From the NCBI GenBank assembly GCA_008373205.1, contig RQOS01000060.1, positions 47,936 through 111,935 of the forward strand: a stretch of DNA of 64,000 nt, in the 5' to 3' direction. Made by a program: the position numbers and the translations under genes. This document shows, in pieces, positions 1-64,000 of the stretch. How positions within the stretch are numbered: position 1 is the first letter of the stretch; each line of letters opens with the position of its first letter. The DNA is from SAR202 cluster bacterium (GTDB taxonomy: Bacteria; Chloroflexota; Dehalococcoidia; Lucifugimonadales; Lucifugimonadaceae). Under the pieces are notes generated by a model, which was not told the origin of the DNA, made no database searches, and saw only the letters and a program-made list of their open reading frames with translations.

Positions 1-1098
1 GTAGTTGAGACAACTATAAAAAAGATCAATTTTAATGTTGGTAGAACTGGAGTATTGACACCATGGGCAGAATTAGAACCTGTAATAATTGATGGAGTAA
101 CGATAAGTAGGGCAACTCTTCATAACAAAGATGAAATTGAAAGAAAAGATCTAAGAGAGAAAGACTTAATTGAACTTCAAAGAGCAGGAGAAGTAATTCC
201 TCAAATACTTAGAATATCTAAAAATAATAAGAGAGAAAAAGATTCTAAGAAGTTTCAGTTCCCTCAAAATTGTCTTCCTCCGTGTAACAGTATTCTATTT
301 GTAGACCCAAATGAAGTTTCTATAATGTGTACAAATTCTTCATGTGAGAATAAATTTGAAAGGTTATTACAATATTTTGCTTCTAAAAATTGTATGGATA
401 TTGAAGGTTTAGGAAATAAAATTTGTTCTATACTTTTCAAAAATAATATAATCAAATCATTAGATGATATTTATAACCTAAAAAATCATATAAATGAATT
501 AAACCAAATTGAAGGATTTGGAGATAAAAGCATCAACAAACTTTTATTGAGTATAGAAAATTCTAAAAACAAAAATTTTAGTCGATTATTAACTTCTTTT
601 GGTATAGATGGTGTTGGGTCTGAAATAGCAGAATTAATATCAGAAAAAATAAATAATTTAGAAGAACTTAATAACAAAATTAAAAATTTAGAAAATCTAA
701 GAGAAATATTAATCGATATTGATGGAATTGGGCCAATAGTTGCTGAAAATTTTATAAGATGGTCAATGGATGAAAACAACAGAATATTAATATCGAAATT
801 CATAGAAATTGGAATAGGCAAAGAAAATGAAAAAAATAATCAAAAAAGTAATTTATTTGAGAAGAAATCTTTTGTAATAACTGGAAGTTTTATTGATATA
901 AAAAGAAATGAGTTAGAAATACTCTTAAAAGAAAATGGAGGTAAGGTTACAAATAAAATTTCAAACAAAACTGATTATCTTATTTTAGGAGAAAATCCTG
1001 GCTCTAAATTATTAGAAGCTCAGGATAAAAATGTGACTATTATTAATTTTTCTCAACTAAAATCTTTAATTGAAGAAGGGATCCTTCCTAATGGATAA
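1..1098 (+). CDS. ligA: NAD-dependent DNA ligase LigA, C-terminal part (5' end outside window)
   Basis: Seals nicks in DNA at replication and repair using NAD+. The reading frame is open to base 1 and already encodes the OB-fold signature VGRTGVLTPWAELEPV, so the nucleotidyltransferase half lies upstream of the window. In order there follow the OB fold, a four-Cys zinc finger (Cys codons at 271, 283, 328 and 343), helix-hairpin-helix repeats (for example IEGFGDKSINKLL and IDGIGPIVAENF) and a C-terminal BRCT domain (SFVITGSF, then GGKVTNKISNKTDYLILGENPGSK). The first Cys pair is spaced C-x3-C rather than the usual C-x2-C. The stop overlaps the ATG of pth, so the two are co-transcribed. Family assignment is certain; only the start is missing. 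Confidence 0.97.
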   Translation, partial: VVETTIKKINFNVGRTGVLTPWAELEPVIIDGVTISRATLHNKDEIERKDLREKDLIELQRAGEVIPQILRISKNNKREKDSKKFQFPQNCLPPCNSILFVDPNEVSIMCTNSSCENKFERLLQYFASKNCMDIEGLGNKICSILFKNNIIKSLDDIYNLKNHINELNQIEGFGDKSINKLLLSIENSKNKNFSRLLTSFGIDGVGSEIAELISEKINNLEELNNKIKNLENLREILIDIDGIGPIVAENFIRWSMDENNRILISKFIEIGIGKENEKNNQKSNLFEKKSFVITGSFIDIKRNELEILLKENGGKVTNKISNKTDYLILGENPGSKLLEAQDKNVTIINFSQLKSLIEEGILPNG

Positions 1099-1669
1099 TT
1101 GGATAATTTTAGGAGTAGGCAATCCAGGGGATAAATATGCAAATACAAAGCATAATGTACCTTGGTGGATACTAGACAATTTGCAAAAAAAATTATCACT
1201 TTACAAAAAATATCAAAAAAAAGAAAAAAACTACTTAGAAGTGAGATTTGATCTTGATGAATATAGTATTTATACGATATACCCTACTACTTTTGTAAAT
1301 AATTCAGGCTTAGCTATAAAAGATCTTCTTGATAAGGATAAATTTTCTCTAGATAAAACAATTGTTATATCAGATGATATAAACCTAGAAGAAGGAAGAA
1401 TAAGAATAAGAAGAAAAGGAAGTAGTGGGGGTCACAACGGATTAAAATCTATAATTAACCATCTTGGAACTGAAAATTTTGTTCGATTGAGAGTTGGTAT
1501 CGGTAAGCCACATCAAAATGAAGATCAAATAAAGTATGTATTATCAAAAGTAAAAAATGAAAAATTAGTAAATAAATCTTGCCAAGATGCTTCAGATGCA
1601 TGCATAAATATAATTGAAAATGGTATAACTAAATCTATGGAAAAATTTAATGGAGAAATCGATGTCTAA
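1091..1669 (+). CDS. pth: Peptidyl-tRNA hydrolase
   Basis: Cleaves the ester bond of peptidyl-tRNAs released from stalled ribosomes. The 192-residue protein is of normal family length. It has the N-terminal GVGNPGDKYANTKHN motif with the catalytic His, the substrate-binding YPTTFVNNSG segment and the DDINLEEGRIRIR...GGHNGLKSI block with the catalytic Asp. The ATG at 1091 is chosen because GVGNPG follows directly and a GAAGAAGGG Shine-Dalgarno-like tract precedes it inside the ligA end; an earlier in-frame start would add seven residues unlike the family. The gene overlaps ligA by 8 nt and its own stop overlaps the next gene by 8 nt, suggesting translational coupling. Confidence 0.96.
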   Translation: MDNWIILGVGNPGDKYANTKHNVPWWILDNLQKKLSLYKKYQKKEKNYLEVRFDLDEYSIYTIYPTTFVNNSGLAIKDLLDKDKFSLDKTIVISDDINLEEGRIRIRRKGSSGGHNGLKSIINHLGTENFVRLRVGIGKPHQNEDQIKYVLSKVKNEKLVNKSCQDASDACINIIENGITKSMEKFNGEIDV

Positions 1670-2747
1670 ACTTTTTGAACCAATTAAGATAAGAGGCGAA
1701 GAAATAAAAAATAGATCATGGGTATCGCCAATGTGTCAATATTCATGTGAAGACGGTTACGCTAACAATTGGCATATGGTTCATTTAGGATCAAGAGCAG
1801 TAGGTGGTGCAGGTTTAGTAATGTCTGAAGCAGCTGCAGTTGAACCAGAAGGACGAATTAGTCCTTGGGATTTGGGCATTTGGAAAGATGAACATATAGA
1901 ACCATTAAAAGAAATAACCAAGTTTATTTCCGAACAAGGCTCAACGCCAGCTATACAACTAGCTCACGCAGGTAGAAAGGCTTCAACTAAAAGACCATGG
2001 CAAGGTAGAGGTAAAATTGAAAGCAAAGATGGAGGATGGATTCCTAAAGGACCAAGTTCAATACCTTTTGATGATGAATCTCAAGAACCTATTGAATTAA
2101 AAATCGAAGAAATTATTGATATTAAATCTAAATTTGTAGATTCTGCAGAAAGATCTATTGAAGCAGGATTCAAATGTATTGAATTACATTTAGCTCATGG
2201 TTATTTGGTTCATGAATTTTTTTCTCCTATATCAAATATTAGAGAAGATAGTTACGGTGGAACAATTGAAAATAGAACTTCATTTGGAGTAGAAATAGCA
2301 AAAGAAATAAGAAAAAAAATTGGAGACAAAATACCTATTTTTGCTAGAATATCTGTAACAGAATATCATCCTAACGGATGGGATATTGAATCTTCAATTT
2401 TATTATCAAAAAAACTAGGAGAAGTTGGAGTAGATTTAATTGATTGCTCGTCCGGAGGAAACTATTCAGACCAAAAAATTAAGTTAGAAAAAGGTTATCA
2501 AGTTCCCCTCTCAAAATCCATCAAAGATGGTGCAGAAATTCTTACAGGCACAGTTGGATTAATCTCTGATAATGGTCATGCTGAAGAAATATTGAGTAAT
2601 AATGAGGCAGATGCAATATTTTTAGGAAGAGAATTATTGAGAAATCCATATTGGAGCTTATATTCTCAAGAAGATATTAATGCTTGGCCCTTACAATATC
2701 AAAGGTCATTCGAAGGAACAGGAAAAATCAAGTATATCAGGCAATAA
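1662..2747 (+). CDS. NADH:flavin oxidoreductase, Old Yellow Enzyme family (YqjM-like)
   Basis: FMN-dependent ene-reductase-type TIM barrel of about 361 residues. The N-terminal SPMCQYS motif carries the Cys and Tyr that mark the YqjM subclass. IELHLAHGYLVHEFFSP holds the paired His residues that bind the substrate, and NIREDSYGGTIENR is the family signature. FLGRELLRNPYW near the end is the phosphate-binding part of the FMN site. The ATG at 1662 is preferred over the one at 1650 because GGAG lies 6 nt before it. The physiological substrate cannot be read from sequence; reduction of activated C=C bonds or degradation of xenobiotics are usual roles. The stop codon abuts that of serS (TAATTA), with no room for a terminator. 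Confidence 0.92.
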   Translation: MSKLFEPIKIRGEEIKNRSWVSPMCQYSCEDGYANNWHMVHLGSRAVGGAGLVMSEAAAVEPEGRISPWDLGIWKDEHIEPLKEITKFISEQGSTPAIQLAHAGRKASTKRPWQGRGKIESKDGGWIPKGPSSIPFDDESQEPIELKIEEIIDIKSKFVDSAERSIEAGFKCIELHLAHGYLVHEFFSPISNIREDSYGGTIENRTSFGVEIAKEIRKKIGDKIPIFARISVTEYHPNGWDIESSILLSKKLGEVGVDLIDCSSGGNYSDQKIKLEKGYQVPLSKSIKDGAEILTGTVGLISDNGHAEEILSNNEADAIFLGRELLRNPYWSLYSQEDINAWPLQYQRSFEGTGKIKYIRQ

Positions 2748-4007
2748 TTAGATACTTTCAAAACCTGTATAGGGTATCAAAACTTCAGGAATTTTAATAC
2801 TTCCATCTTCTTGCTGACCATTTTCTATTATAGCTACCCAAATTCTTGGGAGAGCTAGACCTGATCCATTTAAGGTATGAGGGAAAATTGTTGATGAAGC
2901 TTGAGTTTCTTTATATCTAGTATTATTTCTTCTAGACTGAAAATCATAACAATTAGATATAGATGAAACTTCTAGCCATTCCTTAGAACCAGCAGCCCAA
3001 ACTTCAATATCAAATGTTATAGCAGATTGAAAACCTATATCTCCGGTTGATAGTTGAATCAATTTAGAGCTTAACTCTAATCTATCGCAAAGAGTTCTTG
3101 CATTATCTATCATTGATTCTAAATGTTCTTCAGAATCATCTGGATGAACGTACTTAAACATCTCAACTTTATAAAACTGATGTACCCTTTTTATACCTCT
3201 AATATCTCTACCTGCAGAAGTATGTTCTTTTCTAAAACTTGGGGTTCTTGCGACATAACTTTTTGGTAAACTAGCTGGAGTTATAATTTTACCTTGATGT
3301 AGACCATTTAATGAAACTTCAGCGGTAGGTATTAGCCAAAGATCAGTTTCATCATCTCTATATAAATTGTCTTTAAATTTTGGTAAATTTCCAGATCCTA
3401 TCATTGTTTCTTGCTTTACTAAATAAGGAGGATCAATTTCTTCATACCCAAATTCATCCGTATGTACGTCCATCATCCAGTTCATCAAAGCTCTATGTAG
3501 TCGTGCACCTTTCCCTTTAAATACAAAAAATCTAGCACCTGATATATTTGCACCTGCTTCTAAGTCTAAAATATCTTTCTCTGGGCCTATGTCCCAATGA
3601 GGTTTTATATAATTTTCATCTCTTTGTACTCCAATTACATCTTTTTCTATATTTGAATTCTCATCCTCTCCTATGGGGACATTTTTATCTGGTAAATTTG
3701 GAATATTAAGCATAATTTCTTTTATTTTTTCATTTATAACAGCAAGCTCTTCATCTACTTTTTTTAATTCTCCAGATAGCTTTTTTATGAATAAACTTTC
3801 TTCAGATGTTGGTTTTCTTTTCTCTTGTCCAATTTTTTTTGAAATTTCATTTCTTGTTGATCTTTTATCGTCACCATCAGAAATATAATTACGTCTTTTA
3901 GTGTCTAGTTCTACTAATATATCCAGATTGGAAATATCATAGCCTCTATTTGATAAGCCTTCAGAAAAAATTTCTTTATTTTCTATAATCTTTTTTATAT
4001 CTAACAT
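2748..4007 (-). CDS. serS: Seryl-tRNA synthetase
   Basis: Class II aminoacyl-tRNA synthetase that charges tRNA-Ser. The 419-residue protein has the N-terminal antiparallel coiled-coil arm (about residues 25-100, rich in Lys and Glu) that recognises the long variable arm of tRNA-Ser. The catalytic core includes LIPTAEVSLNGLH, the motif 2 region RTPSFRKEHTSAGRDIRG followed by HQFYKVEMF, and motif 3 TLNGSGLALPRIWVAIIEN. The start ATG overlaps the lysS stop by one base (TAATG), so lysS-serS form an operon with coupled translation. Confidence 0.97.
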   Translation of the reverse strand: MLDIKKIIENKEIFSEGLSNRGYDISNLDILVELDTKRRNYISDGDDKRSTRNEISKKIGQEKRKPTSEESLFIKKLSGELKKVDEELAVINEKIKEIMLNIPNLPDKNVPIGEDENSNIEKDVIGVQRDENYIKPHWDIGPEKDILDLEAGANISGARFFVFKGKGARLHRALMNWMMDVHTDEFGYEEIDPPYLVKQETMIGSGNLPKFKDNLYRDDETDLWLIPTAEVSLNGLHQGKIITPASLPKSYVARTPSFRKEHTSAGRDIRGIKRVHQFYKVEMFKYVHPDDSEEHLESMIDNARTLCDRLELSSKLIQLSTGDIGFQSAITFDIEVWAAGSKEWLEVSSISNCYDFQSRRNNTRYKETQASSTIFPHTLNGSGLALPRIWVAIIENGQQEDGSIKIPEVLIPYTGFESI

Positions 4008-5491
4008 TATTTTTTACTTCTTAATTGTGGAAATAACAAAACTTCTCTAATTTGATCTTGAGCTGTAATAAGCATTATTAATCTATCAATACCAATACCC
4101 AAACCTCCAGTTGGAGGCATACCATGTTCAATTGAAATAAGGAAATCTTCATCTAGCCTATCAGCCTCTTTATCTCCAAGATTTTTTCTTTGTTTTTCTT
4201 GTTCTAAAAATCTATTCCTTTGATCAATAGGATCATTTAATTCTGTAAATGCATTTGCCAATTCATGGCCCAATACAAATGCTTCAAATCTTTCTACTAC
4301 ATCTTTAGATCCAGGTTTTAACTTTGCTAAAGGAGACATTTCTATTGGATAATCTAATAGAAATGTAGGTTTAATGAGTTTAGGTTCAACTCCTTGTGAG
4401 ATCAATCTGTCAAGCAATATTCCCCAAGCCTCATTCTGGTCAGCAACAAACCCTTTATTCTTCATTTCATTGGCTAAATCATTATTATTTTTAAACTTCA
4501 AAAAATCTATCCCTGTATTATCAATAATAGCTTTTCTTAAATCTAGTCTTTGCCAAGGTGGTGCTAAATCAATAGTAAGATCATCAGATATATTAATTTT
4601 TGTAGTTCCATTTACTTCAATTGAAACATAAGAGACTAAATCTTCAACCATTCTCATAACAGTATTATAGTCTTCATAAGCTTCATATGATTCCATAGTT
4701 GTGAATTCAGGATTATGATCATGATCAATTCCTTCATTCCTAAATAATCTACCTATTTCATAAACTTTTTCAATTCCACCTACTATCAATTTTTTTAAGT
4801 GAAGTTCTGTGGCTATTCTTAAAAAAAGGTCTTTCTCAAGAGACTCATGATAGGTTGAAAAAGGTATTGCCCTGCCACCAGCTGGAATATCAACCAATAT
4901 AGGGGTTTCTACTTCCAAAAAACCTCTATTATTCATAAAGTTTCTTACTGATGAAATAGCCTTAGATCTTTTCACAGCAATTTCTAGAGACTCCTCATTA
5001 GAAATAAGATCTAAATATCTTTGCCTATATCTTATTTCATTATCTTTTAAACCCGACCATTTATCAGGTAAAGGCCTTATTGCTTTGGTCAGAATAACAA
5101 TATCGTGTAAATCTAAGGTAAGCTCTCCTCTACGAGTTCTAAATAAATGTCCCTCTACTCCAACAATATCTCCAATATCAATTAAATCTAAAAAGTCTTT
5201 ATTTATTTCGGATTCTTCTTCCTTATAATGTAATTGAATTTTTCCTGATTGATCTTTGATATCAAAGAATATAATTTTTCCCATTGCTCTTTTAGCAATA
5301 ATTCTTCCAGAGATGCATAATTGCTTAGAATTAGCACTTTCATTGGAATCATCATATGCTGTAATAGCATCATGGATTATAGTTCGATCTTTCTCCCATC
5401 TATTTGGATAGGGATCAATTTTTAATTTTCGTAATTTTTCAAGTTTTTCAAGTCTATCTTTAATTATTCTGTCTTCAGATAAGTTTTCCAT
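4007..5491 (-). CDS. lysS: Lysyl-tRNA synthetase, class II
   Basis: Charges tRNA-Lys. The 494-residue protein has an N-terminal OB-fold anticodon-binding domain (ISGRIIAKRAMGKIIFFDIK and onward). The class II core contains motif 2 (FRNEGIDHDHNPEFTTMESY) and motif 3 (GGLGIGIDRLIMLI near the C-terminus). The length is typical of bacterial LysS. It is the first gene of a lysS-serS operon. The upstream 140 bp are shared with the divergent cupin gene. I see no T-box or leader structure there. Confidence 0.97.
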   Translation of the reverse strand: MENLSEDRIIKDRLEKLEKLRKLKIDPYPNRWEKDRTIIHDAITAYDDSNESANSKQLCISGRIIAKRAMGKIIFFDIKDQSGKIQLHYKEEESEINKDFLDLIDIGDIVGVEGHLFRTRRGELTLDLHDIVILTKAIRPLPDKWSGLKDNEIRYRQRYLDLISNEESLEIAVKRSKAISSVRNFMNNRGFLEVETPILVDIPAGGRAIPFSTYHESLEKDLFLRIATELHLKKLIVGGIEKVYEIGRLFRNEGIDHDHNPEFTTMESYEAYEDYNTVMRMVEDLVSYVSIEVNGTTKINISDDLTIDLAPPWQRLDLRKAIIDNTGIDFLKFKNNNDLANEMKNKGFVADQNEAWGILLDRLISQGVEPKLIKPTFLLDYPIEMSPLAKLKPGSKDVVERFEAFVLGHELANAFTELNDPIDQRNRFLEQEKQRKNLGDKEADRLDEDFLISIEHGMPPTGGLGIGIDRLIMLITAQDQIREVLLFPQLRSKK

Positions 5492-5620
5492 GTAAATGTT
5501 TTCTAAATGTTTATAATTTATAATTTTATAACTATTTCAATATGAATCGCAGTAATATTCTTTTGTGATATTTCTTTAATATAGGATGTTATTAGTTTTT
5601 GTTATAAGATTCTTTAAAAA

Positions 5621-5626
5621 TATAAT
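5621..5626 (+). promoter_or_regulatory. -10 box of a putative leaderless promoter
   Basis: A perfect TATAAT lies exactly 6 nt before the ATG of the cupin gene at 5633, which would put the transcription start on or next to the A of the ATG. No Shine-Dalgarno sequence is present in the 6-nt spacer (CTGAAA). A convincing -35 box is not visible. The same spacing recurs at three other genes in the window. Confidence 0.55.
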
Positions 5627-5632
5627 CTGAAA

Positions 5633-6016
5633 ATGCAAGAAAACAATCCTATAAATATTTCATTTGATAAAAAAGAAAGCAAAACTGACAGACCTTGGGG
5701 GAGTTATGAAATACTTTGTAAGGGACCAGGCTATCAAACCAAAAGATTAATTGTTAAGCCTAGTTGCAGACTTTCTTTACAAACACATAAACACAGAGAT
5801 GAAGAATGGATTGTGGCCAGAGGTACTGCTAGAGTGACTGTAGGTGAGGATATTTTAGAAATAGGAAGAGGTGAATCTGCCAGTGTTCCTAGAACTATAA
5901 AGCATAGGATAGAAAATATCTCAGAAATAGATCCTCTTGAAATAATTGAGGTTCAAATAGGTGATTATATTGATGAGGAAGATATTGAGAGAATAGAAGA
6001 CGATTACGGTAGATAA
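5633..6016 (+). CDS. Stand-alone cupin, type II mannose-6-phosphate isomerase C-terminal domain-like
   Basis: A 127-residue single-domain cupin matching the C-terminal isomerase domain of bifunctional mannose-1-phosphate guanylyltransferase/mannose-6-phosphate isomerases. It has the start RPWGSYEIL, the metal-binding LSLQTHKHRDEEWIVARG with His and Glu ligands, and a late PRTIKHRIEN His. No guanylyltransferase domain is attached or adjacent. It could isomerise mannose-6-phosphate or another sugar phosphate in the cytoplasm, but stand-alone members are poorly characterised. Its promoter looks leaderless. It converges with the coiled-coil gene, ending 1 nt from it. Confidence 0.8.
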   Translation: MQENNPINISFDKKESKTDRPWGSYEILCKGPGYQTKRLIVKPSCRLSLQTHKHRDEEWIVARGTARVTVGEDILEIGRGESASVPRTIKHRIENISEIDPLEIIEVQIGDYIDEEDIERIEDDYGR

Positions 6017-6017
6017 A

Positions 6018-6623
6018 TTATTGATTCTTTTCTACTGTAATATTTTCTGATGGATCATCTAATAGATCAAGTCCACTTCTCACCTGACTAAGAATAGTTG
6101 AAATTCTTTCTTCAAGAGCATAAAGAACTTCTTTTGCATAATTGTCAGCACCATCTCTTCTATCAATAGCAATTTTTTCTGATTCATCTAATACTCTGCT
6201 AGATTCTTGTTGAGCATTCATAATAATTCTTTCAGACTGCTCTTGAGCATCATTAATTATTTCTTCAGATCTTTTATTTGCTTGCTCTACAATAGCGGTT
6301 TCAAGAACCATTTCCTCAGCTTTTGCTTCTGCGTCTGATAGGATTTCTGCAGCATCTCTTTTTGCAATTTCTCTCATTGTAGAAGATTCTTCGTCTGCAT
6401 AATTTCTAATTCTTACAGCTTCTTTATCAGCTTGATCAATAATTGCTTCTTTTTGTCTAGTTACCATTCCAGCTTCATCAAGTTCACTAGGTAAATTTTC
6501 TATGACATCCTTTAATATGTCTAATGAACGTGATTTGTCAATCATTACCTTAGATGTTCCAGGTAAAGACTTAGTTTCTTTTAGAATAGTTTCTAAATTT
6601 TTTATTTCTTCAATAATATTCAT
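6018..6623 (-). CDS. DivIVA/V-ATPase-subunit-H-like coiled-coil protein
   Basis: A 201-residue, almost entirely helical, charged protein. From about residue 55 it runs as a long coiled coil rich in Ala, Glu and Lys (repeats of the type ADEEST/AEAKAEEMV/DAQEQSERII), resembling the DivIVA-like or ATP-synthase-stalk-like proteins often found next to coaD and rsmD in Chloroflexota. The ATG at 6623 is chosen because GGGAGG lies 6 nt upstream; an in-frame TTG 12 nt earlier overlaps that site. A role in cell-pole or envelope organisation is only inferred. No membrane segment is visible. Confidence 0.7.
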   Translation of the reverse strand: MNIIEEIKNLETILKETKSLPGTSKVMIDKSRSLDILKDVIENLPSELDEAGMVTRQKEAIIDQADKEAVRIRNYADEESSTMREIAKRDAAEILSDAEAKAEEMVLETAIVEQANKRSEEIINDAQEQSERIIMNAQQESSRVLDESEKIAIDRRDGADNYAKEVLYALEERISTILSQVRSGLDLLDDPSENITVEKNQ

Positions 6624-6679
6624 AAATCCTCCCAATAAATAAATTCTATGTTATTGATATGGTTAAATTCCGTACTATT

Positions 6680-7165
6680 TTAAGCAGATTTACTGATTCT
6701 TTTCATTAATGGCTCAAAAACATGAGCTGGAACTAAAGACTTAATATCTCCTCCTAAAGATGCTATCTCTTTTACTCTGCTAGAACTAACATATTGATAT
6801 TTTAAAGAAGAGATCAAGCAAACCGTATCTATGTCTGAGTTCATTTCTCTGTTTGTCAAAGCCATTTCTCTTTCATACTCAAAATCTGCACCAATTCTCA
6901 GTCCTCTAATAATTGCTGAAGAATTTAATTCTTTAGCCAGATCAACTGTGAGCGTATTAAAAGGTATAACATCTACATTATTAAGATCAGATACTGCTTG
7001 TTGAAACATACTTACTCTTTCATCAATATCAAAAATAACATTTTTTAGAGAGCCTGAGTAAACACAAACAGTTACTTTTTCAAAGAGCAAAGAGGCTCTT
7101 TGCACGATATCAAAATGCCCCTTGGTTACTGGATCAAATGTCCCTGGATATATACTTTTAACCAT
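6680..7165 (-). CDS. coaD: Phosphopantetheine adenylyltransferase
   Basis: Catalyses the penultimate step of coenzyme A synthesis, from 4'-phosphopantetheine and ATP to dephospho-CoA. At 161 residues it has the nucleotidyltransferase signature GTFDPVTKGHFDIV at the N-terminus, with the T/HxGH-type motif. It also has IRGLRIGADFEYEREMALTN and the C-terminal YVSSSRVKEIASLGGD segment. It lies 3 nt downstream of rsmD, a pairing common in bacteria, within a leftward housekeeping operon. Confidence 0.96.
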   Translation of the reverse strand: MVKSIYPGTFDPVTKGHFDIVQRASLLFEKVTVCVYSGSLKNVIFDIDERVSMFQQAVSDLNNVDVIPFNTLTVDLAKELNSSAIIRGLRIGADFEYEREMALTNREMNSDIDTVCLISSLKYQYVSSSRVKEIASLGGDIKSLVPAHVFEPLMKRISKSA

Positions 7166-7168
7166 TTT

Positions 7169-7693
7169 TTATCCCTCTTTATTACTAGAGAATATTGAAA
7201 TACTTGTGTCTCCATATTCTTTTTGACCTTGCATATTAAAAATTTTAATAGATTTAGCTATGTTCTGTCTAGAAGAATGCTCAAATATCAATTTTGTATC
7301 TTGCCCAGAAAGTTTATTATCTATAATTTGAGAAACAATTTTATCTATAGAATTATCAGAATACGGAGGATCAGCAAAAATAAAATCAAATTTTTCTGAT
7401 ATTTTGCCTAATTGGTTTTCACAGTTAGCCTTAATCATCCTTGCCTCACCTTCAAAATCATATTTTTCTACCTGATTTTTAATTTTTTGTAAAAATTTAT
7501 TATTTATATCAACAAAATAACAATTAGAAACACCGAGTTCCAAAGCTCTTAGGCCTAATGCCCCAGTTCCTGCATATAAATCTAAGAAGTTTTTACCTTG
7601 TAAATTTTCATGCCCTAAAATTGAAAAAACTGCACCTATAACCTTTGAAGAGGTAGGTCTTAAGTTTTTCTTTTTATACTGAAATTTTTTCAA
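7169..7693 (-). CDS. rsmD: 16S rRNA (guanine-966 N2)-methyltransferase RsmD
   Basis: Methylates G966 of 16S rRNA. The 174-residue Rossmann-fold methyltransferase shows the N-terminal LRPTSSKVIGAVFSILG block, the SAM-binding FLDLYAGTGALGLRAL motif and the catalytic FADPPYSDN motif. The start is a TTG inside the 3' end of dus. An in-frame stop lies five codons upstream, so the protein lacks about 10-15 residues (the usual MRIIxGxxKGRxL start) found in most RsmD proteins. The gene overlaps dus by 20 nt. Confidence 0.9.
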   Translation of the reverse strand: MKKFQYKKKNLRPTSSKVIGAVFSILGHENLQGKNFLDLYAGTGALGLRALELGVSNCYFVDINNKFLQKIKNQVEKYDFEGEARMIKANCENQLGKISEKFDFIFADPPYSDNSIDKIVSQIIDNKLSGQDTKLIFEHSSRQNIAKSIKIFNMQGQKEYGDTSISIFSSNKEG

Positions 7694-8660
7694 GCTTATT
7701 TTTCTCTACATTTCTATCAAACAACTTAAAAAATAATTCTATAACATTTTCTATGGAATCCGAGGATCTAAATATTTTTTGCCTTATTTCCCTTGAATTA
7801 TAGAATCCTTTCGCATAGTAGGATAAATTTTTCTTTATCTGCATGTCTAAATTTTTCTTAGGAAAATAATTTTTAATTTGTTGTAAATGATTTATAATTG
7901 TTTTTTTCTTATATAAATCTTTTTCTTCATAACTCAATTTTTCTAAGCTATTATTGAAAACCCAGGGATTACCAATTGCTCCACGCCCAATCATAACAGA
8001 TTTACATTTAGTGAACTCTATCATTCTCTTAGCATCATCATATGACTTCACATCTCCGTTACCTGTAACAGGAATTTCTACACTCTCAACAACCTGCTTG
8101 ATAATTGACCACTTAGAATTTCCTTCATATCTTTGGGATCTACTTCTAGGATGTACTGTTATTCCATCAACTCCTTCAGACTCAAGCATTTTTGAAAACT
8201 CTACTGCATTAATATTATTTTCATCCCATCCACTTCTAATTTTTACAGTTAACGGAATTTTAGTTGCATTTCTAATAGAATTTATTAATTTAGCTGTTCC
8301 TACAATATCTTTCATTAGAGCTGCTCCTTTGCCTTTCTTCGTAATTTTAGGAACAGGGCATCCCATATTGATATCGATTATACTCGCTCCTAAATCCTGA
8401 AGGATTTTTGAAGATTCAGTTAATGATTCGGAGTCACATCCAAGAAGTTGCATAGCAATTGGATTTTCATATTCAGAAAATGCTGTAATCAATTTAGTTC
8501 TATCAGATTTATTGTAAACTAATGATATTGAATCAATTTCTTCGGTAGTGACAAACCCTGATCCATTATCTAAACAAATTGTTCTGAAAGGAGCATTAGA
8601 AACGCCTGCCATTGGGGCTAATCTGATAATATTTTTTTCTAATAAATCATTGAATTTCAT
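7674..8660 (-). CDS. dus: tRNA-dihydrouridine synthase (DusB-like)
   Basis: FMN-dependent reductase that makes dihydrouridine in tRNA D-loops. The 328-residue TIM barrel begins with RLAPMAGVSNAPFRTIC. It carries the catalytic Cys in NMGCPVPKITKKGKGAALM, the substrate-binding VKIRSGWD, and the phosphate-binding VMIGRGAIGNPWVF. It lies 2 nt after the upstream lipoprotein gene and overlaps rsmD. The subgroup (DusB) is assigned by overall motif style and is less sure than the family. Confidence 0.93.
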   Translation of the reverse strand: MKFNDLLEKNIIRLAPMAGVSNAPFRTICLDNGSGFVTTEEIDSISLVYNKSDRTKLITAFSEYENPIAMQLLGCDSESLTESSKILQDLGASIIDINMGCPVPKITKKGKGAALMKDIVGTAKLINSIRNATKIPLTVKIRSGWDENNINAVEFSKMLESEGVDGITVHPRSRSQRYEGNSKWSIIKQVVESVEIPVTGNGDVKSYDDAKRMIEFTKCKSVMIGRGAIGNPWVFNNSLEKLSYEEKDLYKKKTIINHLQQIKNYFPKKNLDMQIKKNLSYYAKGFYNSREIRQKIFRSSDSIENVIELFFKLFDRNVEKNKLEKISV

Positions 8661-8662
8661 AA

Positions 8663-9256
8663 CTAATTTTTAGAAGCATTACTTAGAATTTCAGAAAGTT
8701 TATTTTTTTGAGCTGAATAACCTACTGATCTATAAATTTCATCCCCATTATTATCAAAAATAATATAAGTAGGTGTACTAAAAATTTCAAATTGCTTAAC
8801 CGTTGGAGTAACGTCTTCTAGATATCTATTTGCAACATCAATAACAATAAAATTTACATCTTGTTTATATTCTTCTTTTAAATCCCTTAAGACAACTTCA
8901 CTCATTTTACAATAGACGCATGTTTCACTCCATCCTTCAAGAAAAGTAGGTTTACCTGATCCAATAAGCAGCTCTATTTCAGATAAGTCAGTCATTATAC
9001 CTCTTGATCTGTACTGAGCTTCTCTAAGATTTTCAAATGAATTAAATGAACCTAAGTTTGAAGACAAGTCCTTGTATATATCTTCGTTATTTTGATTTTT
9101 CCACAAAGAATAATCATTTTCAAAAGTTCTGACTAGCTTAGTTTTTTCATCAATAATCAGAACCTCGTCTGAATTAGAAGTTTGCACCTCAAAAGTTTCT
9201 TGGTTATTACAACCAAAAAATAAAAATATAAAAATCGATAAAAATAAAACTTTCAT
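8663..9256 (-). CDS. Thioredoxin-fold lipoprotein (putative thiol:disulfide oxidoreductase)
   Basis: A 197-residue exported protein. A short hydrophobic signal ends in a lipobox (FFGC at about residues 13-16), so it is probably anchored outside the cytoplasmic membrane. Downstream is a thioredoxin-like domain with the redox motif WSETCVYCKMSE (C-x2-C) near residue 112 and the cis-Pro loop TPTYIIFDNNGDEIYR. It probably reduces or isomerises disulfides of exported or cytochrome-related proteins; the partner is unknown. It sits between an MFS gene and dus with spacings of 8 and 2 nt. Confidence 0.82.
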   Translation of the reverse strand: MKVLFLSIFIFLFFGCNNQETFEVQTSNSDEVLIIDEKTKLVRTFENDYSLWKNQNNEDIYKDLSSNLGSFNSFENLREAQYRSRGIMTDLSEIELLIGSGKPTFLEGWSETCVYCKMSEVVLRDLKEEYKQDVNFIVIDVANRYLEDVTPTVKQFEIFSTPTYIIFDNNGDEIYRSVGYSAQKNKLSEILSNASKN

Positions 9257-9264
9257 ACTAATTA

Positions 9265-10689
9265 TTATATTTGTTTTTGTCTAATTGCAAAAATATTTGG
9301 AATCAATGAAATAAGTAGGAAAAATATCGAAGAAAAATAGATGAATTTCCAAGCATTTAGAAATACATTAATTGAACTTTCTTCTAAAGAGCTCAATCCA
9401 CTTATATCGCCATTATAATTAGCCCCAATAATTAAGAATGCTGAAAGTATTATTGTGGCGTAAGTCTGACCTAATGTATTTCCCATATTCCTAATGAAAC
9501 TGATAATTGAAGAAACAAATCCATATTGATTTTTATCTAATGAGCTATAGGTAATTGCCATATTAGGAGATCCCCATAAACCTTTACCGACACCTCCTAT
9601 AATCAAAATAGAAGTAATGAATATTTTTGAAGAATTAACTGAAAATTGTGAAATCATAGCATAAGCAAATATAAGAAGAAGAAGGCCAAGTATTATAAAT
9701 TTTTCTCTTCCAAATTGATCTGAAAGCCTTCCTCCAATTGGAGCTGAAATAGCAAATGCGAGAGCTCCAAAAATTAACATAAAGCCAACATTTGATTCAT
9801 TGATATTTAATAATCCAGTTAAAAATATTGGCATCATAATCATATCAGTGCTCATAGACATAAATGCAAAAAATCTAGTATTTACAGCAACAGAAAAATC
9901 CTTTTTCTTGAACAATCCAAAATTTAGAAGTGGATTATTTGCTCTTAACTCTGTGAAAATAAATCCTAAACCAAAAAAAATAGAAATTATTAGAAATAGT
10001 ATTGAGTAATTTGAGAAAATATTCTCAAATGATAAATTCTTAAGGCCAACAATCAAAGTTATAATGAAGCTTATTCCAAATAAAGTACCTTTATAATCAA
10101 ACATTTGATTATCACTGTCGACAGATTCTATTTCGTCTTTCTTTAGTAGTAAATATCCTAAAATAAAAGCTAAGATCATAGGAACTAATAGAAAAACATA
10201 TACTGATTCCCAACCAAAATTATAAACTAATAAACCTCCTACTACAGGGCCTACTGTTTGACCCAAACCAACACTTGTACTCATCATTCCTAGTGATTTA
10301 CCTCTCTCACTGTCTGGAAATAAACTACTAACAATGGCACCACCTACTGCTTGACCCATTCCTGAACCGATTGCCATAATTATTCTTGAAAAAATCAATA
10401 TTTCGAAAGTATTAGCAAATACTCCTAATAAAGTACCAATAATAAAAATAAGTATCCCAAATATATGAACATTTTTTCTTCCAAAACGATCTGCAATATT
10501 TCCTGCTGGCAAAAGAATCGCTGTTACAGTTAATAAGTGCACAATAACTAACCATGAAACTTGATGAATAGGAGTATTAAATGAGTGTGAAATATCTTTT
10601 AATGAGATCAAAATAGCACCCATACTCATAACACTTACGAATAAAGATAGAGTTACTGCTAAGAATGCAATCCATTTATAATTTTTCAT
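9265..10689 (-). CDS. MFS transporter (drug:H+ antiporter type, about 14 TM)
   Basis: A 474-residue integral membrane protein with about 14 hydrophobic segments. It has the MFS motif A loop GNIADRFGRKNVHI between TM2 and TM3, a second copy GGRLSDQFGREKFI in the C-terminal half, and a motif-C-like GLGQTVGPVVGGLLVYNFGW typical of antiporters. These place it in the DHA2-like branch of multidrug exporters. The ATG at 10689 (MKNYKW) is preferred over one 8 codons upstream because the hydrophobic TM1 follows it closely. Its substrate cannot be predicted. Confidence 0.85.
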   Translation of the reverse strand: MKNYKWIAFLAVTLSLFVSVMSMGAILISLKDISHSFNTPIHQVSWLVIVHLLTVTAILLPAGNIADRFGRKNVHIFGILIFIIGTLLGVFANTFEILIFSRIIMAIGSGMGQAVGGAIVSSLFPDSERGKSLGMMSTSVGLGQTVGPVVGGLLVYNFGWESVYVFLLVPMILAFILGYLLLKKDEIESVDSDNQMFDYKGTLFGISFIITLIVGLKNLSFENIFSNYSILFLIISIFFGLGFIFTELRANNPLLNFGLFKKKDFSVAVNTRFFAFMSMSTDMIMMPIFLTGLLNINESNVGFMLIFGALAFAISAPIGGRLSDQFGREKFIILGLLLLIFAYAMISQFSVNSSKIFITSILIIGGVGKGLWGSPNMAITYSSLDKNQYGFVSSIISFIRNMGNTLGQTYATIILSAFLIIGANYNGDISGLSSLEESSINVFLNAWKFIYFSSIFFLLISLIPNIFAIRQKQI

Positions 10690-10742
10690 ACAAAAGGTAT
10701 GATAACATATCACTCAAATTAACTATCTAAAGTGGAGAAAAC

Positions 10743-11843
10743 ATGAAAATTACAAACGTAAAAGTAGAATTATTTGATTGGACTACAGAACCGTGGAAAA
10801 CTAATGATCACACCCAATTTGGAAGTACTGTGCAACTAGGAGTAGTTACGGTGGAAACTGATCAAGGTATAAATGGTAATGCTTTTCTAGGTAGCTCAAG
10901 AGTGGGTGCTAATCATCATGCTCCAGGATTAATAGAATTTATAAAACCTATAGTTATGGGAAGAAATCCATTGGATATAGGTGCTATTTGGCAAGATATG
11001 TGGAAGATGAACAGATCTGTATCCACATATGTCATTGCTGCTATAGATGTTTGTTTATGGGATATCAATGGAAAAATGGCTAATCAACCGATACATAGAC
11101 TTTTAGGAACTTATAAAGAAACTGCTCCTGTATATTCATCAACTGCATATCATGAAACAAAAGAAGAGTATGCAGAAGAAGCTTTAAAATTTAAAGAGCT
11201 CGGTTGGACTGCTCACAAAATACATCCACATGGGAACCCACAATATGATATTGAAATTTGTAAAGCAGTCAGAGAGGCTGTTGGTGATGATATGAAACTT
11301 ATGTTAGATTCAATGTGGGCATATCAATATGAAGACTCAGTTAGAGTTGGTCGAGCAATTGAAGAATTAAATTTTTATTGGTATGAAGATCCTCTAGTAG
11401 AAGAAGATATATATAGTTATAAAAAACTTCATCAAAAATTAGATATTCCTATAATGTCAACTGAATATGCTCCTGGTAGATTCTATGGAATGGCAGAGTG
11501 GATAACTGAGTATGCAACGGATTTCTTAAGAGGGGATGTTCCTGTAACAGGTGGTATAACTCCTATGATAAAACTTTGTCACTTAGCTGAAGGATTTAAT
11601 ATGAAATGTGAAATACATCATGGTGGAAATTCCCTAAATAATGTTGCTAACCTTCACTTAACAATGGCTGTTCCAAATTGTGAATTCTTTGAATTTTTCC
11701 CTTGTACAGGAGCTAATATGTTTGGGTTGGTAGAAGACATAAGTTTTGAAGGTGGTTATGTACAAGCTCCTACTAAACCAGGATTAGGATACGAGATTGA
11801 TTGGGATTTACTTAAGAAAGGGCACACTGCTACGCTTGAGTAA
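10743..11843 (+). CDS. Enolase-superfamily (mandelate racemase/muconate lactonizing) enzyme
   Basis: A 366-residue protein with the two-domain enolase-superfamily layout. The three metal-binding carboxylates are in LMLDSMW, WYEDPL and MSTEYAP. The catalytic side on strand 2 is GWTAHKIHPHG, and a His-rich CEIHHGGNSLNNV segment lies on the last barrel strands, as in mandelate racemase-type members. It probably dehydrates or epimerises an acid sugar or related carboxylate, with abstraction of an alpha proton; the actual substrate is unknown. GTGGAG lies a few nt before the ATG. Expanded sets of such enzymes are a known trait of SAR202 Chloroflexota. Confidence 0.9.
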   Translation: MKITNVKVELFDWTTEPWKTNDHTQFGSTVQLGVVTVETDQGINGNAFLGSSRVGANHHAPGLIEFIKPIVMGRNPLDIGAIWQDMWKMNRSVSTYVIAAIDVCLWDINGKMANQPIHRLLGTYKETAPVYSSTAYHETKEEYAEEALKFKELGWTAHKIHPHGNPQYDIEICKAVREAVGDDMKLMLDSMWAYQYEDSVRVGRAIEELNFYWYEDPLVEEDIYSYKKLHQKLDIPIMSTEYAPGRFYGMAEWITEYATDFLRGDVPVTGGITPMIKLCHLAEGFNMKCEIHHGGNSLNNVANLHLTMAVPNCEFFEFFPCTGANMFGLVEDISFEGGYVQAPTKPGLGYEIDWDLLKKGHTATLE

Positions 11844-11895
11844 TTTTTCTAAAAAATAATATAATTAAATTAATTCCAAAATAAAGGAGTGTATT

Positions 11896-12744
11896 ATGGT
11901 AAATCAAGGTTTCTTTGGGAATATCTCTAATACTATTCACCTAATGAAGTCATGTGTGAATGTATTAAAAAAAGATAAAGAACTGGTTTTCTTTCCAATA
12001 ATGGCAGCTATCTTTGTCATTGTTTTATTAGGAATAATATACTCAACTGGTGGAATAACTTTTTCAGATAACCCTGAAGAACAGGGGTCAATTATTCCAT
12101 TAGCGATTTTGATTTTTGGGGCTAATTTTATTATTGTTTTTTTCAATTCAGCTTTAATTTCTGCTGCTTTAGAAAGATTACGTGGAGGGGATCCTAATAT
12201 ATCTTCAGGTCTTAGCCACGCTTTCAAACATGTTCACCATATTTTTCTGTGGTCCATTATTGTAACAATAATGGCATTAATCTTTGCTGCTATAAGATCT
12301 ATGGGAAGAAACAGGGGCATGATGGGTCAAATAATGACAGAATTATTTGCAAGCTTTCTTCAAGCAGGTTGGGCGATGATGACATTCTTTGTTGTTCCGA
12401 TTATAGTTTCAGAAAATCTTGGTCCTATTTCTGCTATAAAAAGATCTTCTGGATTATTTAAGCAAACTTGGGGCAATCAAGTTGCAGCTAATTTTGGGTT
12501 TGGAATATTTCAGATTTTAGCTTTATTAGCAAGTGGAGCCATAGGATGGATTTTTGGCTTAGCAAGCCCTACCTTTGGTATGATTGTAGGCGTTTTATGT
12601 GCCAGCATCTCAGTCTCTATTATCTACACACTAGAAGGAATATATAAGGCTGCACTTTACGAATTTGCTATGGGAGAAAAACCTTTAGAATTTGAACAAC
12701 AAGATCTAAGGACAGCCTATAGAGCTAGTGCGTCTATGGCTTAA
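11896..12744 (+). CDS. Multi-pass membrane protein, DUF6159-like
   Basis: A 282-residue protein with about six hydrophobic segments, beginning with a conserved-looking amphipathic stretch (residues about 15-30, LMKSCVNVLKKDKELVFFP) before TM1. The pattern resembles DUF6159 or glycerophosphodiesterase-membrane-domain proteins, which have no assigned biochemical role. AAAGGAG precedes the ATG by 8 nt. The stop codon overlaps the stop of the convergent oxidase gene in the quadruplet TTAA. Confidence 0.65.
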   Translation: MVNQGFFGNISNTIHLMKSCVNVLKKDKELVFFPIMAAIFVIVLLGIIYSTGGITFSDNPEEQGSIIPLAILIFGANFIIVFFNSALISAALERLRGGDPNISSGLSHAFKHVHHIFLWSIIVTIMALIFAAIRSMGRNRGMMGQIMTELFASFLQAGWAMMTFFVVPIIVSENLGPISAIKRSSGLFKQTWGNQVAANFGFGIFQILALLASGAIGWIFGLASPTFGMIVGVLCASISVSIIYTLEGIYKAALYEFAMGEKPLEFEQQDLRTAYRASASMA

Positions 12745-13844
12745 TTTTTGAACCTTTGGTGAGAAAAATCAGAAACTTCAATTTCTGTTTTATTGTTAGT
12801 GGTCATATCTGAAATTAATTTTCCCATTGCAGGGGCTAAAAGGATCCCTTGTCTTCCGGTACCTGAAGCTAAAAAGAGATTTTCGTATACATCAGATTTT
12901 GAAATTATAGGGGATTTATCTGCTGAAAGAGGCCTTAGGCAAGCAGTTTGTAGAACAAGCTCAGAATCTTCTAAGAATGGAAATATTTCAACAACTGATT
13001 CTAAAATATTATTTAAGCCATAATTAGATGGATTTTCATCAAATCCTTCTTCTTCCTCAGTTGTTCCTGCCCAAATTAAACCATCCTGCTTTGTAGTTAC
13101 ATAGTTTGGCCCCCAATGAAAACCTTTATCTATTACTTCATCGCTTCTTAACCTTAGTATTTGCCCTTTCAATGGAGTTATAGGTATTTTTACACCAAAC
13201 CATTGAGAAAAATACATACTCCAAGGACCAGCCGCTATAATTATATTTTCAGCACTAATATTATTACCATTAGATAATCTTAGTAGATCTATTTTTGAAC
13301 TCTTAGAAATACATTCTAAAACCTCAGAATTAATAATCCTTGCTCCCAGTTTTTCTGCAGCAGTAGCTAGTGCTAAAGTTATTTTATATGGCTCTACTCC
13401 AGATGAATAATTAGATACAAGACCAGATAATACATTAGGTCCTAATCGATGATCAATTTTATCTAAGTCATCCCTATCGCACCAAGAAAAATTATTTGAA
13501 TTATCTTTATAAATATTTCTTAATTTAGACTCTTCATTTTCATCTAGTGCCAATTCTATATTTGGATAAATTTTATAACCATAATCAATTCCTGAAAAAT
13601 CAGGTAATTCACTAGATAAGTTTTTATGTAATTCATAGGAATATTTACTGATTTTTTCATAAGGAGAATTTTTATCTAGACCTACCATTGGAGTTATACC
13701 TCCATAAGCAAAACCAGAGGCATGACTAGCTACTGAGTCTTTTTCAATAATTACAACCTTAAGACCTTTTAAAGATGAATAATAAGCTGCTGCTGAACCT
13801 ACTATGCCACCACCAATAATAGCTAAATCAAAATTTTCATTCAT
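12741..13844 (-). CDS. FAD-dependent oxidoreductase, DAO family (glycine/D-amino-acid oxidase-like)
   Basis: A 367-residue flavoprotein. The N-terminal dinucleotide-binding motif is LAIIGGGIVGSAAAYYSSLKG followed by VVIIEKD. SGFAYGGITPM contacts the flavin, IIIAAGPWS is the second FAD motif, and the C-terminal FLASGTGRQGILLAPAMGKL closes the FAD site. This is the DadA/ThiO/SoxB fold that oxidises amines of amino acids. The thiamin pathway is not nearby, so a catabolic role is more likely than ThiO. Its promoter appears leaderless (TATAAT 6 nt before ATG). Confidence 0.87.
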   Translation of the reverse strand: MNENFDLAIIGGGIVGSAAAYYSSLKGLKVVIIEKDSVASHASGFAYGGITPMVGLDKNSPYEKISKYSYELHKNLSSELPDFSGIDYGYKIYPNIELALDENEESKLRNIYKDNSNNFSWCDRDDLDKIDHRLGPNVLSGLVSNYSSGVEPYKITLALATAAEKLGARIINSEVLECISKSSKIDLLRLSNGNNISAENIIIAAGPWSMYFSQWFGVKIPITPLKGQILRLRSDEVIDKGFHWGPNYVTTKQDGLIWAGTTEEEEGFDENPSNYGLNNILESVVEIFPFLEDSELVLQTACLRPLSADKSPIISKSDVYENLFLASGTGRQGILLAPAMGKLISDMTTNNKTEIEVSDFSHQRFKN

Positions 13845-13850
13845 ATATAA

Positions 13851-13856
13851 ATTATA
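13851..13856 (-). promoter_or_regulatory. -10 box of a putative leaderless promoter
   Basis: On the minus strand a perfect TATAAT is separated by exactly 6 nt (TTATAT) from the ATG of the DAO-family gene at 13844. No Shine-Dalgarno sequence fits in that gap and no clear -35 box is seen. Confidence 0.55.
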
Positions 13857-13873
13857 CTGAATTATTAATCTAT

Positions 13874-15364
13874 CTAATCTACAGATTGATGATTTTTATA
13901 AAGATCTAAATGAGAGTTTATAAATTCCTGATGAATTTTGTGATTTTTTTCATTAGGATAATATTTTTCTTCTATTTCAGTACCTATATCTTCAAAATTA
14001 TTAATTTGCCCCAAAGCTTTTAACATCATTATTGCAACACCTTTTCCAGTATCTTGATTATCTTTTGAAATATTTATTTCTTGACCTAAAACATCAGATG
14101 TTGTTTGAATCCACCAGGGTAAGTTTTTTATTGCCCCACCACTTGCTATTACTTCAGATCCTTTATCAATAAAGGATTCTAGCATTTGGTATACCAAAAA
14201 TAATCTATAGCTTATAGATTCTAAAAAGGATTGTAGGATTTCTATTGATGAATTCGAGTATTTCAATCCAGAAATTATACCCTTTGAGTTATTTGACCAA
14301 CCTAATGCTCTTTCTCCTAATAAAAAGGGTAATATTGAAATTCCGTGAGCTCCTGGGGATAAACTTAAAAGCTCTTTATTTAAGTTTTCTAGCTTTGGAA
14401 GTTTTAGATTATTATAAGCCCAATTAATAAGGTTGCCACCTTCAGAAAATGAACCTCCAAGAAGTGAGTATTTATCAAGTAATCTATAGCACCATAGTCC
14501 TTTTGGAACTTCTTCTACTTTTGAATCTGTTAAGATTCTTATTGCTGCAGTACTTCCTACTGTTATGGCTACCTTTTTTTTATTATTACAACCACTACCT
14601 ACTGTTGCTGCCATACCATCGCCAACAGATAAAAAAAATGGAGTATCCGATAGCTTATTCCACCTCTTTTTATAAATTTTACTTAATCCTGTTTCATAAT
14701 TATCATATGGACTTAGAACGGGTAATTTATTTTCTGAAATATCTAAGTAGTCAATTAAATCTGAGTGCCATTTTAATTTATTCCTATCCAATAATCCGCT
14801 CCATGAAGAGATACTATAGCTTGCCTTAAAGCTTTTATTTTCAAACCATTTTGAATATATATAAGTTGAAAAATCAATAAATTTATCAATTTCATTAAAA
14901 TTATTATGGTTTTCTTTTATCCACATTATTTTTGAAGGAATATAAGAAGTATGTTGAGCAGCTCCAGTTTCTTGGAGAAGTTTTTTTTCATCAAAATCTT
15001 GTTTAATTTTATAAACCTGATTATTTGATCTAGTATCAGCATATGTATAGATAGGAGTTATGGCATTCCCATATTTATTTATTCCCACTAATGTACTAGC
15101 CATAGAGTCAAAACCTACTCCTATTATATTTTCAATACATCCTTTTGATTGTTCTAAAACTAAATCTATCGACTCCTCAACTATTGATCTTAAGAGTTCT
15201 GCATCTTGTTCTGAAGTTCCATCATTTTTACTTATAATGCTATGGGGAATCGATACAGAAAACTCTGGCAATATATTTCCTTCTAAGTCAAAAAAGGAGG
15301 TTTTAACAGATGAAGTTCCTATGTCAACTACAATTAATGATTCATTTATTTTTCTTTGATTCAA
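13874..15364 (-). CDS. FGGY-family carbohydrate kinase
   Basis: Phosphorylates a sugar or polyol with ATP. The 496-residue protein has the N-terminal ATPase phosphate 1 motif VVDIGTSSVKTSFFD, and then FLSVGDGMAATVGSG and VAITVGSTAAIRI (phosphate 2 region). The FGGY-type adenosine motif is VIASGGAIKNLPWWIQTTSDVLG. The overall arrangement resembles gluconokinase or xylulokinase; the substrate is not determined. The TTG start is supported by AGGAAAAG just upstream, and there is no good ATG nearby. It lies 29 nt upstream of the DAO-type gene, but that gene has its own promoter signal. Confidence 0.88.
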   Translation of the reverse strand: MNQRKINESLIVVDIGTSSVKTSFFDLEGNILPEFSVSIPHSIISKNDGTSEQDAELLRSIVEESIDLVLEQSKGCIENIIGVGFDSMASTLVGINKYGNAITPIYTYADTRSNNQVYKIKQDFDEKKLLQETGAAQHTSYIPSKIMWIKENHNNFNEIDKFIDFSTYIYSKWFENKSFKASYSISSWSGLLDRNKLKWHSDLIDYLDISENKLPVLSPYDNYETGLSKIYKKRWNKLSDTPFFLSVGDGMAATVGSGCNNKKKVAITVGSTAAIRILTDSKVEEVPKGLWCYRLLDKYSLLGGSFSEGGNLINWAYNNLKLPKLENLNKELLSLSPGAHGISILPFLLGERALGWSNNSKGIISGLKYSNSSIEILQSFLESISYRLFLVYQMLESFIDKGSEVIASGGAIKNLPWWIQTTSDVLGQEINISKDNQDTGKGVAIMMLKALGQINNFEDIGTEIEEKYYPNEKNHKIHQEFINSHLDLYKNHQSVD

Positions 15365-15448
15365 AAACTTTTCCTATAAAGTTAGAGTTAGGTTTATATA
15401 CTTAAATTATCATATTTGTTAAATCTAATGTAACTAAGTTTTTTTAAT

Positions 15449-16666
15449 ATGTTTATCTCATCAATTAAATCCAGTAATAATCCGATTGTAAATAATGTTA
15501 AGTTTAGAAGTTTAATGATTGGTTTATTTTTCTTTAATTGTTCTGACTGGATAGAAAGATTATGTATAAGCTGGTTAATTTTACAGTCAACAGAATCAAT
15601 CTTAGCTACAACTATATCTTTTGCAATTGGCCAAATAATTCAAACTTTTTTTTCTCCTTTTACTGCTGCTGCTGCTGATAAGTTTGGCAGGAATAAAATA
15701 ATTATTATAGTAGGAATACTAAGATTTATAATTTTATCTATTTTTGCAATCCTTGTTATTCAAAATAAGAATTTCTTGGTAATTGCTTATTGTGCTTCAG
15801 CAATGACAGGAATAAATAGGTCATTTATAGTTCCTGCACTTCAAGGTAGTGTTATAAATTCTGTCAAAGAAAATCAAAAAATACTCGCTATGCTAATATA
15901 CTCACTAATAATGAGAGCAACTGGAGTTATTGGCTCATTAATTGGAGGAATTTTTTCTATATTAGTTGGAATTGAAGAGGCGATTATTTTATCAGGAGCA
16001 TTAGGACTCATAGGGTCATTTAGCATTTTATTAAAAGCGAATAATTTAATTGAAATAAAAAATCAGGAAAATTATTTAAGTAGTATAAAGAAAGGACTTT
16101 CTCTCGTTTTTGGAAATTTCTACTCAAGAAATTTACTTATTTTTGCTGGAATTGTTGAAATATTTGGGTTTTCATTTTTCAGCCTTTTATCATCAATCAG
16201 TAAATATATACTTAAGTCTGAAATTGGAACGTTAAGTATTTTACAAACTACAATGTCTATAGGATCCTTCTTAGGAATAATATTGTTATTTAAATGGAAA
16301 GATATAAATAAAGCTCATATTTTAGCTTCAATTATTACAATATCTTTTGGAGTAAGCATAATACTTATTCCCTTTTTCCCAAATCTTGTTTTTGTAATTA
16401 TATTGTTATTAGTTATAGGAGCAAGTTCAGCAAGTTTTGATGCAATTCAATGGATTTTCTTGCAAAAGAATATTCCTAATGAATTAAGAAGTACTGCAGT
16501 ATCAGCTTGGTTTATAACTATTGGATTTGGATGGTTGGGTCACATTATGCTTGGTTATTTTTCAGACAATTATGGTTTAGAAATAACAATTTTACTAACT
16601 GGTATAATTCTATTAATTTCAGGTTTGATATTTTTTGTTTTAGTAAGATTAATAGGCAAAGAATAA
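15449..16666 (+). CDS. MFS transporter (12 TM, MFS_3-like exporter)
   Basis: A 405-residue membrane protein with about 12 hydrophobic segments and the motif A loop AAAADKFGRNKIII after TM2. Sequence style (LCISWLILQSTESILATTISFAIGQII in TM1-TM2, which begins WIERL) is that of MFS_3/enterobactin-exporter-like carriers. The substrate is unknown. It runs rightward alone and diverges from the FGGY kinase gene. Confidence 0.82.
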   Translation: MFISSIKSSNNPIVNNVKFRSLMIGLFFFNCSDWIERLCISWLILQSTESILATTISFAIGQIIQTFFSPFTAAAADKFGRNKIIIIVGILRFIILSIFAILVIQNKNFLVIAYCASAMTGINRSFIVPALQGSVINSVKENQKILAMLIYSLIMRATGVIGSLIGGIFSILVGIEEAIILSGALGLIGSFSILLKANNLIEIKNQENYLSSIKKGLSLVFGNFYSRNLLIFAGIVEIFGFSFFSLLSSISKYILKSEIGTLSILQTTMSIGSFLGIILLFKWKDINKAHILASIITISFGVSIILIPFFPNLVFVIILLLVIGASSASFDAIQWIFLQKNIPNELRSTAVSAWFITIGFGWLGHIMLGYFSDNYGLEITILLTGIILLISGLIFFVLVRLIGKE

Positions 16667-16719
16667 ACTAACGATATTTACCTACTAAAAAAATTATTAA
16701 CAAAAACTATAGGATGGTT

Positions 16720-16842
16720 TTAGCTAGAAATAATATTATTTCTTTTTGCTAAAAATTCGAGCATATCTAATACATCTGTTTGAATATCCTCAATATTTTT
16801 AATTCTTGCTTCTAACTCTATGATTTTTTTTTCTATATCCAT
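16720..16842 (-). CDS. Putative 40-residue coiled-coil microprotein
   Basis: An ATG-initiated minus-strand frame of 40 residues beginning MDIEKKIIELEARIKNIED. Hydrophobic residues fall in a heptad-like pattern (Ile, Leu, Ile, Ile, Val, Leu, Leu, Leu) with alternating charges, which predicts one amphipathic helix or short coiled coil. It lies 22 nt after the stop of ACR3 on the same strand, if read leftward, so it could be the second gene of that transcript. No strong Shine-Dalgarno is seen. Short length makes chance possible, but codon use and amphipathicity favour a real gene. Confidence 0.4.
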   Translation of the reverse strand: MDIEKKIIELEARIKNIEDIQTDVLDMLEFLAKRNNIISS

Positions 16843-16864
16843 TCTCAAATTATAGTCTTAAAAA

Positions 16865-17884
16865 TTATGACTCGGGGAATCTAGTTCTAGTTCTATTAAC
16901 AAAATAAACAAGTGATAACATCACTGGAACCTCTACAAGTACCCCAACCACAGTTGCCAAAGCTGCTCCAGATTCTATGCCAAACATTCCAATAGCTACT
17001 GCAACTGCAAGCTCAAAAAAATTCGAAGTTCCTATCAAACATGCTGGCGCAGCAATTTGATGAGGTAATTTCCAAATATAAGAAACAAAATAACCCAGAA
17101 AAAAAATACCATAAGTTTGAATAAGTAGAGGGATAGCTATTAGAAAAATCAGTAAAGGTGATTCAATGATTTTTTCTCCTTGAAATCCAAAAAGTAAAAC
17201 TACCGTCAAAAGCAATCCAATAATTATAAAAGGCTTAAAATTTTGACTGAATATTGCTATCTTATTTTCATTATTTGAAAAAATAAATTGTCTTGTGGCA
17301 TATCCAAAAAATAAAGGTACAACAACATACAAAATAACAGAAATAATTAGAGTATCCCAAGGGACATCGATTTCTGTGACTCCTAAATATAAAGCTGCTA
17401 ATGGAGCAAAAGCAAAAATCATAATAAGGTCATTTATAGATACTTGTAATAATGTAAAGTTTGGATCGCCTTTAGTTAGGTTACTCCATACAAAAACCAT
17501 TGCTGTACATGGAGCAACTCCTAATAGAATCATTCCTGCAATATATTCCTTTGCATCTTCAGGAGAAACTAGTTTTTGAAAAAAAACTTCAAAAAATAAT
17601 ATACCTAACATAGCCATTGTAAATGGCTTAATTATCCAATTTATAGTGAGAGTTAGAGCTAGACCTTTTGGTCTTGATTTGAATTCTTTGATTTTTGAGA
17701 AATTAATGTTCAGCATCATGGGAAAAATCATAACCCATATGAATATAGCTACAAGAAGATTTACTTTTTCATATTCAAGCTTAGCTATCAACTTAAATAA
17801 TTCTGGCCAAACGTATCCTAGAAGAGTCCCAATTGTTATACTGATCGCTATCCAAAGAGACAAATATTTTTCAAAAATTCCCAA
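16865..17884 (-). CDS. ACR3-family arsenite efflux permease
   Basis: A 339-residue protein with about ten TM segments of the bile-acid/arsenite transporter fold. It shows the ACR3 hallmark [21 protein letters not shown] with the conserved Cys. The start [21 protein letters not shown] and the [22 protein letters not shown]-like region near the end (written here as two parts: [12 protein letters not shown] and [12 protein letters not shown]) fit the family. It would export arsenite. No arsC or arsR is adjacent. The start is a TTG directly after an in-frame TAA, with no Shine-Dalgarno. A 13-bp inverted repeat lies immediately upstream. Confidence 0.9.
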
Positions 17885-17887
17885 TTA

Positions 17888-17938
17888 ACATACATTCAAT
17901 TTATAATTTATAATGATAATTTCACATTGAATGCATGT
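17888..17938. promoter_or_regulatory. 13-bp inverted repeat upstream of ACR3 (possible operator)
   Basis: Left arm ACATACATTCAAT (17888-17900) and right arm ATTGAATGCATGT (17926-17938) are inverted copies matching at 12 of 13 positions, separated by 25 bp of AT-rich DNA. The left arm starts 3 nt from the ACR3 start codon. The position and size suit a repressor binding site or an mRNA 5' stem. ArsR/SmtB operators often contain TTCAA-type half sites, but no ArsR-family gene is in the window, so the factor is unknown. Confidence 0.45.
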
Positions 17939-18327
17939 CATTAAGAGAAGGTTAAAATTATAGAGTTTCTATAAACGGGTATTCCCTAGCTATATTACCC
18001 TTAGAATAATTTTTTTCAGCTAAAATCGAATGTTGAAAATCCTCTTTATAACCAAATGAGTCAAAAAAATTCTTATTATTTCTCTTACTTACTAAAAACA
18101 CTTTTTGCTAACGCCTTTCTTATTATTTTTATCTTTACTAATATTTTAAATCTGTTGAAACAAAAATTGAATAAAGATTTGTTAAATTTTTGTTACGAAA
18201 TCAGTAACATTATCTTAATTAAAATTATATCACATATCCATTCCAATGTAAGCAACTTATATAAATACGAATTTATACTAAATTTTATAAAATAATAAAA
18301 TTATATTTCAAATTTACGAATATCGTA
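17939..18327. other. Gene-poor AT-rich interval
   Basis: This is the longest non-coding stretch in the window. A 79-residue frame at 18056-18295 has low-complexity composition, no Shine-Dalgarno and no recognisable motif, and I do not accept it. A weak dyad (GGGTA...TACCC near 17977-18000) is present, but I see no tRNA, riboswitch or strong terminator. Confidence 0.5.
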
Positions 18328-19218
18328 TTAATCATCCAGCATGCTACTTAATGATACGTCTAGAGAGTCGGCTATAGATTTCAAAGATCCTAATGAAACG
18401 TTTTGCTTTCCCTGCTCAACTGCACTTATGAAGGTTCTTGCAAGACCTGCTTTTTCTGATAGAGCATGTTGGCTTATATTTCTATTTTTCCTGACTGTCT
18501 GAATTTTATTTCCGAGCGATATGAGCACCGATTCCAAAGGTATCATCGCTGGATTGCTATCTACTAGAGAGTTAGCCAAATATGTTGCCTTGAGAGGGTC
18601 TTCTGCAAAGCCATCAATTAGCTTTTTGTCATCTTTTAAAGAAATTGCCCCAGGTCCTCCAACTAAAATTTTTATATTTTTTTCTAATGACCTGATATTA
18701 TGGATGGATTCAATCAACTTCTCCGTACTTTTGGGGTATGTTGATGAAAGCAATACAAAGTCAGGTAAAGATGATTTTATATACTTTAGCAAATCGTCAT
18801 TTGGTATCGAGCTTCCAAGCAGCTCAACATTCCAGCCATCCCAACGAAAAAAGTCTGCTGACATATAAGTGCCCATAACATGCTTATCGTCCTCAATAGC
18901 AGTTATTGAAATTTTAAGACCATTAGGCTGAGGAATTCTAAAATTATTTCGAACTCTATCCATCAATAATAAGCAGAATTGTGTTGCTCTGTGCTCTTCA
19001 GATATCAATATCTTCCCCTCATGCCAAAGATTTCCGATGTGATTAAGCGTATTTCTAATTAGATCAAGATATATTACTGCTGGCGACCATTGCTGATTAA
19101 TTATCATTCGTGAAATAATATTTGCTTGCTTATAGTGCCCATGAACCAATGAGTACTGAAGCTGATTTGCTACAGATTGTATTTCTTTCTTTGGAGGCAC
19201 ATACCAGTTTGAATTCAT
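18328..19218 (-). CDS. Putative B12-binding transcriptional regulator with C-terminal XRE helix-turn-helix
   Basis: A 296-residue protein of three parts. Residues about 10-95 resemble the four-helix cap of B12-binding modules and contain W65-x9-E75-H76, the motif that in CarH-type photoreceptors lines the upper face of adenosylcobalamin. Residues about 100-220 form a Rossmann-type cobalamin domain with D111-K-H113-V-M-G116 (the DxHxxG motif supplying the lower axial His), a serine loop (LLSSTYPKS) and KILVGGPG. Residues about 233-292 are a Cro/CI-type HTH (ISQHALSEKAGLARTFISAVEQGKQN in pieces: SQHALSEKAGLARTFISAVE). CarH and LitR instead carry an N-terminal MerR HTH. It diverges from the small-gene operon at 19342 and probably controls it, in a B12- or light-dependent way. 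That control is inferred. Confidence 0.8.
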   Translation of the reverse strand: MNSNWYVPPKKEIQSVANQLQYSLVHGHYKQANIISRMIINQQWSPAVIYLDLIRNTLNHIGNLWHEGKILISEEHRATQFCLLLMDRVRNNFRIPQPNGLKISITAIEDDKHVMGTYMSADFFRWDGWNVELLGSSIPNDDLLKYIKSSLPDFVLLSSTYPKSTEKLIESIHNIRSLEKNIKILVGGPGAISLKDDKKLIDGFAEDPLKATYLANSLVDSNPAMIPLESVLISLGNKIQTVRKNRNISQHALSEKAGLARTFISAVEQGKQNVSLGSLKSIADSLDVSLSSMLDD

Positions 19219-19247
19219 TATTTTCTCTCTTATAACTATGTTCTATA

Positions 19248-19263
19248 CTGTTTACTATAACAG
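19248..19263. promoter_or_regulatory. Operator-like dyad CTGTT-N6-AACAG between regulator and small-gene operon
   Basis: A 16-bp element with 5-bp inverted arms, CTGTT (19248-19252) and AACAG (19259-19263), lies in the 123-bp divergent promoter region. XRE/Cro-type repressors commonly bind palindromes of about this size. A second pair, ATGTTC (19238-19243) and GAACAT (19280-19285), flanks it symmetrically at a distance. Chance occurrence of 5-6 bp arms in AT-rich DNA is possible. Confidence 0.35.
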
Positions 19264-19341
19264 ACATATTAAATAATTGGAACATTATATATATCAATAA
19301 TGGCATTATATAAATATAAACATTTTTAAGAGGAGTGAGAA

Positions 19342-19500
19342 ATGACAATAATTTCAAAGACATGCCTCCATTGTTCTGGAGACTTGTATGTGCACACTGA
19401 CATAGATAATTTTAAGAGCTTAAAATGTATGCAGTGTTCAAGAGAATTTACAAAAGATAGCCTGAAACTAAAATCGAAGGACATGTCACATGCTGCATGA
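19342..19500 (+). CDS. Zinc-ribbon-type microprotein (52 aa), first gene of small-gene operon
   Basis: The frame starts at the ATG at 19342 behind a clear AGGAG (19331-19335). The protein has two CxxC knuckles, KTCLHCSGDL near the N-terminus and KCMQCSREF about 22 residues later, which predicts a rubredoxin-like or treble-clef zinc ribbon. No other domain fits in 52 residues. Its end overlaps the next gene by 11 nt, and a chain of further overlaps follows, so it is the head of a translationally coupled operon. Such a ribbon could bind nucleic acid, a metal or a partner protein; function unknown. Confidence 0.65.
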   Translation: MTIISKTCLHCSGDLYVHTDIDNFKSLKCMQCSREFTKDSLKLKSKDMSHAA

Positions 19501-19639
19501 AAATGAGTGTAGATTATGTGACTTGTCTCCAAGTGAACATATATATGACAAATCTATCTTTGGAATTTATCCAGGCTGCAAAATAGAAAATAATTTTTTT
19601 TCTAGCGCTATCAGTAAAATCAAAAGAATTTTCAAATGA
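19490..19639 (+). CDS. Cys-motif microprotein (49 aa), second gene of small-gene operon
   Basis: The ATG at 19490 lies within the end of the preceding gene, with AAGGA at 19477-19481 as ribosome-binding site. The peptide has NECRLCDLSPSEH near the N-terminus, a third Cys in FGIYPGCKIEN and a basic C-terminus (ISKIKRIFK). Three Cys and one His could bind a metal or be redox active. The stop overlaps the SDR start as ATGA. I do not recognise the family. The overlaps on both sides argue that it is translated. Confidence 0.6.
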   Translation: MLHENECRLCDLSPSEHIYDKSIFGIYPGCKIENNFFSSAISKIKRIFK

Positions 19640-20352
19640 ATTTAAATAGAAAAATAATAATCTTCGGAGCTAGTAGTGACATAGCCAAACCAATTATCAG
19701 TAAATTGTCAAAAGATAATGAATTGATTTGCATTAGCAGAAGCGAATTATTATATGAAAACACGAAAAATATAACATTAGAAAACTATAATGATAGTTTA
19801 ATAGACCTGATCTCTAACATGGAATTAGATAATGAAAAAGTTAGTGTTATAAACTTCATTGGCTCTATGATTTTGAAACCTCTGCATCTTCTGAAAGAAA
19901 ATGAAATGTTAGAAATTATGGATGTAAATTTTATGACTAATTATAGAATACTTTCCCAAATTCTAAAGAAAAATTTGTCTGACTTAAATTACATCGCTTT
20001 TTCCTCAGTTGCAGCAAACTATGGCTTAGCAAATCATGAAGCTATAGCATCAGCAAAGGCTGCTAATGAAGGTCTTATTAGATCATGTGCATCAAGCTAT
20101 GGGCACAAATCATACAAATTCAATTGTATAGCTCCAAGCTTAATCGAAACCAAACTTACAAGCAGAATAGTTGGAACTGAAGCAGGTAGAAAAGCTGTTG
20201 AGAATATGAACCCGCTCAAAAAAATTGGATCTCCAGAAGATTTATCAGAATGTATCACTTGGTTATTATCAGACAATTCAAATTTTGTAACAGGTCAAAC
20301 AATAAATATAGGAGGAGGCTTGAATAATATTAATTCAAGAATAGTGCAATGA
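19636..20352 (+). CDS. Short-chain dehydrogenase/reductase family protein lacking the catalytic Tyr
   Basis: A 238-residue Rossmann-fold SDR. The cofactor motif is IIFGASSDIAKPI at residues 8-20, VINFIGS stands in place of NNAG, the catalytic-site Ser is in AFSSVAANYG (123-124), and the C-terminus GQTINIGGG is typical of SDRs. In an ungapped alignment with FabG the YxxxK motif reads Ile137-A-S-A-Lys141, so the catalytic Tyr is replaced by Ile. It may therefore bind NAD(P) without normal reductase activity or use another acid/base. It overlaps its neighbours on both sides by 4 nt. Confidence 0.85.
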   Translation: MNLNRKIIIFGASSDIAKPIISKLSKDNELICISRSELLYENTKNITLENYNDSLIDLISNMELDNEKVSVINFIGSMILKPLHLLKENEMLEIMDVNFMTNYRILSQILKKNLSDLNYIAFSSVAANYGLANHEAIASAKAANEGLIRSCASSYGHKSYKFNCIAPSLIETKLTSRIVGTEAGRKAVENMNPLKKIGSPEDLSECITWLLSDNSNFVTGQTINIGGGLNNINSRIVQ

Positions 20353-20471
20353 ATAAGAAAATATATGAAGTTCCAAATCTAGATTATTCAATTAGAATTT
20401 CGGATGATAACAGTATCAATGAAGAGAACTATGAGTTTAATAAACTACTAGAAAGTCTTACAAGTTCATAA
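20349..20471 (+). CDS. 40-residue acidic microprotein, last gene of small-gene operon
   Basis: The start overlaps the SDR stop as ATGA (ATG at 20349) and the stop is TAA at 20469-20471. The peptide begins MNKKIYEVPNLDYSIRISDD and ends in a Ser/Leu-rich tail; it is acidic overall, has no Cys and no signal peptide. I recognise no family. Possible roles are a small regulator, a partner of the SDR or a peptide substrate. The start-stop overlap is the main evidence that it is a gene. Confidence 0.5.
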   Translation: MNKKIYEVPNLDYSIRISDDNSINEENYEFNKLLESLTSS

Positions 20472-20520
20472 AATTGATTACAAAATTCTAAGGAATAAAT
20501 CGTCAGATTAATTTTATACT

Positions 20521-20541
20521 TGTAGAATTATACAATCTACA
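20521..20541. promoter_or_regulatory. Perfect dyad TGTAGA-N9-TCTACA just upstream of MFS gene
   Basis: Six-base perfect inverted arms, TGTAGA (20521-20526) and TCTACA (20536-20541), lie 2 nt before the MFS start codon at 20544. They straddle a TATACA sequence (20529-20534) that could serve as -10 box. A bound protein here would block transcription. The binding factor is unknown; the neighbouring XRE/B12 protein is one candidate. Confidence 0.4.
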
Positions 20542-20543
20542 TT

Positions 20544-21758
20544 ATGTACTTTTATTCTGATTTTTTAAATTTATATAAAGAAAAATTCTATTCTAAGTTT
20601 GCGGCTTCTTGTGCTTTAATTTATTCTATAAGATTTCTAGATTTTACTATAATTGCATGGTTGTTAACTAACATATCTGATAATCCTGCAAGTATTGGTG
20701 CACTTGTTTTTGTAAAGTTTATACCTATGATGTTTTCGGGTTTAATAACCGGCTGGCTAGTTGATAAATTTTCAAGATTAGCAATTATAAAATTTGTAAT
20801 TATTTCTCATAGTATTTATTTAATGTCATGGGCCTCTTATATGCTATTTTTTTCAGTAAACATAGAAGTTATTTTCCTTATGACTTTTATTTCGGGGATA
20901 TTGATGTCTATAGATATTTCATCTAGAATTTCATACTTATCCTCATTACTCAAGCGTAGGGTTATTAGGTCAGGGATAGCTGCAAATGTGATTTTCTTAA
21001 ATTTAGCTTGGTTTATAGGGCCAAATATAGGAATGTTTTTTCTTGAATTAAGTAGTTCTGCTATTCTTTATACATCCTTAAGTCTTATTAACATTTTAGG
21101 ACTATTATTCCTAAGAAAAATCCCAAGTCTGAATATATTAAAATATAAAAAAGAAACATACTCAGGCTTTATAGCAGGAATTAATTTTGCTAAGAAGAAA
21201 CCAATAATCTTAGGAACTCTATTAATTGTTGGTTTTGGTAATTTAACTGCTTTCACATTTGAATCTATGGGCCCATATTTTGCAAAATTTATATACGAAG
21301 CAAGTCCAAAAGAATTTTCATTCATGATTTCATGCCAAGGATTAGGTGCTTTAATTGGATCTATTTTTCTATTCCCTATGCTTGTCAAAATAACTAGACC
21401 AGGGTTTGTTTTTTTCATTGCAACTATTTTTCTTTGCACTGGTTCAATTATTTTTTCATACAGCACTTCATTTTTTATTGGCTGCATAATATTAATTATT
21501 TTAGGAGCTGGAACAACATTTTTCATGAATATGCACTCTAGAATTCTAATTACACAAACTCCAAATCCATTACGAGGAAGGGTTGGAGGACTACAACAAT
21601 TTGGGATAAGTTTATTTCCTATTGGTAGCTTAATTACAGGGCTTTTAGGTGATAGGCTTGGAGTTCCTGTAACTATAAGAATTATAGCGATTTTAGGGAT
21701 TCTATGTTTACTAGTTATATTTTTTCTATTTAGAGATTTAAAAAATATTATTGAATGA
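20544..21758 (+). CDS. MFS transporter (12 TM, MFS_3-like exporter)
   Basis: A 404-residue membrane protein with about 12 TM segments. It has the loop GWLVDKFSRLAIIK after TM2 and a motif-C-like region in TM5. The architecture resembles the MFS_3 carrier at 15449. It lies 72 nt downstream of the 40-residue microprotein on the same strand, with its own candidate promoter dyad, so it may or may not belong to the small-gene operon. If so, it could export a product or stress compound of that system. Substrate unknown. There is no Shine-Dalgarno. Confidence 0.82.
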   Translation: MYFYSDFLNLYKEKFYSKFAASCALIYSIRFLDFTIIAWLLTNISDNPASIGALVFVKFIPMMFSGLITGWLVDKFSRLAIIKFVIISHSIYLMSWASYMLFFSVNIEVIFLMTFISGILMSIDISSRISYLSSLLKRRVIRSGIAANVIFLNLAWFIGPNIGMFFLELSSSAILYTSLSLINILGLLFLRKIPSLNILKYKKETYSGFIAGINFAKKKPIILGTLLIVGFGNLTAFTFESMGPYFAKFIYEASPKEFSFMISCQGLGALIGSIFLFPMLVKITRPGFVFFIATIFLCTGSIIFSYSTSFFIGCIILIILGAGTTFFMNMHSRILITQTPNPLRGRVGGLQQFGISLFPIGSLITGLLGDRLGVPVTIRIIAILGILCLLVIFFLFRDLKNIIE

Positions 21759-21767
21759 TAAAATTTT

Positions 21768-22595
21768 ATGATGAATAAACTTAAAGAAAAAAAAATATTA
21801 ATAATCATTGCTTCATTTTTAGTATTTTTTTCATGTGATTCAAATAACCAGACTCAAACTTCAGATGATTTAAGACGTTTAGATATTGATTCTATCTCTG
21901 AAACAAGGTCATCATTAGGAAATAGTCTTGATGAAGAATCTAATGTTTTTTGGATTATGGGAAAAGGAATAGTGGAGCAAAAACAAGAACTTATAGAAAT
22001 AAATATATCTATAGAACAAAGAGATAAGGATGTTATTAACGCATCAAAGATAGTTAATGAAAATATAAATAAAGTGGTTGAAATTGCTAAATCTTTAGGA
22101 ATTAAGGAAGACGATATTGTAACAAAAGAATTCAGTATATCTCCTGTAGAAAGATGGATTCAGAAAAAAGATGAGTATGGTGAATGGGGAGAAAGTGAAA
22201 TAATTGCTTATGAGGTAAATAATTCAATATTATTGTCATCAGAAAAAATAGATGTAATAACAGAATTTATTAATCAATCTACTGTACAAACAGGAAATAC
22301 ACTTAGAATAAATCATATAAATTTTAGTGCAAAAGATCAAAAAGAAAATAAAATTGAATCAAGAGAAAAAGCCATAGAAGATGCTCTATACAAAGCTTCC
22401 TTCTATGAGAAAAGACTAGAAATAAAATTAGGAGATATTATTCATTTTCAAGAACTTTCAGGGCCATCAGTTAATCAAAATGATAAAAATCTACCTATGA
22501 TGAGGATGGCTGCTGAAGCTATGCCGTCCGCATCAATCTATGCTGGAGATTCAGAAATTATTACAGAAATTTATTTAGGGTTTAAGATAAATTAA
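21768..22595 (+). CDS. SIMPL-domain (DUF541) lipoprotein
   Basis: A 275-residue exported protein. A basic-hydrophobic signal ends in the lipobox FFSC at about residues 21-24. The mature part has the SIMPL pattern: a first strand GKGIVEQKQELIEINISIE, a helix with repeated Asn/Ala (VINASKIVNENINKVVEIAKSLGIKED), then DIVTKEFSISPV. Members are periplasmic or surface proteins of poorly defined function, some linked to stress. It starts 9 nt after the MFS gene and ends 1 nt before the next lipoprotein gene. Confidence 0.8.
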   Translation: MMNKLKEKKILIIIASFLVFFSCDSNNQTQTSDDLRRLDIDSISETRSSLGNSLDEESNVFWIMGKGIVEQKQELIEINISIEQRDKDVINASKIVNENINKVVEIAKSLGIKEDDIVTKEFSISPVERWIQKKDEYGEWGESEIIAYEVNNSILLSSEKIDVITEFINQSTVQTGNTLRINHINFSAKDQKENKIESREKAIEDALYKASFYEKRLEIKLGDIIHFQELSGPSVNQNDKNLPMMRMAAEAMPSASIYAGDSEIITEIYLGFKIN

Positions 22596-22596
22596 T

Positions 22597-23250
22597 ATGA
22601 AAAAAATATTGATATTTATATTTTGCTTTATGATTATTGGAGGTTGTGAAACTAAAGAAAATATCTGTGATTCAAGTAACCCTTTATGTAAATACTTTGA
22701 AATTTATTACCCGGAAGATTCCATTATAGGAGAAGATGTAGCAGAACTAGCTGAAGAAGATTTGGAAACTTATCGTAAAATTTCAGAAGATTTCTTATCC
22801 AACACAACAAAAGATAGTATATTTCATGTATATTCAAATGGAATTTTTATTCCAAGATTTTCATATAGTTTACTTAATGAAGTTGCAGAGGAAGAATTAT
22901 ATCTTGCAGTAGCATTATATCCCGTAGATAAAAAAAATAAGCTTAAGGATACACTAGAAATATTTTATAAAGATCCAGATATTAAATATGCAAGTGAATC
23001 AATTTATGGGGAGTGTAACTTTGATAACGGGTCATATCTAAGTGGTGAATATAGCAAACTTTACAATTGTCTAAAAGATAATATTTTTAGTTATGATTAT
23101 TGGATTGAAGACGAAGATTATATGTGGAGACTAAAATGTGTTTGGAGGAATAATAAATTCTCATCTGTAAGAGACTTAAAAATAACAAATTATAGTTCAT
23201 CTGATCTTTGTAGAAAGTCTTTCGAATCCTTCAAGCTTAAGACAAACTAA
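22597..23250 (+). CDS. Lipoprotein of unknown function
   Basis: A 217-residue protein with a typical lipoprotein signal (MKKILIFIFCFMIIGGC, modified Cys near residue 17) and an acidic mature domain with three further Cys residues around C-x-K and ECNF/YNC positions. I recognise no family. It directly follows the SIMPL lipoprotein and probably shares its transcript. Its stop overlaps that of convergent sufS in the quadruplet CTAA. Confidence 0.65.
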   Translation: MKKILIFIFCFMIIGGCETKENICDSSNPLCKYFEIYYPEDSIIGEDVAELAEEDLETYRKISEDFLSNTTKDSIFHVYSNGIFIPRFSYSLLNEVAEEELYLAVALYPVDKKNKLKDTLEIFYKDPDIKYASESIYGECNFDNGSYLSGEYSKLYNCLKDNIFSYDYWIEDEDYMWRLKCVWRNNKFSSVRDLKITNYSSSDLCRKSFESFKLKTN

Positions 23251-24479
23251 AACTTATCAAAATAAGCTACAACTTCTCCTAAGGCATCAACAAAAAGGTC
23301 TATTTCTTCTTTTGTATTGTATAGATAAAAACTAGCTCTAGCTGCAGCAACAATTTCGTAAGATCTGACCAATGGCATAGCACAATGATGACCAGTCCTA
23401 ATTGCAATTCCAAATTTATCCAAAATTTCACCTATGTCATGAGGATGAATTTTATCATGCGTAAATGAAATTACTCCGCCTCGAGCATCCTCATCTGTTG
23501 GACCGATTATATTATAACCATCTAACTCTTTAAATTTTTCAAGTGCATATTTTGTTATATCTTCTTCATGTTCAAATACATTATCCATACCCACTGAATT
23601 AAGATAATCTACAGCTGTCCCAGTAGCTATAGCATCAGCAATATTTGGAGTTCCTGCCTCAAATTTATATGGTAAGTCATTCCATTTTGCTGATTCATAT
23701 GAAACTTCTGAAATCATATCTCCACCAAAATAAAATGGAGGCATTTCATTTAATAATTCTTCTTTACCATACAATAAGCCTATACCAGTAGGGCCTAACA
23801 TTTTATGTGCAGAAAAAGATAAGAAATCACAGTCTAAATCATTAACATTTACCTTAAAGTGCGGGACACTTTGGGCTCCATCTAATACTAAATAAGTGCC
23901 AAACTTTTTTGACATTTCTCTTATTTCTTTTATTGGATTTATTACTCCTAAGACATTAGACATATGAGTTATAGCAATGATCTTTGTCTTAGCATCAATT
24001 TTTGTTTTAGCATCAATTAAATCAATTCTTCCTTCTAAATTATGTTCTAAATATCTCAATGAGGCACCAGTTTGATTACATAATTGTTGCCAAGGAACTA
24101 AATTAGAATGATGTTCCATTCTTGAAATAACAATATTATCGCCAGCTGAAACTTTATTTTTCAGACCATAAGCAACGATATTTATAGATTCACTTGTATT
24201 TCTCGTCCAGATCACTTCTTCAGGGATTGAGCCAATAAATTCTGCCAGCTTAACTCTTGCATTTTCATATGCTTCAGTCGCTTCAACAGAAAGAGTATGC
24301 ACTCCTCTATGAACATTAGAATTATATGAAGAATAATACTGTGTTAGGCTATCAATAACAGATTTAGGCTTTTGAGATGTTGCAGCATTGTCTAAATATA
24401 CAAGCTTATTTTTATTAACGACTCTATCTAAAACTGGGAAGTCTTTTCTTACTTTATTTGGATCAAATTTAGTTTTCAT
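23247..24479 (-). CDS. sufS: Cysteine desulfurase SufS (class II)
   Basis: PLP enzyme that takes sulfur from cysteine for Fe-S cluster assembly. The 410-residue protein has the N-terminal RKDFPVLDRVVN...YLDNAATSQKP start, ITHMSNVLGVINPIKEI, and the PLP-lysine motif DFLSFSAHKMLGPTGIGLLYG. The active-site Cys loop is RTGHHCAMPLV (the SufS type). No sufBCD or sufU is next to it in the window. It diverges from the Cys-leader/sulfur-import operon, sharing a 67-bp promoter region, so sulfur supply and use are clustered. Confidence 0.94.
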   Translation of the reverse strand: MKTKFDPNKVRKDFPVLDRVVNKNKLVYLDNAATSQKPKSVIDSLTQYYSSYNSNVHRGVHTLSVEATEAYENARVKLAEFIGSIPEEVIWTRNTSESINIVAYGLKNKVSAGDNIVISRMEHHSNLVPWQQLCNQTGASLRYLEHNLEGRIDLIDAKTKIDAKTKIIAITHMSNVLGVINPIKEIREMSKKFGTYLVLDGAQSVPHFKVNVNDLDCDFLSFSAHKMLGPTGIGLLYGKEELLNEMPPFYFGGDMISEVSYESAKWNDLPYKFEAGTPNIADAIATGTAVDYLNSVGMDNVFEHEEDITKYALEKFKELDGYNIIGPTDEDARGGVISFTHDKIHPHDIGEILDKFGIAIRTGHHCAMPLVRSYEIVAAARASFYLYNTKEEIDLFVDALGEVVAYFDKF

Positions 24480-24530
24480 AATTTTTTTTGTGACTTAATT
24501 ATATTTTACATTATTATTATCAAAATTTAT

Positions 24531-24536
24531 GATAAT
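24531..24536 (+). promoter_or_regulatory. Candidate -10 box for the Cys-leader transcript
   Basis: GATAAT lies 10 nt before the leader-peptide ATG at 24547. A possible -35 (TTTACA, 24505-24510) is 20 nt further upstream, longer than ideal. The short distance to the ATG means the leader peptide would be translated from a nearly leaderless mRNA. The assignment is tentative because the whole interval is AT-rich. Confidence 0.3.
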
Positions 24537-24546
24537 ATATAGAATC

Positions 24547-24618
24547 ATGAGAAATGAAATTTTAACAAAAGAAAACTGTATGTGTTGCTGTTGTCCTAAC
24601 CGTTACGGGTTTCTTTGA
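24547..24618 (+). CDS. Cysteine-rich leader peptide (23 aa) of the sulfur-import operon
   Basis: The frame ATG-24547 to TGA-24618 encodes 23 residues with five Cys codons at 24577-24594 (reading CMCCCC), then PNRYGFL. The codons end just before a stretch (24607-24615) that can pair with the base of a downstream terminator. A tiny peptide with a run of the regulatory amino acid, followed by mutually exclusive hairpins and a transport gene for that nutrient, is the hallmark of ribosome-mediated attenuation. Cys-rich leader ORFs are known in actinobacteria. Low cysteinyl-tRNA would stall the ribosome and keep transcription running. The peptide itself probably has no other role. Confidence 0.75.
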   Translation: MRNEILTKENCMCCCCPNRYGFL

Positions 24619-24660
24619 TGTGCTAAATTCTATTTCATGACATAAGCTATAAGGAACCCC
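24598..24660 (+). promoter_or_regulatory. Antiterminator/anti-antiterminator region of Cys attenuator
   Basis: Region 2, GGGTTTCTT (24607-24615), can pair with region 3, AAGGAACCC (24651-24659), in nine consecutive base pairs including one G-U. This antiterminator would consume the 5' arm of the terminator. Region 1 (AACCG, 24598-24602) can alternatively pair with CGGGTT (24606-24611) around a TTA loop. A ribosome stalled on the last Cys codon covers up to about 24606, leaving region 2 free; one reaching the stop at 24618 covers it. Confidence 0.7.
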
Positions 24661-24678
24661 GAGAGGGGTTTTTTTTTT
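24651..24678 (+). terminator. Rho-independent terminator (attenuator)
   Basis: Stem AACCCC (24655-24660) and GGGGTT (24665-24670), capped by the GNRA-type loop GAGA, is followed by an uninterrupted run of ten T (24669-24678). The stem can extend downward by G-U and A-U pairs. It ends only 10 nt before the transporter ATG, so it is placed to abort transcription of that operon. Confidence 0.85.
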
Positions 24679-24688
24679 GGGAAATTTT

Positions 24689-25921
24689 ATGACTACTAAA
24701 GCTAAAAATTCATATTATTCAACTCAATTTTTTATTGGGCTCATATTACTTTTTTCAATTTTTATTATTAGTTATCTTATATCAAACAATAATTTTTCAG
24801 ATGCCGCTATTTGGTTAGCAGCTTCAGCATTAGGATTTACCTTGCAAAAATCTCGCTTTTGTTTTGCATCTTCATTTAGAGATTTATTTTTATTCGGCTC
24901 TGGGCAAAATATGAAAGGTGTTCTTATAGCAATTGGAGTAGCTTCTATAGGTTTCGTTGGTATATTAAGTTGGATTCTCCCTAGCCCATTACCTGGAGAA
25001 TATCCTTCTTCAGCACATGTTTTACCTGTAGGAATATCAACAATCATTGCAGGGACTTTATTTGGGATAGGAATGGTGACAGCCGGAGGCTGTGTCTCAG
25101 GAACAATATATAGAATCGCTGAAGGATATGTTGCTTCGGTCGTAACGATGATTGGAATATTCATTGGAACAATTTTGTTGATTATTAGTTGGGATTTTTG
25201 GTGGGATTCACTTATTAGTAATGAAAGTAAAATATTTTTACCTTCAACTTTTTCATTAGGTTATGGATTTAGCTTAGCAATAACATTATTGATTCTTGTA
25301 GGAATATACATACTAATTGTTTTAGTAGAATCTAAATCTGGAATTAGTGAATTTAGTATAAATAAAAAAATCGAACCTAACATTAAGAGTTTTTCAGAAA
25401 AAATTAATGAAAATTTTATAAATATCTTTTCTAACAGCTGGTCTGCAAAAACTGGAGGTCTTGGTATTGGATTTATAGCTATTATTTATTTTTTATTTCA
25501 CTCACCACCTGGAGTAACGGGTGAAATAATGAAACAATCAATGAGCTTATCTGAATCTCTTAACTTTTCTGAGGGAATGCTAAAAGGGATTTCATCATTG
25601 AGTGGATGCCTAGGAGCTAGCGTAGGACAAGGACTTATATCTCATACTTTTGTTAGCACAATTGGAGTTTTTTATGGAGCATTAGTTTCAGCTCTTATGG
25701 CCAAGGAATTCAAGATAAGAACACCAAATGATCCTAAAAGATATATTCAGTCTTTAGGTGGTGGAATAATGATGGGCTTCTCTGCAAGCTTAGGCATTGG
25801 ATGTACTATTGGAGCATTTTTTTCCGCAGTGTCATCTCTGTCACTTTCTGGATGGGTTTTTGGACTAAGCTTATTTGTTGGATCTTTTGTCGGTACAAAA
25901 ATTATTAAGGCGATTGGTTAA
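24689..25921 (+). CDS. YeeE/YedE family sulfur (thiosulfate) transporter, TsuA-like
   Basis: A 410-residue membrane protein with many TM helices, built from two related halves. Conserved Cys motifs that in TsuA conduct thiosulfate are visible: SRFCFASSFRD, GMVTAGGCVSGTIYR, SSLSGCLGASVGQG and SASLGIGCTIGAFFSA. It probably imports thiosulfate or a related sulfur compound for assimilation. The ATG at 24689 is preferred over a TTG at 24677 that lies inside the terminator T-run. It is the first structural gene after the Cys attenuator and is followed by TusA-like proteins and a rhodanese, which fits the function. Confidence 0.9.
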   Translation: MTTKAKNSYYSTQFFIGLILLFSIFIISYLISNNNFSDAAIWLAASALGFTLQKSRFCFASSFRDLFLFGSGQNMKGVLIAIGVASIGFVGILSWILPSPLPGEYPSSAHVLPVGISTIIAGTLFGIGMVTAGGCVSGTIYRIAEGYVASVVTMIGIFIGTILLIISWDFWWDSLISNESKIFLPSTFSLGYGFSLAITLLILVGIYILIVLVESKSGISEFSINKKIEPNIKSFSEKINENFINIFSNSWSAKTGGLGIGFIAIIYFLFHSPPGVTGEIMKQSMSLSESLNFSEGMLKGISSLSGCLGASVGQGLISHTFVSTIGVFYGALVSALMAKEFKIRTPNDPKRYIQSLGGGIMMGFSASLGIGCTIGAFFSAVSSLSLSGWVFGLSLFVGSFVGTKIIKAIG

Positions 25922-25923
25922 AA

Positions 25924-26148
25924 ATGAATATTACAAATGAAATCAATTTAATAGACAAACCTGTAAAAGATCAACTTTTAGCAGTGGAGGAAATATTAGA
26001 AAGTATTAGCTCAGAAAATTCAATAGAAATAATAACAAATGAGGAATTATTAATAAAATACATTCCTCCAAAAGCAATAGAGAAAAAAATAAAAATAAAA
26101 CTTAAATTAAAAAATGAAAATTGGCATATTCATTTAGAAAAGGAGTAA
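25924..26148 (+). CDS. TusA-like protein lacking the catalytic Cys
   Basis: A 74-residue protein 2 nt after the transporter and 2 nt before tusA. By eye it aligns with the following TusA over its whole length: EIITNEELLIKYIPPKAI matches EVITDHSPALSTIPPQAL, and the ends (NENWHIHLEKE, NSEWKITLTKEK) correspond. The CPxP motif with the sulfur-carrying Cys is absent; the position reads DKPVKDQ and the protein has no Cys at all. It is probably a degenerate paralog that could act as a partner or scaffold for sulfur transfer. Role inferred. Confidence 0.65.
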   Translation: MNITNEINLIDKPVKDQLLAVEEILESISSENSIEIITNEELLIKYIPPKAIEKKIKIKLKLKNENWHIHLEKE

Positions 26149-26150
26149 AA

Positions 26151-26387
26151 ATGTCTAATAATGAAACAAAAAAATTAGATCTTAGGGGAGAAATTTGCCC
26201 TTACCCAATGCTAAAAACGAACGAAGAATTAGATGCAAATAAAAATATAGACATTCTTGAAGTTATTACTGACCATTCACCTGCATTATCAACAATACCT
26301 CCTCAAGCACTTAAGAGAGGCTATGATGTAGAAATTGATGAAATAGATAATAGTGAATGGAAAATAACACTTACAAAAGAAAAATAA
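26151..26387 (+). CDS. TusA/SirA family sulfur carrier protein
   Basis: A 78-residue protein with the TusA signature LDLRGEICPYPMLKT, in which the Cys of CPxP carries a persulfide. TusA proteins pass sulfur between a donor (rhodanese or desulfurase) and acceptors, and often pair with YeeE transporters. The ATG at 26151 is selected by AGGAG at 26141-26145; a longer frame from 26121 runs into the upstream gene. Location between the YeeE-type transporter and the rhodanese supports a role in handling imported sulfur. Confidence 0.93.
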   Translation: MSNNETKKLDLRGEICPYPMLKTNEELDANKNIDILEVITDHSPALSTIPPQALKRGYDVEIDEIDNSEWKITLTKEK

Positions 26388-26410
26388 ATAAAAATAAATA
26401 AGGGGGACTT

Positions 26411-27319
26411 ATGAAAAAAATAATAATAATAATATCTGTAATGATTTCTGTATTTGTAGCTTGTAGCTCTCAATCTACAGATAATTCTTTTGAAGCTAGA
26501 GGTTACTCAAGTACAGATAAATTAGTATCTGCAGAATGGCTAGAAGAAAATATAAATGATGTAAAAATTATAGACGTTAGAAAACAAGAAGATTATGACC
26601 AAGGGCATATTCCTGGCGCATTAAGACTCACACCAAATGAAGTTTTTCAATGGGAAGATGAAAATGGAGTTAAGGGAATGCTCCCATCAGGAGATCATAT
26701 AGCTAAGGCTTTAAGTGACATTGGAATAAATGAAGAAGATACCATAATTTTTTATGATGGAAATAGTAATCTTTGGGCATCCAGAGGTCTGTGGGCATTA
26801 GAGGTTTATGGGCATGAAGATTCTAGATTATTAGATGGATCTTGGAACTATTGGTTAGAAAATAATTATCCTACGAGTACTGATTCAGGATCAATTGAAA
26901 AATCTGATTATAAATTTTCCGGAAATGCAAATACTCAGCTTATAGCAGATTTTGAAGAAATTCTTGATTCTGTAGATGATCCTTCTAAAATTGTATGTGA
27001 TACAAGAAGCCCAGATGAATATACGGGTAAAGATGTAAGGGCTGATAGAGGTGGGCATATTCCTGGTTCAGAGAATGTAAATTGGGTAAATGCTGTTGAT
27101 GAAACAGGTAAGTTTCTAAGTGCAAAAGATTTAGAAGCAATATATGATAGCAAAGGTATAAAAACTGATAAAGCTGTATACACATTATGCCAAACAGCTG
27201 TTAGAGCAACTCATACATGGTTTGTCTTACAAGAACTTTTAGGCTATGATAATGTAAAAGTTTATGACGGATCTTGGATTGAATGGGGAAACTCAGATTT
27301 ACCAATAGAAACGAAATGA
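26411..27319 (+). CDS. Secreted tandem-rhodanese lipoprotein (thiosulfate sulfurtransferase)
   Basis: A 302-residue protein with a lipoprotein signal ending VFVAC at about residues 14-18, then two rhodanese domains. The first (IIDVRKQEDYDQGHIPGALR; no Cys at the loop, which reads YDGNSNLW) is inactive. The second (VCDTRSPDEYTG, RGGHIPGSENVNW) carries the active Cys in YTLCQTAVRATHTW. The layout is that of SseA/TST-type sulfurtransferases, which move the outer sulfur of thiosulfate. The external location suggests processing of sulfur before import by the YeeE-type carrier. Its stop overlaps the NHL gene start as ATGA. Confidence 0.9.
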   Translation: MKKIIIIISVMISVFVACSSQSTDNSFEARGYSSTDKLVSAEWLEENINDVKIIDVRKQEDYDQGHIPGALRLTPNEVFQWEDENGVKGMLPSGDHIAKALSDIGINEEDTIIFYDGNSNLWASRGLWALEVYGHEDSRLLDGSWNYWLENNYPTSTDSGSIEKSDYKFSGNANTQLIADFEEILDSVDDPSKIVCDTRSPDEYTGKDVRADRGGHIPGSENVNWVNAVDETGKFLSAKDLEAIYDSKGIKTDKAVYTLCQTAVRATHTWFVLQELLGYDNVKVYDGSWIEWGNSDLPIETK

Positions 27320-28347
27320 GTATAGAAGAAGAAAAAGAAAATTTAGAATACGGGCTGCCTAGTCACGAGGATATGCAAAGACAAGGCAAGCCTGTAAAAT
27401 TTGGAACAGCCCCTTTCATATATCAAATTGATGGTAATGAATGGGGTAATATTCCAGATGATTGGACTTTAAAAGAAGCTACTTCTGTTGCTGTAAATAG
27501 TATTGATGAAATCATAGTTTTTAATAGAGGAACGAAGCCTATAATGATTTTTGATATTGACGGTAATCTTTTAAGATCTTGGGGAGAAAATATATTCACT
27601 AATGCACACGGAATTAGTGTTGATAGTTTTGATAATATTTATTGCGTTGATTCTGGAGATAATACTGTAAGAAAATTTACTTCTTCTGGAGAGCTTATTT
27701 ATCAGATAGGAAAAGAAGGTGAGAGAGCTGAGAAAATGAGTGGACTGCCTTTTGCTGTGCCAACACAAGTAGCTGTAGATGAAGAAAATAATGATATATA
27801 TGTAGCCGACGGTTATTCAAATGCTAAGGTGCATAAATATAATCAAGATGGAGAATATTTATTTTCTTGGGGGGAATCAGGAACAGGAGAAGGTCAATTT
27901 AATATAGTCCATAATATATCAACCGATAGAAATGGGCTAGTTTATGTTGCAGACAGAGAAAATCACAGGATCCAAATTTTTGACTCCGAGGGTAAATATA
28001 TAGATCAATGGATCAATTTATCTAGAGCAGCATGTCTATACATTGATAAAAGAGGCAATGAGGATATTTTTTATGTCGGAGAATATTTTTCTGGAATTGC
28101 TTCAAATGATACTGGTAAAGATTTAGGTCCTAGGATTTCAATTTTTGACAAAACGGGTAAGTTATTATCTAGACTTGGTGTAGAAAGTTATGGACCAGGT
28201 GTAGGAAGATTTTATTCTCCTCATGGAATTTCAGTAGATTCTCAAGGCAATATATATGTTGCTGAAGTCTCTTATAGTGATTATGGGCAATTCTTAAATC
28301 CAAAGAGAGAGCTTAGGTCTTTGCAAAAATTAAGTAAAATTAATTAG
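27316..28347 (+). CDS. NHL-repeat beta-propeller protein
   Basis: A 343-residue protein with at least five repeats of about 45 residues of the NHL type (for example GISVDSFDNIYCVDSGDNTVRKF, shown in part as VDSFDNIYCVDSG, and VYVADRENHRIQIFDSEG). Together they form a six-bladed propeller. No signal peptide is visible. The ATG at 27316 overlaps the rhodanese stop, so it is translationally coupled and part of the sulfur operon. NHL propellers bind proteins or ligands and some are lyases (PAL-type); no catalytic function can be assigned. The end overlaps the convergent peptidase gene by 8 nt. Confidence 0.8.
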   Translation: MSIEEEKENLEYGLPSHEDMQRQGKPVKFGTAPFIYQIDGNEWGNIPDDWTLKEATSVAVNSIDEIIVFNRGTKPIMIFDIDGNLLRSWGENIFTNAHGISVDSFDNIYCVDSGDNTVRKFTSSGELIYQIGKEGERAEKMSGLPFAVPTQVAVDEENNDIYVADGYSNAKVHKYNQDGEYLFSWGESGTGEGQFNIVHNISTDRNGLVYVADRENHRIQIFDSEGKYIDQWINLSRAACLYIDKRGNEDIFYVGEYFSGIASNDTGKDLGPRISIFDKTGKLLSRLGVESYGPGVGRFYSPHGISVDSQGNIYVAEVSYSDYGQFLNPKRELRSLQKLSKIN

Positions 28348-29248
28348 ATAGATTTATAGCATTATTTATTGCTTCATAGGTAACCTTCATTGAAGCTGTA
28401 AAAAGCTGGTCAACAGAAAGTTTAGTGGAAGATTCACCTGTAGATACTGCAAAAAAAAGATCCCCGTCGTTAGAAGTATGCGATGGTCTTACTGAAAGAG
28501 CAAGCCCATCGTGAGCTGCAATAGAAAGTCTCTTACAATCAACCTTACTTATTTCAGCATTAGTTATTACTACTCCAATTGTTGTATTTTGAAATCCTCT
28601 CTTTTCAGGCTTTCCATTTAAATATAAATCTACTGAATCATAAATTTTACCATCGCGTTTTGGCCCTGCTATAATTTCACCATTTTCTGGATTTACGATT
28701 GAGCCTAAAGCATTTACTGCTACAAGGCACTCGACAACTGTTCCGTCACCAAAAACATGAGAGGAGAACCCAATCCCCCCGTTCATACTATATTTTGCAC
28801 CTAAGAGTTTTCCAACAGAACATCCAGTTCCAACACCTACATTCCCTAATTCAAAATTTTTAGAAGCATTTTTAGCTGCTAAATAACCTTCATCTAAGCC
28901 AGGTCTTATTTTAGAATTTCCTACATTCAAATCAAAGATAACTGCTGAAGGAACTAAAGGAATAGTATTTCCTCCAAACTTTATACCTATATCTTTTTCC
29001 TCTAAGTATTTCATTACACCCGCAGATGCATTGAGTCCAAAAGCACTACCACCTGTGAGTAGTATGCCATTAATATTTGGAGCAGTAGCTATTGGATCTA
29101 AAAGAGCAATTTCTTTTGTTCCAGGTGCCCCTCCCCTAATATCAACTGATGCAACTAAAGATTTATCTGAAATCAGTGTTGTGCATCCTGTTTTGTTTTC
29201 ACTGTCTGTCCAGTGACCTATTTTTATACCTTCAATATTTGAATTCAT
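28340..29248 (-). CDS. P1 family peptidase (DmpA/BapA-like Ntn-hydrolase)
   Basis: A 302-residue member of the self-processing P1 family. It has GIKIGHWTDSENKTGCT at the start, then RGGAPGTKE, LTGGSAFGLNASAGVM and GVGTGCSVGKLLG. The region VVITNAEISKVDC around residue 233 holds the family's autocleavage/nucleophile site, and IAAHDGLALSVRPSHT follows. Members act as aminopeptidases or amidases on D- or beta-amino-acid peptides or on nylon oligomers. Cytoplasmic, as no signal is seen. It overlaps the NHL gene tail to tail. Confidence 0.88.
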   Translation of the reverse strand: MNSNIEGIKIGHWTDSENKTGCTTLISDKSLVASVDIRGGAPGTKEIALLDPIATAPNINGILLTGGSAFGLNASAGVMKYLEEKDIGIKFGGNTIPLVPSAVIFDLNVGNSKIRPGLDEGYLAAKNASKNFELGNVGVGTGCSVGKLLGAKYSMNGGIGFSSHVFGDGTVVECLVAVNALGSIVNPENGEIIAGPKRDGKIYDSVDLYLNGKPEKRGFQNTTIGVVITNAEISKVDCKRLSIAAHDGLALSVRPSHTSNDGDLFFAVSTGESSTKLSVDQLFTASMKVTYEAINNAINLSN

Positions 29249-29335
29249 TTTAATTAAAATTTAGTAAACTATAAAAAATCATGATTTCATTTTATAAACA
29301 AAAATCTGATATAGCTAATTTAATTAGGAGCAAAG

Positions 29336-30244
29336 ATGAAAAAGACAGAATACAAGGGAATCTATAGCATTCCTGTTACACCATTTAATGAAGATAAATC
29401 AATAGACTATGATTCATTAAGAAAATGCATAGAATATTTTTTAGATAAAAAAACAGATGGTATTCTTCTTCCTGTAAATGTATCTGAAGCTTCTAAGCTT
29501 TCAGATACAGAAAAAAATAAAATTCTCAAAGAAGCTATAGATGTTACAGAAAATAAAGTTCCTATTATTGCAGGTGTAACAAGTTCTTCTACTCAGCATG
29601 TTATTGAAAGATGCAAATTTGCAGAAAATATAGGAATTTCTTCTATGATGGCTATGCCTCCAATGGGCTATTCATCTGAGAAGGATTTTTATAATTTTTA
29701 TGAAGCAATTTCTAAAAATACTGATTCAGATATCTGGGTTCAAAATAATAAAATGCCAGCAGGCCCAACTGTTCCTTCAAGCATACTTATAAAGATTATT
29801 AATGATATAGATAAGGTTGATTTTCTCAAGGAAGAAAGTGTCAACTCTTCCCAAATGCACACAATTATTAATGAAAAATGTGAAGGCCATCTAAAATCTA
29901 TCATGGGTGGTGCAGGTGGAAGATTTATTATTGATGAATACAGAAGAGGCTCTAATGGAATAATGCCTTCAGGTCATATGCTTGAAGCTCATAGAAAATT
30001 ATGGGACTCTTTAGTAATTTCTAATAAAGATGAGGTAAATCCAGATGCAATAGAAATTTGGAATAAAATGCTAGAAGCTTTGAATTTTGAATTTATGTAT
30101 AGCGTTTCAGCGTATAAATATTTTTTTTGGAAAAGAGGAATTATTAGAACTAATATATCTCGTGAACCAATAAGAAGTTTAGATAAATTTGATCAAATAG
30201 AAGCAGATAGGATTTTAGAAAAATTAGATTATAATTTTTTCTAA
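29336..30244 (+). CDS. DapA/dihydrodipicolinate synthase family aldolase (not true DHDPS)
   Basis: A 302-residue class I aldolase TIM barrel. It has the start YKGIYSIPVTPFNEDKSID and a Schiff-base Lys in VDFLKEES. The GxxGE motif of DapA reads NVSEAS. The YN motif with the proton-relay Tyr reads VQNNKMPAG, so the Tyr is missing. These changes exclude DHDPS and suggest a lyase or dehydratase for another 2-keto acid. TTAGGAG precedes the ATG. The stop overlaps the convergent Gfo/Idh gene (CTAA). Confidence 0.83.
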   Translation: MKKTEYKGIYSIPVTPFNEDKSIDYDSLRKCIEYFLDKKTDGILLPVNVSEASKLSDTEKNKILKEAIDVTENKVPIIAGVTSSSTQHVIERCKFAENIGISSMMAMPPMGYSSEKDFYNFYEAISKNTDSDIWVQNNKMPAGPTVPSSILIKIINDIDKVDFLKEESVNSSQMHTIINEKCEGHLKSIMGGAGGRFIIDEYRRGSNGIMPSGHMLEAHRKLWDSLVISNKDEVNPDAIEIWNKMLEALNFEFMYSVSAYKYFFWKRGIIRTNISREPIRSLDKFDQIEADRILEKLDYNFF

Positions 30245-31200
30245 TTAAAAGTATTATCAAACATTTTTTCAGTAATCCTAAATATATTCAAGGATTCTTC
30301 AATTTTTGCTCCATTAAACTTTTTATCATCATATACATATTCTAAATAATTTTTCATCTGTATTTCAGTGCTTGTTAAGTCTTCAGAAATTTCCATTTCA
30401 TAAATTTTAGATTTATAAAATATTTTTCCAGAATTTATGCCATCTAAATAAATAGAACAATTTTTTGCATGTATAGAATATTTTTCTGATCTACCAGAAG
30501 TTAAATATGATGAATTAATGGTTCCAGAAGCACCATTTTCATACTCAATCAGTGCACTAAATGAAGTTCTATATTTAGAACCAATTCTCCTAGAAAATCC
30601 ATTAACATTCTTAATGCTTGAAGAACTTAAGTAATTTATTAAGTCGATTGAATGAATAGGAGATTCTAAAACCATTTTATCTAGAAGGTTTTCATCAAAT
30701 GCTCTATGTCCAATCCATTCATTTATATCTTTGTTGAATTCAGCCTGCAGATTAAATATTTCTCCATAATCTTTGATTATTTCAATTGATTTTGCAACGT
30801 AAGGATTGAATCTTCTATCAAATCCAATAAAACAATCTAAATTTAAATCTTTAGATATATCAATTAATTTTTCCGCTTCATTAGTAGATAAACCAGGAGG
30901 TTTTTCCATCAGAACATTAATACCTTTTTCAAGCAAAGTTTTTGCAACTTTGTAATTACTTTTTGCATCAACAGCAATAACTGCATAATACTTAGAGGAT
31001 TTATTAATTAATTTATTCAAAGATTCTAAGTCGGTATAAAAATCTGAATTTCTATGAGTATTATTTAAATTTTCTAGAGATTTAGGATTAAAATCACAAA
31101 ATATATCCGGAACCTTATTAAACTTTTTCATTGCACTTAAATGCCCTAAGCCTCTTTTACCACAACCCACTAAAATTAAATTTTTACCTTTATCAACCAT
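30241..31200 (-). CDS. Gfo/Idh/MocA family oxidoreductase
   Basis: A 319-residue NAD(P)-dependent sugar or cyclitol dehydrogenase-like protein. The N-terminal Rossmann motif is LILVGCGKRGLGHLSAM. The family EKP motif is in GINVLMEKPPGLSTNEAEKL, followed by FDRRFNP. The C-terminal domain has the catalytic-side ESPIHSIDLINYL His. Substrate unknown. Its promoter looks leaderless, with TATAAT 6 nt before the ATG. Confidence 0.87.
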   Translation of the reverse strand: MVDKGKNLILVGCGKRGLGHLSAMKKFNKVPDIFCDFNPKSLENLNNTHRNSDFYTDLESLNKLINKSSKYYAVIAVDAKSNYKVAKTLLEKGINVLMEKPPGLSTNEAEKLIDISKDLNLDCFIGFDRRFNPYVAKSIEIIKDYGEIFNLQAEFNKDINEWIGHRAFDENLLDKMVLESPIHSIDLINYLSSSSIKNVNGFSRRIGSKYRTSFSALIEYENGASGTINSSYLTSGRSEKYSIHAKNCSIYLDGINSGKIFYKSKIYEMEISEDLTSTEIQMKNYLEYVYDDKKFNGAKIEESLNIFRITEKMFDNTFN

Positions 31201-31206
31201 ATAGCT

Positions 31207-31212
31207 ATTATA
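31207..31212 (-). promoter_or_regulatory. -10 box of a putative leaderless promoter
   Basis: On the minus strand TATAAT is followed by exactly 6 nt (AGCTAT) and the ATG of the Gfo/Idh gene at 31200. There is no room for a Shine-Dalgarno sequence. No -35 is obvious. Confidence 0.55.
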
Positions 31213-31276
31213 AGTTAGAGTAATAATCCTGGCATCAAATCTTTAAAAAAATTACAATGTTTGTCCTAAATATAGT

Positions 31277-31282
31277 TATTAT
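31277..31282 (+). promoter_or_regulatory. -10 box of a putative leaderless promoter
   Basis: TATTAT is followed by 6 nt (TAATAT) and the azlC ATG at 31289, the same spacing as at three other genes in this window. It lacks a ribosome-binding site. Confidence 0.45.
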
Positions 31283-31288
31283 TAATAT

Positions 31289-31978
31289 ATGTCAAAAGCT
31301 TCTGAATTTAAAAATGGATGTTTGCAAGAGCTACCTTTACAATTAGGAGTCTTTCCATTTGGGGTAGCTTATGGAATTTTAGGAATTGAAGTTGGTCTTA
31401 CAAGTATTCAAACTTTTTTATTATCAATCATTATTTTTGCTGGAGTGAGTCAAATTGTATTTACACAATTATTTTCTATTTTTACTCCTAGCTTTATGAT
31501 TGTTGGAACTATTGGAATAGTCAACTTAAGGCATGTTTTGTACGGAATATCTCTATCTGAGTACTTAAGAAAATTATCCTTAAAGTGGAGAATAATATTA
31601 TCTTATCTAATAACTGACGAAGCTTTTGCCATTTCTTATAAAAGATTTTCTGAAGAGAAAAAAACTAAATATATGCATTTTCACCTACTAGGAAGTGGAA
31701 TAACATTATGGACATCTTGGCAAATTTCAACAATAGTAGGAATCTTTATAGGCCCTTCAATTCCTGAGTCATTAAATCTAGAATATGTTATTCCTTTATC
31801 TTTTATTGCAATAGTAGTTGTTTCAATAAATACAAAAATTAAGCTATTGGTATTTATATTAAGTGCTCTATTTTCTATTATCCTGAAGGACTTACCTTGG
31901 AATTTATGGATTATAACTTCTGCATTAATGAGCATAATTATTGGTCTATTAATTGATAAATTTAGAAAGGGATATTAA
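31289..31978 (+). CDS. azlC: AzlC family branched-chain amino acid exporter, large subunit
   Basis: A 229-residue membrane protein with about seven TM segments. It starts with the family pattern FKNGCLQELPLQLGVFPFGVAYGILG and has IVNLRHVLYGISLSEYL and SYLITDEAFAISYKRF, the conserved AzlC/YgaZ blocks. With AzlD it forms an exporter for branched-chain amino acids or analogues. The stop overlaps the azlD start. Confidence 0.92.
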   Translation: MSKASEFKNGCLQELPLQLGVFPFGVAYGILGIEVGLTSIQTFLLSIIIFAGVSQIVFTQLFSIFTPSFMIVGTIGIVNLRHVLYGISLSEYLRKLSLKWRIILSYLITDEAFAISYKRFSEEKKTKYMHFHLLGSGITLWTSWQISTIVGIFIGPSIPESLNLEYVIPLSFIAIVVVSINTKIKLLVFILSALFSIILKDLPWNLWIITSALMSIIIGLLIDKFRKGY

Positions 31979-32292
31979 TGATTTGGCCAGTTATATTTTT
32001 ATCAGGGATATTGACTTATGCCACAAGGTTTTTGCCTTTATCTAAAATTATGCCTAAGAATTTACCAAAATTTGTTCAGGAAGGATTACAGTATGTTTCA
32101 ATAGCAGTATTAACTCCTATAATTATCAACTCAATACTAATTAGCGATAATGATTTTATAATTTCAGAGAATAACCCTAAAATTTATGCAGCTTTAGCAG
32201 CAATTACAGTTGCTTTAATTTCAAAATCAATACTTATTACTTTAATTGTTGGATTATCAGTTCTTTGGATTTTTGAATTTATAATAAAATAA
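31978..32292 (+). CDS. azlD: AzlD family branched-chain amino acid exporter, small subunit
   Basis: A 104-residue protein with about four TM segments and the AzlD pattern (GILTYATRFLPL near the start, FVQEGLQYVSIAVLTPII in the middle). It overlaps the azlC stop by one base (TAATG), as typical of azlCD pairs. It partners AzlC in the membrane. Confidence 0.9.
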   Translation: MIWPVIFLSGILTYATRFLPLSKIMPKNLPKFVQEGLQYVSIAVLTPIIINSILISDNDFIISENNPKIYAALAAITVALISKSILITLIVGLSVLWIFEFIIK

Positions 32293-32352
32293 TCTGAAAA
32301 TTAGTAGGGTTCTTATCTCTAATTATTCTTTTACTGATAAAATTTATCTAAG

Positions 32353-32429
32353 GGCGATTAGCTCAGTTGGCTAGAGCACCTCGTTTACACCGAGGGGGTC
32401 GGGGGTTCGAGTCCCTCATCGCCCACCAG
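32353..32429 (+). tRNA. tRNA-Val (UAC)
   Basis: A complete 77-nt cloverleaf: acceptor GGGCGAT with ATCGCCC, D-arm AGCTCAGTTGGCTAGAGC, and anticodon loop TTTACAC with anticodon TAC closed by CCTCG/CGAGG. The T-loop is GTTCGAGTC and CCA is encoded at the 3' end. The next gene starts 14 nt after the CCA. Confidence 0.97.
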
Positions 32430-32442
32430 AAAAAATAATAAA

Positions 32443-33156
32443 ATGAAAAGATTTTTCATACTATCTATAATACTAACTTCTTTTTTTGTAGTATCTGTTG
32501 ATAAAATTTATGCTCACCAGCCCTACGAAATAAAAAACTCTACAGATCAGACAATTATAGAATTATCTGATGCTACTGTATCACACGCCTATTATGGAGA
32601 ATTTTTTTCAGATCAAGAAGAAGTAATTTTTGATCTGAAAAGCTTTTCAGCACCTATTTTACAATTTAGTATTCTGATACCAGATAAATCTCCAGAAAAT
32701 ATATTTTCCCAAGCAGAACTACCAGAAGTAAAACTTGTAACTGACTCCCAAGAAGAAATTGATTTTTTACCTTATGAAAGAATTGGGTTTTACGAACCAT
32801 ATAGCAGAATGAATCTTATAAGGGTAATCACATATAAAAATACAAACTATAATGACAAAAGTGCACGAATTATAGTTAAGTCTAATAAAAATTGTAGATT
32901 TGTTTTTTCTGTAGGATATAAAGAAATTTTCAATAGAAAATATTCATCAGGAGATACTGTTGAGTTAGGTTCAAGTGGTATGCAGACCTGGTATTCAAAG
33001 ACTCCAATCATTGAAGATAACCCTAACTTAGAAGAAAGTCTTGACATAAAAGAAGAAGAATCTAGTTTGAGAATAATCATTCCAATCATAAGTGTAATTA
33101 CTGTTAGTTTAGTTGTTTTATTCTTATTTAGGAATAAAATTTTAAATAAATCGTAA
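32443..33156 (+). CDS. Exported protein with C-terminal membrane anchor, unknown function
   Basis: A 237-residue protein. The N-terminal signal peptide ends near residue 24 (KIYAHQP). A beta-rich external domain of about 180 residues follows, then an acidic linker and one C-terminal TM helix (about 207-229) with a short basic tail (RNKILNKS). The layout suggests a surface protein anchored by its C-terminus. I recognise no family. It begins 14 nt after tRNA-Val, without a clear Shine-Dalgarno, and is probably transcribed with the tRNA. Confidence 0.65.
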   Translation: MKRFFILSIILTSFFVVSVDKIYAHQPYEIKNSTDQTIIELSDATVSHAYYGEFFSDQEEVIFDLKSFSAPILQFSILIPDKSPENIFSQAELPEVKLVTDSQEEIDFLPYERIGFYEPYSRMNLIRVITYKNTNYNDKSARIIVKSNKNCRFVFSVGYKEIFNRKYSSGDTVELGSSGMQTWYSKTPIIEDNPNLEESLDIKEEESSLRIIIPIISVITVSLVVLFLFRNKILNKS

Positions 33157-33171
33157 AATAAGGGTAAAATT

Positions 33172-34176
33172 ATGACTTCAAAATTAATTGATTATAGAGA
33201 TTACGATAAAGAATTTTGGTATGAAGAACTAGAAGAATGGGTACCAAAAAGAATCTATGATTGTCACGCCCATATGCTGAATAATAGTCTAATAGATGAT
33301 TCTAGTGAACATAAAGGGGTATTTCCTGACGCTGATTTTGAAGGTATAAGAGGTTGGCAAAAAACCGTTTTTCCAAATAGAGATGTAAATAACTTAATTC
33401 TAGGAAGGCCTGCTTTAGGTACAAGAATAAATGAATATAATGATTGGCTATTTAATGAACTTAGAGATAATCAATTTACTAAATCGCATAGACTAACTAC
33501 TCCTTCAGATTCTTTAGAAGATATTGAATACGATATAAAAAATAAAGGATTTCAAGGATTAAAAGTTTATAGAATGTATTCAGTTACAGGTGATATGGCA
33601 AATTGCACTATAGATGAATATCTACCTCATGAACAATTAGAATTAGCAAATGAGCTGGGACTTTGGGTAACATTACATTTGTCTAGAGAAGATGGGTGTG
33701 GTGATGAAAAAAATCTAAATGACTTAACAGAGTTCACCACAAAAAGATATCCTAATATTAAATGGATTCTTGCACATATAGCAAGATCATTTACCTATAG
33801 ACCTATACAACAAGGCATAGACACATTAAGGAATCTGCCAAACATTTGGTACGATTTATCTGCGGTTACAGATATAAGGCCATATATTACTCTGTTTAAT
33901 AATGAAGATCATAAAAGAATTTTCTACGGAAGTGATGCCGTAGAGTCTGTATCTTTCCATGGAGCTTATACAGCTTATGGTCATGCGCATCAGCAGGTAG
34001 AGACTGACAATCTTCCGTCTCTAACTTTTTCTCATACAACAAATAGACCAATACTTTGTATTTATGAGCAATTAATTGCAATGAAACAAGCTTCAATAAT
34101 TTGTGAATTAGATAATGATCAACTTGAAGATATTTTTTGGAGAAATGCTGTTAGAGACTTTAATGTAAATTGGTAA
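33172..34176 (+). CDS. Amidohydrolase family 2 metal-dependent hydrolase
   Basis: A 334-residue TIM-barrel hydrolase or decarboxylase. Metal and catalytic residues are visible in IYDCHAHMLNN (HxH), WVTLHLSRED (His), KWILAHIARSF (His) and RIFYGSDAVES (Asp). Members act on aromatic acids, lactones or amides; the substrate is not known here. AAGGGT lies upstream of the ATG. It ends 2 nt from glmS, which is convergent. Confidence 0.87.
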   Translation: MTSKLIDYRDYDKEFWYEELEEWVPKRIYDCHAHMLNNSLIDDSSEHKGVFPDADFEGIRGWQKTVFPNRDVNNLILGRPALGTRINEYNDWLFNELRDNQFTKSHRLTTPSDSLEDIEYDIKNKGFQGLKVYRMYSVTGDMANCTIDEYLPHEQLELANELGLWVTLHLSREDGCGDEKNLNDLTEFTTKRYPNIKWILAHIARSFTYRPIQQGIDTLRNLPNIWYDLSAVTDIRPYITLFNNEDHKRIFYGSDAVESVSFHGAYTAYGHAHQQVETDNLPSLTFSHTTNRPILCIYEQLIAMKQASIICELDNDQLEDIFWRNAVRDFNVNW

Positions 34177-34178
34177 AT

Positions 34179-36035
34179 CTATTCAACAGTTACTGTTTTG
34201 GCCAGATTTTGCGGTCTATCTGGATCTAATCCGAGATTCAAAGCTGACATAAATGCCAATTTCTGCAAAGGAATAACAGATAAAATTGGAAATATATATT
34301 TATTGTTGTTCTCTATAACAAAGTTATAATTTGACAACTCTTGTATTTCGCTATTTTCAACAAAACTAATAGTAATAATATTTGCATTTCTAGAAGCAAT
34401 TTCTCTAAGAGAACTTATAGATTTCTTAATGTTTTCATCAGGACCAATAATGGAAATAACTGTCGAATTTTTATCTAATAAAGCATTTGGACCATGCTTC
34501 AGCTCTCCTTCTATAAATGAGTTAGAGTTTATTTTAGAAATTTCTTGAATTTTTAATGAACCTTCGTTTACTATTGGAAAAGATAAATTTTTTCCAATAA
34601 AAAAAACCTTTTCACTATCTGAAATAAATTTAGAGACTTTTAGATAATCATAATCACAGCAATCAAGAACTTTTTGGATATTACTATCTACATTCATAAA
34701 ATCTTCTTTAAGTTTAGTGATAAGTTGATTATTTTTATCTAACAAGCTTGCAATATAAATACAAATAGAGTTACACATTAATAAAGTAGAGGAAAAAGTT
34801 TTTGTCGCAGCAACTGAAATTTCTTTACCTGTTTCTAAAAGTAAATATGAATCAGAATTAATAGCAGCTTTACTATTTGATTCCTCAACAATTGAAACTA
34901 CATATGCGCCTTGCTGCTTAGCATTTCTTATGGCTTCAATTGTATCTGCTGTTTCTCCTGATTGGGTAATAGCAAAAACAGTAGTTTGGTCAGGAGAAAT
35001 TATTTTTTTATTTTTTAGCTCCGATGAAAATTCAACCTTTGAATCAATTTCAAGCAAATCTTCAAAAAGTAAAGATCCATATTGAGCAGCGTGATAAGAA
35101 GAACCCATACCCGTAAAAATTATTTTTCGTGAAGATAATAATCTATGGCGATTTATTTCAGGGAAGGCCTCTTGTGGTTTATCTAGAATTCTTTTCGTGA
35201 TTAATTTCTTTAAGGCAATATCTTGCTCTGATATCTCTTTTTCAATTATAAAATTTGTTTGCAAATCTTTAATTTCATGATTATTATCTTTCGTATCTTT
35301 AATTAGATTTATATTTTTAGGAGAGGTTGGTAAATTATTTTGATCTATTATTTTCAGAGTATTATTTGAAATAATTACAAGATCATCTTTACTGGTAAAG
35401 CTGACTGAATCACAAAAATTTTCCAGGGCATAAGAGTCACTACTTAGAAAGCGATAATTATCTTTTTCACCAACAACTAATCCTCCTGAAGAATTTGTAG
35501 TAAATCCAAAAATAGTTTTTGGGATTTCTTTACTCATCAATGCAACGGTATTATTTCCTTCAAGCATATTTGAAACAGAAAAAATTGCAGATTTTAAATT
35601 ACCATTACTACACAACATTAGATCAACTAAATGAGCTATTAATTCAGAATCCGTCTGACTATATATTTCAACCCCTTTTCTTATTAAGAATTTGCTAAGA
35701 AAGTCATAATTTTCTACTATTCCATTATGAACAATAGAAATATTTTTACTGTAAGAAAAATGTGGGTGTGTATTAATATTATTAATTGGACCATGAGTAG
35801 CCCATCGTGTGTGCCCAATTCCAGCATTAGAACTTATTTTTGATTTTTCTAAAGATTTAGTAAGAACATCCACTGGATAATTAGAATTAGATGATTTTAA
35901 TATCTCAAAATTTCTATCATCTGTCTCAAGACATAAACCAGCGGAGTCATACCCCCTATATTCCAGTCGTTTCAATCCCTTAATTATGAGATTTGAAACA
36001 TCTTTTTCACCCACGCAACCAAAAATACCACACAT
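34179..36035 (-). CDS. glmS: Glutamine-fructose-6-phosphate aminotransferase (isomerizing)
   Basis: Makes glucosamine-6-phosphate from fructose-6-phosphate and glutamine, the entry to amino-sugar and peptidoglycan synthesis. The 618-residue protein has the N-terminal Ntn glutaminase (MCGIFGCVG with catalytic Cys2, HTRWATHG). Two SIS isomerase domains follow (FTGMGSSYHAAQYG, TQSGETADTIEA, ELKHGPNALLD), and the C-terminus is DPDRPQNLAKTVTVE. Ligand sites are intact. GAGGGAAAT precedes the ATG. No glmS ribozyme-like leader is seen in the 48-bp upstream gap. Confidence 0.97.
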   Translation of the reverse strand: MCGIFGCVGEKDVSNLIIKGLKRLEYRGYDSAGLCLETDDRNFEILKSSNSNYPVDVLTKSLEKSKISSNAGIGHTRWATHGPINNINTHPHFSYSKNISIVHNGIVENYDFLSKFLIRKGVEIYSQTDSELIAHLVDLMLCSNGNLKSAIFSVSNMLEGNNTVALMSKEIPKTIFGFTTNSSGGLVVGEKDNYRFLSSDSYALENFCDSVSFTSKDDLVIISNNTLKIIDQNNLPTSPKNINLIKDTKDNNHEIKDLQTNFIIEKEISEQDIALKKLITKRILDKPQEAFPEINRHRLLSSRKIIFTGMGSSYHAAQYGSLLFEDLLEIDSKVEFSSELKNKKIISPDQTTVFAITQSGETADTIEAIRNAKQQGAYVVSIVEESNSKAAINSDSYLLLETGKEISVAATKTFSSTLLMCNSICIYIASLLDKNNQLITKLKEDFMNVDSNIQKVLDCCDYDYLKVSKFISDSEKVFFIGKNLSFPIVNEGSLKIQEISKINSNSFIEGELKHGPNALLDKNSTVISIIGPDENIKKSISSLREIASRNANIITISFVENSEIQELSNYNFVIENNNKYIFPILSVIPLQKLAFMSALNLGLDPDRPQNLAKTVTVE

Positions 36036-36083
36036 ATTTCCCTCTATTTATTGACTCTACTTATTATATTTTAATTCTAAAGA

Positions 36084-38045
36084 TTATTTGTTGAAATAAT
36101 CCCATCTTTCTTCAGATCTGCTAAGAATATTCTCTAGATCAAAATCTAGTAAAAATCTTTGTTTTATCAATTCTTTAGAATAATTAGATATTTTTTCTAA
36201 ATAATCCTCTTTAGAAGAATATCTTTCGGAAATTGACAATCTAGAATCATCATCACTTTTTTCCTTTGGTAGAGGCACGGTAGCTCCTCTAGGTCCACCA
36301 GTTAATCCAATTATTTGATAGGGCGCTCCTACATCTGGATGCCTAAGATTCCAAGGAGTTGAAGTTGCTAATGGCACCTGTACATCTGGATGTCTTATTC
36401 CTGCAATTTCATTCCCATCTTCATCTACATCTGAAACAATTGAAGAGTATTTTTCACCATGAGTTGGTGGAATTGTTTCAACAATGTCCTCATTAGAACC
36501 AAAATCCATTTTTCTAGGAAAAGAAAAATGTTCAGGAAAATTAATAGGAATTTTAGAGTATTTTTCTCTAAGGGAATTAGGGTCTACAGCAGTACCATCA
36601 CTTACTTTTGGATGTGAACTGTCAGGAGGTTCTATACCTTCAGACGCCCATTTATCCAAATTACTTAGAAGGGCTCTCATTAAGGGAGTATAATCAATGG
36701 AATTTAAGTAATTTTGACCTCTCATGCCATCAGCTTCTTGAGTATCCGTAGGAGGCCAGACACCTGGTCCATGCATACAAGAAGAAAGGTGATAAACTCT
36801 TGAGTTTTCATTAGATTCTAAATCCTTTTTTCCATCTGCAGAAGTGTGAATTAATGAAGCATCTCCCCTCCAATATTCTGCACCTGTATTAACAAAAAAA
36901 ACTTTAGATTTTGATTTTCTTTCTTTAAATTTTTCCATAAGGCCATCATGAGATGATCCTTCAATATCATCAGTAATAATTGATGCAGAAGGATAGAGTT
37001 GAGATATTACAGAGGGCAAATCTTTAGAAGCTTGCCCAAATCTTTGGTTAAATTCCCCTCTCATTCCACCTGCAACATGTGGCATGATTCCATCAAATAC
37101 TTCTCTGCCTAAATTATCATAATTAAAATCTAGATAAATAAATTGCCTCAAGAATCTACCACTTTGAGACACTCCAAACGCAAAAGCCTGCTCAATATCT
37201 CCTTTTGTCGGATTATCAAGATCATCCGAATACTTAAGATAAGCTATAAGGTCCCTAGTTGCAGCTAAACCTAAACCTGTAGGTTTAGCTCCATAAGCAT
37301 TATATGAAACTTGATACATAATTCCTGCTTTAAATTTATCTGACATATAAATGAAATTTGGGTTATCTATAGTCTCATTTCCATCATTCCAAGCAAATCT
37401 CCATTTATCTCGAGGAATGATTATCGGATCATCATCTGGATATTTCTTAAAACTTAAAATAGCTTCTTTTTCATTGGTATCTACTGCTGGATAAGGAGTG
37501 TGCATTCTGTCACTTAACATAATTTGCTCAACGTCTTTCATAGGTTGAAATTGGGAATAAATTTTTCCCTTAATTGGTTCTCCATCTTTAGCAATTTCAC
37601 TAGAGAATAGTCTTAACTTTCCATTAATGGGAGGAGCATCATGAGACCAACCACACCAAACTAATGTATAGCCTTCTAGCATCAAGAATTCATTCCCAAT
37701 ATCATCCTCAGGAGCAACTCCTGCAACCATAACTCCCCTTGATGCTGAGTTAAATTGAGATAGCATAACTTTGTTGCCTCTATTATTAACGTCATAAATA
37801 ATTTTTTTATTAGACTTACTTGAATCTAAAGGAAGCATAATATGGATATCTGAAGAAAATTCCACTAATCCTTGATTATTAGTTGAAATATTTTCTATAT
37901 CTGTAATTTTTTTATTATATTCATCGTTAGGATCAAGTATAAATTTTGCTAGTCCCTTAATTTCTCTATATTGACCTATATCTCCGAATGATTTTCCATT
38001 TTCTAAAAGATTATCTTCTCGAATTTCTATTGATTTTATTGACAT
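36084..38045 (-). CDS. Large alpha/beta hydrolase-domain protein
   Basis: A 653-residue protein of the large alpha/beta-hydrolase type (Abhydrolase_10-like). The nucleophile elbow is probably [19 protein letters not shown], with GxSxSG around the Ser. The N-terminal half has beta-rich blocks ([21 protein letters not shown]) and the C-terminal part has PTHGEKYSS and [18 protein letters not shown]. No signal peptide. The ATG at 38045 follows AGGAG; a longer frame would extend into the tRNA-Arg gene. The reaction is unknown. It starts 11 nt after the end of tRNA-Arg, on the same strand. Confidence 0.78.
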
Positions 38046-38056
38046 GATCACTCCTC

Positions 38057-38133
38057 TGGCGCGCCTGGCGAGATTCGAACTCACGGCTTCAGCCTTCGCA
38101 GGGCTGCACTCTATCCATCTGAGCTACAGGCGC
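38057..38133 (-). tRNA. tRNA-Arg (GCG)
   Basis: A 77-nt cloverleaf on the minus strand: acceptor GCGCCTG paired with CAGGCGC, discriminator G and encoded CCA, D-arm AGCTCAGATGGATAGAGT, and T-arm GTGAG-TTCGAAT-CTCGC. The anticodon stem CAGCC/GGCTG closes the loop CTGCGAA with anticodon GCG, which reads CGC and CGU. Most bacteria use ACG (read as ICG) here. Confidence 0.93.
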
Positions 38134-38170
38134 AAATAATTGCTTTAATAAGATTGTACAGAAAAATAAC

Positions 38171-39148
38171 TTACCAAGAAATTTTTTCTGAATTTACGCA
38201 ATAGGTAGGTAATGATGAATTAAGTCCCTCAATAATGTTATCAACTGTCATCATAGACATTTTTCGTCTTGTTTCTACTGTTGCTGAAGCTATATGAGGT
38301 AAAATCGTGAGATTATCTAATTTCAAAATTGGATGATCCATATTAATAGGCTCAGGATCTGTGACATCTAGAGCAGCATAAGCAATCCTATTATTTGATA
38401 ATGCATCATATAAATCATCTAAATTTACAATTGGCCCTCTTGCCGTATTAATTAAAGTGGAGGTTTTTTTCATATATGAAAGCTCTTTTTTTGATATCAA
38501 ATTATTTGTCTCAGGAGTAAAAGGGCAATGAATAGAAACTACATCAGATTTTTCTAATAATTCTTTCATAGTGTCAATTCTTTCAGCTCCATAAGTTTCT
38601 TCTGGGGTTGACCTATTATAATAAAGAACCTTCATATTGTTTTCAGAAGCTATTTTACCTAGATATGATCCGATTCTTCCATATCCAATAATTCCAAGTA
38701 CAGAAGCAGATAAATCATATCCTAATAAATCTAATGGTTCAAAATATTTCCATTTACCATCTCTAACAAATCTATCGCATTCTGCTATTCTTCTAGCTGC
38801 TGCCTGCATTAGAGTAAATGCAAAAGAAGCTGTAGTTTCAGTCAATACTCCCGGGGTATTTGCTACTGCAATATTTCTTTCACTTGCTGCATCAACATCA
38901 ACATTATCGTAACCCACTCCAAACTGTCCAATTATTTTAAGAGAATCTCCAGCTGCATCCATTATTTCTCCATTAATGTCATCATTAATATGAACAAATA
39001 GAGCCTTTGCTCCTTTTACCTTACTTTTTAATTCTTCTTGAGTTGGAAGGTGGTCAGATTCTATAATAGTCAGATCTGATACAGCCCTTAGCCTATCCAT
39101 TTCCGAATCAAATTGTTTTCTAGTTACAACTACTTTAGGTTTATTCAT
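38171..39148 (-). CDS. D-isomer-specific 2-hydroxyacid dehydrogenase
   Basis: A 325-residue NAD(P)-dependent dehydrogenase of the glyoxylate/hydroxypyruvate reductase or phosphoglycerate dehydrogenase type. It has the FGVGYDNVDVDAA block and the Rossmann motif LGIIGYGRIGSYLG. The catalytic Arg is in INTARGPIV, the Glu in DVTDPEP and the His in LPHIASATVETR. There is no C-terminal ACT domain, so it is not a typical SerA. It is preceded by AGAGGAA and begins 22 nt after tRNA-Met. Confidence 0.9.
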   Translation of the reverse strand: MNKPKVVVTRKQFDSEMDRLRAVSDLTIIESDHLPTQEELKSKVKGAKALFVHINDDINGEIMDAAGDSLKIIGQFGVGYDNVDVDAASERNIAVANTPGVLTETTASFAFTLMQAAARRIAECDRFVRDGKWKYFEPLDLLGYDLSASVLGIIGYGRIGSYLGKIASENNMKVLYYNRSTPEETYGAERIDTMKELLEKSDVVSIHCPFTPETNNLISKKELSYMKKTSTLINTARGPIVNLDDLYDALSNNRIAYAALDVTDPEPINMDHPILKLDNLTILPHIASATVETRRKMSMMTVDNIIEGLNSSLPTYCVNSEKISW

Positions 39149-39170
39149 AATTAAAATTCCTCTTTAGTTT

Positions 39171-39246
39171 TGGTGGCTACGGGTGGAATTGAACCACCGG
39201 CCTAACGCTTATGAAGCGCTCGCTCTAACCCCTGAGCTACGTAGCC
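39171..39246 (-). tRNA. tRNA-Met (CAU), elongator
   Basis: A 76-nt cloverleaf on the minus strand with acceptor GGCTACG/CGTAGCC, discriminator A and encoded CCA. The anticodon loop TTCATAA gives CAT. The GGCTACGTAGCTCAG start matches bacterial elongator tRNA-Met rather than initiator or Ile-lysidine tRNA. Confidence 0.93.
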
Positions 39247-39349
39247 AATTTTTTACCGAAAATTTAATTTCCTATTAATTTAAACGGTAAACTCTGAAAT
39301 TAAATTTTATCATAATGAAAAATTCAAAAAACTTATAAAAAAGAAGTAT

Positions 39350-39832
39350 CTATTCTCTAATATATGTTCCTGACTTACCACCAGTTTTTTTCTGTAATTG
39401 AATTTTATTTATAGTTATGGATTTATCCATAGATTTACACATGTCATAAATTGTCAAACTAGCTACTGAAACAGCTACTAATGCTTCCATTTCTACTCCA
39501 GTTTTCCAATCTGTAGAAACATATGAAATTATATTGATTTGATTATTTGAATCATCAAATTCAAAAGACAAATCAACTTTATTTAATGGAATTTGATGAC
39601 AAAGAGGAATCAAGTCATGAGTTTTCTTACTAGCAGTAATTCCTGCTAAATGAGCTATATTAATTACGTTACCTTTACTCATTTGGTTAGCCTTAACTTT
39701 TTTATACGTTTGATCATTAAGAGTAATTTCACATGAAGCAATAGCCTCTCTTTTTGATATTTCTTTTGATGAAATATCGACCATGTTAGCGGAACCTTCA
39801 CTATCTATATGCGAGAAATCTTTTTCTGTCAT
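39350..39832 (-). CDS. moaC: Cyclic pyranopterin monophosphate synthase MoaC
   Basis: Second enzyme of molybdenum-cofactor synthesis; it converts the MoaA product to cyclic pyranopterin monophosphate. The 160-residue protein has KKTHDLIPLCHQIPLNKVDL, GVEMEALVAVSVASLTIYDM and the catalytic KTGGKSG near the end. It starts at the base next to the rnhA stop and shares an operon with moaA and rnhA. Confidence 0.96.
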   Translation of the reverse strand: MTEKDFSHIDSEGSANMVDISSKEISKREAIASCEITLNDQTYKKVKANQMSKGNVINIAHLAGITASKKTHDLIPLCHQIPLNKVDLSFEFDDSNNQINIISYVSTDWKTGVEMEALVAVSVASLTIYDMCKSMDKSITINKIQLQKKTGGKSGTYIRE

Positions 39833-40309
39833 CTAATTTTCCTTTTTTTCAAAATTTTCATCAATAAGTAAACTATCAGAAGAAGCAGCATCCTTTGCTA
39901 GTAAATCACATAGTTCATTTTCTGCATGACCTTTATGTCCCTTAACCCAAACAAATTCAATTTTTTGGTGAAATTCACATAGATCAAGAAAACGATCCCA
40001 TAAATCTGCATTGAGTGCTTTATTTTTTTTATCTCTCATCCAGTTATTTTTTTTCCATTTCTTGGCCCAACCTTTTTCAATCCCATCAATTACATATCGA
40101 GAATCTGTAGTAATAACAACTTCTTCTGGTTTTTTTAGTTTTGATAAAGCTTCAATAGGTCCTAAAAGCTCCATTCGGTTATTAGTAGTCTCACGATAAC
40201 CTTGAGAAATTTTTATTTCCTCATTCTTCCATCTCATTATTACTCCATAACCACCAGGGCCAGGATTGCCTAGCGAAGAACCATCAGAAAAAATTGATAC
40301 TAGACTCAT
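39833..40309 (-). CDS. rnhA: Ribonuclease HI
   Basis: Removes RNA from RNA-DNA hybrids. The 158-residue protein carries the four acidic catalytic residues in SIFSDGSSLGNPGPGG, NRMELLGPIEAL, VITTDSRYVIDGI and LLAKDAASS. The basic handle (KGWAKKWKKNNW) for hybrid binding is present. It sits 3 nt after moaA in an otherwise Moco-related run, an arrangement without an obvious functional link. Confidence 0.96.
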   Translation of the reverse strand: MSLVSIFSDGSSLGNPGPGGYGVIMRWKNEEIKISQGYRETTNNRMELLGPIEALSKLKKPEEVVITTDSRYVIDGIEKGWAKKWKKNNWMRDKKNKALNADLWDRFLDLCEFHQKIEFVWVKGHKGHAENELCDLLAKDAASSDSLLIDENFEKKEN

Positions 40310-40312
40310 CTA

Positions 40313-41326
40313 TTATCCTCCAAGTTGAAACATCTCAATTTTTTTATAATTTGATTTAGTTAGCTCGTGCCTAATTTCAGAATATTTGTCTTTTCTTTTT
40401 AACCAAACACCTTTAATTACTTCATCCAATTTTTCATCTGTGCAACCTTGTCTAATAATACTTCTTAGATCAAAGCCAGAGTTTGCAAATAAACATGTAA
40501 CTAATTTGCCATCCATTGTTATTCTAGCTCTCGTACAAGTTGAACAGAAAGGTTGTGAAACTGATGATATAAAACCAAATTCTGTAGAGTAGTCAACTAA
40601 ATTAAATCTTTTAGCTACCTCTCCTTCATAGTTTGGAGGGATTTCTTCTACTTTATATTTAATTTCAATTAACTTAAGTATTTCATCAATGGATAAAACA
40701 TCTTTTAGTTCCCAACCGTTTAAATTACCCACATCCATATATTCAATAAACCTAACAATATTACCTGAATCTCTAAAGTAATCTAATAAATCAATAATTG
40801 AGTGTTCATTTACATTTTTTTGAATAACACAATTTATTTTTATACTCTGAAAACCTTTCTTATTTGCTTGATCTATTGCAGACAGAACTTTCGATACTTC
40901 AACATTCTGACCACTCATTTTTTTAAACGTTTCATTATCAATAGAATCAAGCGATACAGTTAATCTATTCAGTCCTGCATCAATTAATGAATCCAGCTTA
41001 GGCTCAAGTAGATAAGCATTAGTTGTCATCGCGATATCATCTATTCCTTTGATTTTTGATAATTTAGCAATTAATTCTTCTATATTTCTTCTAACTAAGG
41101 GTTCTCCACCTGTGAGTCTTATTTTGTTAACTCCAAGTTTTGCAAATGTGTCAGCAATGCGATATATTTCATCAAAATCTAAAAGTTCATCCTTTGGTAA
41201 AAACTTAAATGACTCACCATAAACTTCTTTAGGCATACAGTATGTACATCTAAAATTACATCTATCTGTTACTGATATTCTTAGATCTTTTACTGGTCTA
41301 TTTAATTTATCTAAAGGATTATTCAT
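40313..41326 (-). CDS. moaA: GTP 3',8-cyclase MoaA (radical SAM)
   Basis: First step of Moco synthesis, rearranging GTP to 3',8-cyclo-GTP. The 337-residue protein has the radical SAM cluster CNFRCTYC near residue 22 and KIRLTGGEPLVRR for SAM binding. The second 4Fe-4S cluster is in QPFCSTCTRARITMDG with a later Cys (LVTCLF). The terminal Gly-Gly (QLGG), essential in MoaA, is present. It forms an operon with rdgB, rnhA and moaC. Confidence 0.97.
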   Translation of the reverse strand: MNNPLDKLNRPVKDLRISVTDRCNFRCTYCMPKEVYGESFKFLPKDELLDFDEIYRIADTFAKLGVNKIRLTGGEPLVRRNIEELIAKLSKIKGIDDIAMTTNAYLLEPKLDSLIDAGLNRLTVSLDSIDNETFKKMSGQNVEVSKVLSAIDQANKKGFQSIKINCVIQKNVNEHSIIDLLDYFRDSGNIVRFIEYMDVGNLNGWELKDVLSIDEILKLIEIKYKVEEIPPNYEGEVAKRFNLVDYSTEFGFISSVSQPFCSTCTRARITMDGKLVTCLFANSGFDLRSIIRQGCTDEKLDEVIKGVWLKRKDKYSEIRHELTKSNYKKIEMFQLGG

Positions 41327-41334
41327 ATGTGTAT

Positions 41335-41934
41335 TTAAACGATTTTATCCTTAATTAGTTTATTTAAGAATATTTCTATTGATTTTCTTCTATGAGAAAT
41401 TTTATTTTTTTCATCAATTTCTTTTGTAGCAAGAGTGGCATTGTCTCCAATAGGAGAAAAAATTGGATCATAACCAAAACCGTTTTTACCTTGTTTTGAG
41501 CTAGAAATAAAACCCTCAAGTTCGCCTCTAGAAAAAAGTGACCTAGAACCAAATCCAACACCGCAAATAACAGAAATAAATCTAGCAGACCTTTCTTCTT
41601 TATGAATTTTAGTCATTTTTTTTAATACCAACTCAACCCTATCATTATCGTTTAGATTTTCTCCACCATATCTTGCAGAGTAAATTCCAGGTTCACCATT
41701 TAGCGAGTCTATTACTAACCCAGAATCTTCAGAAATTGTTGGCATTTTAGATAATTTACTATAAAAAGTAGCCTTAATTTCGGCATTTTCTTCAAAAGTA
41801 TTTCCTGTTTCTTCCACATCAACGCTGATATTTAGATCGTTTAAGGTAAATATTTCAAATATTTTTTTCTTATTTAATATTTCTTGGAATTCTTTAATTT
41901 TCCCGAAATTTGTAGTTGCGATTAATATTTTCAT
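41335..41934 (-). CDS. rdgB: dITP/XTP pyrophosphatase (RdgB/HAM1)
   Basis: Removes non-canonical purine nucleoside triphosphates. The 199-residue protein has the ATTNFGKIKEFQEIL start, EDSGLVIDSLNGEPGIYSARY and the GFGYDPIFSP motif, followed by EIDEKNKISHRRKS. All are standard for the family. It is the first gene of the leftward rdgB-moaA-rnhA-moaC run and diverges from coxB. Confidence 0.95.
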   Translation of the reverse strand: MKILIATTNFGKIKEFQEILNKKKIFEIFTLNDLNISVDVEETGNTFEENAEIKATFYSKLSKMPTISEDSGLVIDSLNGEPGIYSARYGGENLNDNDRVELVLKKMTKIHKEERSARFISVICGVGFGSRSLFSRGELEGFISSSKQGKNGFGYDPIFSPIGDNATLATKEIDEKNKISHRRKSIEIFLNKLIKDKIV

Positions 41935-42063
41935 ATAAAAATTTTTTCTAAATTACAATAAATGATAATAAATGCTATAATTTTTCATGTCTAAATAAGA
42001 CAAAAAAAATTACAATAATAGTTAATAAAATATTTTCAGGAATAAAATAATCAATAAATATTT

Positions 42064-43209
42064 ATGTTAAGTAAAAGAATAAAGCTTATATTTAACTTGT
42101 CCATAGTAATGGTTTTATCTATATTACTCATGGCATGTAATCCAGAAGGACCACAATCAACTTTTGATGCTCAAGGCCCTGTGTCTGAAATTCAAAAAAA
42201 TCTTTTCCTATTCACATTCTGGATAGCTGTAATTGTCTTCATAGTAGTAGAAGGAGCCATTCTTTTTGTAACCTTTAGATATAGAAGAAAAAACGATGAG
42301 CTACCTGTTCAAACTCATGGAAATCTAAAATTAGAAATTACTTGGACAATAATACCAGCAATAATTATAGTGATAATCGCAATTCCTACTGTTATAGGAA
42401 TCTGGCAAACACAAGTAATGCCAGATGAGGAAGACTCTTTAGTAATTAATGCTGTAGGTCATCAATGGTGGTTTGAGTTTAATTATCCCTCAGAAGAAGT
42501 AGTAACAGCTAATGAACTTCATTTGCCTGAAGATACTAATGTTATTGTAAATATAGAATCTCAAGATGTTCTTCATTCTTTTTGGATACCCAAAATAGCA
42601 GGTAAGGTTGACATGGTTCCTAATCATGAAAATCAATTATGGATCAAAGCTGATAATCCTGGGCTTTACTATGGTCAATGTGCAGAATTTTGCGGTGTAG
42701 CACATGCAATGATGAGATTTAGAGTAATAGTTCATACAAATGAAGATTATCAAAATTGGTTAGAGTACATGAGAACCCCACCTCAAGATCTTGTTTCTGG
42801 ATCAGATGAAGATGAGGGAAGAAAGCTATTTGTAGGTAATTGCAGTATGTGTCATACATATGATTCATATAAAAAAGCTGCGTACCACAAAGAGATAAAC
42901 TCTCAATACAACAGATGGGAAGAATGGAAAAAAGATAAAGAAAATTCAGCAATTGTTTCTGCACCTAATCTAACTCATTTTGGTAACAGAATAACTTTAG
43001 GTGCTGGATTAAAAGAAAATAATTACGACAACCTAGTAAAATGGATTGAAGATCCAGATACTATAAAAATTGGAACTAGGATGAAAAATCATGCTGCTAT
43101 CTACACTACTGAAAATAAACTTTCAGATTTAGAAATACAGCAAATTGCAAAATATTTACTAAGCCTTAAGCCATCAGATGATTCTATGGCAACCTATATA
43201 AAAGAATAA
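42064..43209 (+). CDS. coxB: Cytochrome c oxidase subunit II fused to cytochrome c
   Basis: Accepts electrons for the terminal oxidase. The 381-residue protein has a lipobox at LLMAC (about residues 21-25) and two TM helices. The cupredoxin domain has the binuclear CuA ligands in GQCAEFCGVAHAMMRF. A C-terminal cytochrome c domain carries the haem site CSMCH and a probable Met ligand in GTRMKNH. This is the caa3-type layout, with haem c tethered to the oxidase outside the membrane. It heads the coxBACD-ctaG operon. Confidence 0.96.
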   Translation: MLSKRIKLIFNLSIVMVLSILLMACNPEGPQSTFDAQGPVSEIQKNLFLFTFWIAVIVFIVVEGAILFVTFRYRRKNDELPVQTHGNLKLEITWTIIPAIIIVIIAIPTVIGIWQTQVMPDEEDSLVINAVGHQWWFEFNYPSEEVVTANELHLPEDTNVIVNIESQDVLHSFWIPKIAGKVDMVPNHENQLWIKADNPGLYYGQCAEFCGVAHAMMRFRVIVHTNEDYQNWLEYMRTPPQDLVSGSDEDEGRKLFVGNCSMCHTYDSYKKAAYHKEINSQYNRWEEWKKDKENSAIVSAPNLTHFGNRITLGAGLKENNYDNLVKWIEDPDTIKIGTRMKNHAAIYTTENKLSDLEIQQIAKYLLSLKPSDDSMATYIKE

Positions 43210-43220
43210 AAGAGGAAAAG

Positions 43221-45113
43221 ATGAGTAGCATAACTGGTCCAAAACAATTTCAAATACCAAGGATATTTCCAAGGCCCATGGCCCACAGTGGATTATGGTA
43301 TTGGCTTGCGACAGTAGACCATAAAAAAATTGGTACTATGTATGGAATAGTTTCTTTCTTCTGGTTCATTATGGGGGGAATAGAAGCTCTTCTAATCAGA
43401 GTTCAATTATCACATGCTGAAGCTTCTATAATTAGCCCCGAAGTTTATAATCAATTGTTTACTATGCATGGGACAACTATGGTTTTCTTGGTGGTAATGC
43501 CACTGTCAGCTGCATTTTTTAACTGGCTTGTTCCTCTTCAAATTGGAGCTAGAGATGTAGCTTTCCCTAGATTAAATGCTCTAAGCTTATGGGTTTTTAT
43601 TTTTGGATCTATATTAATGAATATTAGCTGGTTCACAGGAGAGGCTCCTAATGGTGGATGGTTTGGTTACCCACCTAACTCAACAGTACAGTTTAATCCT
43701 GGTAATGGAATGACATATTGGGTATTAGGATTAAACGTTTTAGGAGTTGCTTCTATTGCTGCTGGACTAAATTTCATAGTTACTATCATTAACATGAGGG
43801 CACCTGGGATGTCATTGATGAAGATGCCTGTATTCACCTGGATGACATTTATAACTTCAATATTGATTGTACTTGCTCTACCAGTTTTAGGTGTAGCAGG
43901 AATACAAATGACTGCTGACAGAGTTTATGGAACAAACTTTTTCAACTCAGAAGCAGGTGGAGATCCAATTTTTTGGCAACATATCTTTTGGCTTTTTGGG
44001 CATCCAGAAGTATATATTTTAATTTTGCCAGCTATGGGTATTGTGTCTGAAGTACTTCCAACATTTGCAAGAAAACCTCTATTTGGTTATACATTTATAG
44101 TATTTTCTGGAGCAATTATTGGTTTCATGGGTTGGTTTGTTTGGAGTCATCATATGTTTACAGTGGGACTAGGCCCAGCTGCTAATACAGCATTCACTGT
44201 ATCAACTATGCTTATTGCAATTCCCACGGGTGTTAAGATATTTAACTGGATAGCAACTTTATGGGGAGGGTCAATTAGATTTACCACAGCTATGCTTTTC
44301 TCTATAGGATTTATTGCTATGTTTACTATTGGAGGGCTTTCGGGAGTAACTCATGCAGTATCACCTTCAGATGCTCAACAGCAAGACACCTATTATGTAG
44401 TTGCTCATTTTCACTATGTCTTATTTGGTGGAGCAATCTTTGCAATATTCTCTGGTATTTATTTCTGGTGGCCTAAATTTACTGGTTGGTTCTTGAATGA
44501 AAGAATTGGAGTGGTAAATTTTATATTGATGATAGTTGGATTTAATTTACAATTTGCACCTATGCATTGGGTTGGATTAGATGGAATGCCTAGAAGGATT
44601 TACACATATGCTGAAAATATGGGATGGGAACTTTCTAATGCAGCGGCTACTGCAGGTGGCTTTTTGATTGCTTTGTCAGTATTGGTATTCCTAGCAAATG
44701 TTTATTTATCAAGTAGAAAAAAAGTTATGGCTGGTGGAGATCCTTGGGACGGAAGAACATTAGAATGGTCAATTTCTTCCCCTCCTCCTCATTATAATTT
44801 TGTTGAAATTCCAGAAGTAGAACATATAGATCATTGGTGGTATAAAAAATATCCAGGATTATTAGAAGGAAGCCCTAAGAATAATTCTGAGCCTTCAGTT
44901 GAAGTTGAGGACACGACCAATGTTGATGAATCAAAGATACACTTACCTGATTTATCTTATTATCCATTATTTATTGGAATTGGATTATCCATAGCTGCGC
45001 TTGGAGTTTTATATTCTTATGCACTTGTAACCATTGGGCTAATATTAGTTTTCTGGGGAAGCATTGGATGGAGTACTGAACCTGTAAACGAACCTCACGA
45101 GGGAGATCATTAG
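43221..45113 (+). CDS. coxA: Cytochrome c oxidase subunit I
   Basis: Catalytic haem-copper subunit reducing O2. The 630-residue protein has 12 core TM helices. The low-spin haem His is in LFTMHGTTM. GHPEVYILILP carries the CuB His and the cross-linked Tyr, SHHMFTVG the two CuB His, and VVAHFHYVLFGG the haem ligands. About 100 C-terminal residues extend beyond the usual subunit I; after an acidic linker they add two more TM helices. The next gene starts at the following base. Confidence 0.97.
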   Translation: MSSITGPKQFQIPRIFPRPMAHSGLWYWLATVDHKKIGTMYGIVSFFWFIMGGIEALLIRVQLSHAEASIISPEVYNQLFTMHGTTMVFLVVMPLSAAFFNWLVPLQIGARDVAFPRLNALSLWVFIFGSILMNISWFTGEAPNGGWFGYPPNSTVQFNPGNGMTYWVLGLNVLGVASIAAGLNFIVTIINMRAPGMSLMKMPVFTWMTFITSILIVLALPVLGVAGIQMTADRVYGTNFFNSEAGGDPIFWQHIFWLFGHPEVYILILPAMGIVSEVLPTFARKPLFGYTFIVFSGAIIGFMGWFVWSHHMFTVGLGPAANTAFTVSTMLIAIPTGVKIFNWIATLWGGSIRFTTAMLFSIGFIAMFTIGGLSGVTHAVSPSDAQQQDTYYVVAHFHYVLFGGAIFAIFSGIYFWWPKFTGWFLNERIGVVNFILMIVGFNLQFAPMHWVGLDGMPRRIYTYAENMGWELSNAAATAGGFLIALSVLVFLANVYLSSRKKVMAGGDPWDGRTLEWSISSPPPHYNFVEIPEVEHIDHWWYKKYPGLLEGSPKNNSEPSVEVEDTTNVDESKIHLPDLSYYPLFIGIGLSIAALGVLYSYALVTIGLILVFWGSIGWSTEPVNEPHEGDH

Positions 45114-45764
45114 ATGGCAAATCAAGGAATAACCGTTCATCACGGAGAAGAAATAAATAATTCCACTGGAGTTAGTAACAAAAAATTACTAATGTGGGCA
45201 TTTTTAGGGTCTGATGTAATGTTCTTTGGTACATTCATTGGAACTTTTATGGCCTATAGAAATAAAAGTTTAGTTGGTCCTTATCCTGCTGATACACTAG
45301 ATATTCCTATAACTTCAGTCAGTACATTTGTATTGCTTATGAGTTCTTTAGGAATAGTTCTTGCTCTTCATTATTTGAAGGAATCAAAAATGGCTCTTGC
45401 AAAATTATGGCTAATTTTGGTAATTGTAATGGGTTTAATATTTATTGGATTTCAGGTTTATGAATTTTCACATTTTGCTCATATTGGAATGACTCCTCAA
45501 GTAAATTTATTTGGGTCAACATTTTTTACACTTACAAGCCTACATGGAGCTCACGTTTCTTTGGGAATATTGTGGCTCATATTTTTACTTTATAATGAAT
45601 ATAACGGTAATCTAACAAGTGAAAATGCCATTGATTTAGAATTAGCTGGATTGTATTGGCACTTTGTTGATATAGTTTGGATTATAATTTTTGGTTTATT
45701 GTACCTTATAACAGCTGGAGACGGAGTTCCACCCGGTGGAGTTCCATGGACAGGCGGACACTAG
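45114..45764 (+). CDS. coxC: Cytochrome c oxidase subunit III
   Basis: A 216-residue membrane subunit with the family segments SDVMFFGTFIGTFMAYRN, TLTSLHGAHVSLGILWLI and LAGLYWHFVDIVWIIIFGLLYL. It has five or so TM helices, as in the short bacterial type of subunit III. It abuts coxA directly and precedes the small subunit IV gene. Confidence 0.96.
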   Translation: MANQGITVHHGEEINNSTGVSNKKLLMWAFLGSDVMFFGTFIGTFMAYRNKSLVGPYPADTLDIPITSVSTFVLLMSSLGIVLALHYLKESKMALAKLWLILVIVMGLIFIGFQVYEFSHFAHIGMTPQVNLFGSTFFTLTSLHGAHVSLGILWLIFLLYNEYNGNLTSENAIDLELAGLYWHFVDIVWIIIFGLLYLITAGDGVPPGGVPWTGGH

Positions 45765-45777
45765 ATAGGAGATTCAA

Positions 45778-46215
45778 TTGTCTATACTAAAAGATTTATT
45801 TCATTATGATGGGAATGGTTGGTGGAAAATACCTAAAACATCGGAAGCCGATGAAAACCCTCCTCATGAACATCCTTTTGGTGGCTTTGTAATAAAATTC
45901 AAGAATTTTATTACGTTTATAACCTCTGGAAAAGGACACGCTGGACCTGTTTACTATTGGGTAATAGCAGGGATATTAGGAGTAATAACCTTAATTGAAG
46001 TTTGGTGGTTTGACGTAGAAGCTTTAGCTTATTTGCTAGTTCCTGCAATGCTAGGTTTTTCTATATTAAAATTTATATTAGTTGTTGCCTTTTTTATGCA
46101 TCTTAGATTTGATCATAAAATGTATTCCACTGTATTTGTTACATGTATGATTATTGGAATTATAATTTTCACTCTATTCTTATTTCTTTCAGCTTTTCAT
46201 GGCTTTGGGAATTAG
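45778..46215 (+). CDS. Cytochrome c oxidase subunit IV (prokaryotic type)
   Basis: A 145-residue protein with a hydrophilic N-terminus, then three TM helices (about residues 60-80, 86-110 and 118-140). The typical segment IEVWWFDVEALAYL and the conserved FFMHLRFDHKMYSTVF are present, as in COX4_pro proteins. The TTG start follows AGGAGA. It lies inside the cox operon between coxC and ctaG. Confidence 0.85.
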   Translation: MSILKDLFHYDGNGWWKIPKTSEADENPPHEHPFGGFVIKFKNFITFITSGKGHAGPVYYWVIAGILGVITLIEVWWFDVEALAYLLVPAMLGFSILKFILVVAFFMHLRFDHKMYSTVFVTCMIIGIIIFTLFLFLSAFHGFGN

Positions 46216-46227
46216 AAAAATATTATT

Positions 46228-47067
46228 TTGAATAACAATATAGGTTTTATAGAATTTATAAGTTCATGGAATTATAGTTCTTTATTTTTTTATTTTCTAA
46301 TTATTACTTTTCTCGTTTACCTAATAGGATCATTAAAGCTATTAGCTATATCAAAAAATAATAAACAATTATTAAAATTTTATAGAGGCTTATTAGGATA
46401 CATGCTCTTAATATTTTCCCTGTCAGGTCCTCTTTCAGCCTTTGAAGATACATTTTGGATTCATATGATTCAACACTTAATATTGATTATGTTAGTACCT
46501 CCTCTAATATTAAGCGGGCTATTCTTTTCAGCTAACTTATGGTTTTTCCCTAGAATAATAAGAGTTGGCATTGCTGATTTTATAAGACCTCAAAAGCCTT
46601 TTAGAAAAATTCTTAACTTAATCACATCTCCAAGATTTGGATTGATTTTTTATATTATTTCTTTATGGACTTGGCATCTTCCAATTTTCTTTAACTATGC
46701 ATTAAATTATTCATTAGTACATAACTTTGAACATCTATCATTTTTACTCAGTGGAGTACTATTTTGGTGGCCTGTTATCGGTTTAAGTATTGGTGCAAAA
46801 AAAATAAGTATCCCTATGAGAATAGTCTATTTGCTGTTAGCAGTAACTCCAACAGCAGTGGTTGCTGCATTCATAACTCTTGCAGATTCAGTTATTTATG
46901 GTGAAGACATCCCTAGGTTACTTAATATTTCTGCAATAGAAGACCAGAAGATAGGAGGACTTATAATGTGGATTCCTGGAAATACTATATTTATTGCTAC
47001 ATTAACAGTGCTCTTTTTTAAGTGGTCTTATAATCAGAGTAAAGAGTCAAGAAAATATAAAGGTTAA
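46228..47067 (+). CDS. ctaG: CtaG family cytochrome c oxidase assembly protein (Caa3_CtaG)
   Basis: A 279-residue membrane protein with about seven TM helices and the blocks HMIQHLILIMLVPPLIL, WTWHLPIFFNYAL and NFEHLSFLLSGVLFWWPVI, typical of the caa3-type CtaG that helps insert copper. It starts with TTG. It is the last gene of the cox operon; its stop overlaps the stop of the convergent gene in TTAA. Confidence 0.9.
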   Translation: MNNNIGFIEFISSWNYSSLFFYFLIITFLVYLIGSLKLLAISKNNKQLLKFYRGLLGYMLLIFSLSGPLSAFEDTFWIHMIQHLILIMLVPPLILSGLFFSANLWFFPRIIRVGIADFIRPQKPFRKILNLITSPRFGLIFYIISLWTWHLPIFFNYALNYSLVHNFEHLSFLLSGVLFWWPVIGLSIGAKKISIPMRIVYLLLAVTPTAVVAAFITLADSVIYGEDIPRLLNISAIEDQKIGGLIMWIPGNTIFIATLTVLFFKWSYNQSKESRKYKG

Positions 47068-47495
47068 TCTACCTGTGTAATAAAATACTCATTAGTAACA
47101 TTAAGCATACTACTAATAGTCTCGTTAGTATAAGATTTTAGGTATATTACTGTTGCCCAAGCTTTCTTAAGATTTTCTTCCATCTCAGAAATAGTCATAG
47201 GGTTATTTTTATTAAGAATTAATATTCTAAAAACAGCTTCAATAAGAGATGTGCCAGGTAAAACATATTTTTTTAGTAAATAATCTTCATTACTTTCTTC
47301 AGAATCATTTTCAATAATAGAAATTTCATTATATAGCTCATCAACTGACTTACCTAATAATTCTTTCTTTTTTGAAGGATCATCAAAAAATTTCTCTATA
47401 ACTAAAAAATTAAATGAAAGATTAGAATCTGCAAATTCTTCAACATTAATTTGATATTTTTCTAGACCAACTGCACTTTCATTATTTATTGTCAT
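47064..47495 (-). CDS. Uncharacterised 143-residue protein
   Basis: I recognise no family. The protein is acidic, has no signal peptide or Cys, and looks mostly helical (SKKKELLGKSVDELYNEISII; EMEENLKKAWATVIYLKSY). The gene lies 3 nt after moeA, so it is the last gene of pheS-pheT-moeA. Its C-terminal half (residues 85-140) has a winged-helix-like spacing, but there is no clear match. Its stop overlaps that of ctaG. Confidence 0.6.
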   Translation of the reverse strand: MTINNESAVGLEKYQINVEEFADSNLSFNFLVIEKFFDDPSKKKELLGKSVDELYNEISIIENDSEESNEDYLLKKYVLPGTSLIEAVFRILILNKNNPMTISEMEENLKKAWATVIYLKSYTNETISSMLNVTNEYFITQVD

Positions 47496-47498
47496 TAT

Positions 47499-48806
47499 TT
47501 ATTCCTCATTATTCAATATATCTGAAATGTTCTCATTCCAATTAAACATTTCAACATCTATTTTTTCGCCTTTCTTAAGTATATCAATATCTGATGGACA
47601 TATTGCTAAACCGTTAGCCTCATGCATTGATGTTAAGACACCTGAACTTTGATTTTTTATAGGGATTGCTATTACTTTTGAAGAGGAGTCAACAATAACT
47701 TTTACTCTAGAATATAATCTTCTACCATCGTGATTAATAATATCTGATTCTAAATTAGCTTTAATAATTGGTCTATTTTTTAAGGGCTTACCCTTCATTT
47801 TATCTATTGCATATCGTCCAAACTTTTCAAAAGCTATCATTGCACTAACTGGATTCCCAGGAACTCCTAAAAGAGGTATTTTTTTCCCATCAATAGTAAT
47901 GATCCCGAAAGCCAAAGGTTTTGCTGGTCTCATATTAACCGACCATAAATTAATATCTCCGTTTTTATCTAAAACATCTTTCACAATATCATAGTCACCT
48001 TTAGATACACCTGCAGAGGTAACTATTAAATCAACATCTCTTAGTTTTTTAAGTTTTTTTTCAAGATCTTCTACCTTATCTAATGCATGTTTTTGAATTA
48101 ATGGAGTTGCACCAAATTCTTTAACTAGAGAAGACAATGTGTAAGTGTTTGAATTATAAATTTTACCATCTTGATTTTTTTCACCAGGCTCTAACAATTC
48201 ATTCCCAGTAGAAAGGATACCAATTATAGGTTTTCTTATTACAGACACCTTCTCAAGCCCTATTGAGGCCATTACTCCTATAGTAGCTGAGGTAATCAAT
48301 GAGCCTTTCTTGATAATAATTGATCCCTTTTTGATATCTTCACTTTTTTTCCTGATATTCTCTAAATTTTTAACACTGATTTTAATACCTATTTTACTTT
48401 TATCGTTATTTTCTAATTCATTAGTATCTTCAAACGGTACAACAGCGTCAGAACCTGATGGTATTGGTGCTCCAGTCATGATTCTTGAAGCTTGTCCTGT
48501 TGACAGAGATAATTTAGGAATTGATCCAGCCGGAATTTCTTCAATTACATCTAGATATATTATATTTTCGTCATCTGCATTTATTAAGTCATCTTTAATC
48601 ACTGCATATCCATCCATAGCAGAATTATCTAAAGGAGGAACATTAATTTCTGAAATAATATCTTCAGAAACAATACTTCCCACAGAATCTAAAATATTAA
48701 TTTGAGTAGGATTTAGAATTTCGAATTTAGAAAGAATTTTTTCACGAGCATCTTCAACTGAAAGCATGTCTGCATGATAATGAGATTTTCTTATTTTTTG
48801 ATTCAT
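47499..48806 (-). CDS. moeA: Molybdopterin molybdenumtransferase MoeA
   Basis: Inserts molybdenum into adenylated molybdopterin. The 435-residue protein has the start of domain 1 (SVEDAREKIL, VPPLDNSAMDGYAV) and RIMTGAPIPSGSDAVVPFED. The MoCF_biosynth core is IGILSTGNELLEPG, then VTSAGVSKGDYDIVKDVL and LLGVPGNPVSAMIAF. The C-terminal domain IV follows. It lies 5 nt after pheT. Together with moaA and moaC in this window it indicates an active Moco pathway. Confidence 0.95.
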   Translation of the reverse strand: MNQKIRKSHYHADMLSVEDAREKILSKFEILNPTQINILDSVGSIVSEDIISEINVPPLDNSAMDGYAVIKDDLINADDENIIYLDVIEEIPAGSIPKLSLSTGQASRIMTGAPIPSGSDAVVPFEDTNELENNDKSKIGIKISVKNLENIRKKSEDIKKGSIIIKKGSLITSATIGVMASIGLEKVSVIRKPIIGILSTGNELLEPGEKNQDGKIYNSNTYTLSSLVKEFGATPLIQKHALDKVEDLEKKLKKLRDVDLIVTSAGVSKGDYDIVKDVLDKNGDINLWSVNMRPAKPLAFGIITIDGKKIPLLGVPGNPVSAMIAFEKFGRYAIDKMKGKPLKNRPIIKANLESDIINHDGRRLYSRVKVIVDSSSKVIAIPIKNQSSGVLTSMHEANGLAICPSDIDILKKGEKIDVEMFNWNENISDILNNEE

Positions 48807-48811
48807 TATTT

Positions 48812-51202
48812 TTACTCTCTTATGTAAGCATCTAACTGTTTTTTTAATTTTGAAAGTATATTTTTTTCAATCTTTTCTAAATTTTTTGAAGACAATGTAT
48901 TATCGAAAGACTGGTAACTTATTCTTATTGATATACTTTTTTTATTCGAAGGAATTCCTTCACCTTCATATGAATCCACAATAACAGATTCAACAGCATA
49001 TTTTTCTGACAAAATAATTTTATTTAGATCATCAAACTTAACGTTTTTTTCAACAATTAGTGAAAGATCTCTGTGTGCCTGAGGAAAGGTAGAAAATTCT
49101 TCATAAACTATAGGAGATTTAGCCTTTATTAGTGAATCTAAATCGAGTTCAAAAATAACCACATTATTAGAGTTAAAATCTAGTTCAGCTAATAATTTAG
49201 ATGAAACCTCTCCAATAAAACCAATATCTTTATTAATATTTTTATTAAATATCTTTGATGATTTATGGAGATCAAACAAAGGATCAGTGTAATCTGTAAA
49301 TTCAACCTTTATGTTTAGTTTTTTTAATATGAATTCAACAATTCCCTTTATGTCAAAGTAATCTACTAATCCTTCTTCTTGATTCCAATTTAATTCATTA
49401 CGAGTACCTGCTAAAATACCCGAAATCATAGTTTTTTCAATGATCTTTGATTGGTCCATATAAAAAACACTTCCTGTTTCAAATAACCTAATAGGTTTTT
49501 TCCAGTAGTGAGTATTCCTAGAAGCATTAATAAGTAAAGATGGAATAATACTTTTCCTTAAATAAGCATGTTCATTTGAAATAGGATTATCTAATTCGAT
49601 TGATTTACCTAAATTTGAAATTAATGGAGTTAAGTTTAACAATTTTTCAGATGTAGCAGAATAAGAAATTGTTTCAGTCAATCCAATACCAACAAGAATA
49701 TCTTGTAAAAATATTTTAGTATCATATTGCTCATTTGGTTCCCACTTAGGGATTTCACCTGATAGAAAAGATAAAGGGATATCATCATAACCTATTATTC
49801 TCGCAATTTCTTCATGCAGATCCTCAGAAATATTAATATCCGATCTCCAAAAAGGTTTATCAACTTGCCATGTAGATTCTTTAGTTGAAAAATCAAAAGT
49901 AAAATCTAAGTTTTCTAAGGTATTACTAATTTTTTTATCATCTAGATCTAATCCTAAATGACTTTTGATTTTATCTTTTTTCAAAGATATTTTTGATTTA
50001 TTATCAGATTTATTTTGATACAAATCTTCCATAAATCCTCTACTTTTTCCACCTGCTAATTCAATTATTAGATTCGCTGCTCTAGATAATGCAAATTCAG
50101 TAATTTCAGGATTCAAATTTCTTTCAAATCTTATAGATGCTTCCGTGGAAAGATTTAATTTTTTTGAAGTATTTCTAATATATTGTGGATTGAAATTCGC
50201 AGACTCTAAAAAAATTGTTTTTGTTGTATTATCAATCTCAGAATTTCCTCCTCCCATTATTCCTGCTAAACCAATTGATTGTTTTTCATCAGCAATAACT
50301 ATACTTTTACTTGGAAGTTCTCTTTCTTCTCCATCAAGAGTAATTATTTTTTCTTTAGAATTAGATTCTCTAACAAAAATTTTATCCCCTGATATTTTAT
50401 CCAAGTCAAATGCATGTAATGGTTGCCCTATTTCGAACATTACATAATTAGTTATATCCACTACATTATTGATTGGCCTTTCACCAATTGAAATTAGTTT
50501 TGATTTTAACCAATCAGGAGAGTCCGTTATATTTACTGAATCAAGAATTATTCCTGAATATCTAGGACATATTTTTTCATCTAAAATTTCTACGATCCCT
50601 TTAGAATTATCTATATCAAAGTCATTACTGTAGTTAAAGTTTAGTTTTGTAGAAAATTTTGCTGATAAGTCTCTAGCTAGACCGACGATAGAAAGACAAT
50701 CAACTCTATTGGGAGTAACATCGATATCAAAAACTGTCTCTGAAAAATACTTACTTAAAGGATCTCCTATTAAAAAACTATTATCAAGAACCATTATTCC
50801 TTCATGATTATCGCTTAATCCTAATTCTTTTTCTGAGCAAATCATACCCTCTGATATTTCTCCTCTAATTTTTGACTTCTTAATTTCAAAAGTAGAGCCA
50901 TTTTCTAAAGGTAATTTTGTCCCAGGAGTTGCTAAAAATATTTTTTGCCCCTCTTCTATATTTGGAGCACCACAAACCACTTGAATCTCATTATTACCAT
51001 CAAAAACTATTGTTAATTTTAATTTATCGGCATTAGGATGAGGGATTATTTTTTTTATTTCACCAACAATTACTCCATCAATATTTCCTGATTTTTCAAT
51101 AGATTCTACTTCATTTCCAATCATAGTTAGATTTTCAGAAATTTCTTCATCTGATTTTTTGAAATTTATATATTCGTTTAGCCAACTGATTGGAAGTTTC
51201 AT
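48812..51202 (-). CDS. pheT: Phenylalanyl-tRNA synthetase beta subunit
   Basis: A 796-residue subunit of the alpha2beta2 enzyme. In order are the N-terminal EMAP-type tRNA-binding domain (VGEIKKIIPHPNADKLKL), the B3/B4 editing domain, the B5 DNA-binding-like domain, the catalytic-like core (FLQDILVGIGLTETISYS) and the C-terminal FDX-ACB domain (FPQAHRDLSLIVEKN). Length and order are standard. It is 3 nt from pheS. Confidence 0.97.
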   Translation of the reverse strand: MKLPISWLNEYINFKKSDEEISENLTMIGNEVESIEKSGNIDGVIVGEIKKIIPHPNADKLKLTIVFDGNNEIQVVCGAPNIEEGQKIFLATPGTKLPLENGSTFEIKKSKIRGEISEGMICSEKELGLSDNHEGIMVLDNSFLIGDPLSKYFSETVFDIDVTPNRVDCLSIVGLARDLSAKFSTKLNFNYSNDFDIDNSKGIVEILDEKICPRYSGIILDSVNITDSPDWLKSKLISIGERPINNVVDITNYVMFEIGQPLHAFDLDKISGDKIFVRESNSKEKIITLDGEERELPSKSIVIADEKQSIGLAGIMGGGNSEIDNTTKTIFLESANFNPQYIRNTSKKLNLSTEASIRFERNLNPEITEFALSRAANLIIELAGGKSRGFMEDLYQNKSDNKSKISLKKDKIKSHLGLDLDDKKISNTLENLDFTFDFSTKESTWQVDKPFWRSDINISEDLHEEIARIIGYDDIPLSFLSGEIPKWEPNEQYDTKIFLQDILVGIGLTETISYSATSEKLLNLTPLISNLGKSIELDNPISNEHAYLRKSIIPSLLINASRNTHYWKKPIRLFETGSVFYMDQSKIIEKTMISGILAGTRNELNWNQEEGLVDYFDIKGIVEFILKKLNIKVEFTDYTDPLFDLHKSSKIFNKNINKDIGFIGEVSSKLLAELDFNSNNVVIFELDLDSLIKAKSPIVYEEFSTFPQAHRDLSLIVEKNVKFDDLNKIILSEKYAVESVIVDSYEGEGIPSNKKSISIRISYQSFDNTLSSKNLEKIEKNILSKLKKQLDAYIRE

Positions 51203-51205
51203 GAT

Positions 51206-52219
51206 TTATCTTACAAATTGACTTAAGAATCTAAGGTCATTTATGTGAAAATTTCTTATATCTTTTATTTTATTTTTTAACATTGATACTCTTTCTGGGC
51301 CTATTCCAAATGCAAATCCACTAACCTCAGAAGGGTCATATCCTACTCCACTCAATACTTTAGGGTGGACCATTCCAGCTCCTAAAATTTCTATCCACTT
51401 TCCATCCCATAAAATAGACATGTCAACACCTGGTTCTACAAAAGGAAAAAAATCACATCTAAATCTTACTTTTTGATCTGAACCAAAGATTTTTCTAGCC
51501 ATTTCAAATAAAGTTCCTTTTAATTCGGAAAAAGAAATATCTTTATCAACAGCTAAACCTTCTATTTGATGGAATTCCCATTCATGCGTAGCATCAGTAG
51601 CCTCATATCTATAGCATTTTCCAGGAACAACAACCCTAATTGGAGGTTTTTTATTTTCCATTATTCTTGCCTGCATAGGTGAAGTATGGGTTCTAAGTAA
51701 ATGCTTTTCACCCTCTGTCGACGCATTTAGCCAGATAGTATCCCATTGATCTCTAGCTGGGTGATCAGATGGTATGTTTAGTAAATCAAAATTATATTTC
51801 TCTGTTTCAATTTCTTTACCTTCTAAAATTTCAAAGCCCATAGAACCAAATGCTTCACAAATTTCACGAATAATTAAAGTTGTTGGATGATAGTTCCCTG
51901 CTGAAAGATTTAATCCTGGTAATGAGTTATCAAAATAGTCAGATCCATCTTCAGTTTTATTAATATTATTCTTGTGAGCTACAAAAGTTTTATTAAGTTG
52001 GTCTTTTAGATCATTTATTTTTGGGCCAACTAATCTTTTATCTTCATTAGGAATAGTTGCCAGTATTTTCATTAGTGAAGATAATTTCCCATTTCTTCCC
52101 AGATAGCTGATTCTCCAATTTTCCAATTGATCATCATCAGCATGCAATTTATCTAAATCACTCAGAGCAATTAGTCTCAGTTCATCGATTTCACTTAGTA
52201 TGGATTCAGTATTGGTCAA
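51206..52219 (-). CDS. pheS: Phenylalanyl-tRNA synthetase alpha subunit
   Basis: Catalytic class II subunit, 337 residues. It has the N-terminal coiled-coil arm (residues about 1-90) and the motifs LRTHTSPMQARIM and CYRYEATDATHEWEFHQIEGL. Motif 3 is GFAFGIGPERVSMLK near the C-terminus. The start is TTG, with AGGA about 9 nt before. The 198-bp upstream region, shared with the divergent DUF5679 gene, shows no leader peptide or T-box that I can identify. Confidence 0.96.
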   Translation of the reverse strand: MTNTESILSEIDELRLIALSDLDKLHADDDQLENWRISYLGRNGKLSSLMKILATIPNEDKRLVGPKINDLKDQLNKTFVAHKNNINKTEDGSDYFDNSLPGLNLSAGNYHPTTLIIREICEAFGSMGFEILEGKEIETEKYNFDLLNIPSDHPARDQWDTIWLNASTEGEKHLLRTHTSPMQARIMENKKPPIRVVVPGKCYRYEATDATHEWEFHQIEGLAVDKDISFSELKGTLFEMARKIFGSDQKVRFRCDFFPFVEPGVDMSILWDGKWIEILGAGMVHPKVLSGVGYDPSEVSGFAFGIGPERVSMLKNKIKDIRNFHINDLRFLSQFVR

Positions 52220-52417
52220 AATATATTCCTATTGATTACAGTATAAATTATATTTCAAATGTATTGAAAATTTCCATAAAAAGTAACTTATTTGTAATTT
52301 TTCCGTAGTTTATACTCAATTTATTCTAATTGAATTATTTATAAAGTAGTATTTTCCTTCTGGATAGTATATAAATAACAGTATAAATAATCAAAGGTTT
52401 AGGAACCGGAGGTTCAA

Positions 52418-52561
52418 ATGGAAGCTTATTGCATGAAATGCAAGGGGAAACAGACAATGTCTAATCCTCAGGAAATAACTATGAAAAATGGTAGGCCTGC
52501 TACACAAGGCGTATGCCCAGTTTGTGGAACTAAAATGTTCAAGATTGGTAAAGCATCATAG
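52418..52561 (+). CDS. DUF5679 zinc-ribbon protein (47 aa)
   Basis: A 47-residue protein with two zinc knuckles, YCMKCKGK near the N-terminus and CPVCGTKMFKIGK near the C-terminus. The conserved middle KNGRPATQG is typical of the DUF5679 family, which is common in Chloroflexota. It is probably a small nucleic-acid- or ribosome-associated zinc protein; function not established. A strong GGAGG lies 5 nt before the ATG. Confidence 0.85.
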   Translation: MEAYCMKCKGKQTMSNPQEITMKNGRPATQGVCPVCGTKMFKIGKAS

Positions 52562-52593
52562 TTTAAATTTGTATATTTTATACAAAATATCAA

Positions 52594-52639
52594 AAACAAA
52601 ATTGCAAAAAAAACGGTTGTTTTTTTTGCAGTTTTGTTT
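52594..52639. terminator. Long A8/T8 hairpin, probable bidirectional terminator
   Basis: A near-perfect stem of 21 pairs (one G-U) with a GGTT loop (52615-52618). It contains eight A on the 5' side (52606-52613) and eight T on the 3' side (52620-52627). It lies 32 nt after the DUF5679 stop and 17 nt before the aldo/keto reductase ATG. The T-run inside the stem suits transcription termination; it would also hold the region upstream of the next gene's ribosome-binding site. Confidence 0.6.
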
Positions 52640-52656
52640 AAAACAGGATGTGAAAT

Positions 52657-53592
52657 ATGGAAAATAATACTTTCGGTAAAACTGGTTCCAATGTAAGTAA
52701 GCTAGGATTAGGCCTAGCTCAAGTTGGATTCCAACTAGGTTTTGATGGATTTAAGGAAGCAGATAGAATTTTAAATTTTAGCCTTGATAATGGAATAAAT
52801 TTTTTAGATACCGCTGCTATGTATATTGATAGTGAATCAATAGTGGGTAAATCAGTAGGACACAGAAGAGAAGAATATTTTTTAGCTACAAAAGCTGGAA
52901 CGGGTAGAACTACCTCTCCTGATTCTGAGTGGACTTATGAAAAGATTAAGACATCTGTTGAAAAAAGCTTAAAAAATTTGCAAACAGACGTTATAGATCT
53001 GGTTCAATTACACTCATGTGAAACTCATCTTTTGGAACAAGGTGATGTAATAAGAGCTTTACAGGATTGTAAAATAGAAGGTAAAACTAGATTTATTGGG
53101 TATTCAGGTGATAATGAAGCAGCAGATTGGGCTGTTAGATCAAACTTATTTGATACTTTGCAAACAAGTTACAGCTTATCTGACCAAAGAGCTCGAAGTA
53201 GAAATATTTTATCTGAAGCTAAAAACAGAAACCTTGGAGTTATTGCAAAAAGACCAATAGGTAATGCAGCTTTGTTAGGCGTAAGGAATCATAGAAATAA
53301 TTCAACTCATGAATCCTTTGGAAGCGCTTATGATGAATACTTTAAGAGAGTTTTAAAAATGTCAGATGAGTTAGATATCGATCTGAATAATATTGATACT
53401 ATAGAGCTATCTATGGCATTCTCTTTGTTAAGAGATGAAATACATGTTCTAATAATTGGTTCAAAAAATTCATCGCATGTTGAAGAAAATATTAAATTTA
53501 TGTCCCAAAAAATTGATAAATATAAAAATACTGTAAAAGAGTATGAAAAAATATTTGAAAAATTAGATGAAAATTGGAGACAATTAACTTAA
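52657..53592 (+). CDS. Aldo/keto reductase
   Basis: A 311-residue NADPH-dependent TIM-barrel reductase. The catalytic tetrad is visible: Asp in NFLDTAAMYID with the Tyr, Lys in FLATKAGTG and His in LVQLHSCETH. The C-terminal cofactor site VLIIGSKNSSHVEENI is present. AGGATG precedes the ATG. It runs into trpS with a 24-nt gap, so it may head the trp operon, though a link to tryptophan synthesis is not known. Confidence 0.9.
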   Translation: MENNTFGKTGSNVSKLGLGLAQVGFQLGFDGFKEADRILNFSLDNGINFLDTAAMYIDSESIVGKSVGHRREEYFLATKAGTGRTTSPDSEWTYEKIKTSVEKSLKNLQTDVIDLVQLHSCETHLLEQGDVIRALQDCKIEGKTRFIGYSGDNEAADWAVRSNLFDTLQTSYSLSDQRARSRNILSEAKNRNLGVIAKRPIGNAALLGVRNHRNNSTHESFGSAYDEYFKRVLKMSDELDIDLNNIDTIELSMAFSLLRDEIHVLIIGSKNSSHVEENIKFMSQKIDKYKNTVKEYEKIFEKLDENWRQLT

Positions 53593-53615
53593 TAGAAAAT
53601 TTTAATAAACTATTC

Positions 53616-54626
53616 ATGGAAAATAAAAAAAGAATACTTACTGGGATCAGACCTACTGGAGCCTTGCATTTAGGTCATTATGTTGGAGCTCTTCATAACT
53701 GGATTTCTTTACAAGAAGAGTATGACTGTAATTTCCTAATTGCTGACTATCAGGCTTTGGGAGATCATTTTAACGATATTGAACTAATAAAAAAATCTGT
53801 TATAGATGTAACTCTAGACTGGTTATCAGTAGGACTAGATCCAGAAAAATCTAATTTTGTTATTCAAAGCTATGTACCTGAACATGCTGAACTAAGCATG
53901 TTGTTATCTTTTGTAACTCCTTTGGGCATGCTTGAAAGAAACCCTACATTAAAAGGCGAATTAGATTCCTTGCCAATAGAAAGGCGGAGTGCTGGTTTCT
54001 TTAATTATCCAATAAGCCAAGTAGCAGATATTCTATTGCCAAGAGCTCATCTTGTCCCTGTAGGAGAGGATCAAGCTCCTCATCTAGAAATGTCTAGGGA
54101 AATTGCAAGAAAATTTAACAACATGTATGGATATGTTTTCCCTGAACCAGAAACTCTAATAGGAAAAGTGGGTAGACTTTCTGGTACTGATGGAAAAGGA
54201 AAAATGAGTAAAAGCCAAGGTAATGTAATTTTACTTTCCGATACAAAAGAAGCTGTTGAAAAGAAAGTTAGGAGTATGTACACAGATCCTAATAGAATTA
54301 GAGCTGATATACCAGGAAAGATTGAAGGGAACCCTGTTTTTCAATATTTAGATGCATTTACTGAAAATGATAAAAATGTAGATGACTTCAAGGAAAGGTA
54401 CAAAACAGGAAATATTGGAGATGTTGAAATAAAAAATTATTTATCAAATATTCTTAACGATTTTCTAGACCCAATAAGAGACAAAAGAGCTTACTTTGAA
54501 AAGAATATCAATCTTGTGGAAGAAGCATTAGATACTGGTGTAACAAATGCGAGAAACCTTGCCAATGAAACTATGCAACTAGTACGTGATAAAATGAAAA
54601 TCTCATCCTATAAGAAAGTTTGGTAG
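53616..54626 (+). CDS. trpS: Tryptophanyl-tRNA synthetase
   Basis: Class I synthetase of 336 residues with the HIGH-type motif TGIRPTGALHLGHYVGAL at the N-terminus and the KMSKS motif in GKGKMSKSQGN. The ATG at 53616 fits the family N-terminus; an upstream TTG at 53574 overlaps the aldo/keto reductase. It lies directly upstream of trpE (2 nt), so charging of tRNA-Trp and synthesis of Trp are in one transcript. Confidence 0.96.
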   Translation: MENKKRILTGIRPTGALHLGHYVGALHNWISLQEEYDCNFLIADYQALGDHFNDIELIKKSVIDVTLDWLSVGLDPEKSNFVIQSYVPEHAELSMLLSFVTPLGMLERNPTLKGELDSLPIERRSAGFFNYPISQVADILLPRAHLVPVGEDQAPHLEMSREIARKFNNMYGYVFPEPETLIGKVGRLSGTDGKGKMSKSQGNVILLSDTKEAVEKKVRSMYTDPNRIRADIPGKIEGNPVFQYLDAFTENDKNVDDFKERYKTGNIGDVEIKNYLSNILNDFLDPIRDKRAYFEKNINLVEEALDTGVTNARNLANETMQLVRDKMKISSYKKVW

Positions 54627-54628
54627 GA

Positions 54629-56110
54629 ATGCTAGATAGTCCAGAATATAATGATTTTGTAGAAAAATCAAAAGAATATAACCTTATTCCCGTATATCAA
54701 GAAATAAGAGCAGATCTTGAAACGCCTTTGTCGATTTATATCAAATTATCAGATAATAAATATTCTTTTTTATTGGAATCAATTACAGGTGGAGAGAATC
54801 TAGCCAGATACTCAATTATAGGAACAAATCCAAGAAAAGTAATAAAAACTGGAAAAAACCAAGATTATGGAGAAGTAGATCCATTAGAAATAGTAAAGGA
54901 TGAGATTAAGTGCTTTAAGGTACCAGAGTTAGAAGAATTACCCGTTTTTACAGGAGGTGCAGTAGGTTATTTATCTTATGAAACTATCTCATATTTTGAA
55001 AATACTGTTTCAAAAAAAGACAATTCAAACTTAGAAGTTCCAGAATCAATATTTCTTCTTACTGATTCTTTAGTTGTTTTTGATCATGTTAAGCAAACAA
55101 TTTTTATAATTCATTATGCAAGAATAAATCCTGATGATGAGCTTGAGAAAATATTTTTAGAATCTCAGAAAAAAATAAATGAAATTTACGAAAAAATAAA
55201 AAAACCTATTCCTAATGAATTCAACAATATCTCAAATATTAGTAACTCTAATAATAAATCTAATGGAGAATTGGTTGAAGAATATGAAAAAAATATGACT
55301 AAAGATGAATACAAAGCTGCAATAGAGAAATGTATTGAAAATATTTATTCCGGTGAAATAATTCAGGTTGTTTTCTCACAAAGGCTTACTAAAAAAACTA
55401 AAGCTTCTGCTATAGAAATATATAGATGCTTAAGAACAATTAATCCTTCTCCATATATGTTTTTGCTTAATTTAGATGAATTCCAAATACTAGGGGCTTC
55501 ACCTGAATTACTGGTCAAGTCATCTAATAAACAGCTTAGTGTACATCCTATAGCAGGAACAAGACCTAGAGGAGTTGACTCTGAAGAAGATGAAAAAATT
55601 GCTAATGAACTAATAAATGATGAAAAGGAACTCGCTGAACACCTTATGTTGCTAGATTTAGGGAGAAATGATGTTGGTAGAGTATCAATGCCTGGTTCAG
55701 TTAATGTAAATCAAAAGATGGAAATAGAAAAATACTCTCATATAATGCATATAGTATCCAATGTAACAGGAACTCTTAAAGATGAATTAGACGAATTTGA
55801 TGCTCTAAGAGCTGCGTTTCCCGCTGGAACAGTTAGTGGTGCACCAAAGGTTAGAGCTATGCAACTTATATCTGAGCTAGAACCTGAAAAAAGAGGACCT
55901 TATTCAGGAGGTGTAGGATATTTCTCATATAATGGGAATATGGATACATGTATTGCTATAAGAACTCTAGTCCTCAAAGATGAAACTGTTTATATACAAG
56001 CTGGTGGAGGAATAGTAGCTGATTCAAAAGTTGAAAATGAATATGAAGAAACTTTGAATAAAATGATGGCTTTGATTCGATCAGTTGATGAAGCAGAAAG
56101 AAATTTATAA
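54629..56110 (+). CDS. trpE: Anthranilate synthase component I
   Basis: Forms anthranilate from chorismate with TrpG. The 493-residue protein has the N-terminal feedback site ([17 protein letters not shown], the LLES motif that binds Trp), then [27 protein letters not shown] and the catalytic [16 protein letters not shown] and [18 protein letters not shown]. Feedback inhibition by Trp is therefore likely. The start ATG lies 2 nt after the trpS stop. The stop overlaps the trpG ATG. Confidence 0.96.
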
Positions 56111-56673
56111 TGATTATACTATTGGATAATTATGATTCTTTCACTTATAACTTGTATCAATTCCTAAGCGAATTAAATCAAGAAGTTTTAGTAATTAGAA
56201 ACGACAAGACGACTTCTGAAAAAATAGAAGAAAAAAAACCTACACATTTAGTTATTTCTCCAGGGCCATCTAACCCTGATAATGCAGGGATTTCTAAGGA
56301 AGCGATAGAATATTTTTCTAATAAAATTCCTGTTTTAGGAGTTTGTCTTGGTCATCAGTGTATAGCAAATACCTTTGGGGCAAACATAATTCAATCTAAA
56401 GAGATCATGCACGGAAAGATTTCATCTATATCTCATGATGAGAAAGGTATTTTCAAAAACATACCTAATCCTTTTAATGCTGTTAGATATCACTCACTTA
56501 TTATTGAAGAGAAAACTTTATCAAAGGACTTTGAAATTTCTGCTAGAAGTGAATCTGGGACAATTCAAGGCATAAGACACAAGTCATTATCCTTAGAGGG
56601 AGTTCAATTTCATCCAGAGTCAATTGAAACAGAAAATGGCAAAGAGTTACTAAGTAATTTCATAGGATTGTAA
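56110..56673 (+). CDS. trpG: Anthranilate synthase glutaminase component
   Basis: A class I glutamine amidotransferase of 187 residues. It has the start LLDNYDSFTYNLYQFL and VISPGPSNPDNAG. The catalytic Cys is in LGVCLGHQCI and the His-Glu pair in FHPESIETENG. It could also serve as PabA for folate. The trpE-G overlap is a single base. Confidence 0.96.
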   Translation: MIILLDNYDSFTYNLYQFLSELNQEVLVIRNDKTTSEKIEEKKPTHLVISPGPSNPDNAGISKEAIEYFSNKIPVLGVCLGHQCIANTFGANIIQSKEIMHGKISSISHDEKGIFKNIPNPFNAVRYHSLIIEEKTLSKDFEISARSESGTIQGIRHKSLSLEGVQFHPESIETENGKELLSNFIGL

Positions 56674-56674
56674 T

Positions 56675-57691
56675 ATGAATATTTTTGATTTAATTAATAA
56701 GGTTTATTCAAGAGAAAATTTATCTTATGAAGAATCTCAATATTGTATGAGAGAAATTATGTCAGGCAATATTTTACCCTCACAGTTTGGAGCATTAATG
56801 TCTGCATTGGCAATGAAAGAAGAGACTTCAACTGAATTAGCAGGAATGGCATCAATAATGAGAGAATATTCCTTAAAAATCAAATCAAAGGAAAATTCTA
56901 TAGACGTATGTGGTACTGGTGGCAGTGGATTGAAATGGTTAAATATATCAACTGCTTCAGCTATTATAGTATCCTCATTAGGAATTCCAGTTGCAAAACA
57001 TGGTAATAGAGCAATGTCTGGAAACTCAGGCTCTGCAGACGTTTTAGAAGAGCTAGGAGTAAAAATTCAGATTGATCCCCAAAAAGTAGAAGATTGTTTG
57101 CATGAGATTGATCTAGCATTTATTTTTGCTCAATCTTTTCATCCATCCATGAAATTTGCTGCTCCTCTAAGAAGAGAAATAGGTATTAGAACAATTTTCA
57201 ATTTTTTAGGGCCATTGACCAATCCAGCAGGAGTAAAAAAACAAATTATAGGAACACCCAATAGTATAGTTGCAAAAAAAATTGCAGAGGCCGCAAAAAT
57301 CCTAAATTCAGAAAGAATAATAACAATCAGTGGAGAATCTGGTGCTGATGAGATTGAGATAGATAATAAAACAAAGTTTTATGACTCAAAAAATGAATTT
57401 AAAGAAGAAATAATTAATTTTACAAAAGGATATGATTCAAAGTATCTGATAGTTAGTTCACCTAAAGAATCTGCAAAAAAAATAGTTGACTCTTTCAACT
57501 TAAAAAGTGTTAGTTCTGATGAAGAGAAAAAATCTGTTCTACATTCTATACTAATCAATTCTTCAATCGCTCTATATTTAAATGAAAGTAGTTCAGATTT
57601 AGATGAATGCTATCAAATTGCAGAAGAAAATGTATACAACGGTAAAGCCTTAAAAAAGCTAAATCAACTTATTGAAATAACTAATAAATAA
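56675..57691 (+). CDS. trpD: Anthranilate phosphoribosyltransferase
   Basis: A 338-residue enzyme that attaches phosphoribosyl pyrophosphate to anthranilate. It shows DVCGTGGSGLKWLNISTAS (phosphate binding), KHGNRAMSGNSGSADVLEELG and PLRREIGIRTIFNFLGPLTNP. It is the third gene of the trp run, 1 nt after trpG and 2 nt before trpC. Confidence 0.95.
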   Translation: MNIFDLINKVYSRENLSYEESQYCMREIMSGNILPSQFGALMSALAMKEETSTELAGMASIMREYSLKIKSKENSIDVCGTGGSGLKWLNISTASAIIVSSLGIPVAKHGNRAMSGNSGSADVLEELGVKIQIDPQKVEDCLHEIDLAFIFAQSFHPSMKFAAPLRREIGIRTIFNFLGPLTNPAGVKKQIIGTPNSIVAKKIAEAAKILNSERIITISGESGADEIEIDNKTKFYDSKNEFKEEIINFTKGYDSKYLIVSSPKESAKKIVDSFNLKSVSSDEEKKSVLHSILINSSIALYLNESSSDLDECYQIAEENVYNGKALKKLNQLIEITNK

Positions 57692-57693
57692 AT

Positions 57694-58482
57694 ATGGGTA
57701 TATTAGAAGAAATAGTAAAGAAAAAAAAAGATCATGTTCGATTGAAAAAACAATCTTTATCGCTTGAAAAAATAATGCAATTGGATCCTAAATACTTCGA
57801 AATAAATAATTTGGAATCGATTTTGGGGGAAAAAAATATTCTTATTTCTGAAATGAAGAGAAAATCACCTTCTGGAGGAATACTCGATAAAGACTTAATA
57901 CCTAGTAATCAAGCTGATCTGTATATAAAATCTGGATCTGATGCCATTTCAGTATTAACTGAAAAAGACTATTTTTCAGGAAGTAATCAAGACCTAAGTG
58001 AAGTCTTGAAAATATCTAAACAAAAAAAAATACCAGTTTTACAGAAAGATTTTATTATTGATGAGTACCAAATATATGAAGCTAAGCAAATTGGAGCAGA
58101 TAGTATTTTATTAATCATTAGAATACTTAGCGATGAAAATTATATAAAATTCTATAATTTGGCTGAATCTTTAGGATTAAGTGTAATAGTAGAAATTCAT
58201 AATGAAGAAGAATTAGACTTAGCACTTAAAGCAGACATTAATATTTTAGGTATTAATAACAGAAATCTTGACACACTAAGTACTAACTTAGAAACTTTTG
58301 AAACATTATCTAGCATGGTACCTAAAGGGATATATAAAATTGCTGAGAGCGGAATAAGAAATTCAGAAGATGCCACTAGAATGATAAATTCAGGTGCCAA
58401 TGGATTACTGGTGGGAGAATCAATAATTAAATCAAAAAATATACAAGAAATTATTTCAGATATAGCTTCAAAAAATGTATAA
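57694..58482 (+). CDS. trpC: Indole-3-glycerol phosphate synthase
   Basis: A 262-residue TIM barrel. It has ISEMKRKSPSGGIL near residue 50 with the substrate-binding Lys, VLQKDFIIDEYQIYEAK with the catalytic Lys, LGINNRNLDTLSTN, and IAESGIRNSEDATRM with the catalytic Glu. It overlaps trpF by 8 nt. Confidence 0.95.
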   Translation: MGILEEIVKKKKDHVRLKKQSLSLEKIMQLDPKYFEINNLESILGEKNILISEMKRKSPSGGILDKDLIPSNQADLYIKSGSDAISVLTEKDYFSGSNQDLSEVLKISKQKKIPVLQKDFIIDEYQIYEAKQIGADSILLIIRILSDENYIKFYNLAESLGLSVIVEIHNEEELDLALKADINILGINNRNLDTLSTNLETFETLSSMVPKGIYKIAESGIRNSEDATRMINSGANGLLVGESIIKSKNIQEIISDIASKNV

Positions 58483-59131
58483 AAATAATCCTAAAATTAA
58501 AATTTGCGGAATAAAAGAAATTCGTACTGCCAAATTATTAGTTGATTTAGAAGTGGATTTTGTAGGTCTAAATTTTATTAATAATTCATCAAGATACTTA
58601 AATGAAAAAAATGCAAAGCATATATCAGATTACATAGATGATTACAGGAAATCAAAAAAATCTCAAATACAAAAGGTTGGTTTATTCTTAAATGAAAAAA
58701 TTGAGAAATTAAATCACTTAACTAAAATTTATAATTTAGATTTTGTTCAATTATGTGGGAATGAAGATATTGAATATATCTCTATGGTAGAAAAACCCGT
58801 AATAAAAGTAGTTCACATAAAGAAAAAAATGAATTTTGATGAGTTGAAAAATAATATCAAATCTTTTTTTTCAGTTTCAAAATATATTATCTTAGATACT
58901 TTCTCAAAATCTTCAGCAGGTGGAACTGGAGAAACCTTTGATTGGTCTGAATATAAAAAATTATTTAATAAAAATATATTTATTGCGGGTGGATTGAATC
59001 CAGATAATATAAAGGATTTCTCAAATTCATATTTACCTTGGGCAATAGATGTTTCTTCTGGAGTAGAATCAAATAAAGAAAAAGATCCTGAAAAGATAAA
59101 TCTATTTATTAAGAATAGTAAAATACATTAA
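58475..59131 (+). CDS. trpF: Phosphoribosylanthranilate isomerase
   Basis: A 218-residue TIM barrel with the start KIKICGIKEIRTAKLL containing the catalytic Cys, FVQLCGNED, LDTFSKSSAGGTGETFDW with the catalytic Asp, and IFIAGGLNPDNI. It is the last gene of the run; trpB and trpA are not in the window, so they lie elsewhere. The stop overlaps that of the convergent pentapeptide gene (TTAA). Confidence 0.93.
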   Translation: MYKNNPKIKICGIKEIRTAKLLVDLEVDFVGLNFINNSSRYLNEKNAKHISDYIDDYRKSKKSQIQKVGLFLNEKIEKLNHLTKIYNLDFVQLCGNEDIEYISMVEKPVIKVVHIKKKMNFDELKNNIKSFFSVSKYIILDTFSKSSAGGTGETFDWSEYKKLFNKNIFIAGGLNPDNIKDFSNSYLPWAIDVSSGVESNKEKDPEKINLFIKNSKIH

Positions 59132-59538
59132 TCTAACTTAAATCCTACAGGCCATCTAACTTTTTGTGTTTTTGTAAGATGAAAATTGCAGTTTTCTATT
59201 TTTGCATTGGTCAGCACGCATCTATATAGCCATGCATCTTCAAAATCTACATTAACACATATAGATCGAGATAAATTAGCTCGATATAAAGCTGCTTTTT
59301 TAAATTTAGACCCGGTGAAATCTACACTAAGAGCAGATATTTCTGATAAATCTGCATTAGAAAAATCACAATTTATAAATTTCGAATTATTCATTAATGA
59401 TTTTGAAAATCTCCAGCCAGAAAAATCTTGATTCTCAAAAAACATATTACTAAGATCAAATCTTTTATCTGGATTCTCTTTTATCCATTGATTTAAATAA
59501 TTTTTACCCAAATCAAGAATATTTTCTTCTTTATTCAT
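59128..59538 (-). CDS. Pentapeptide-repeat protein (short)
   Basis: A 136-residue protein with about eight pentapeptide units of the A(D/N)LxF type in residues 30-115 (for example FINCDFSNADLSEISALSVD, DFTGSKFKKAALYRANLS). These form a right-handed quadrilateral beta-helix. The short length is a single small coil. Some members mimic DNA or bind proteins; no function can be assigned here. It diverges from glnA. Confidence 0.75.
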   Translation of the reverse strand: MNKEENILDLGKNYLNQWIKENPDKRFDLSNMFFENQDFSGWRFSKSLMNNSKFINCDFSNADLSEISALSVDFTGSKFKKAALYRANLSRSICVNVDFEDAWLYRCVLTNAKIENCNFHLTKTQKVRWPVGFKLD

Positions 59539-59620
59539 CGTTTGTACTTTATTTACAGTTTTGTAACAAATAATAGTTATTATAGAATAACATTTAATAT
59601 TTTAAGACAGGAGTTTCTAA

Positions 59621-61054
59621 ATGGCTAATGAATCAAAAGAAGCACTAAAATTAATGCAGGACAATGGTTGTGATGTATTAGATATAAAATTTATTGATTT
59701 ACCAGGAGTGTGGCAACATGTTTCTGTTCCGATCAGCGAAGTAAATGATGGTCTGTTTGCTAATGGTACTGGATTTGATGGATCAAGTATTAGAGGATTT
59801 CAATCAATTGACGAATCAGACATGCTTCTAGTGCCCGATAAATCAACAGTAAAAATAGATCCATTTGTAGATGGACAAGTTACTGTAATTGCAGATATCA
59901 AAGATCCAGTAACTGGAGAATTTTACACAAAAGATCCAAGAAATGTTGCAAAAAAAGCTCAAGAATATTTGAAAAGTACTGGTGTTGGAGACTCATCATT
60001 TTGGGGACCTGAGGTTGAATTTTTCATATTTGATTCAGCTAGCTTTGACTATGGACCAAATCATGGATTCCATCATGTTGATTCAGATGAAGGTATTTGG
60101 AACTCCGGAGAAAGCCATATGTTAGATGGTATTACTCTTAATAAATCACACAGACCAAAACACAAAGGTGGATACTTCCCTGTTTCTCCTGTTGATACTC
60201 AACAAGATATAAGAAATGAAATGATAAGAATAATGCAAGATTCTTTTGATATAAAAGTTGAAAAGCAACATCACGAAGTAGCTACAGCTGGTCAAGGAGA
60301 AATTGATATAGTTTACAACACACTTTTAGAAACTGCTGATAATGTAATGGCTTACAAATATGTGGTAAAAAATGTTGCAAAAAGACACGGTAAAGTTGCC
60401 ACATTTATGCCTAAGCCTATTTTTGAAGATAATGGTACAGGAATGCATACCCATCAATCTATCTGGAAAGATGGCAAGCCTCTTTTTGCAGGAGATTTAT
60501 ATGGTGGATTCTCACAATTAGGGCTAAATTATACAGGTGGATTAATTAAGCATGGTAAAGCATTAATGGCATTAGCTGCTCCAACTACTAATTCTTATAA
60601 AAGACTTACTCCTGGATTTGAAGCTCCAACTATTCTTGCTCTATCAGCAAGAAATAGATCTGCAGCTTGTAGAGTGCCTATGTACTTTCAAAACCCTGCA
60701 GCAAAAAGAATTGAGTTTAGATCTGCGGATCCAACTTGTAACCCTTATTTGACTTTTTCTGCTATGTTATTAGCAGGTCTTGATGGAATAGAAAATGGTT
60801 ATGACCCTGGGGAACCCTTAGAGCAAGATTTGTTTGAACTTCCTCTTGAAGAACAGGCAAAACTACCTCAAGTTCCTTCAAGTCTTGAAGAAGCACTAAA
60901 TGCACTTGAAGAAGATCATGACTTTCTTCTGAAGGGCGGAGTTTTTACTGAAGATGTTATTCGATCTTGGATTGATTTCAAAAGAGAGAATGATGTTGAC
61001 CCAGTCAGACTAAGGCCTCATCCTTATGAGTTTTTCCTTTCTTTTGACGCTTAG
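59621..61054 (+). CDS. glnA: Glutamine synthetase type I
   Basis: Makes glutamine from glutamate, ammonia and ATP. The 477-residue protein has the GS core motifs FDGSSIRGFQSIDESDM, FWGPEVEFFIFD, GQGEIDIVYNTLLE, MPKPIFEDNGTGMHTHQSIW, KRLTPGFEAPTILALSARN and RIEFRSADPTCNPYLTFS. The C-terminus resembles the GSI-beta type. The residue that in E. coli is adenylylated (Tyr in NLYDLP) is Phe405 (DLFELP), so adenylylation control is not possible. AGGAG lies 8 nt before the ATG. It has no GlnB or other N-control gene adjacent. Confidence 0.97.
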   Translation: MANESKEALKLMQDNGCDVLDIKFIDLPGVWQHVSVPISEVNDGLFANGTGFDGSSIRGFQSIDESDMLLVPDKSTVKIDPFVDGQVTVIADIKDPVTGEFYTKDPRNVAKKAQEYLKSTGVGDSSFWGPEVEFFIFDSASFDYGPNHGFHHVDSDEGIWNSGESHMLDGITLNKSHRPKHKGGYFPVSPVDTQQDIRNEMIRIMQDSFDIKVEKQHHEVATAGQGEIDIVYNTLLETADNVMAYKYVVKNVAKRHGKVATFMPKPIFEDNGTGMHTHQSIWKDGKPLFAGDLYGGFSQLGLNYTGGLIKHGKALMALAAPTTNSYKRLTPGFEAPTILALSARNRSAACRVPMYFQNPAAKRIEFRSADPTCNPYLTFSAMLLAGLDGIENGYDPGEPLEQDLFELPLEEQAKLPQVPSSLEEALNALEEDHDFLLKGGVFTEDVIRSWIDFKRENDVDPVRLRPHPYEFFLSFDA

Positions 61055-61065
61055 TTGATTTTTTA

Positions 61066-61099
61066 TTGATGGTCTAAAATATCTTTTTTAGGCCATCAA
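61066..61099. terminator. Hairpin at convergent glnA/HAD gene ends
   Basis: A 14-bp stem with one G-U pair: TTGATGGTCTAAAA at 61066-61079 with TTTTAGGCCATCAA at 61086-61099, around a 6-nt loop. It begins 12 nt after the glnA stop and includes the stop codon of the convergent HAD gene. It could terminate or stabilise both transcripts. There is no long T-run after the stem. Confidence 0.5.
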
Positions 61100-61775
61100 G
61101 ATTAGTGATTTTTAGAGATTTATTGAAGTCTTTGTAATACCCAAACCTATCAATAAGTATTGGTGTAATCCCAACATTCTCAGCCCCCTTGATATCAGAT
61201 TCTATCTGGTCTCCAACTAAATATGAGTTAGTTACTTTAGCACCTGCTTTTTTTAAGCAATATTCAAAGATTTTTGGATCAGGTTTTTCAGATTTACTAT
61301 CATATGAAGTGATTATAAATTGTAAATGATTTTTAAGTTTTAAATTTTTAATCAATGACTCTCCTGAAATATCCATATTAGTAATTCCAGCACAAAAAAT
61401 ATTTTTTTGTTTTAAATAATCTAAATTATCATAAACATCAGAAAAGATTTTTAATTCATATTTTTCATTAGAAATTTCTTCCCAAATTTTCCAAGCCTTT
61501 TCTTTATCGATAAAAATCCCATTTTTCTCTAAAATTTTCATTTCATAGATAGAAAAAAAATTCTTAATTTCTTTTTTATCCATCAATCTAAGAGGTTTTA
61601 TTTTTTTTTGATATGTCATAAATTCATCAGCATCTTTATAGCCTTCGGTTATTTGGTTTTCAGTAAGGGTTATATTGTATTTAATTAGAATTTTTGTTTG
61701 AATTTTTTCTCTTTCAGGATAAAATCCTGCAAGTGTTCCATATATATCAAAAAATATAAATAAACTATTTTTCAT
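61074..61775 (-). CDS. HAD-superfamily hydrolase
   Basis: A protein of about 233 residues. It has motif I FFDIYGTLAG (the nucleophile Asp; the second Asp is replaced by Tyr, as in DxYGT of haloacid dehalogenase-like members), motif II around CAGITNMD, and motif III with the SEKPDPKIFEYCL Lys. Motif IV is YLVGDQIESDIKGAENVG. It probably acts as a phosphatase or dehalogenase on a small molecule. The ATG at 61775 gives the usual short N-terminus; starts further upstream overlap the neighbouring gene. It overlaps the end of the DUF2298 gene by 11 nt. Confidence 0.82.
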   Translation of the reverse strand: MKNSLFIFFDIYGTLAGFYPEREKIQTKILIKYNITLTENQITEGYKDADEFMTYQKKIKPLRLMDKKEIKNFFSIYEMKILEKNGIFIDKEKAWKIWEEISNEKYELKIFSDVYDNLDYLKQKNIFCAGITNMDISGESLIKNLKLKNHLQFIITSYDSKSEKPDPKIFEYCLKKAGAKVTNSYLVGDQIESDIKGAENVGITPILIDRFGYYKDFNKSLKITNLDGLKKIF

Positions 61776-64000
61776 ACTCATAAATTGTGTATCCATTATT
61801 ACTATAAATTTCAGAAACTCTATCACTCATAGCTATCTTAAGCCTTGTATCAAAGTCAGGATAATGATTTTTTTCAATTGGACCAAATATAATTAGTTTA
61901 ACAGAATAAAAATTCAAAAAGTCCTCTATAAATTGCTCTGAATTAGTAGTATAAAATTCTTCAATTTGCTTTTTTCTAAGATTTACTGCATTTGCATTTA
62001 GAGATCTTTGTTGCTTTTGATGCCAGTCCCAACCTAATACTGCTGGTAAGCCAGTATTAATAGATACATTTGAAGACCAGCTATATAATTCTTTTGAAGC
62101 CTCAACTATCACTGGATTACCATTTATATTATTATTAATCCATTTAGTTGCATCATATGTAGTAGATAAATCAATTAAGTTTCCTGTCTGAGAATATTTT
62201 GCTGCCTTCATATAGTAATCACCTTCAAGACCTTTATATTCGTTGTTAAATCTATCTAATATTCTAGGCCTTAAGGAATAAATCGGATAAATTAAACCCA
62301 AAATTATTAGTATTCCTACTAAATAAGAGAAAATATTTTTATATATTTTCTTATTTGCATCCTGAAAAGCTAATGGTATCAATAAGCTAGCTCCTAAATT
62401 CAGAAGAATCCAAGATTGAAAATGAAACTTAAACACCGTATTCATCCTATTGATGTCATCATTCATAACAAAAATGTCTGTAAAAATAGGTATAGATAAA
62501 CCAACTACAAGTAATAATGTTATCCACAAAAATAACTTCGAGTCTGATTCAAATAGAAAAAGTTTTGTTACAGCTACAAATAAAACAATTAAGACTAGAG
62601 TAGAAAAAAGAATAATTGTATAAAGATTTAGAAAAAATAAAATTACCATGAACAAAATTATCAATAGTAATAATAGTATGATCTTATTTTTTATAAGACT
62701 AAACTTCAGGTCAGGAAAATATTTCTTTTTATACGATAGATTTTTGAAATAAATTATCGTGAATAAAAGAATTATAGCTATTGGTAAGAAAGATATCTGA
62801 ACTATAGAAAAAATTGGTGTTTTCCAGTTCGATAAAGATATTCCTACTTCAGGCATTATAAAATTTTGATCAAAATTATAAAATAGAATTTTTGTCATTA
62901 TGAAGTAAAACAAACTATAAAAAATAATTTTTTTGAATTTGTCATATTTTTTAATATCTAAGAATATAAAAGAAAAAAATATAGAAACTAAAACAATAAA
63001 AAGGCTCAAAGGATAATCCCAAGTGTTAGTTCCTTGAATGCAACCTGTAAGAAGAGCTAGGAATGATAATATAGCTAAGTGTTTATACTTTGAATCATTC
63101 TCAAAAAATTGATAATAAAAAATAAATGACACAGAAATTATGGAAATCATTATAGGTATACTCAATAGATGTGCATGTAAGTCAGCAAATAAAAAAGTAA
63201 AAAATGGAAATTCATTAATCTCTAATCCAGAAGAATTCATTGAAATTAATCTTGTACTTCTCCAGTAATCAAAAAAATCTTGACGATCAAACATTATATT
63301 AAATAATTGAACTAACCCATCAAAATTACCAAAAATTAAGATTGAAAATATAGAAAATATTCCTATAAATAAAGGGGACTTGAACCAATTAAGGCTACTA
63401 TCCCTAGCTTTTTTATATAGATAAACAAAACTAGAAGAAAAGCCAAAAATAATAGTACCTGAGTACGCAAAAAAAGTAGGTATTGCAAGATTGTAGCTTA
63501 TTGCAGAGGGTATTCCAGTAAGCTTTATTAATAGAGCAACCATGAATTGTCCAAAATAATAATAATTTAATGTATATCCAGAAAACCATGGATCATAAGG
63601 GGGCATAGAGAAGCTTCTTACAATAGCATTTAGATAGGCTAAATCCATGGGTTTTTCACCTCCTCTATGAGGATGCCATAAATCAGGATTTAGAAATCTA
63701 ACTACTATGCCTATCACCAAAAGTAGAAAAAATATCAACTCAACTGTAATAATTTGTTTATATGATTTTTTTATATAGAATAGGATTTCATTTTTATTAC
63801 GCAGAAAAATAACTATTGAAAATATACTAAATAATAAAAATATAGCTAATATATCTGGTAACCTAAAATCTATTATTCCCATCGAGCTCAATATCCAAAT
63901 AATAAAAGAAAAGGATATAAGCCCAAAAAATTTATAAAAAGAGAATCCAAAATCTGAAAAATTTATGAATAATTTATAAAAAAATGGGACAGACACAAAA
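61765..64000 (-). CDS. DUF2298 (YYY-type) multi-pass membrane protein, 5' end outside window
   Basis: A very hydrophobic protein with at least 15 TM helices. The Chlor_Arch_YYY family pattern is clear: HPHRGGEKPMDLAYLNAIVR, YDPWFSGYTLNYYYFGQF with the triple Tyr, FFTFLFADLHAHLLSIPI and, late, NRMNTVFKFHFQSWILL. Members are membrane glycosyltransferase-like proteins found mostly in Chloroflexota and archaea. The frame remains open to the window edge, so the annotated GTG at 63996 is probably not the real start. At least 743 residues are visible. Confidence 0.85.
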   Translation of the reverse strand, partial: FVSVPFFYKLFINFSDFGFSFYKFFGLISFSFIIWILSSMGIIDFRLPDILAIFLLFSIFSIVIFLRNKNEILFYIKKSYKQIITVELIFFLLLVIGIVVRFLNPDLWHPHRGGEKPMDLAYLNAIVRSFSMPPYDPWFSGYTLNYYYFGQFMVALLIKLTGIPSAISYNLAIPTFFAYSGTIIFGFSSSFVYLYKKARDSSLNWFKSPLFIGIFSIFSILIFGNFDGLVQLFNIMFDRQDFFDYWRSTRLISMNSSGLEINEFPFFTFLFADLHAHLLSIPIMISIISVSFIFYYQFFENDSKYKHLAILSFLALLTGCIQGTNTWDYPLSLFIVLVSIFFSFIFLDIKKYDKFKKIIFYSLFYFIMTKILFYNFDQNFIMPEVGISLSNWKTPIFSIVQISFLPIAIILLFTIIYFKNLSYKKKYFPDLKFSLIKNKIILLLLLIILFMVILFFLNLYTIILFSTLVLIVLFVAVTKLFLFESDSKLFLWITLLLVVGLSIPIFTDIFVMNDDINRMNTVFKFHFQSWILLNLGASLLIPLAFQDANKKIYKNIFSYLVGILIILGLIYPIYSLRPRILDRFNNEYKGLEGDYYMKAAKYSQTGNLIDLSTTYDATKWINNNINGNPVIVEASKELYSWSSNVSINTGLPAVLGWDWHQKQQRSLNANAVNLRKKQIEEFYTTNSEQFIEDFLNFYSVKLIIFGPIEKNHYPDFDTRLKIAMSDRVSEIYSNNGYTIYEYEK

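Follow-up and report, generated by a model that had tools for sequence, protein, structure and literature searches.

The described systems closest to the locus reported here are CarH and class I LitR, the AdoCbl-dependent light-sensing repressors. The light signature published for cobalamin sensors comprises the motifs GxxW, EH, GxxH and GxxxP, and it has been noted in general that an HTH can be fused at either end of light-responsive cobalamin domains (PMC11796333). LitR loci of Pseudomonas that are induced by light contain genes for a photolyase and a short-chain dehydrogenase (PMC9758184), and isolates of SAR202 are inhibited by light and have their heliorhodopsins near photolyase (PMC10444878). 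Among the papers searched, none dealt with SAR202 together with CarH.

The DNA analysed (hereafter, the window) is a stretch of 64,000 nucleotides from the 1.33 Mb draft genome of a member of the SAR202 (Dehalococcoidia) lineage, whose bacteria have small genomes and are abundant in the ocean. Four overlapping genes of 52, 49, 238 and 40 residues, here called g1, g2, SDR and g4, were located exactly where the initial annotation had placed them (Table 1), with overlaps of 11 nt (g1/g2), 4 nt (g2/SDR) and 4 nt (SDR/g4) and with ATGA at the last two junctions. That annotation had also assigned the expected start signal to each gene, which held for g1 (GAGGAG) and g2 (GAAGGA upstream), both with a clear Shine-Dalgarno sequence, but not for SDR and g4, as inspection of the sequence revealed no obvious Shine-Dalgarno at their starts within the ATGA junctions. 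These two starts probably rely on the overlaps for translational coupling.

Table 1. Features of the operon and its surroundings (window positions).
Feature	Position	Strand	Description	Evidence or remarks
Regulator	18328..19218	-	B12-binding_2 + B12-binding sensor, C-terminal HTH_3	CarH-like residues WHEGKILISEEH, DKHVMG
Operator-like block	19249..19266	+	TGTTTACTATAACAGACA; consensus TGnTnAsTATAwCAGACA	imperfect dyad; -35-like CAGACA at 19261-19266
Shine-Dalgarno of g1	19330..19335	+	GAGGAG	sequence
g1	19342..19500	+	52-aa four-Cys zinc-ribbon microprotein	kept in 7/7 carriers and G059; C8, C11, C29, C32 invariant; dN/dS
g2	19490..19639	+	49-aa microprotein, invariant C7-C10-H17-C30	found in genus only; dN/dS
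SDR-fold protein	19636..20352	+	238 aa; NHE[AL]I...K subfamily, Ile for catalytic Tyr	FabG-like fold model, pLDDT 88.9
g4	20349..20471	+	40-aa acidic peptide; invariant PNLDY, conserved C-terminal N(K/Q)LL..L	genus only; dN/dS
MFS transporter	20544..21758	+	neighbour, separable from unit	kept without operon in G005, decayed in G002

A comparison of gene order in other genomes, with short ORFs included, identified all four frames, in unchanged order, in seven of the nine genomes of the genus. These seven carriers all had orthologues of the regulator and the SDR and the complete order regulator, g1-g2-SDR-g4, the regulator being divergent, and the same MFS gene lay downstream in each. The loss of microprotein frames beside a retained SDR had been named as the observation that would speak against the gene set; instead, every genome with the SDR kept all three frames, and the two genomes without the SDR were also without all three. 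The 11-nt g1/g2 overlap was retained in six of the seven carriers, while the g2/SDR overlap was 4 or 10 nt and the SDR/g4 overlap 4 or 1 nt. In addition, purifying selection was apparent on all four frames, with dN/dS well below 1, although the NG86 estimates are rough for many distant pairs, whose synonymous sites are saturated. Between genomes G000 and G001, for example, g1 had eight nucleotide differences and no amino acid difference (omega 0.00), and omega was 0.15 for g2, 0.10 for the SDR and 0.05 for g4. The four-gene set is real, far beyond chance.

In the two non-carriers (G002 and G005), which are close sisters with 96% identity in the neighbouring transporter, the regulator, g1, g2, SDR and g4 were all missing together, and only about 100 bp separated the SBF transporter gene from the MFS gene. 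The MFS gene at this empty site was intact in G005 and reduced to fragments with stops in G002 (L276:6951-7248). Based on this joint absence, with the MFS gene left behind, we consider the five genes to be one evolutionary unit from which the MFS gene is separable. The product-like reading of the locus and its link to an MFS exporter are weak and found no support. It is very improbable that the genes form a small biosynthetic or RiPP-like cluster, with g4 as the precursor, g1 and g2 as carrier or accessory proteins, the SDR as a tailoring enzyme and the MFS protein as the exporter, even though a short peptide adjoins the SDR and an MFS gene follows in all carriers. No modifying enzyme family was seen at the locus, G005 keeps the MFS gene without the operon, g4 has no leader/core pattern and is most conserved in its N-terminal PNLDY, g1 scores below the LysW cut-off, and the SDR lacks the catalytic Tyr.

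The Cys knuckles ascribed to the first two microproteins were present, as CxxC...CxxC in g1 and as CxxC with a third Cys in g2. In g1, C8, C11, C29 and C32 as well as G13, D14 and S33-R34 were invariant through to G059, a SAR202 genome outside the seven carriers. In g2, the pattern C-x2-C-x6-H-x12-C was invariant, which refines the earlier description, as from sequence H17 would be a possible fourth ligand beside C7, C10 and C30. Scored against the ECs_2282 zinc-binding family (NF047912), g1 reached 29.8 bits, below the cut-off of 37, and the two-CxxC layout is common to both. A LysW-like carrier was rejected as an identity for g1 (11.9 bits versus a Pfam cut-off of 27). Zinc ribbons resembling g1 were also observed in tandem pairs in several family members (G026:C3:113814-114276; G035:C1:1118483-1118914; G424:C7:287325-287757).

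ORFs resembling g1 adjoined the window type of regulator in five more order- or family-level genomes (L009, L016, L019, L022 and L023), and an ORF of comparable score was found in none of 46 control loci, using a model that included the ORFs of those five genomes. The class-wide search for g1 was unspecific, 214 of the 393 genomes giving matches, and no B12 regulator or photolyase lay within ~1.5 kb of any of the 28 best g1-like loci outside the carriers (G002 included); for these reasons homology to g1 was not taken as evidence by itself. Outside the genus, g2 was not found in the 393 class genomes, the single weak match (in G403) having internal stops and being taken as chance. The structure prediction for g2 was set aside for its low confidence (pLDDT 61.4, pTM 0.34). 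The g4 peptide, with its invariant PNLDY, is unrelated, and outside the genus had weak partial matches only, inside longer frames.

Searches against PHROGs gave no match for g1, g2 or g4, those against PADLOC gave a marginal one for g1 only (E 0.002), and g2 had no match in phages and viral contigs. These results bear on the idea that the genes are a module for defence, of toxin-antitoxin type or derived from a phage, under a regulator of the Cro/C1 type. Such a module would suit the Cro/C1-type HTH and the small divergent genes, and the HTH of the regulator does match control-protein and phage-repressor models, but it is alone in doing so, and the block has been maintained vertically at one syntenic site. 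We regard this origin as extremely improbable.

The regulator had PF02607 and PF02310 domains above cut-off and a C-terminal HTH_3 at residues 239-291, the latter being its DNA-binding domain in place of an N-terminal MerR domain. Its score against the CarH family (NF052513) was 56.5 bits, with a cut-off of 400, and membership of that family was ruled out by the absent MerR domain. In its cobalamin sensor, the regulator is by sequence CarH-like. It has W-H-x8-EH (WHEGKILISEEH), that is, W-x9-EH with a His after the Trp, which are the light-sensor residues of CarH, and the lower-ligand His motif D/E-x-H-x2-G is present as DKHVMG. Of the first 22 loci examined at genus and order level, 19 had W-x9-EH in some form, and PDB CarH chains matched the regulator weakly but significantly (5c8a, E 3e-7). 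By inspection, three of the four elements of the published light signature were seen in the window regulator (GNLW, EH and GSSIP), and the GxxH position reads DDKH, compared to GxTH-type sequences in G019 and G059. The earlier description of an operon divergent from a B12 regulator was upheld, with the light-sensor residues as an addition.

The main rival to a response to light is that the regulator responds to B12 status, or to some other signal linked to corrinoids, and that the operon adjusts metabolism to the supply of cobalamin. Among the matches of the B12-binding domains are also corrinoid proteins and MetH, and AdoCbl supply in these small genomes is uncertain; methylmalonyl-CoA mutase was not found in the genus. 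We nevertheless judge this rival unlikely, based on the retention of the Trp, His and Glu-His residues that are tied to light sensing in CarH, and on the related loci being rich in genes for photolyase and heliorhodopsin, not in genes for B12 enzymes.

The gap between the regulator and g1 was 112-123 bp long and contained TGnTnAsTATAwCAGACA in all seven carriers. The flanks of this 18-bp block form an imperfect dyad, changing together in several genomes (TGTT/AACA versus TGAT/ATCA), and the block overlaps the -35-like hexamer of the operon, CAGACA. Across the nine genomes, copies with 0-1 mismatches were restricted to this gap (both G006 contigs counted) and one site in G008. The latter (L278:2459-2476) had a score like those of the true sites and preceded a gene for an MMPL-type transporter by 65 bp; in G000 and G004, photolyase is followed by a similar MMPL gene. 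No strong operator site was found near photolyase genes, and no TGNN-N6-NNCA dyad upstream of other SAR202 regulators, where the operator was unrecognisable.

The SDR has a Rossmann SDR fold (PF13561, E 6e-29), and its model (pLDDT 88.9) was closest among solved structures to FabG (TM ~0.8). The YxxxK active site was absent, the corresponding residues being I137...K141 with the Lys kept, and TGxxxGxG was degenerate (GASSDIA). New invariants of the subfamily were KP[AL]H and NHE. A conserved-peptide scan of genomes returned 544 related stretches, and the best 80 loci came from many phyla. Ile occupied the Tyr position in 61 of the 67 SDRs aligned from these 80 loci, the few Tyr cases being paralogous SDRs; as the scan used NHE and KP[AL]H peptides, it favours such sequences, and the Tyr-to-Ile state is partly selected. 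N133-H134-E135, I137, K141, K81-P82 and H84 were invariant in an alignment of 45 sequences chosen by an NHE-I-K filter. A tblastn search of plasmids returned ordinary SDRs only (<30% identity). It is very unlikely that the SDR is an ordinary, active housekeeping or catabolic dehydrogenase and the microproteins are incidental short frames. The fold, the retained active-site Lys and the abundance of SDRs in SAR202 would fit, but the near-uniform Ile, with Tyr confined to paralogues, does not, nor does the purifying selection acting on microproteins that, within the genus, occur only together with this SDR.

Loci of this NHE[AL]I...K subfamily (L155-L234) are spread across bacteria and often lie near photolyase or FAD amine-oxidase genes. 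A photolyase or photolyase-related gene was present in 25 of the 57 Tyr-less SDR loci outside the genus, within two ORFs in 14, where chance would give ~1 of 57 for PF03441, an estimate from about 1-1.5 matches per Mb with no matched control. These photolyase counts used DPRP and PHRb only, as the PHRa model covers amine-oxidase as well as photolyase sequences; a photolyase-type or FAD amine-oxidase gene was present in 33 of the 57. Within SAR202, the same type of regulator in G059 faces g1, a DICT protein, photolyase, DUF2867 and an SDR orthologue, and in G019, a family-level relative, such regulators are beside photolyase, DUF2867 and heliorhodopsin (PF18761, E 1e-95). At one such G019 locus (L075:9766-17432), a B12-HTH_3 regulator is near photolyase, DUF2867/NmrA and heliorhodopsin genes, and a B12 photoreceptor may control heliorhodopsin in that lineage. 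Photolyase is absent from the window operon, and that of G000 is on another contig. In the genus, photolyase was found in six of seven carriers and neither of two non-carriers, a co-occurrence drawn from few, incomplete genomes in which the sister non-carriers count as one event.

Together, these data lead us to favour, as the probable though far from certain explanation, a light-responsive (light-derepressed) photoprotection operon of SAR202. This reading draws on the CarH residues and CarH structure match of the regulator, the conserved block over the -35-like hexamer, the G059 and G019 neighbourhoods, photolyase near Tyr-less SDRs and in the carriers, the presence and absence of the unit as a whole, the light inhibition of SAR202 isolates (PMC10444878) and the Pseudomonas LitR loci with photolyase and SDR (PMC9758184). 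We counted against it the operon being without photolyase, the genus being without methylmalonyl-CoA mutase (AdoCbl supply), the D for G of GxxH, the unrecognisable operator at other SAR202 regulators, the few incomplete genomes behind the photolyase co-occurrence, and most class-wide g1-like matches being away from such regulators. The earlier suggestion of a regulated, stress-response system agrees with the CarH residues and with the photolyase and B12-regulator neighbourhoods of the SDR subfamily and g1 relatives elsewhere.

We infer the following sequence of events. In the dark, the B12-HTH_3 protein, with AdoCbl bound, would sit on the 18-bp block across the -35 element and keep g1-g2-SDR-g4 repressed; in the light, breakage of the Co-C bond of the cofactor would release the repressor and derepress the operon. 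Translational coupling would then yield the four proteins in fixed proportion. At the centre would be the SDR without its Tyr, which may bind a nucleotide cofactor for a step related to photodamage or serve as a partner without catalysis; g1 with its zinc ribbon, g2 of the CCHC type and the g4 peptide may be the small proteins that work with it. A bolder proposal, which we advance with considerable doubt, is that the four coupled proteins form one stoichiometric complex, in which two zinc microproteins and a peptide hold the Tyr-less SDR, as a previously undescribed light-induced device for photoprotection or damage sensing under a B12 photoreceptor whose DNA-binding domain is of the Cro/C1 type.

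This locus and the related ones suggest that SAR202, whose cultured members are inhibited by light (PMC10444878), has an unusually built B12-based photoreceptor, which in one SAR202 genome is associated with genes for photolyase and heliorhodopsin. The operon is probably part of how light-sensitive SAR202 cells cope with sunlight. The locus also brought out a bacteria-wide, Tyr-less SDR subfamily whose genes often lie near those for photolyases. Its three microproteins are strongly conserved and would probably be overlooked by an annotation that filters by length.

Compared to known systems, the window regulator shares with CarH and class I LitR the four-helix cap and B12-binding domain, W-H-x8-EH, the lower-ligand His motif and divergence from its putative target genes, and differs in having a C-terminal HTH_3, where CarH has an N-terminal MerR domain, and in the D for G of GxxH. 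The SDR shares with classical SDRs and FabG (PF13561, PF00106) the Rossmann fold, the active-site Lys and its best structure matches, and differs in the Ile for the catalytic Tyr, in GASSDIA and in the invariants KP[AL]H and NHE. The g1 protein has the two-CxxC layout of the ECs_2282 family putative zinc-binding protein (NF047912), with a score below the family cut-off. The Pseudomonas LitR/PplR photolyase cluster (phrB, the SDR PME6630, an FAD oxidoreductase and ufaM; PMC9758184) likewise combines a light-type regulator with an SDR, and Tyr-less SDR loci elsewhere also have photolyase and FAD amine-oxidase genes; PME6630 is likened to the window SDR at the level of short-chain dehydrogenases. 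In the window organism, unlike that cluster, photolyase is elsewhere in the genome and three microproteins are added. The LitR/CarH arrangement with photolyase in the same cluster was seen in G059, not in the window operon. On balance, the best reading is that the operon derives from a LitR/CarH-photolyase neighbourhood, with a different DNA-binding domain and new accessory microproteins.
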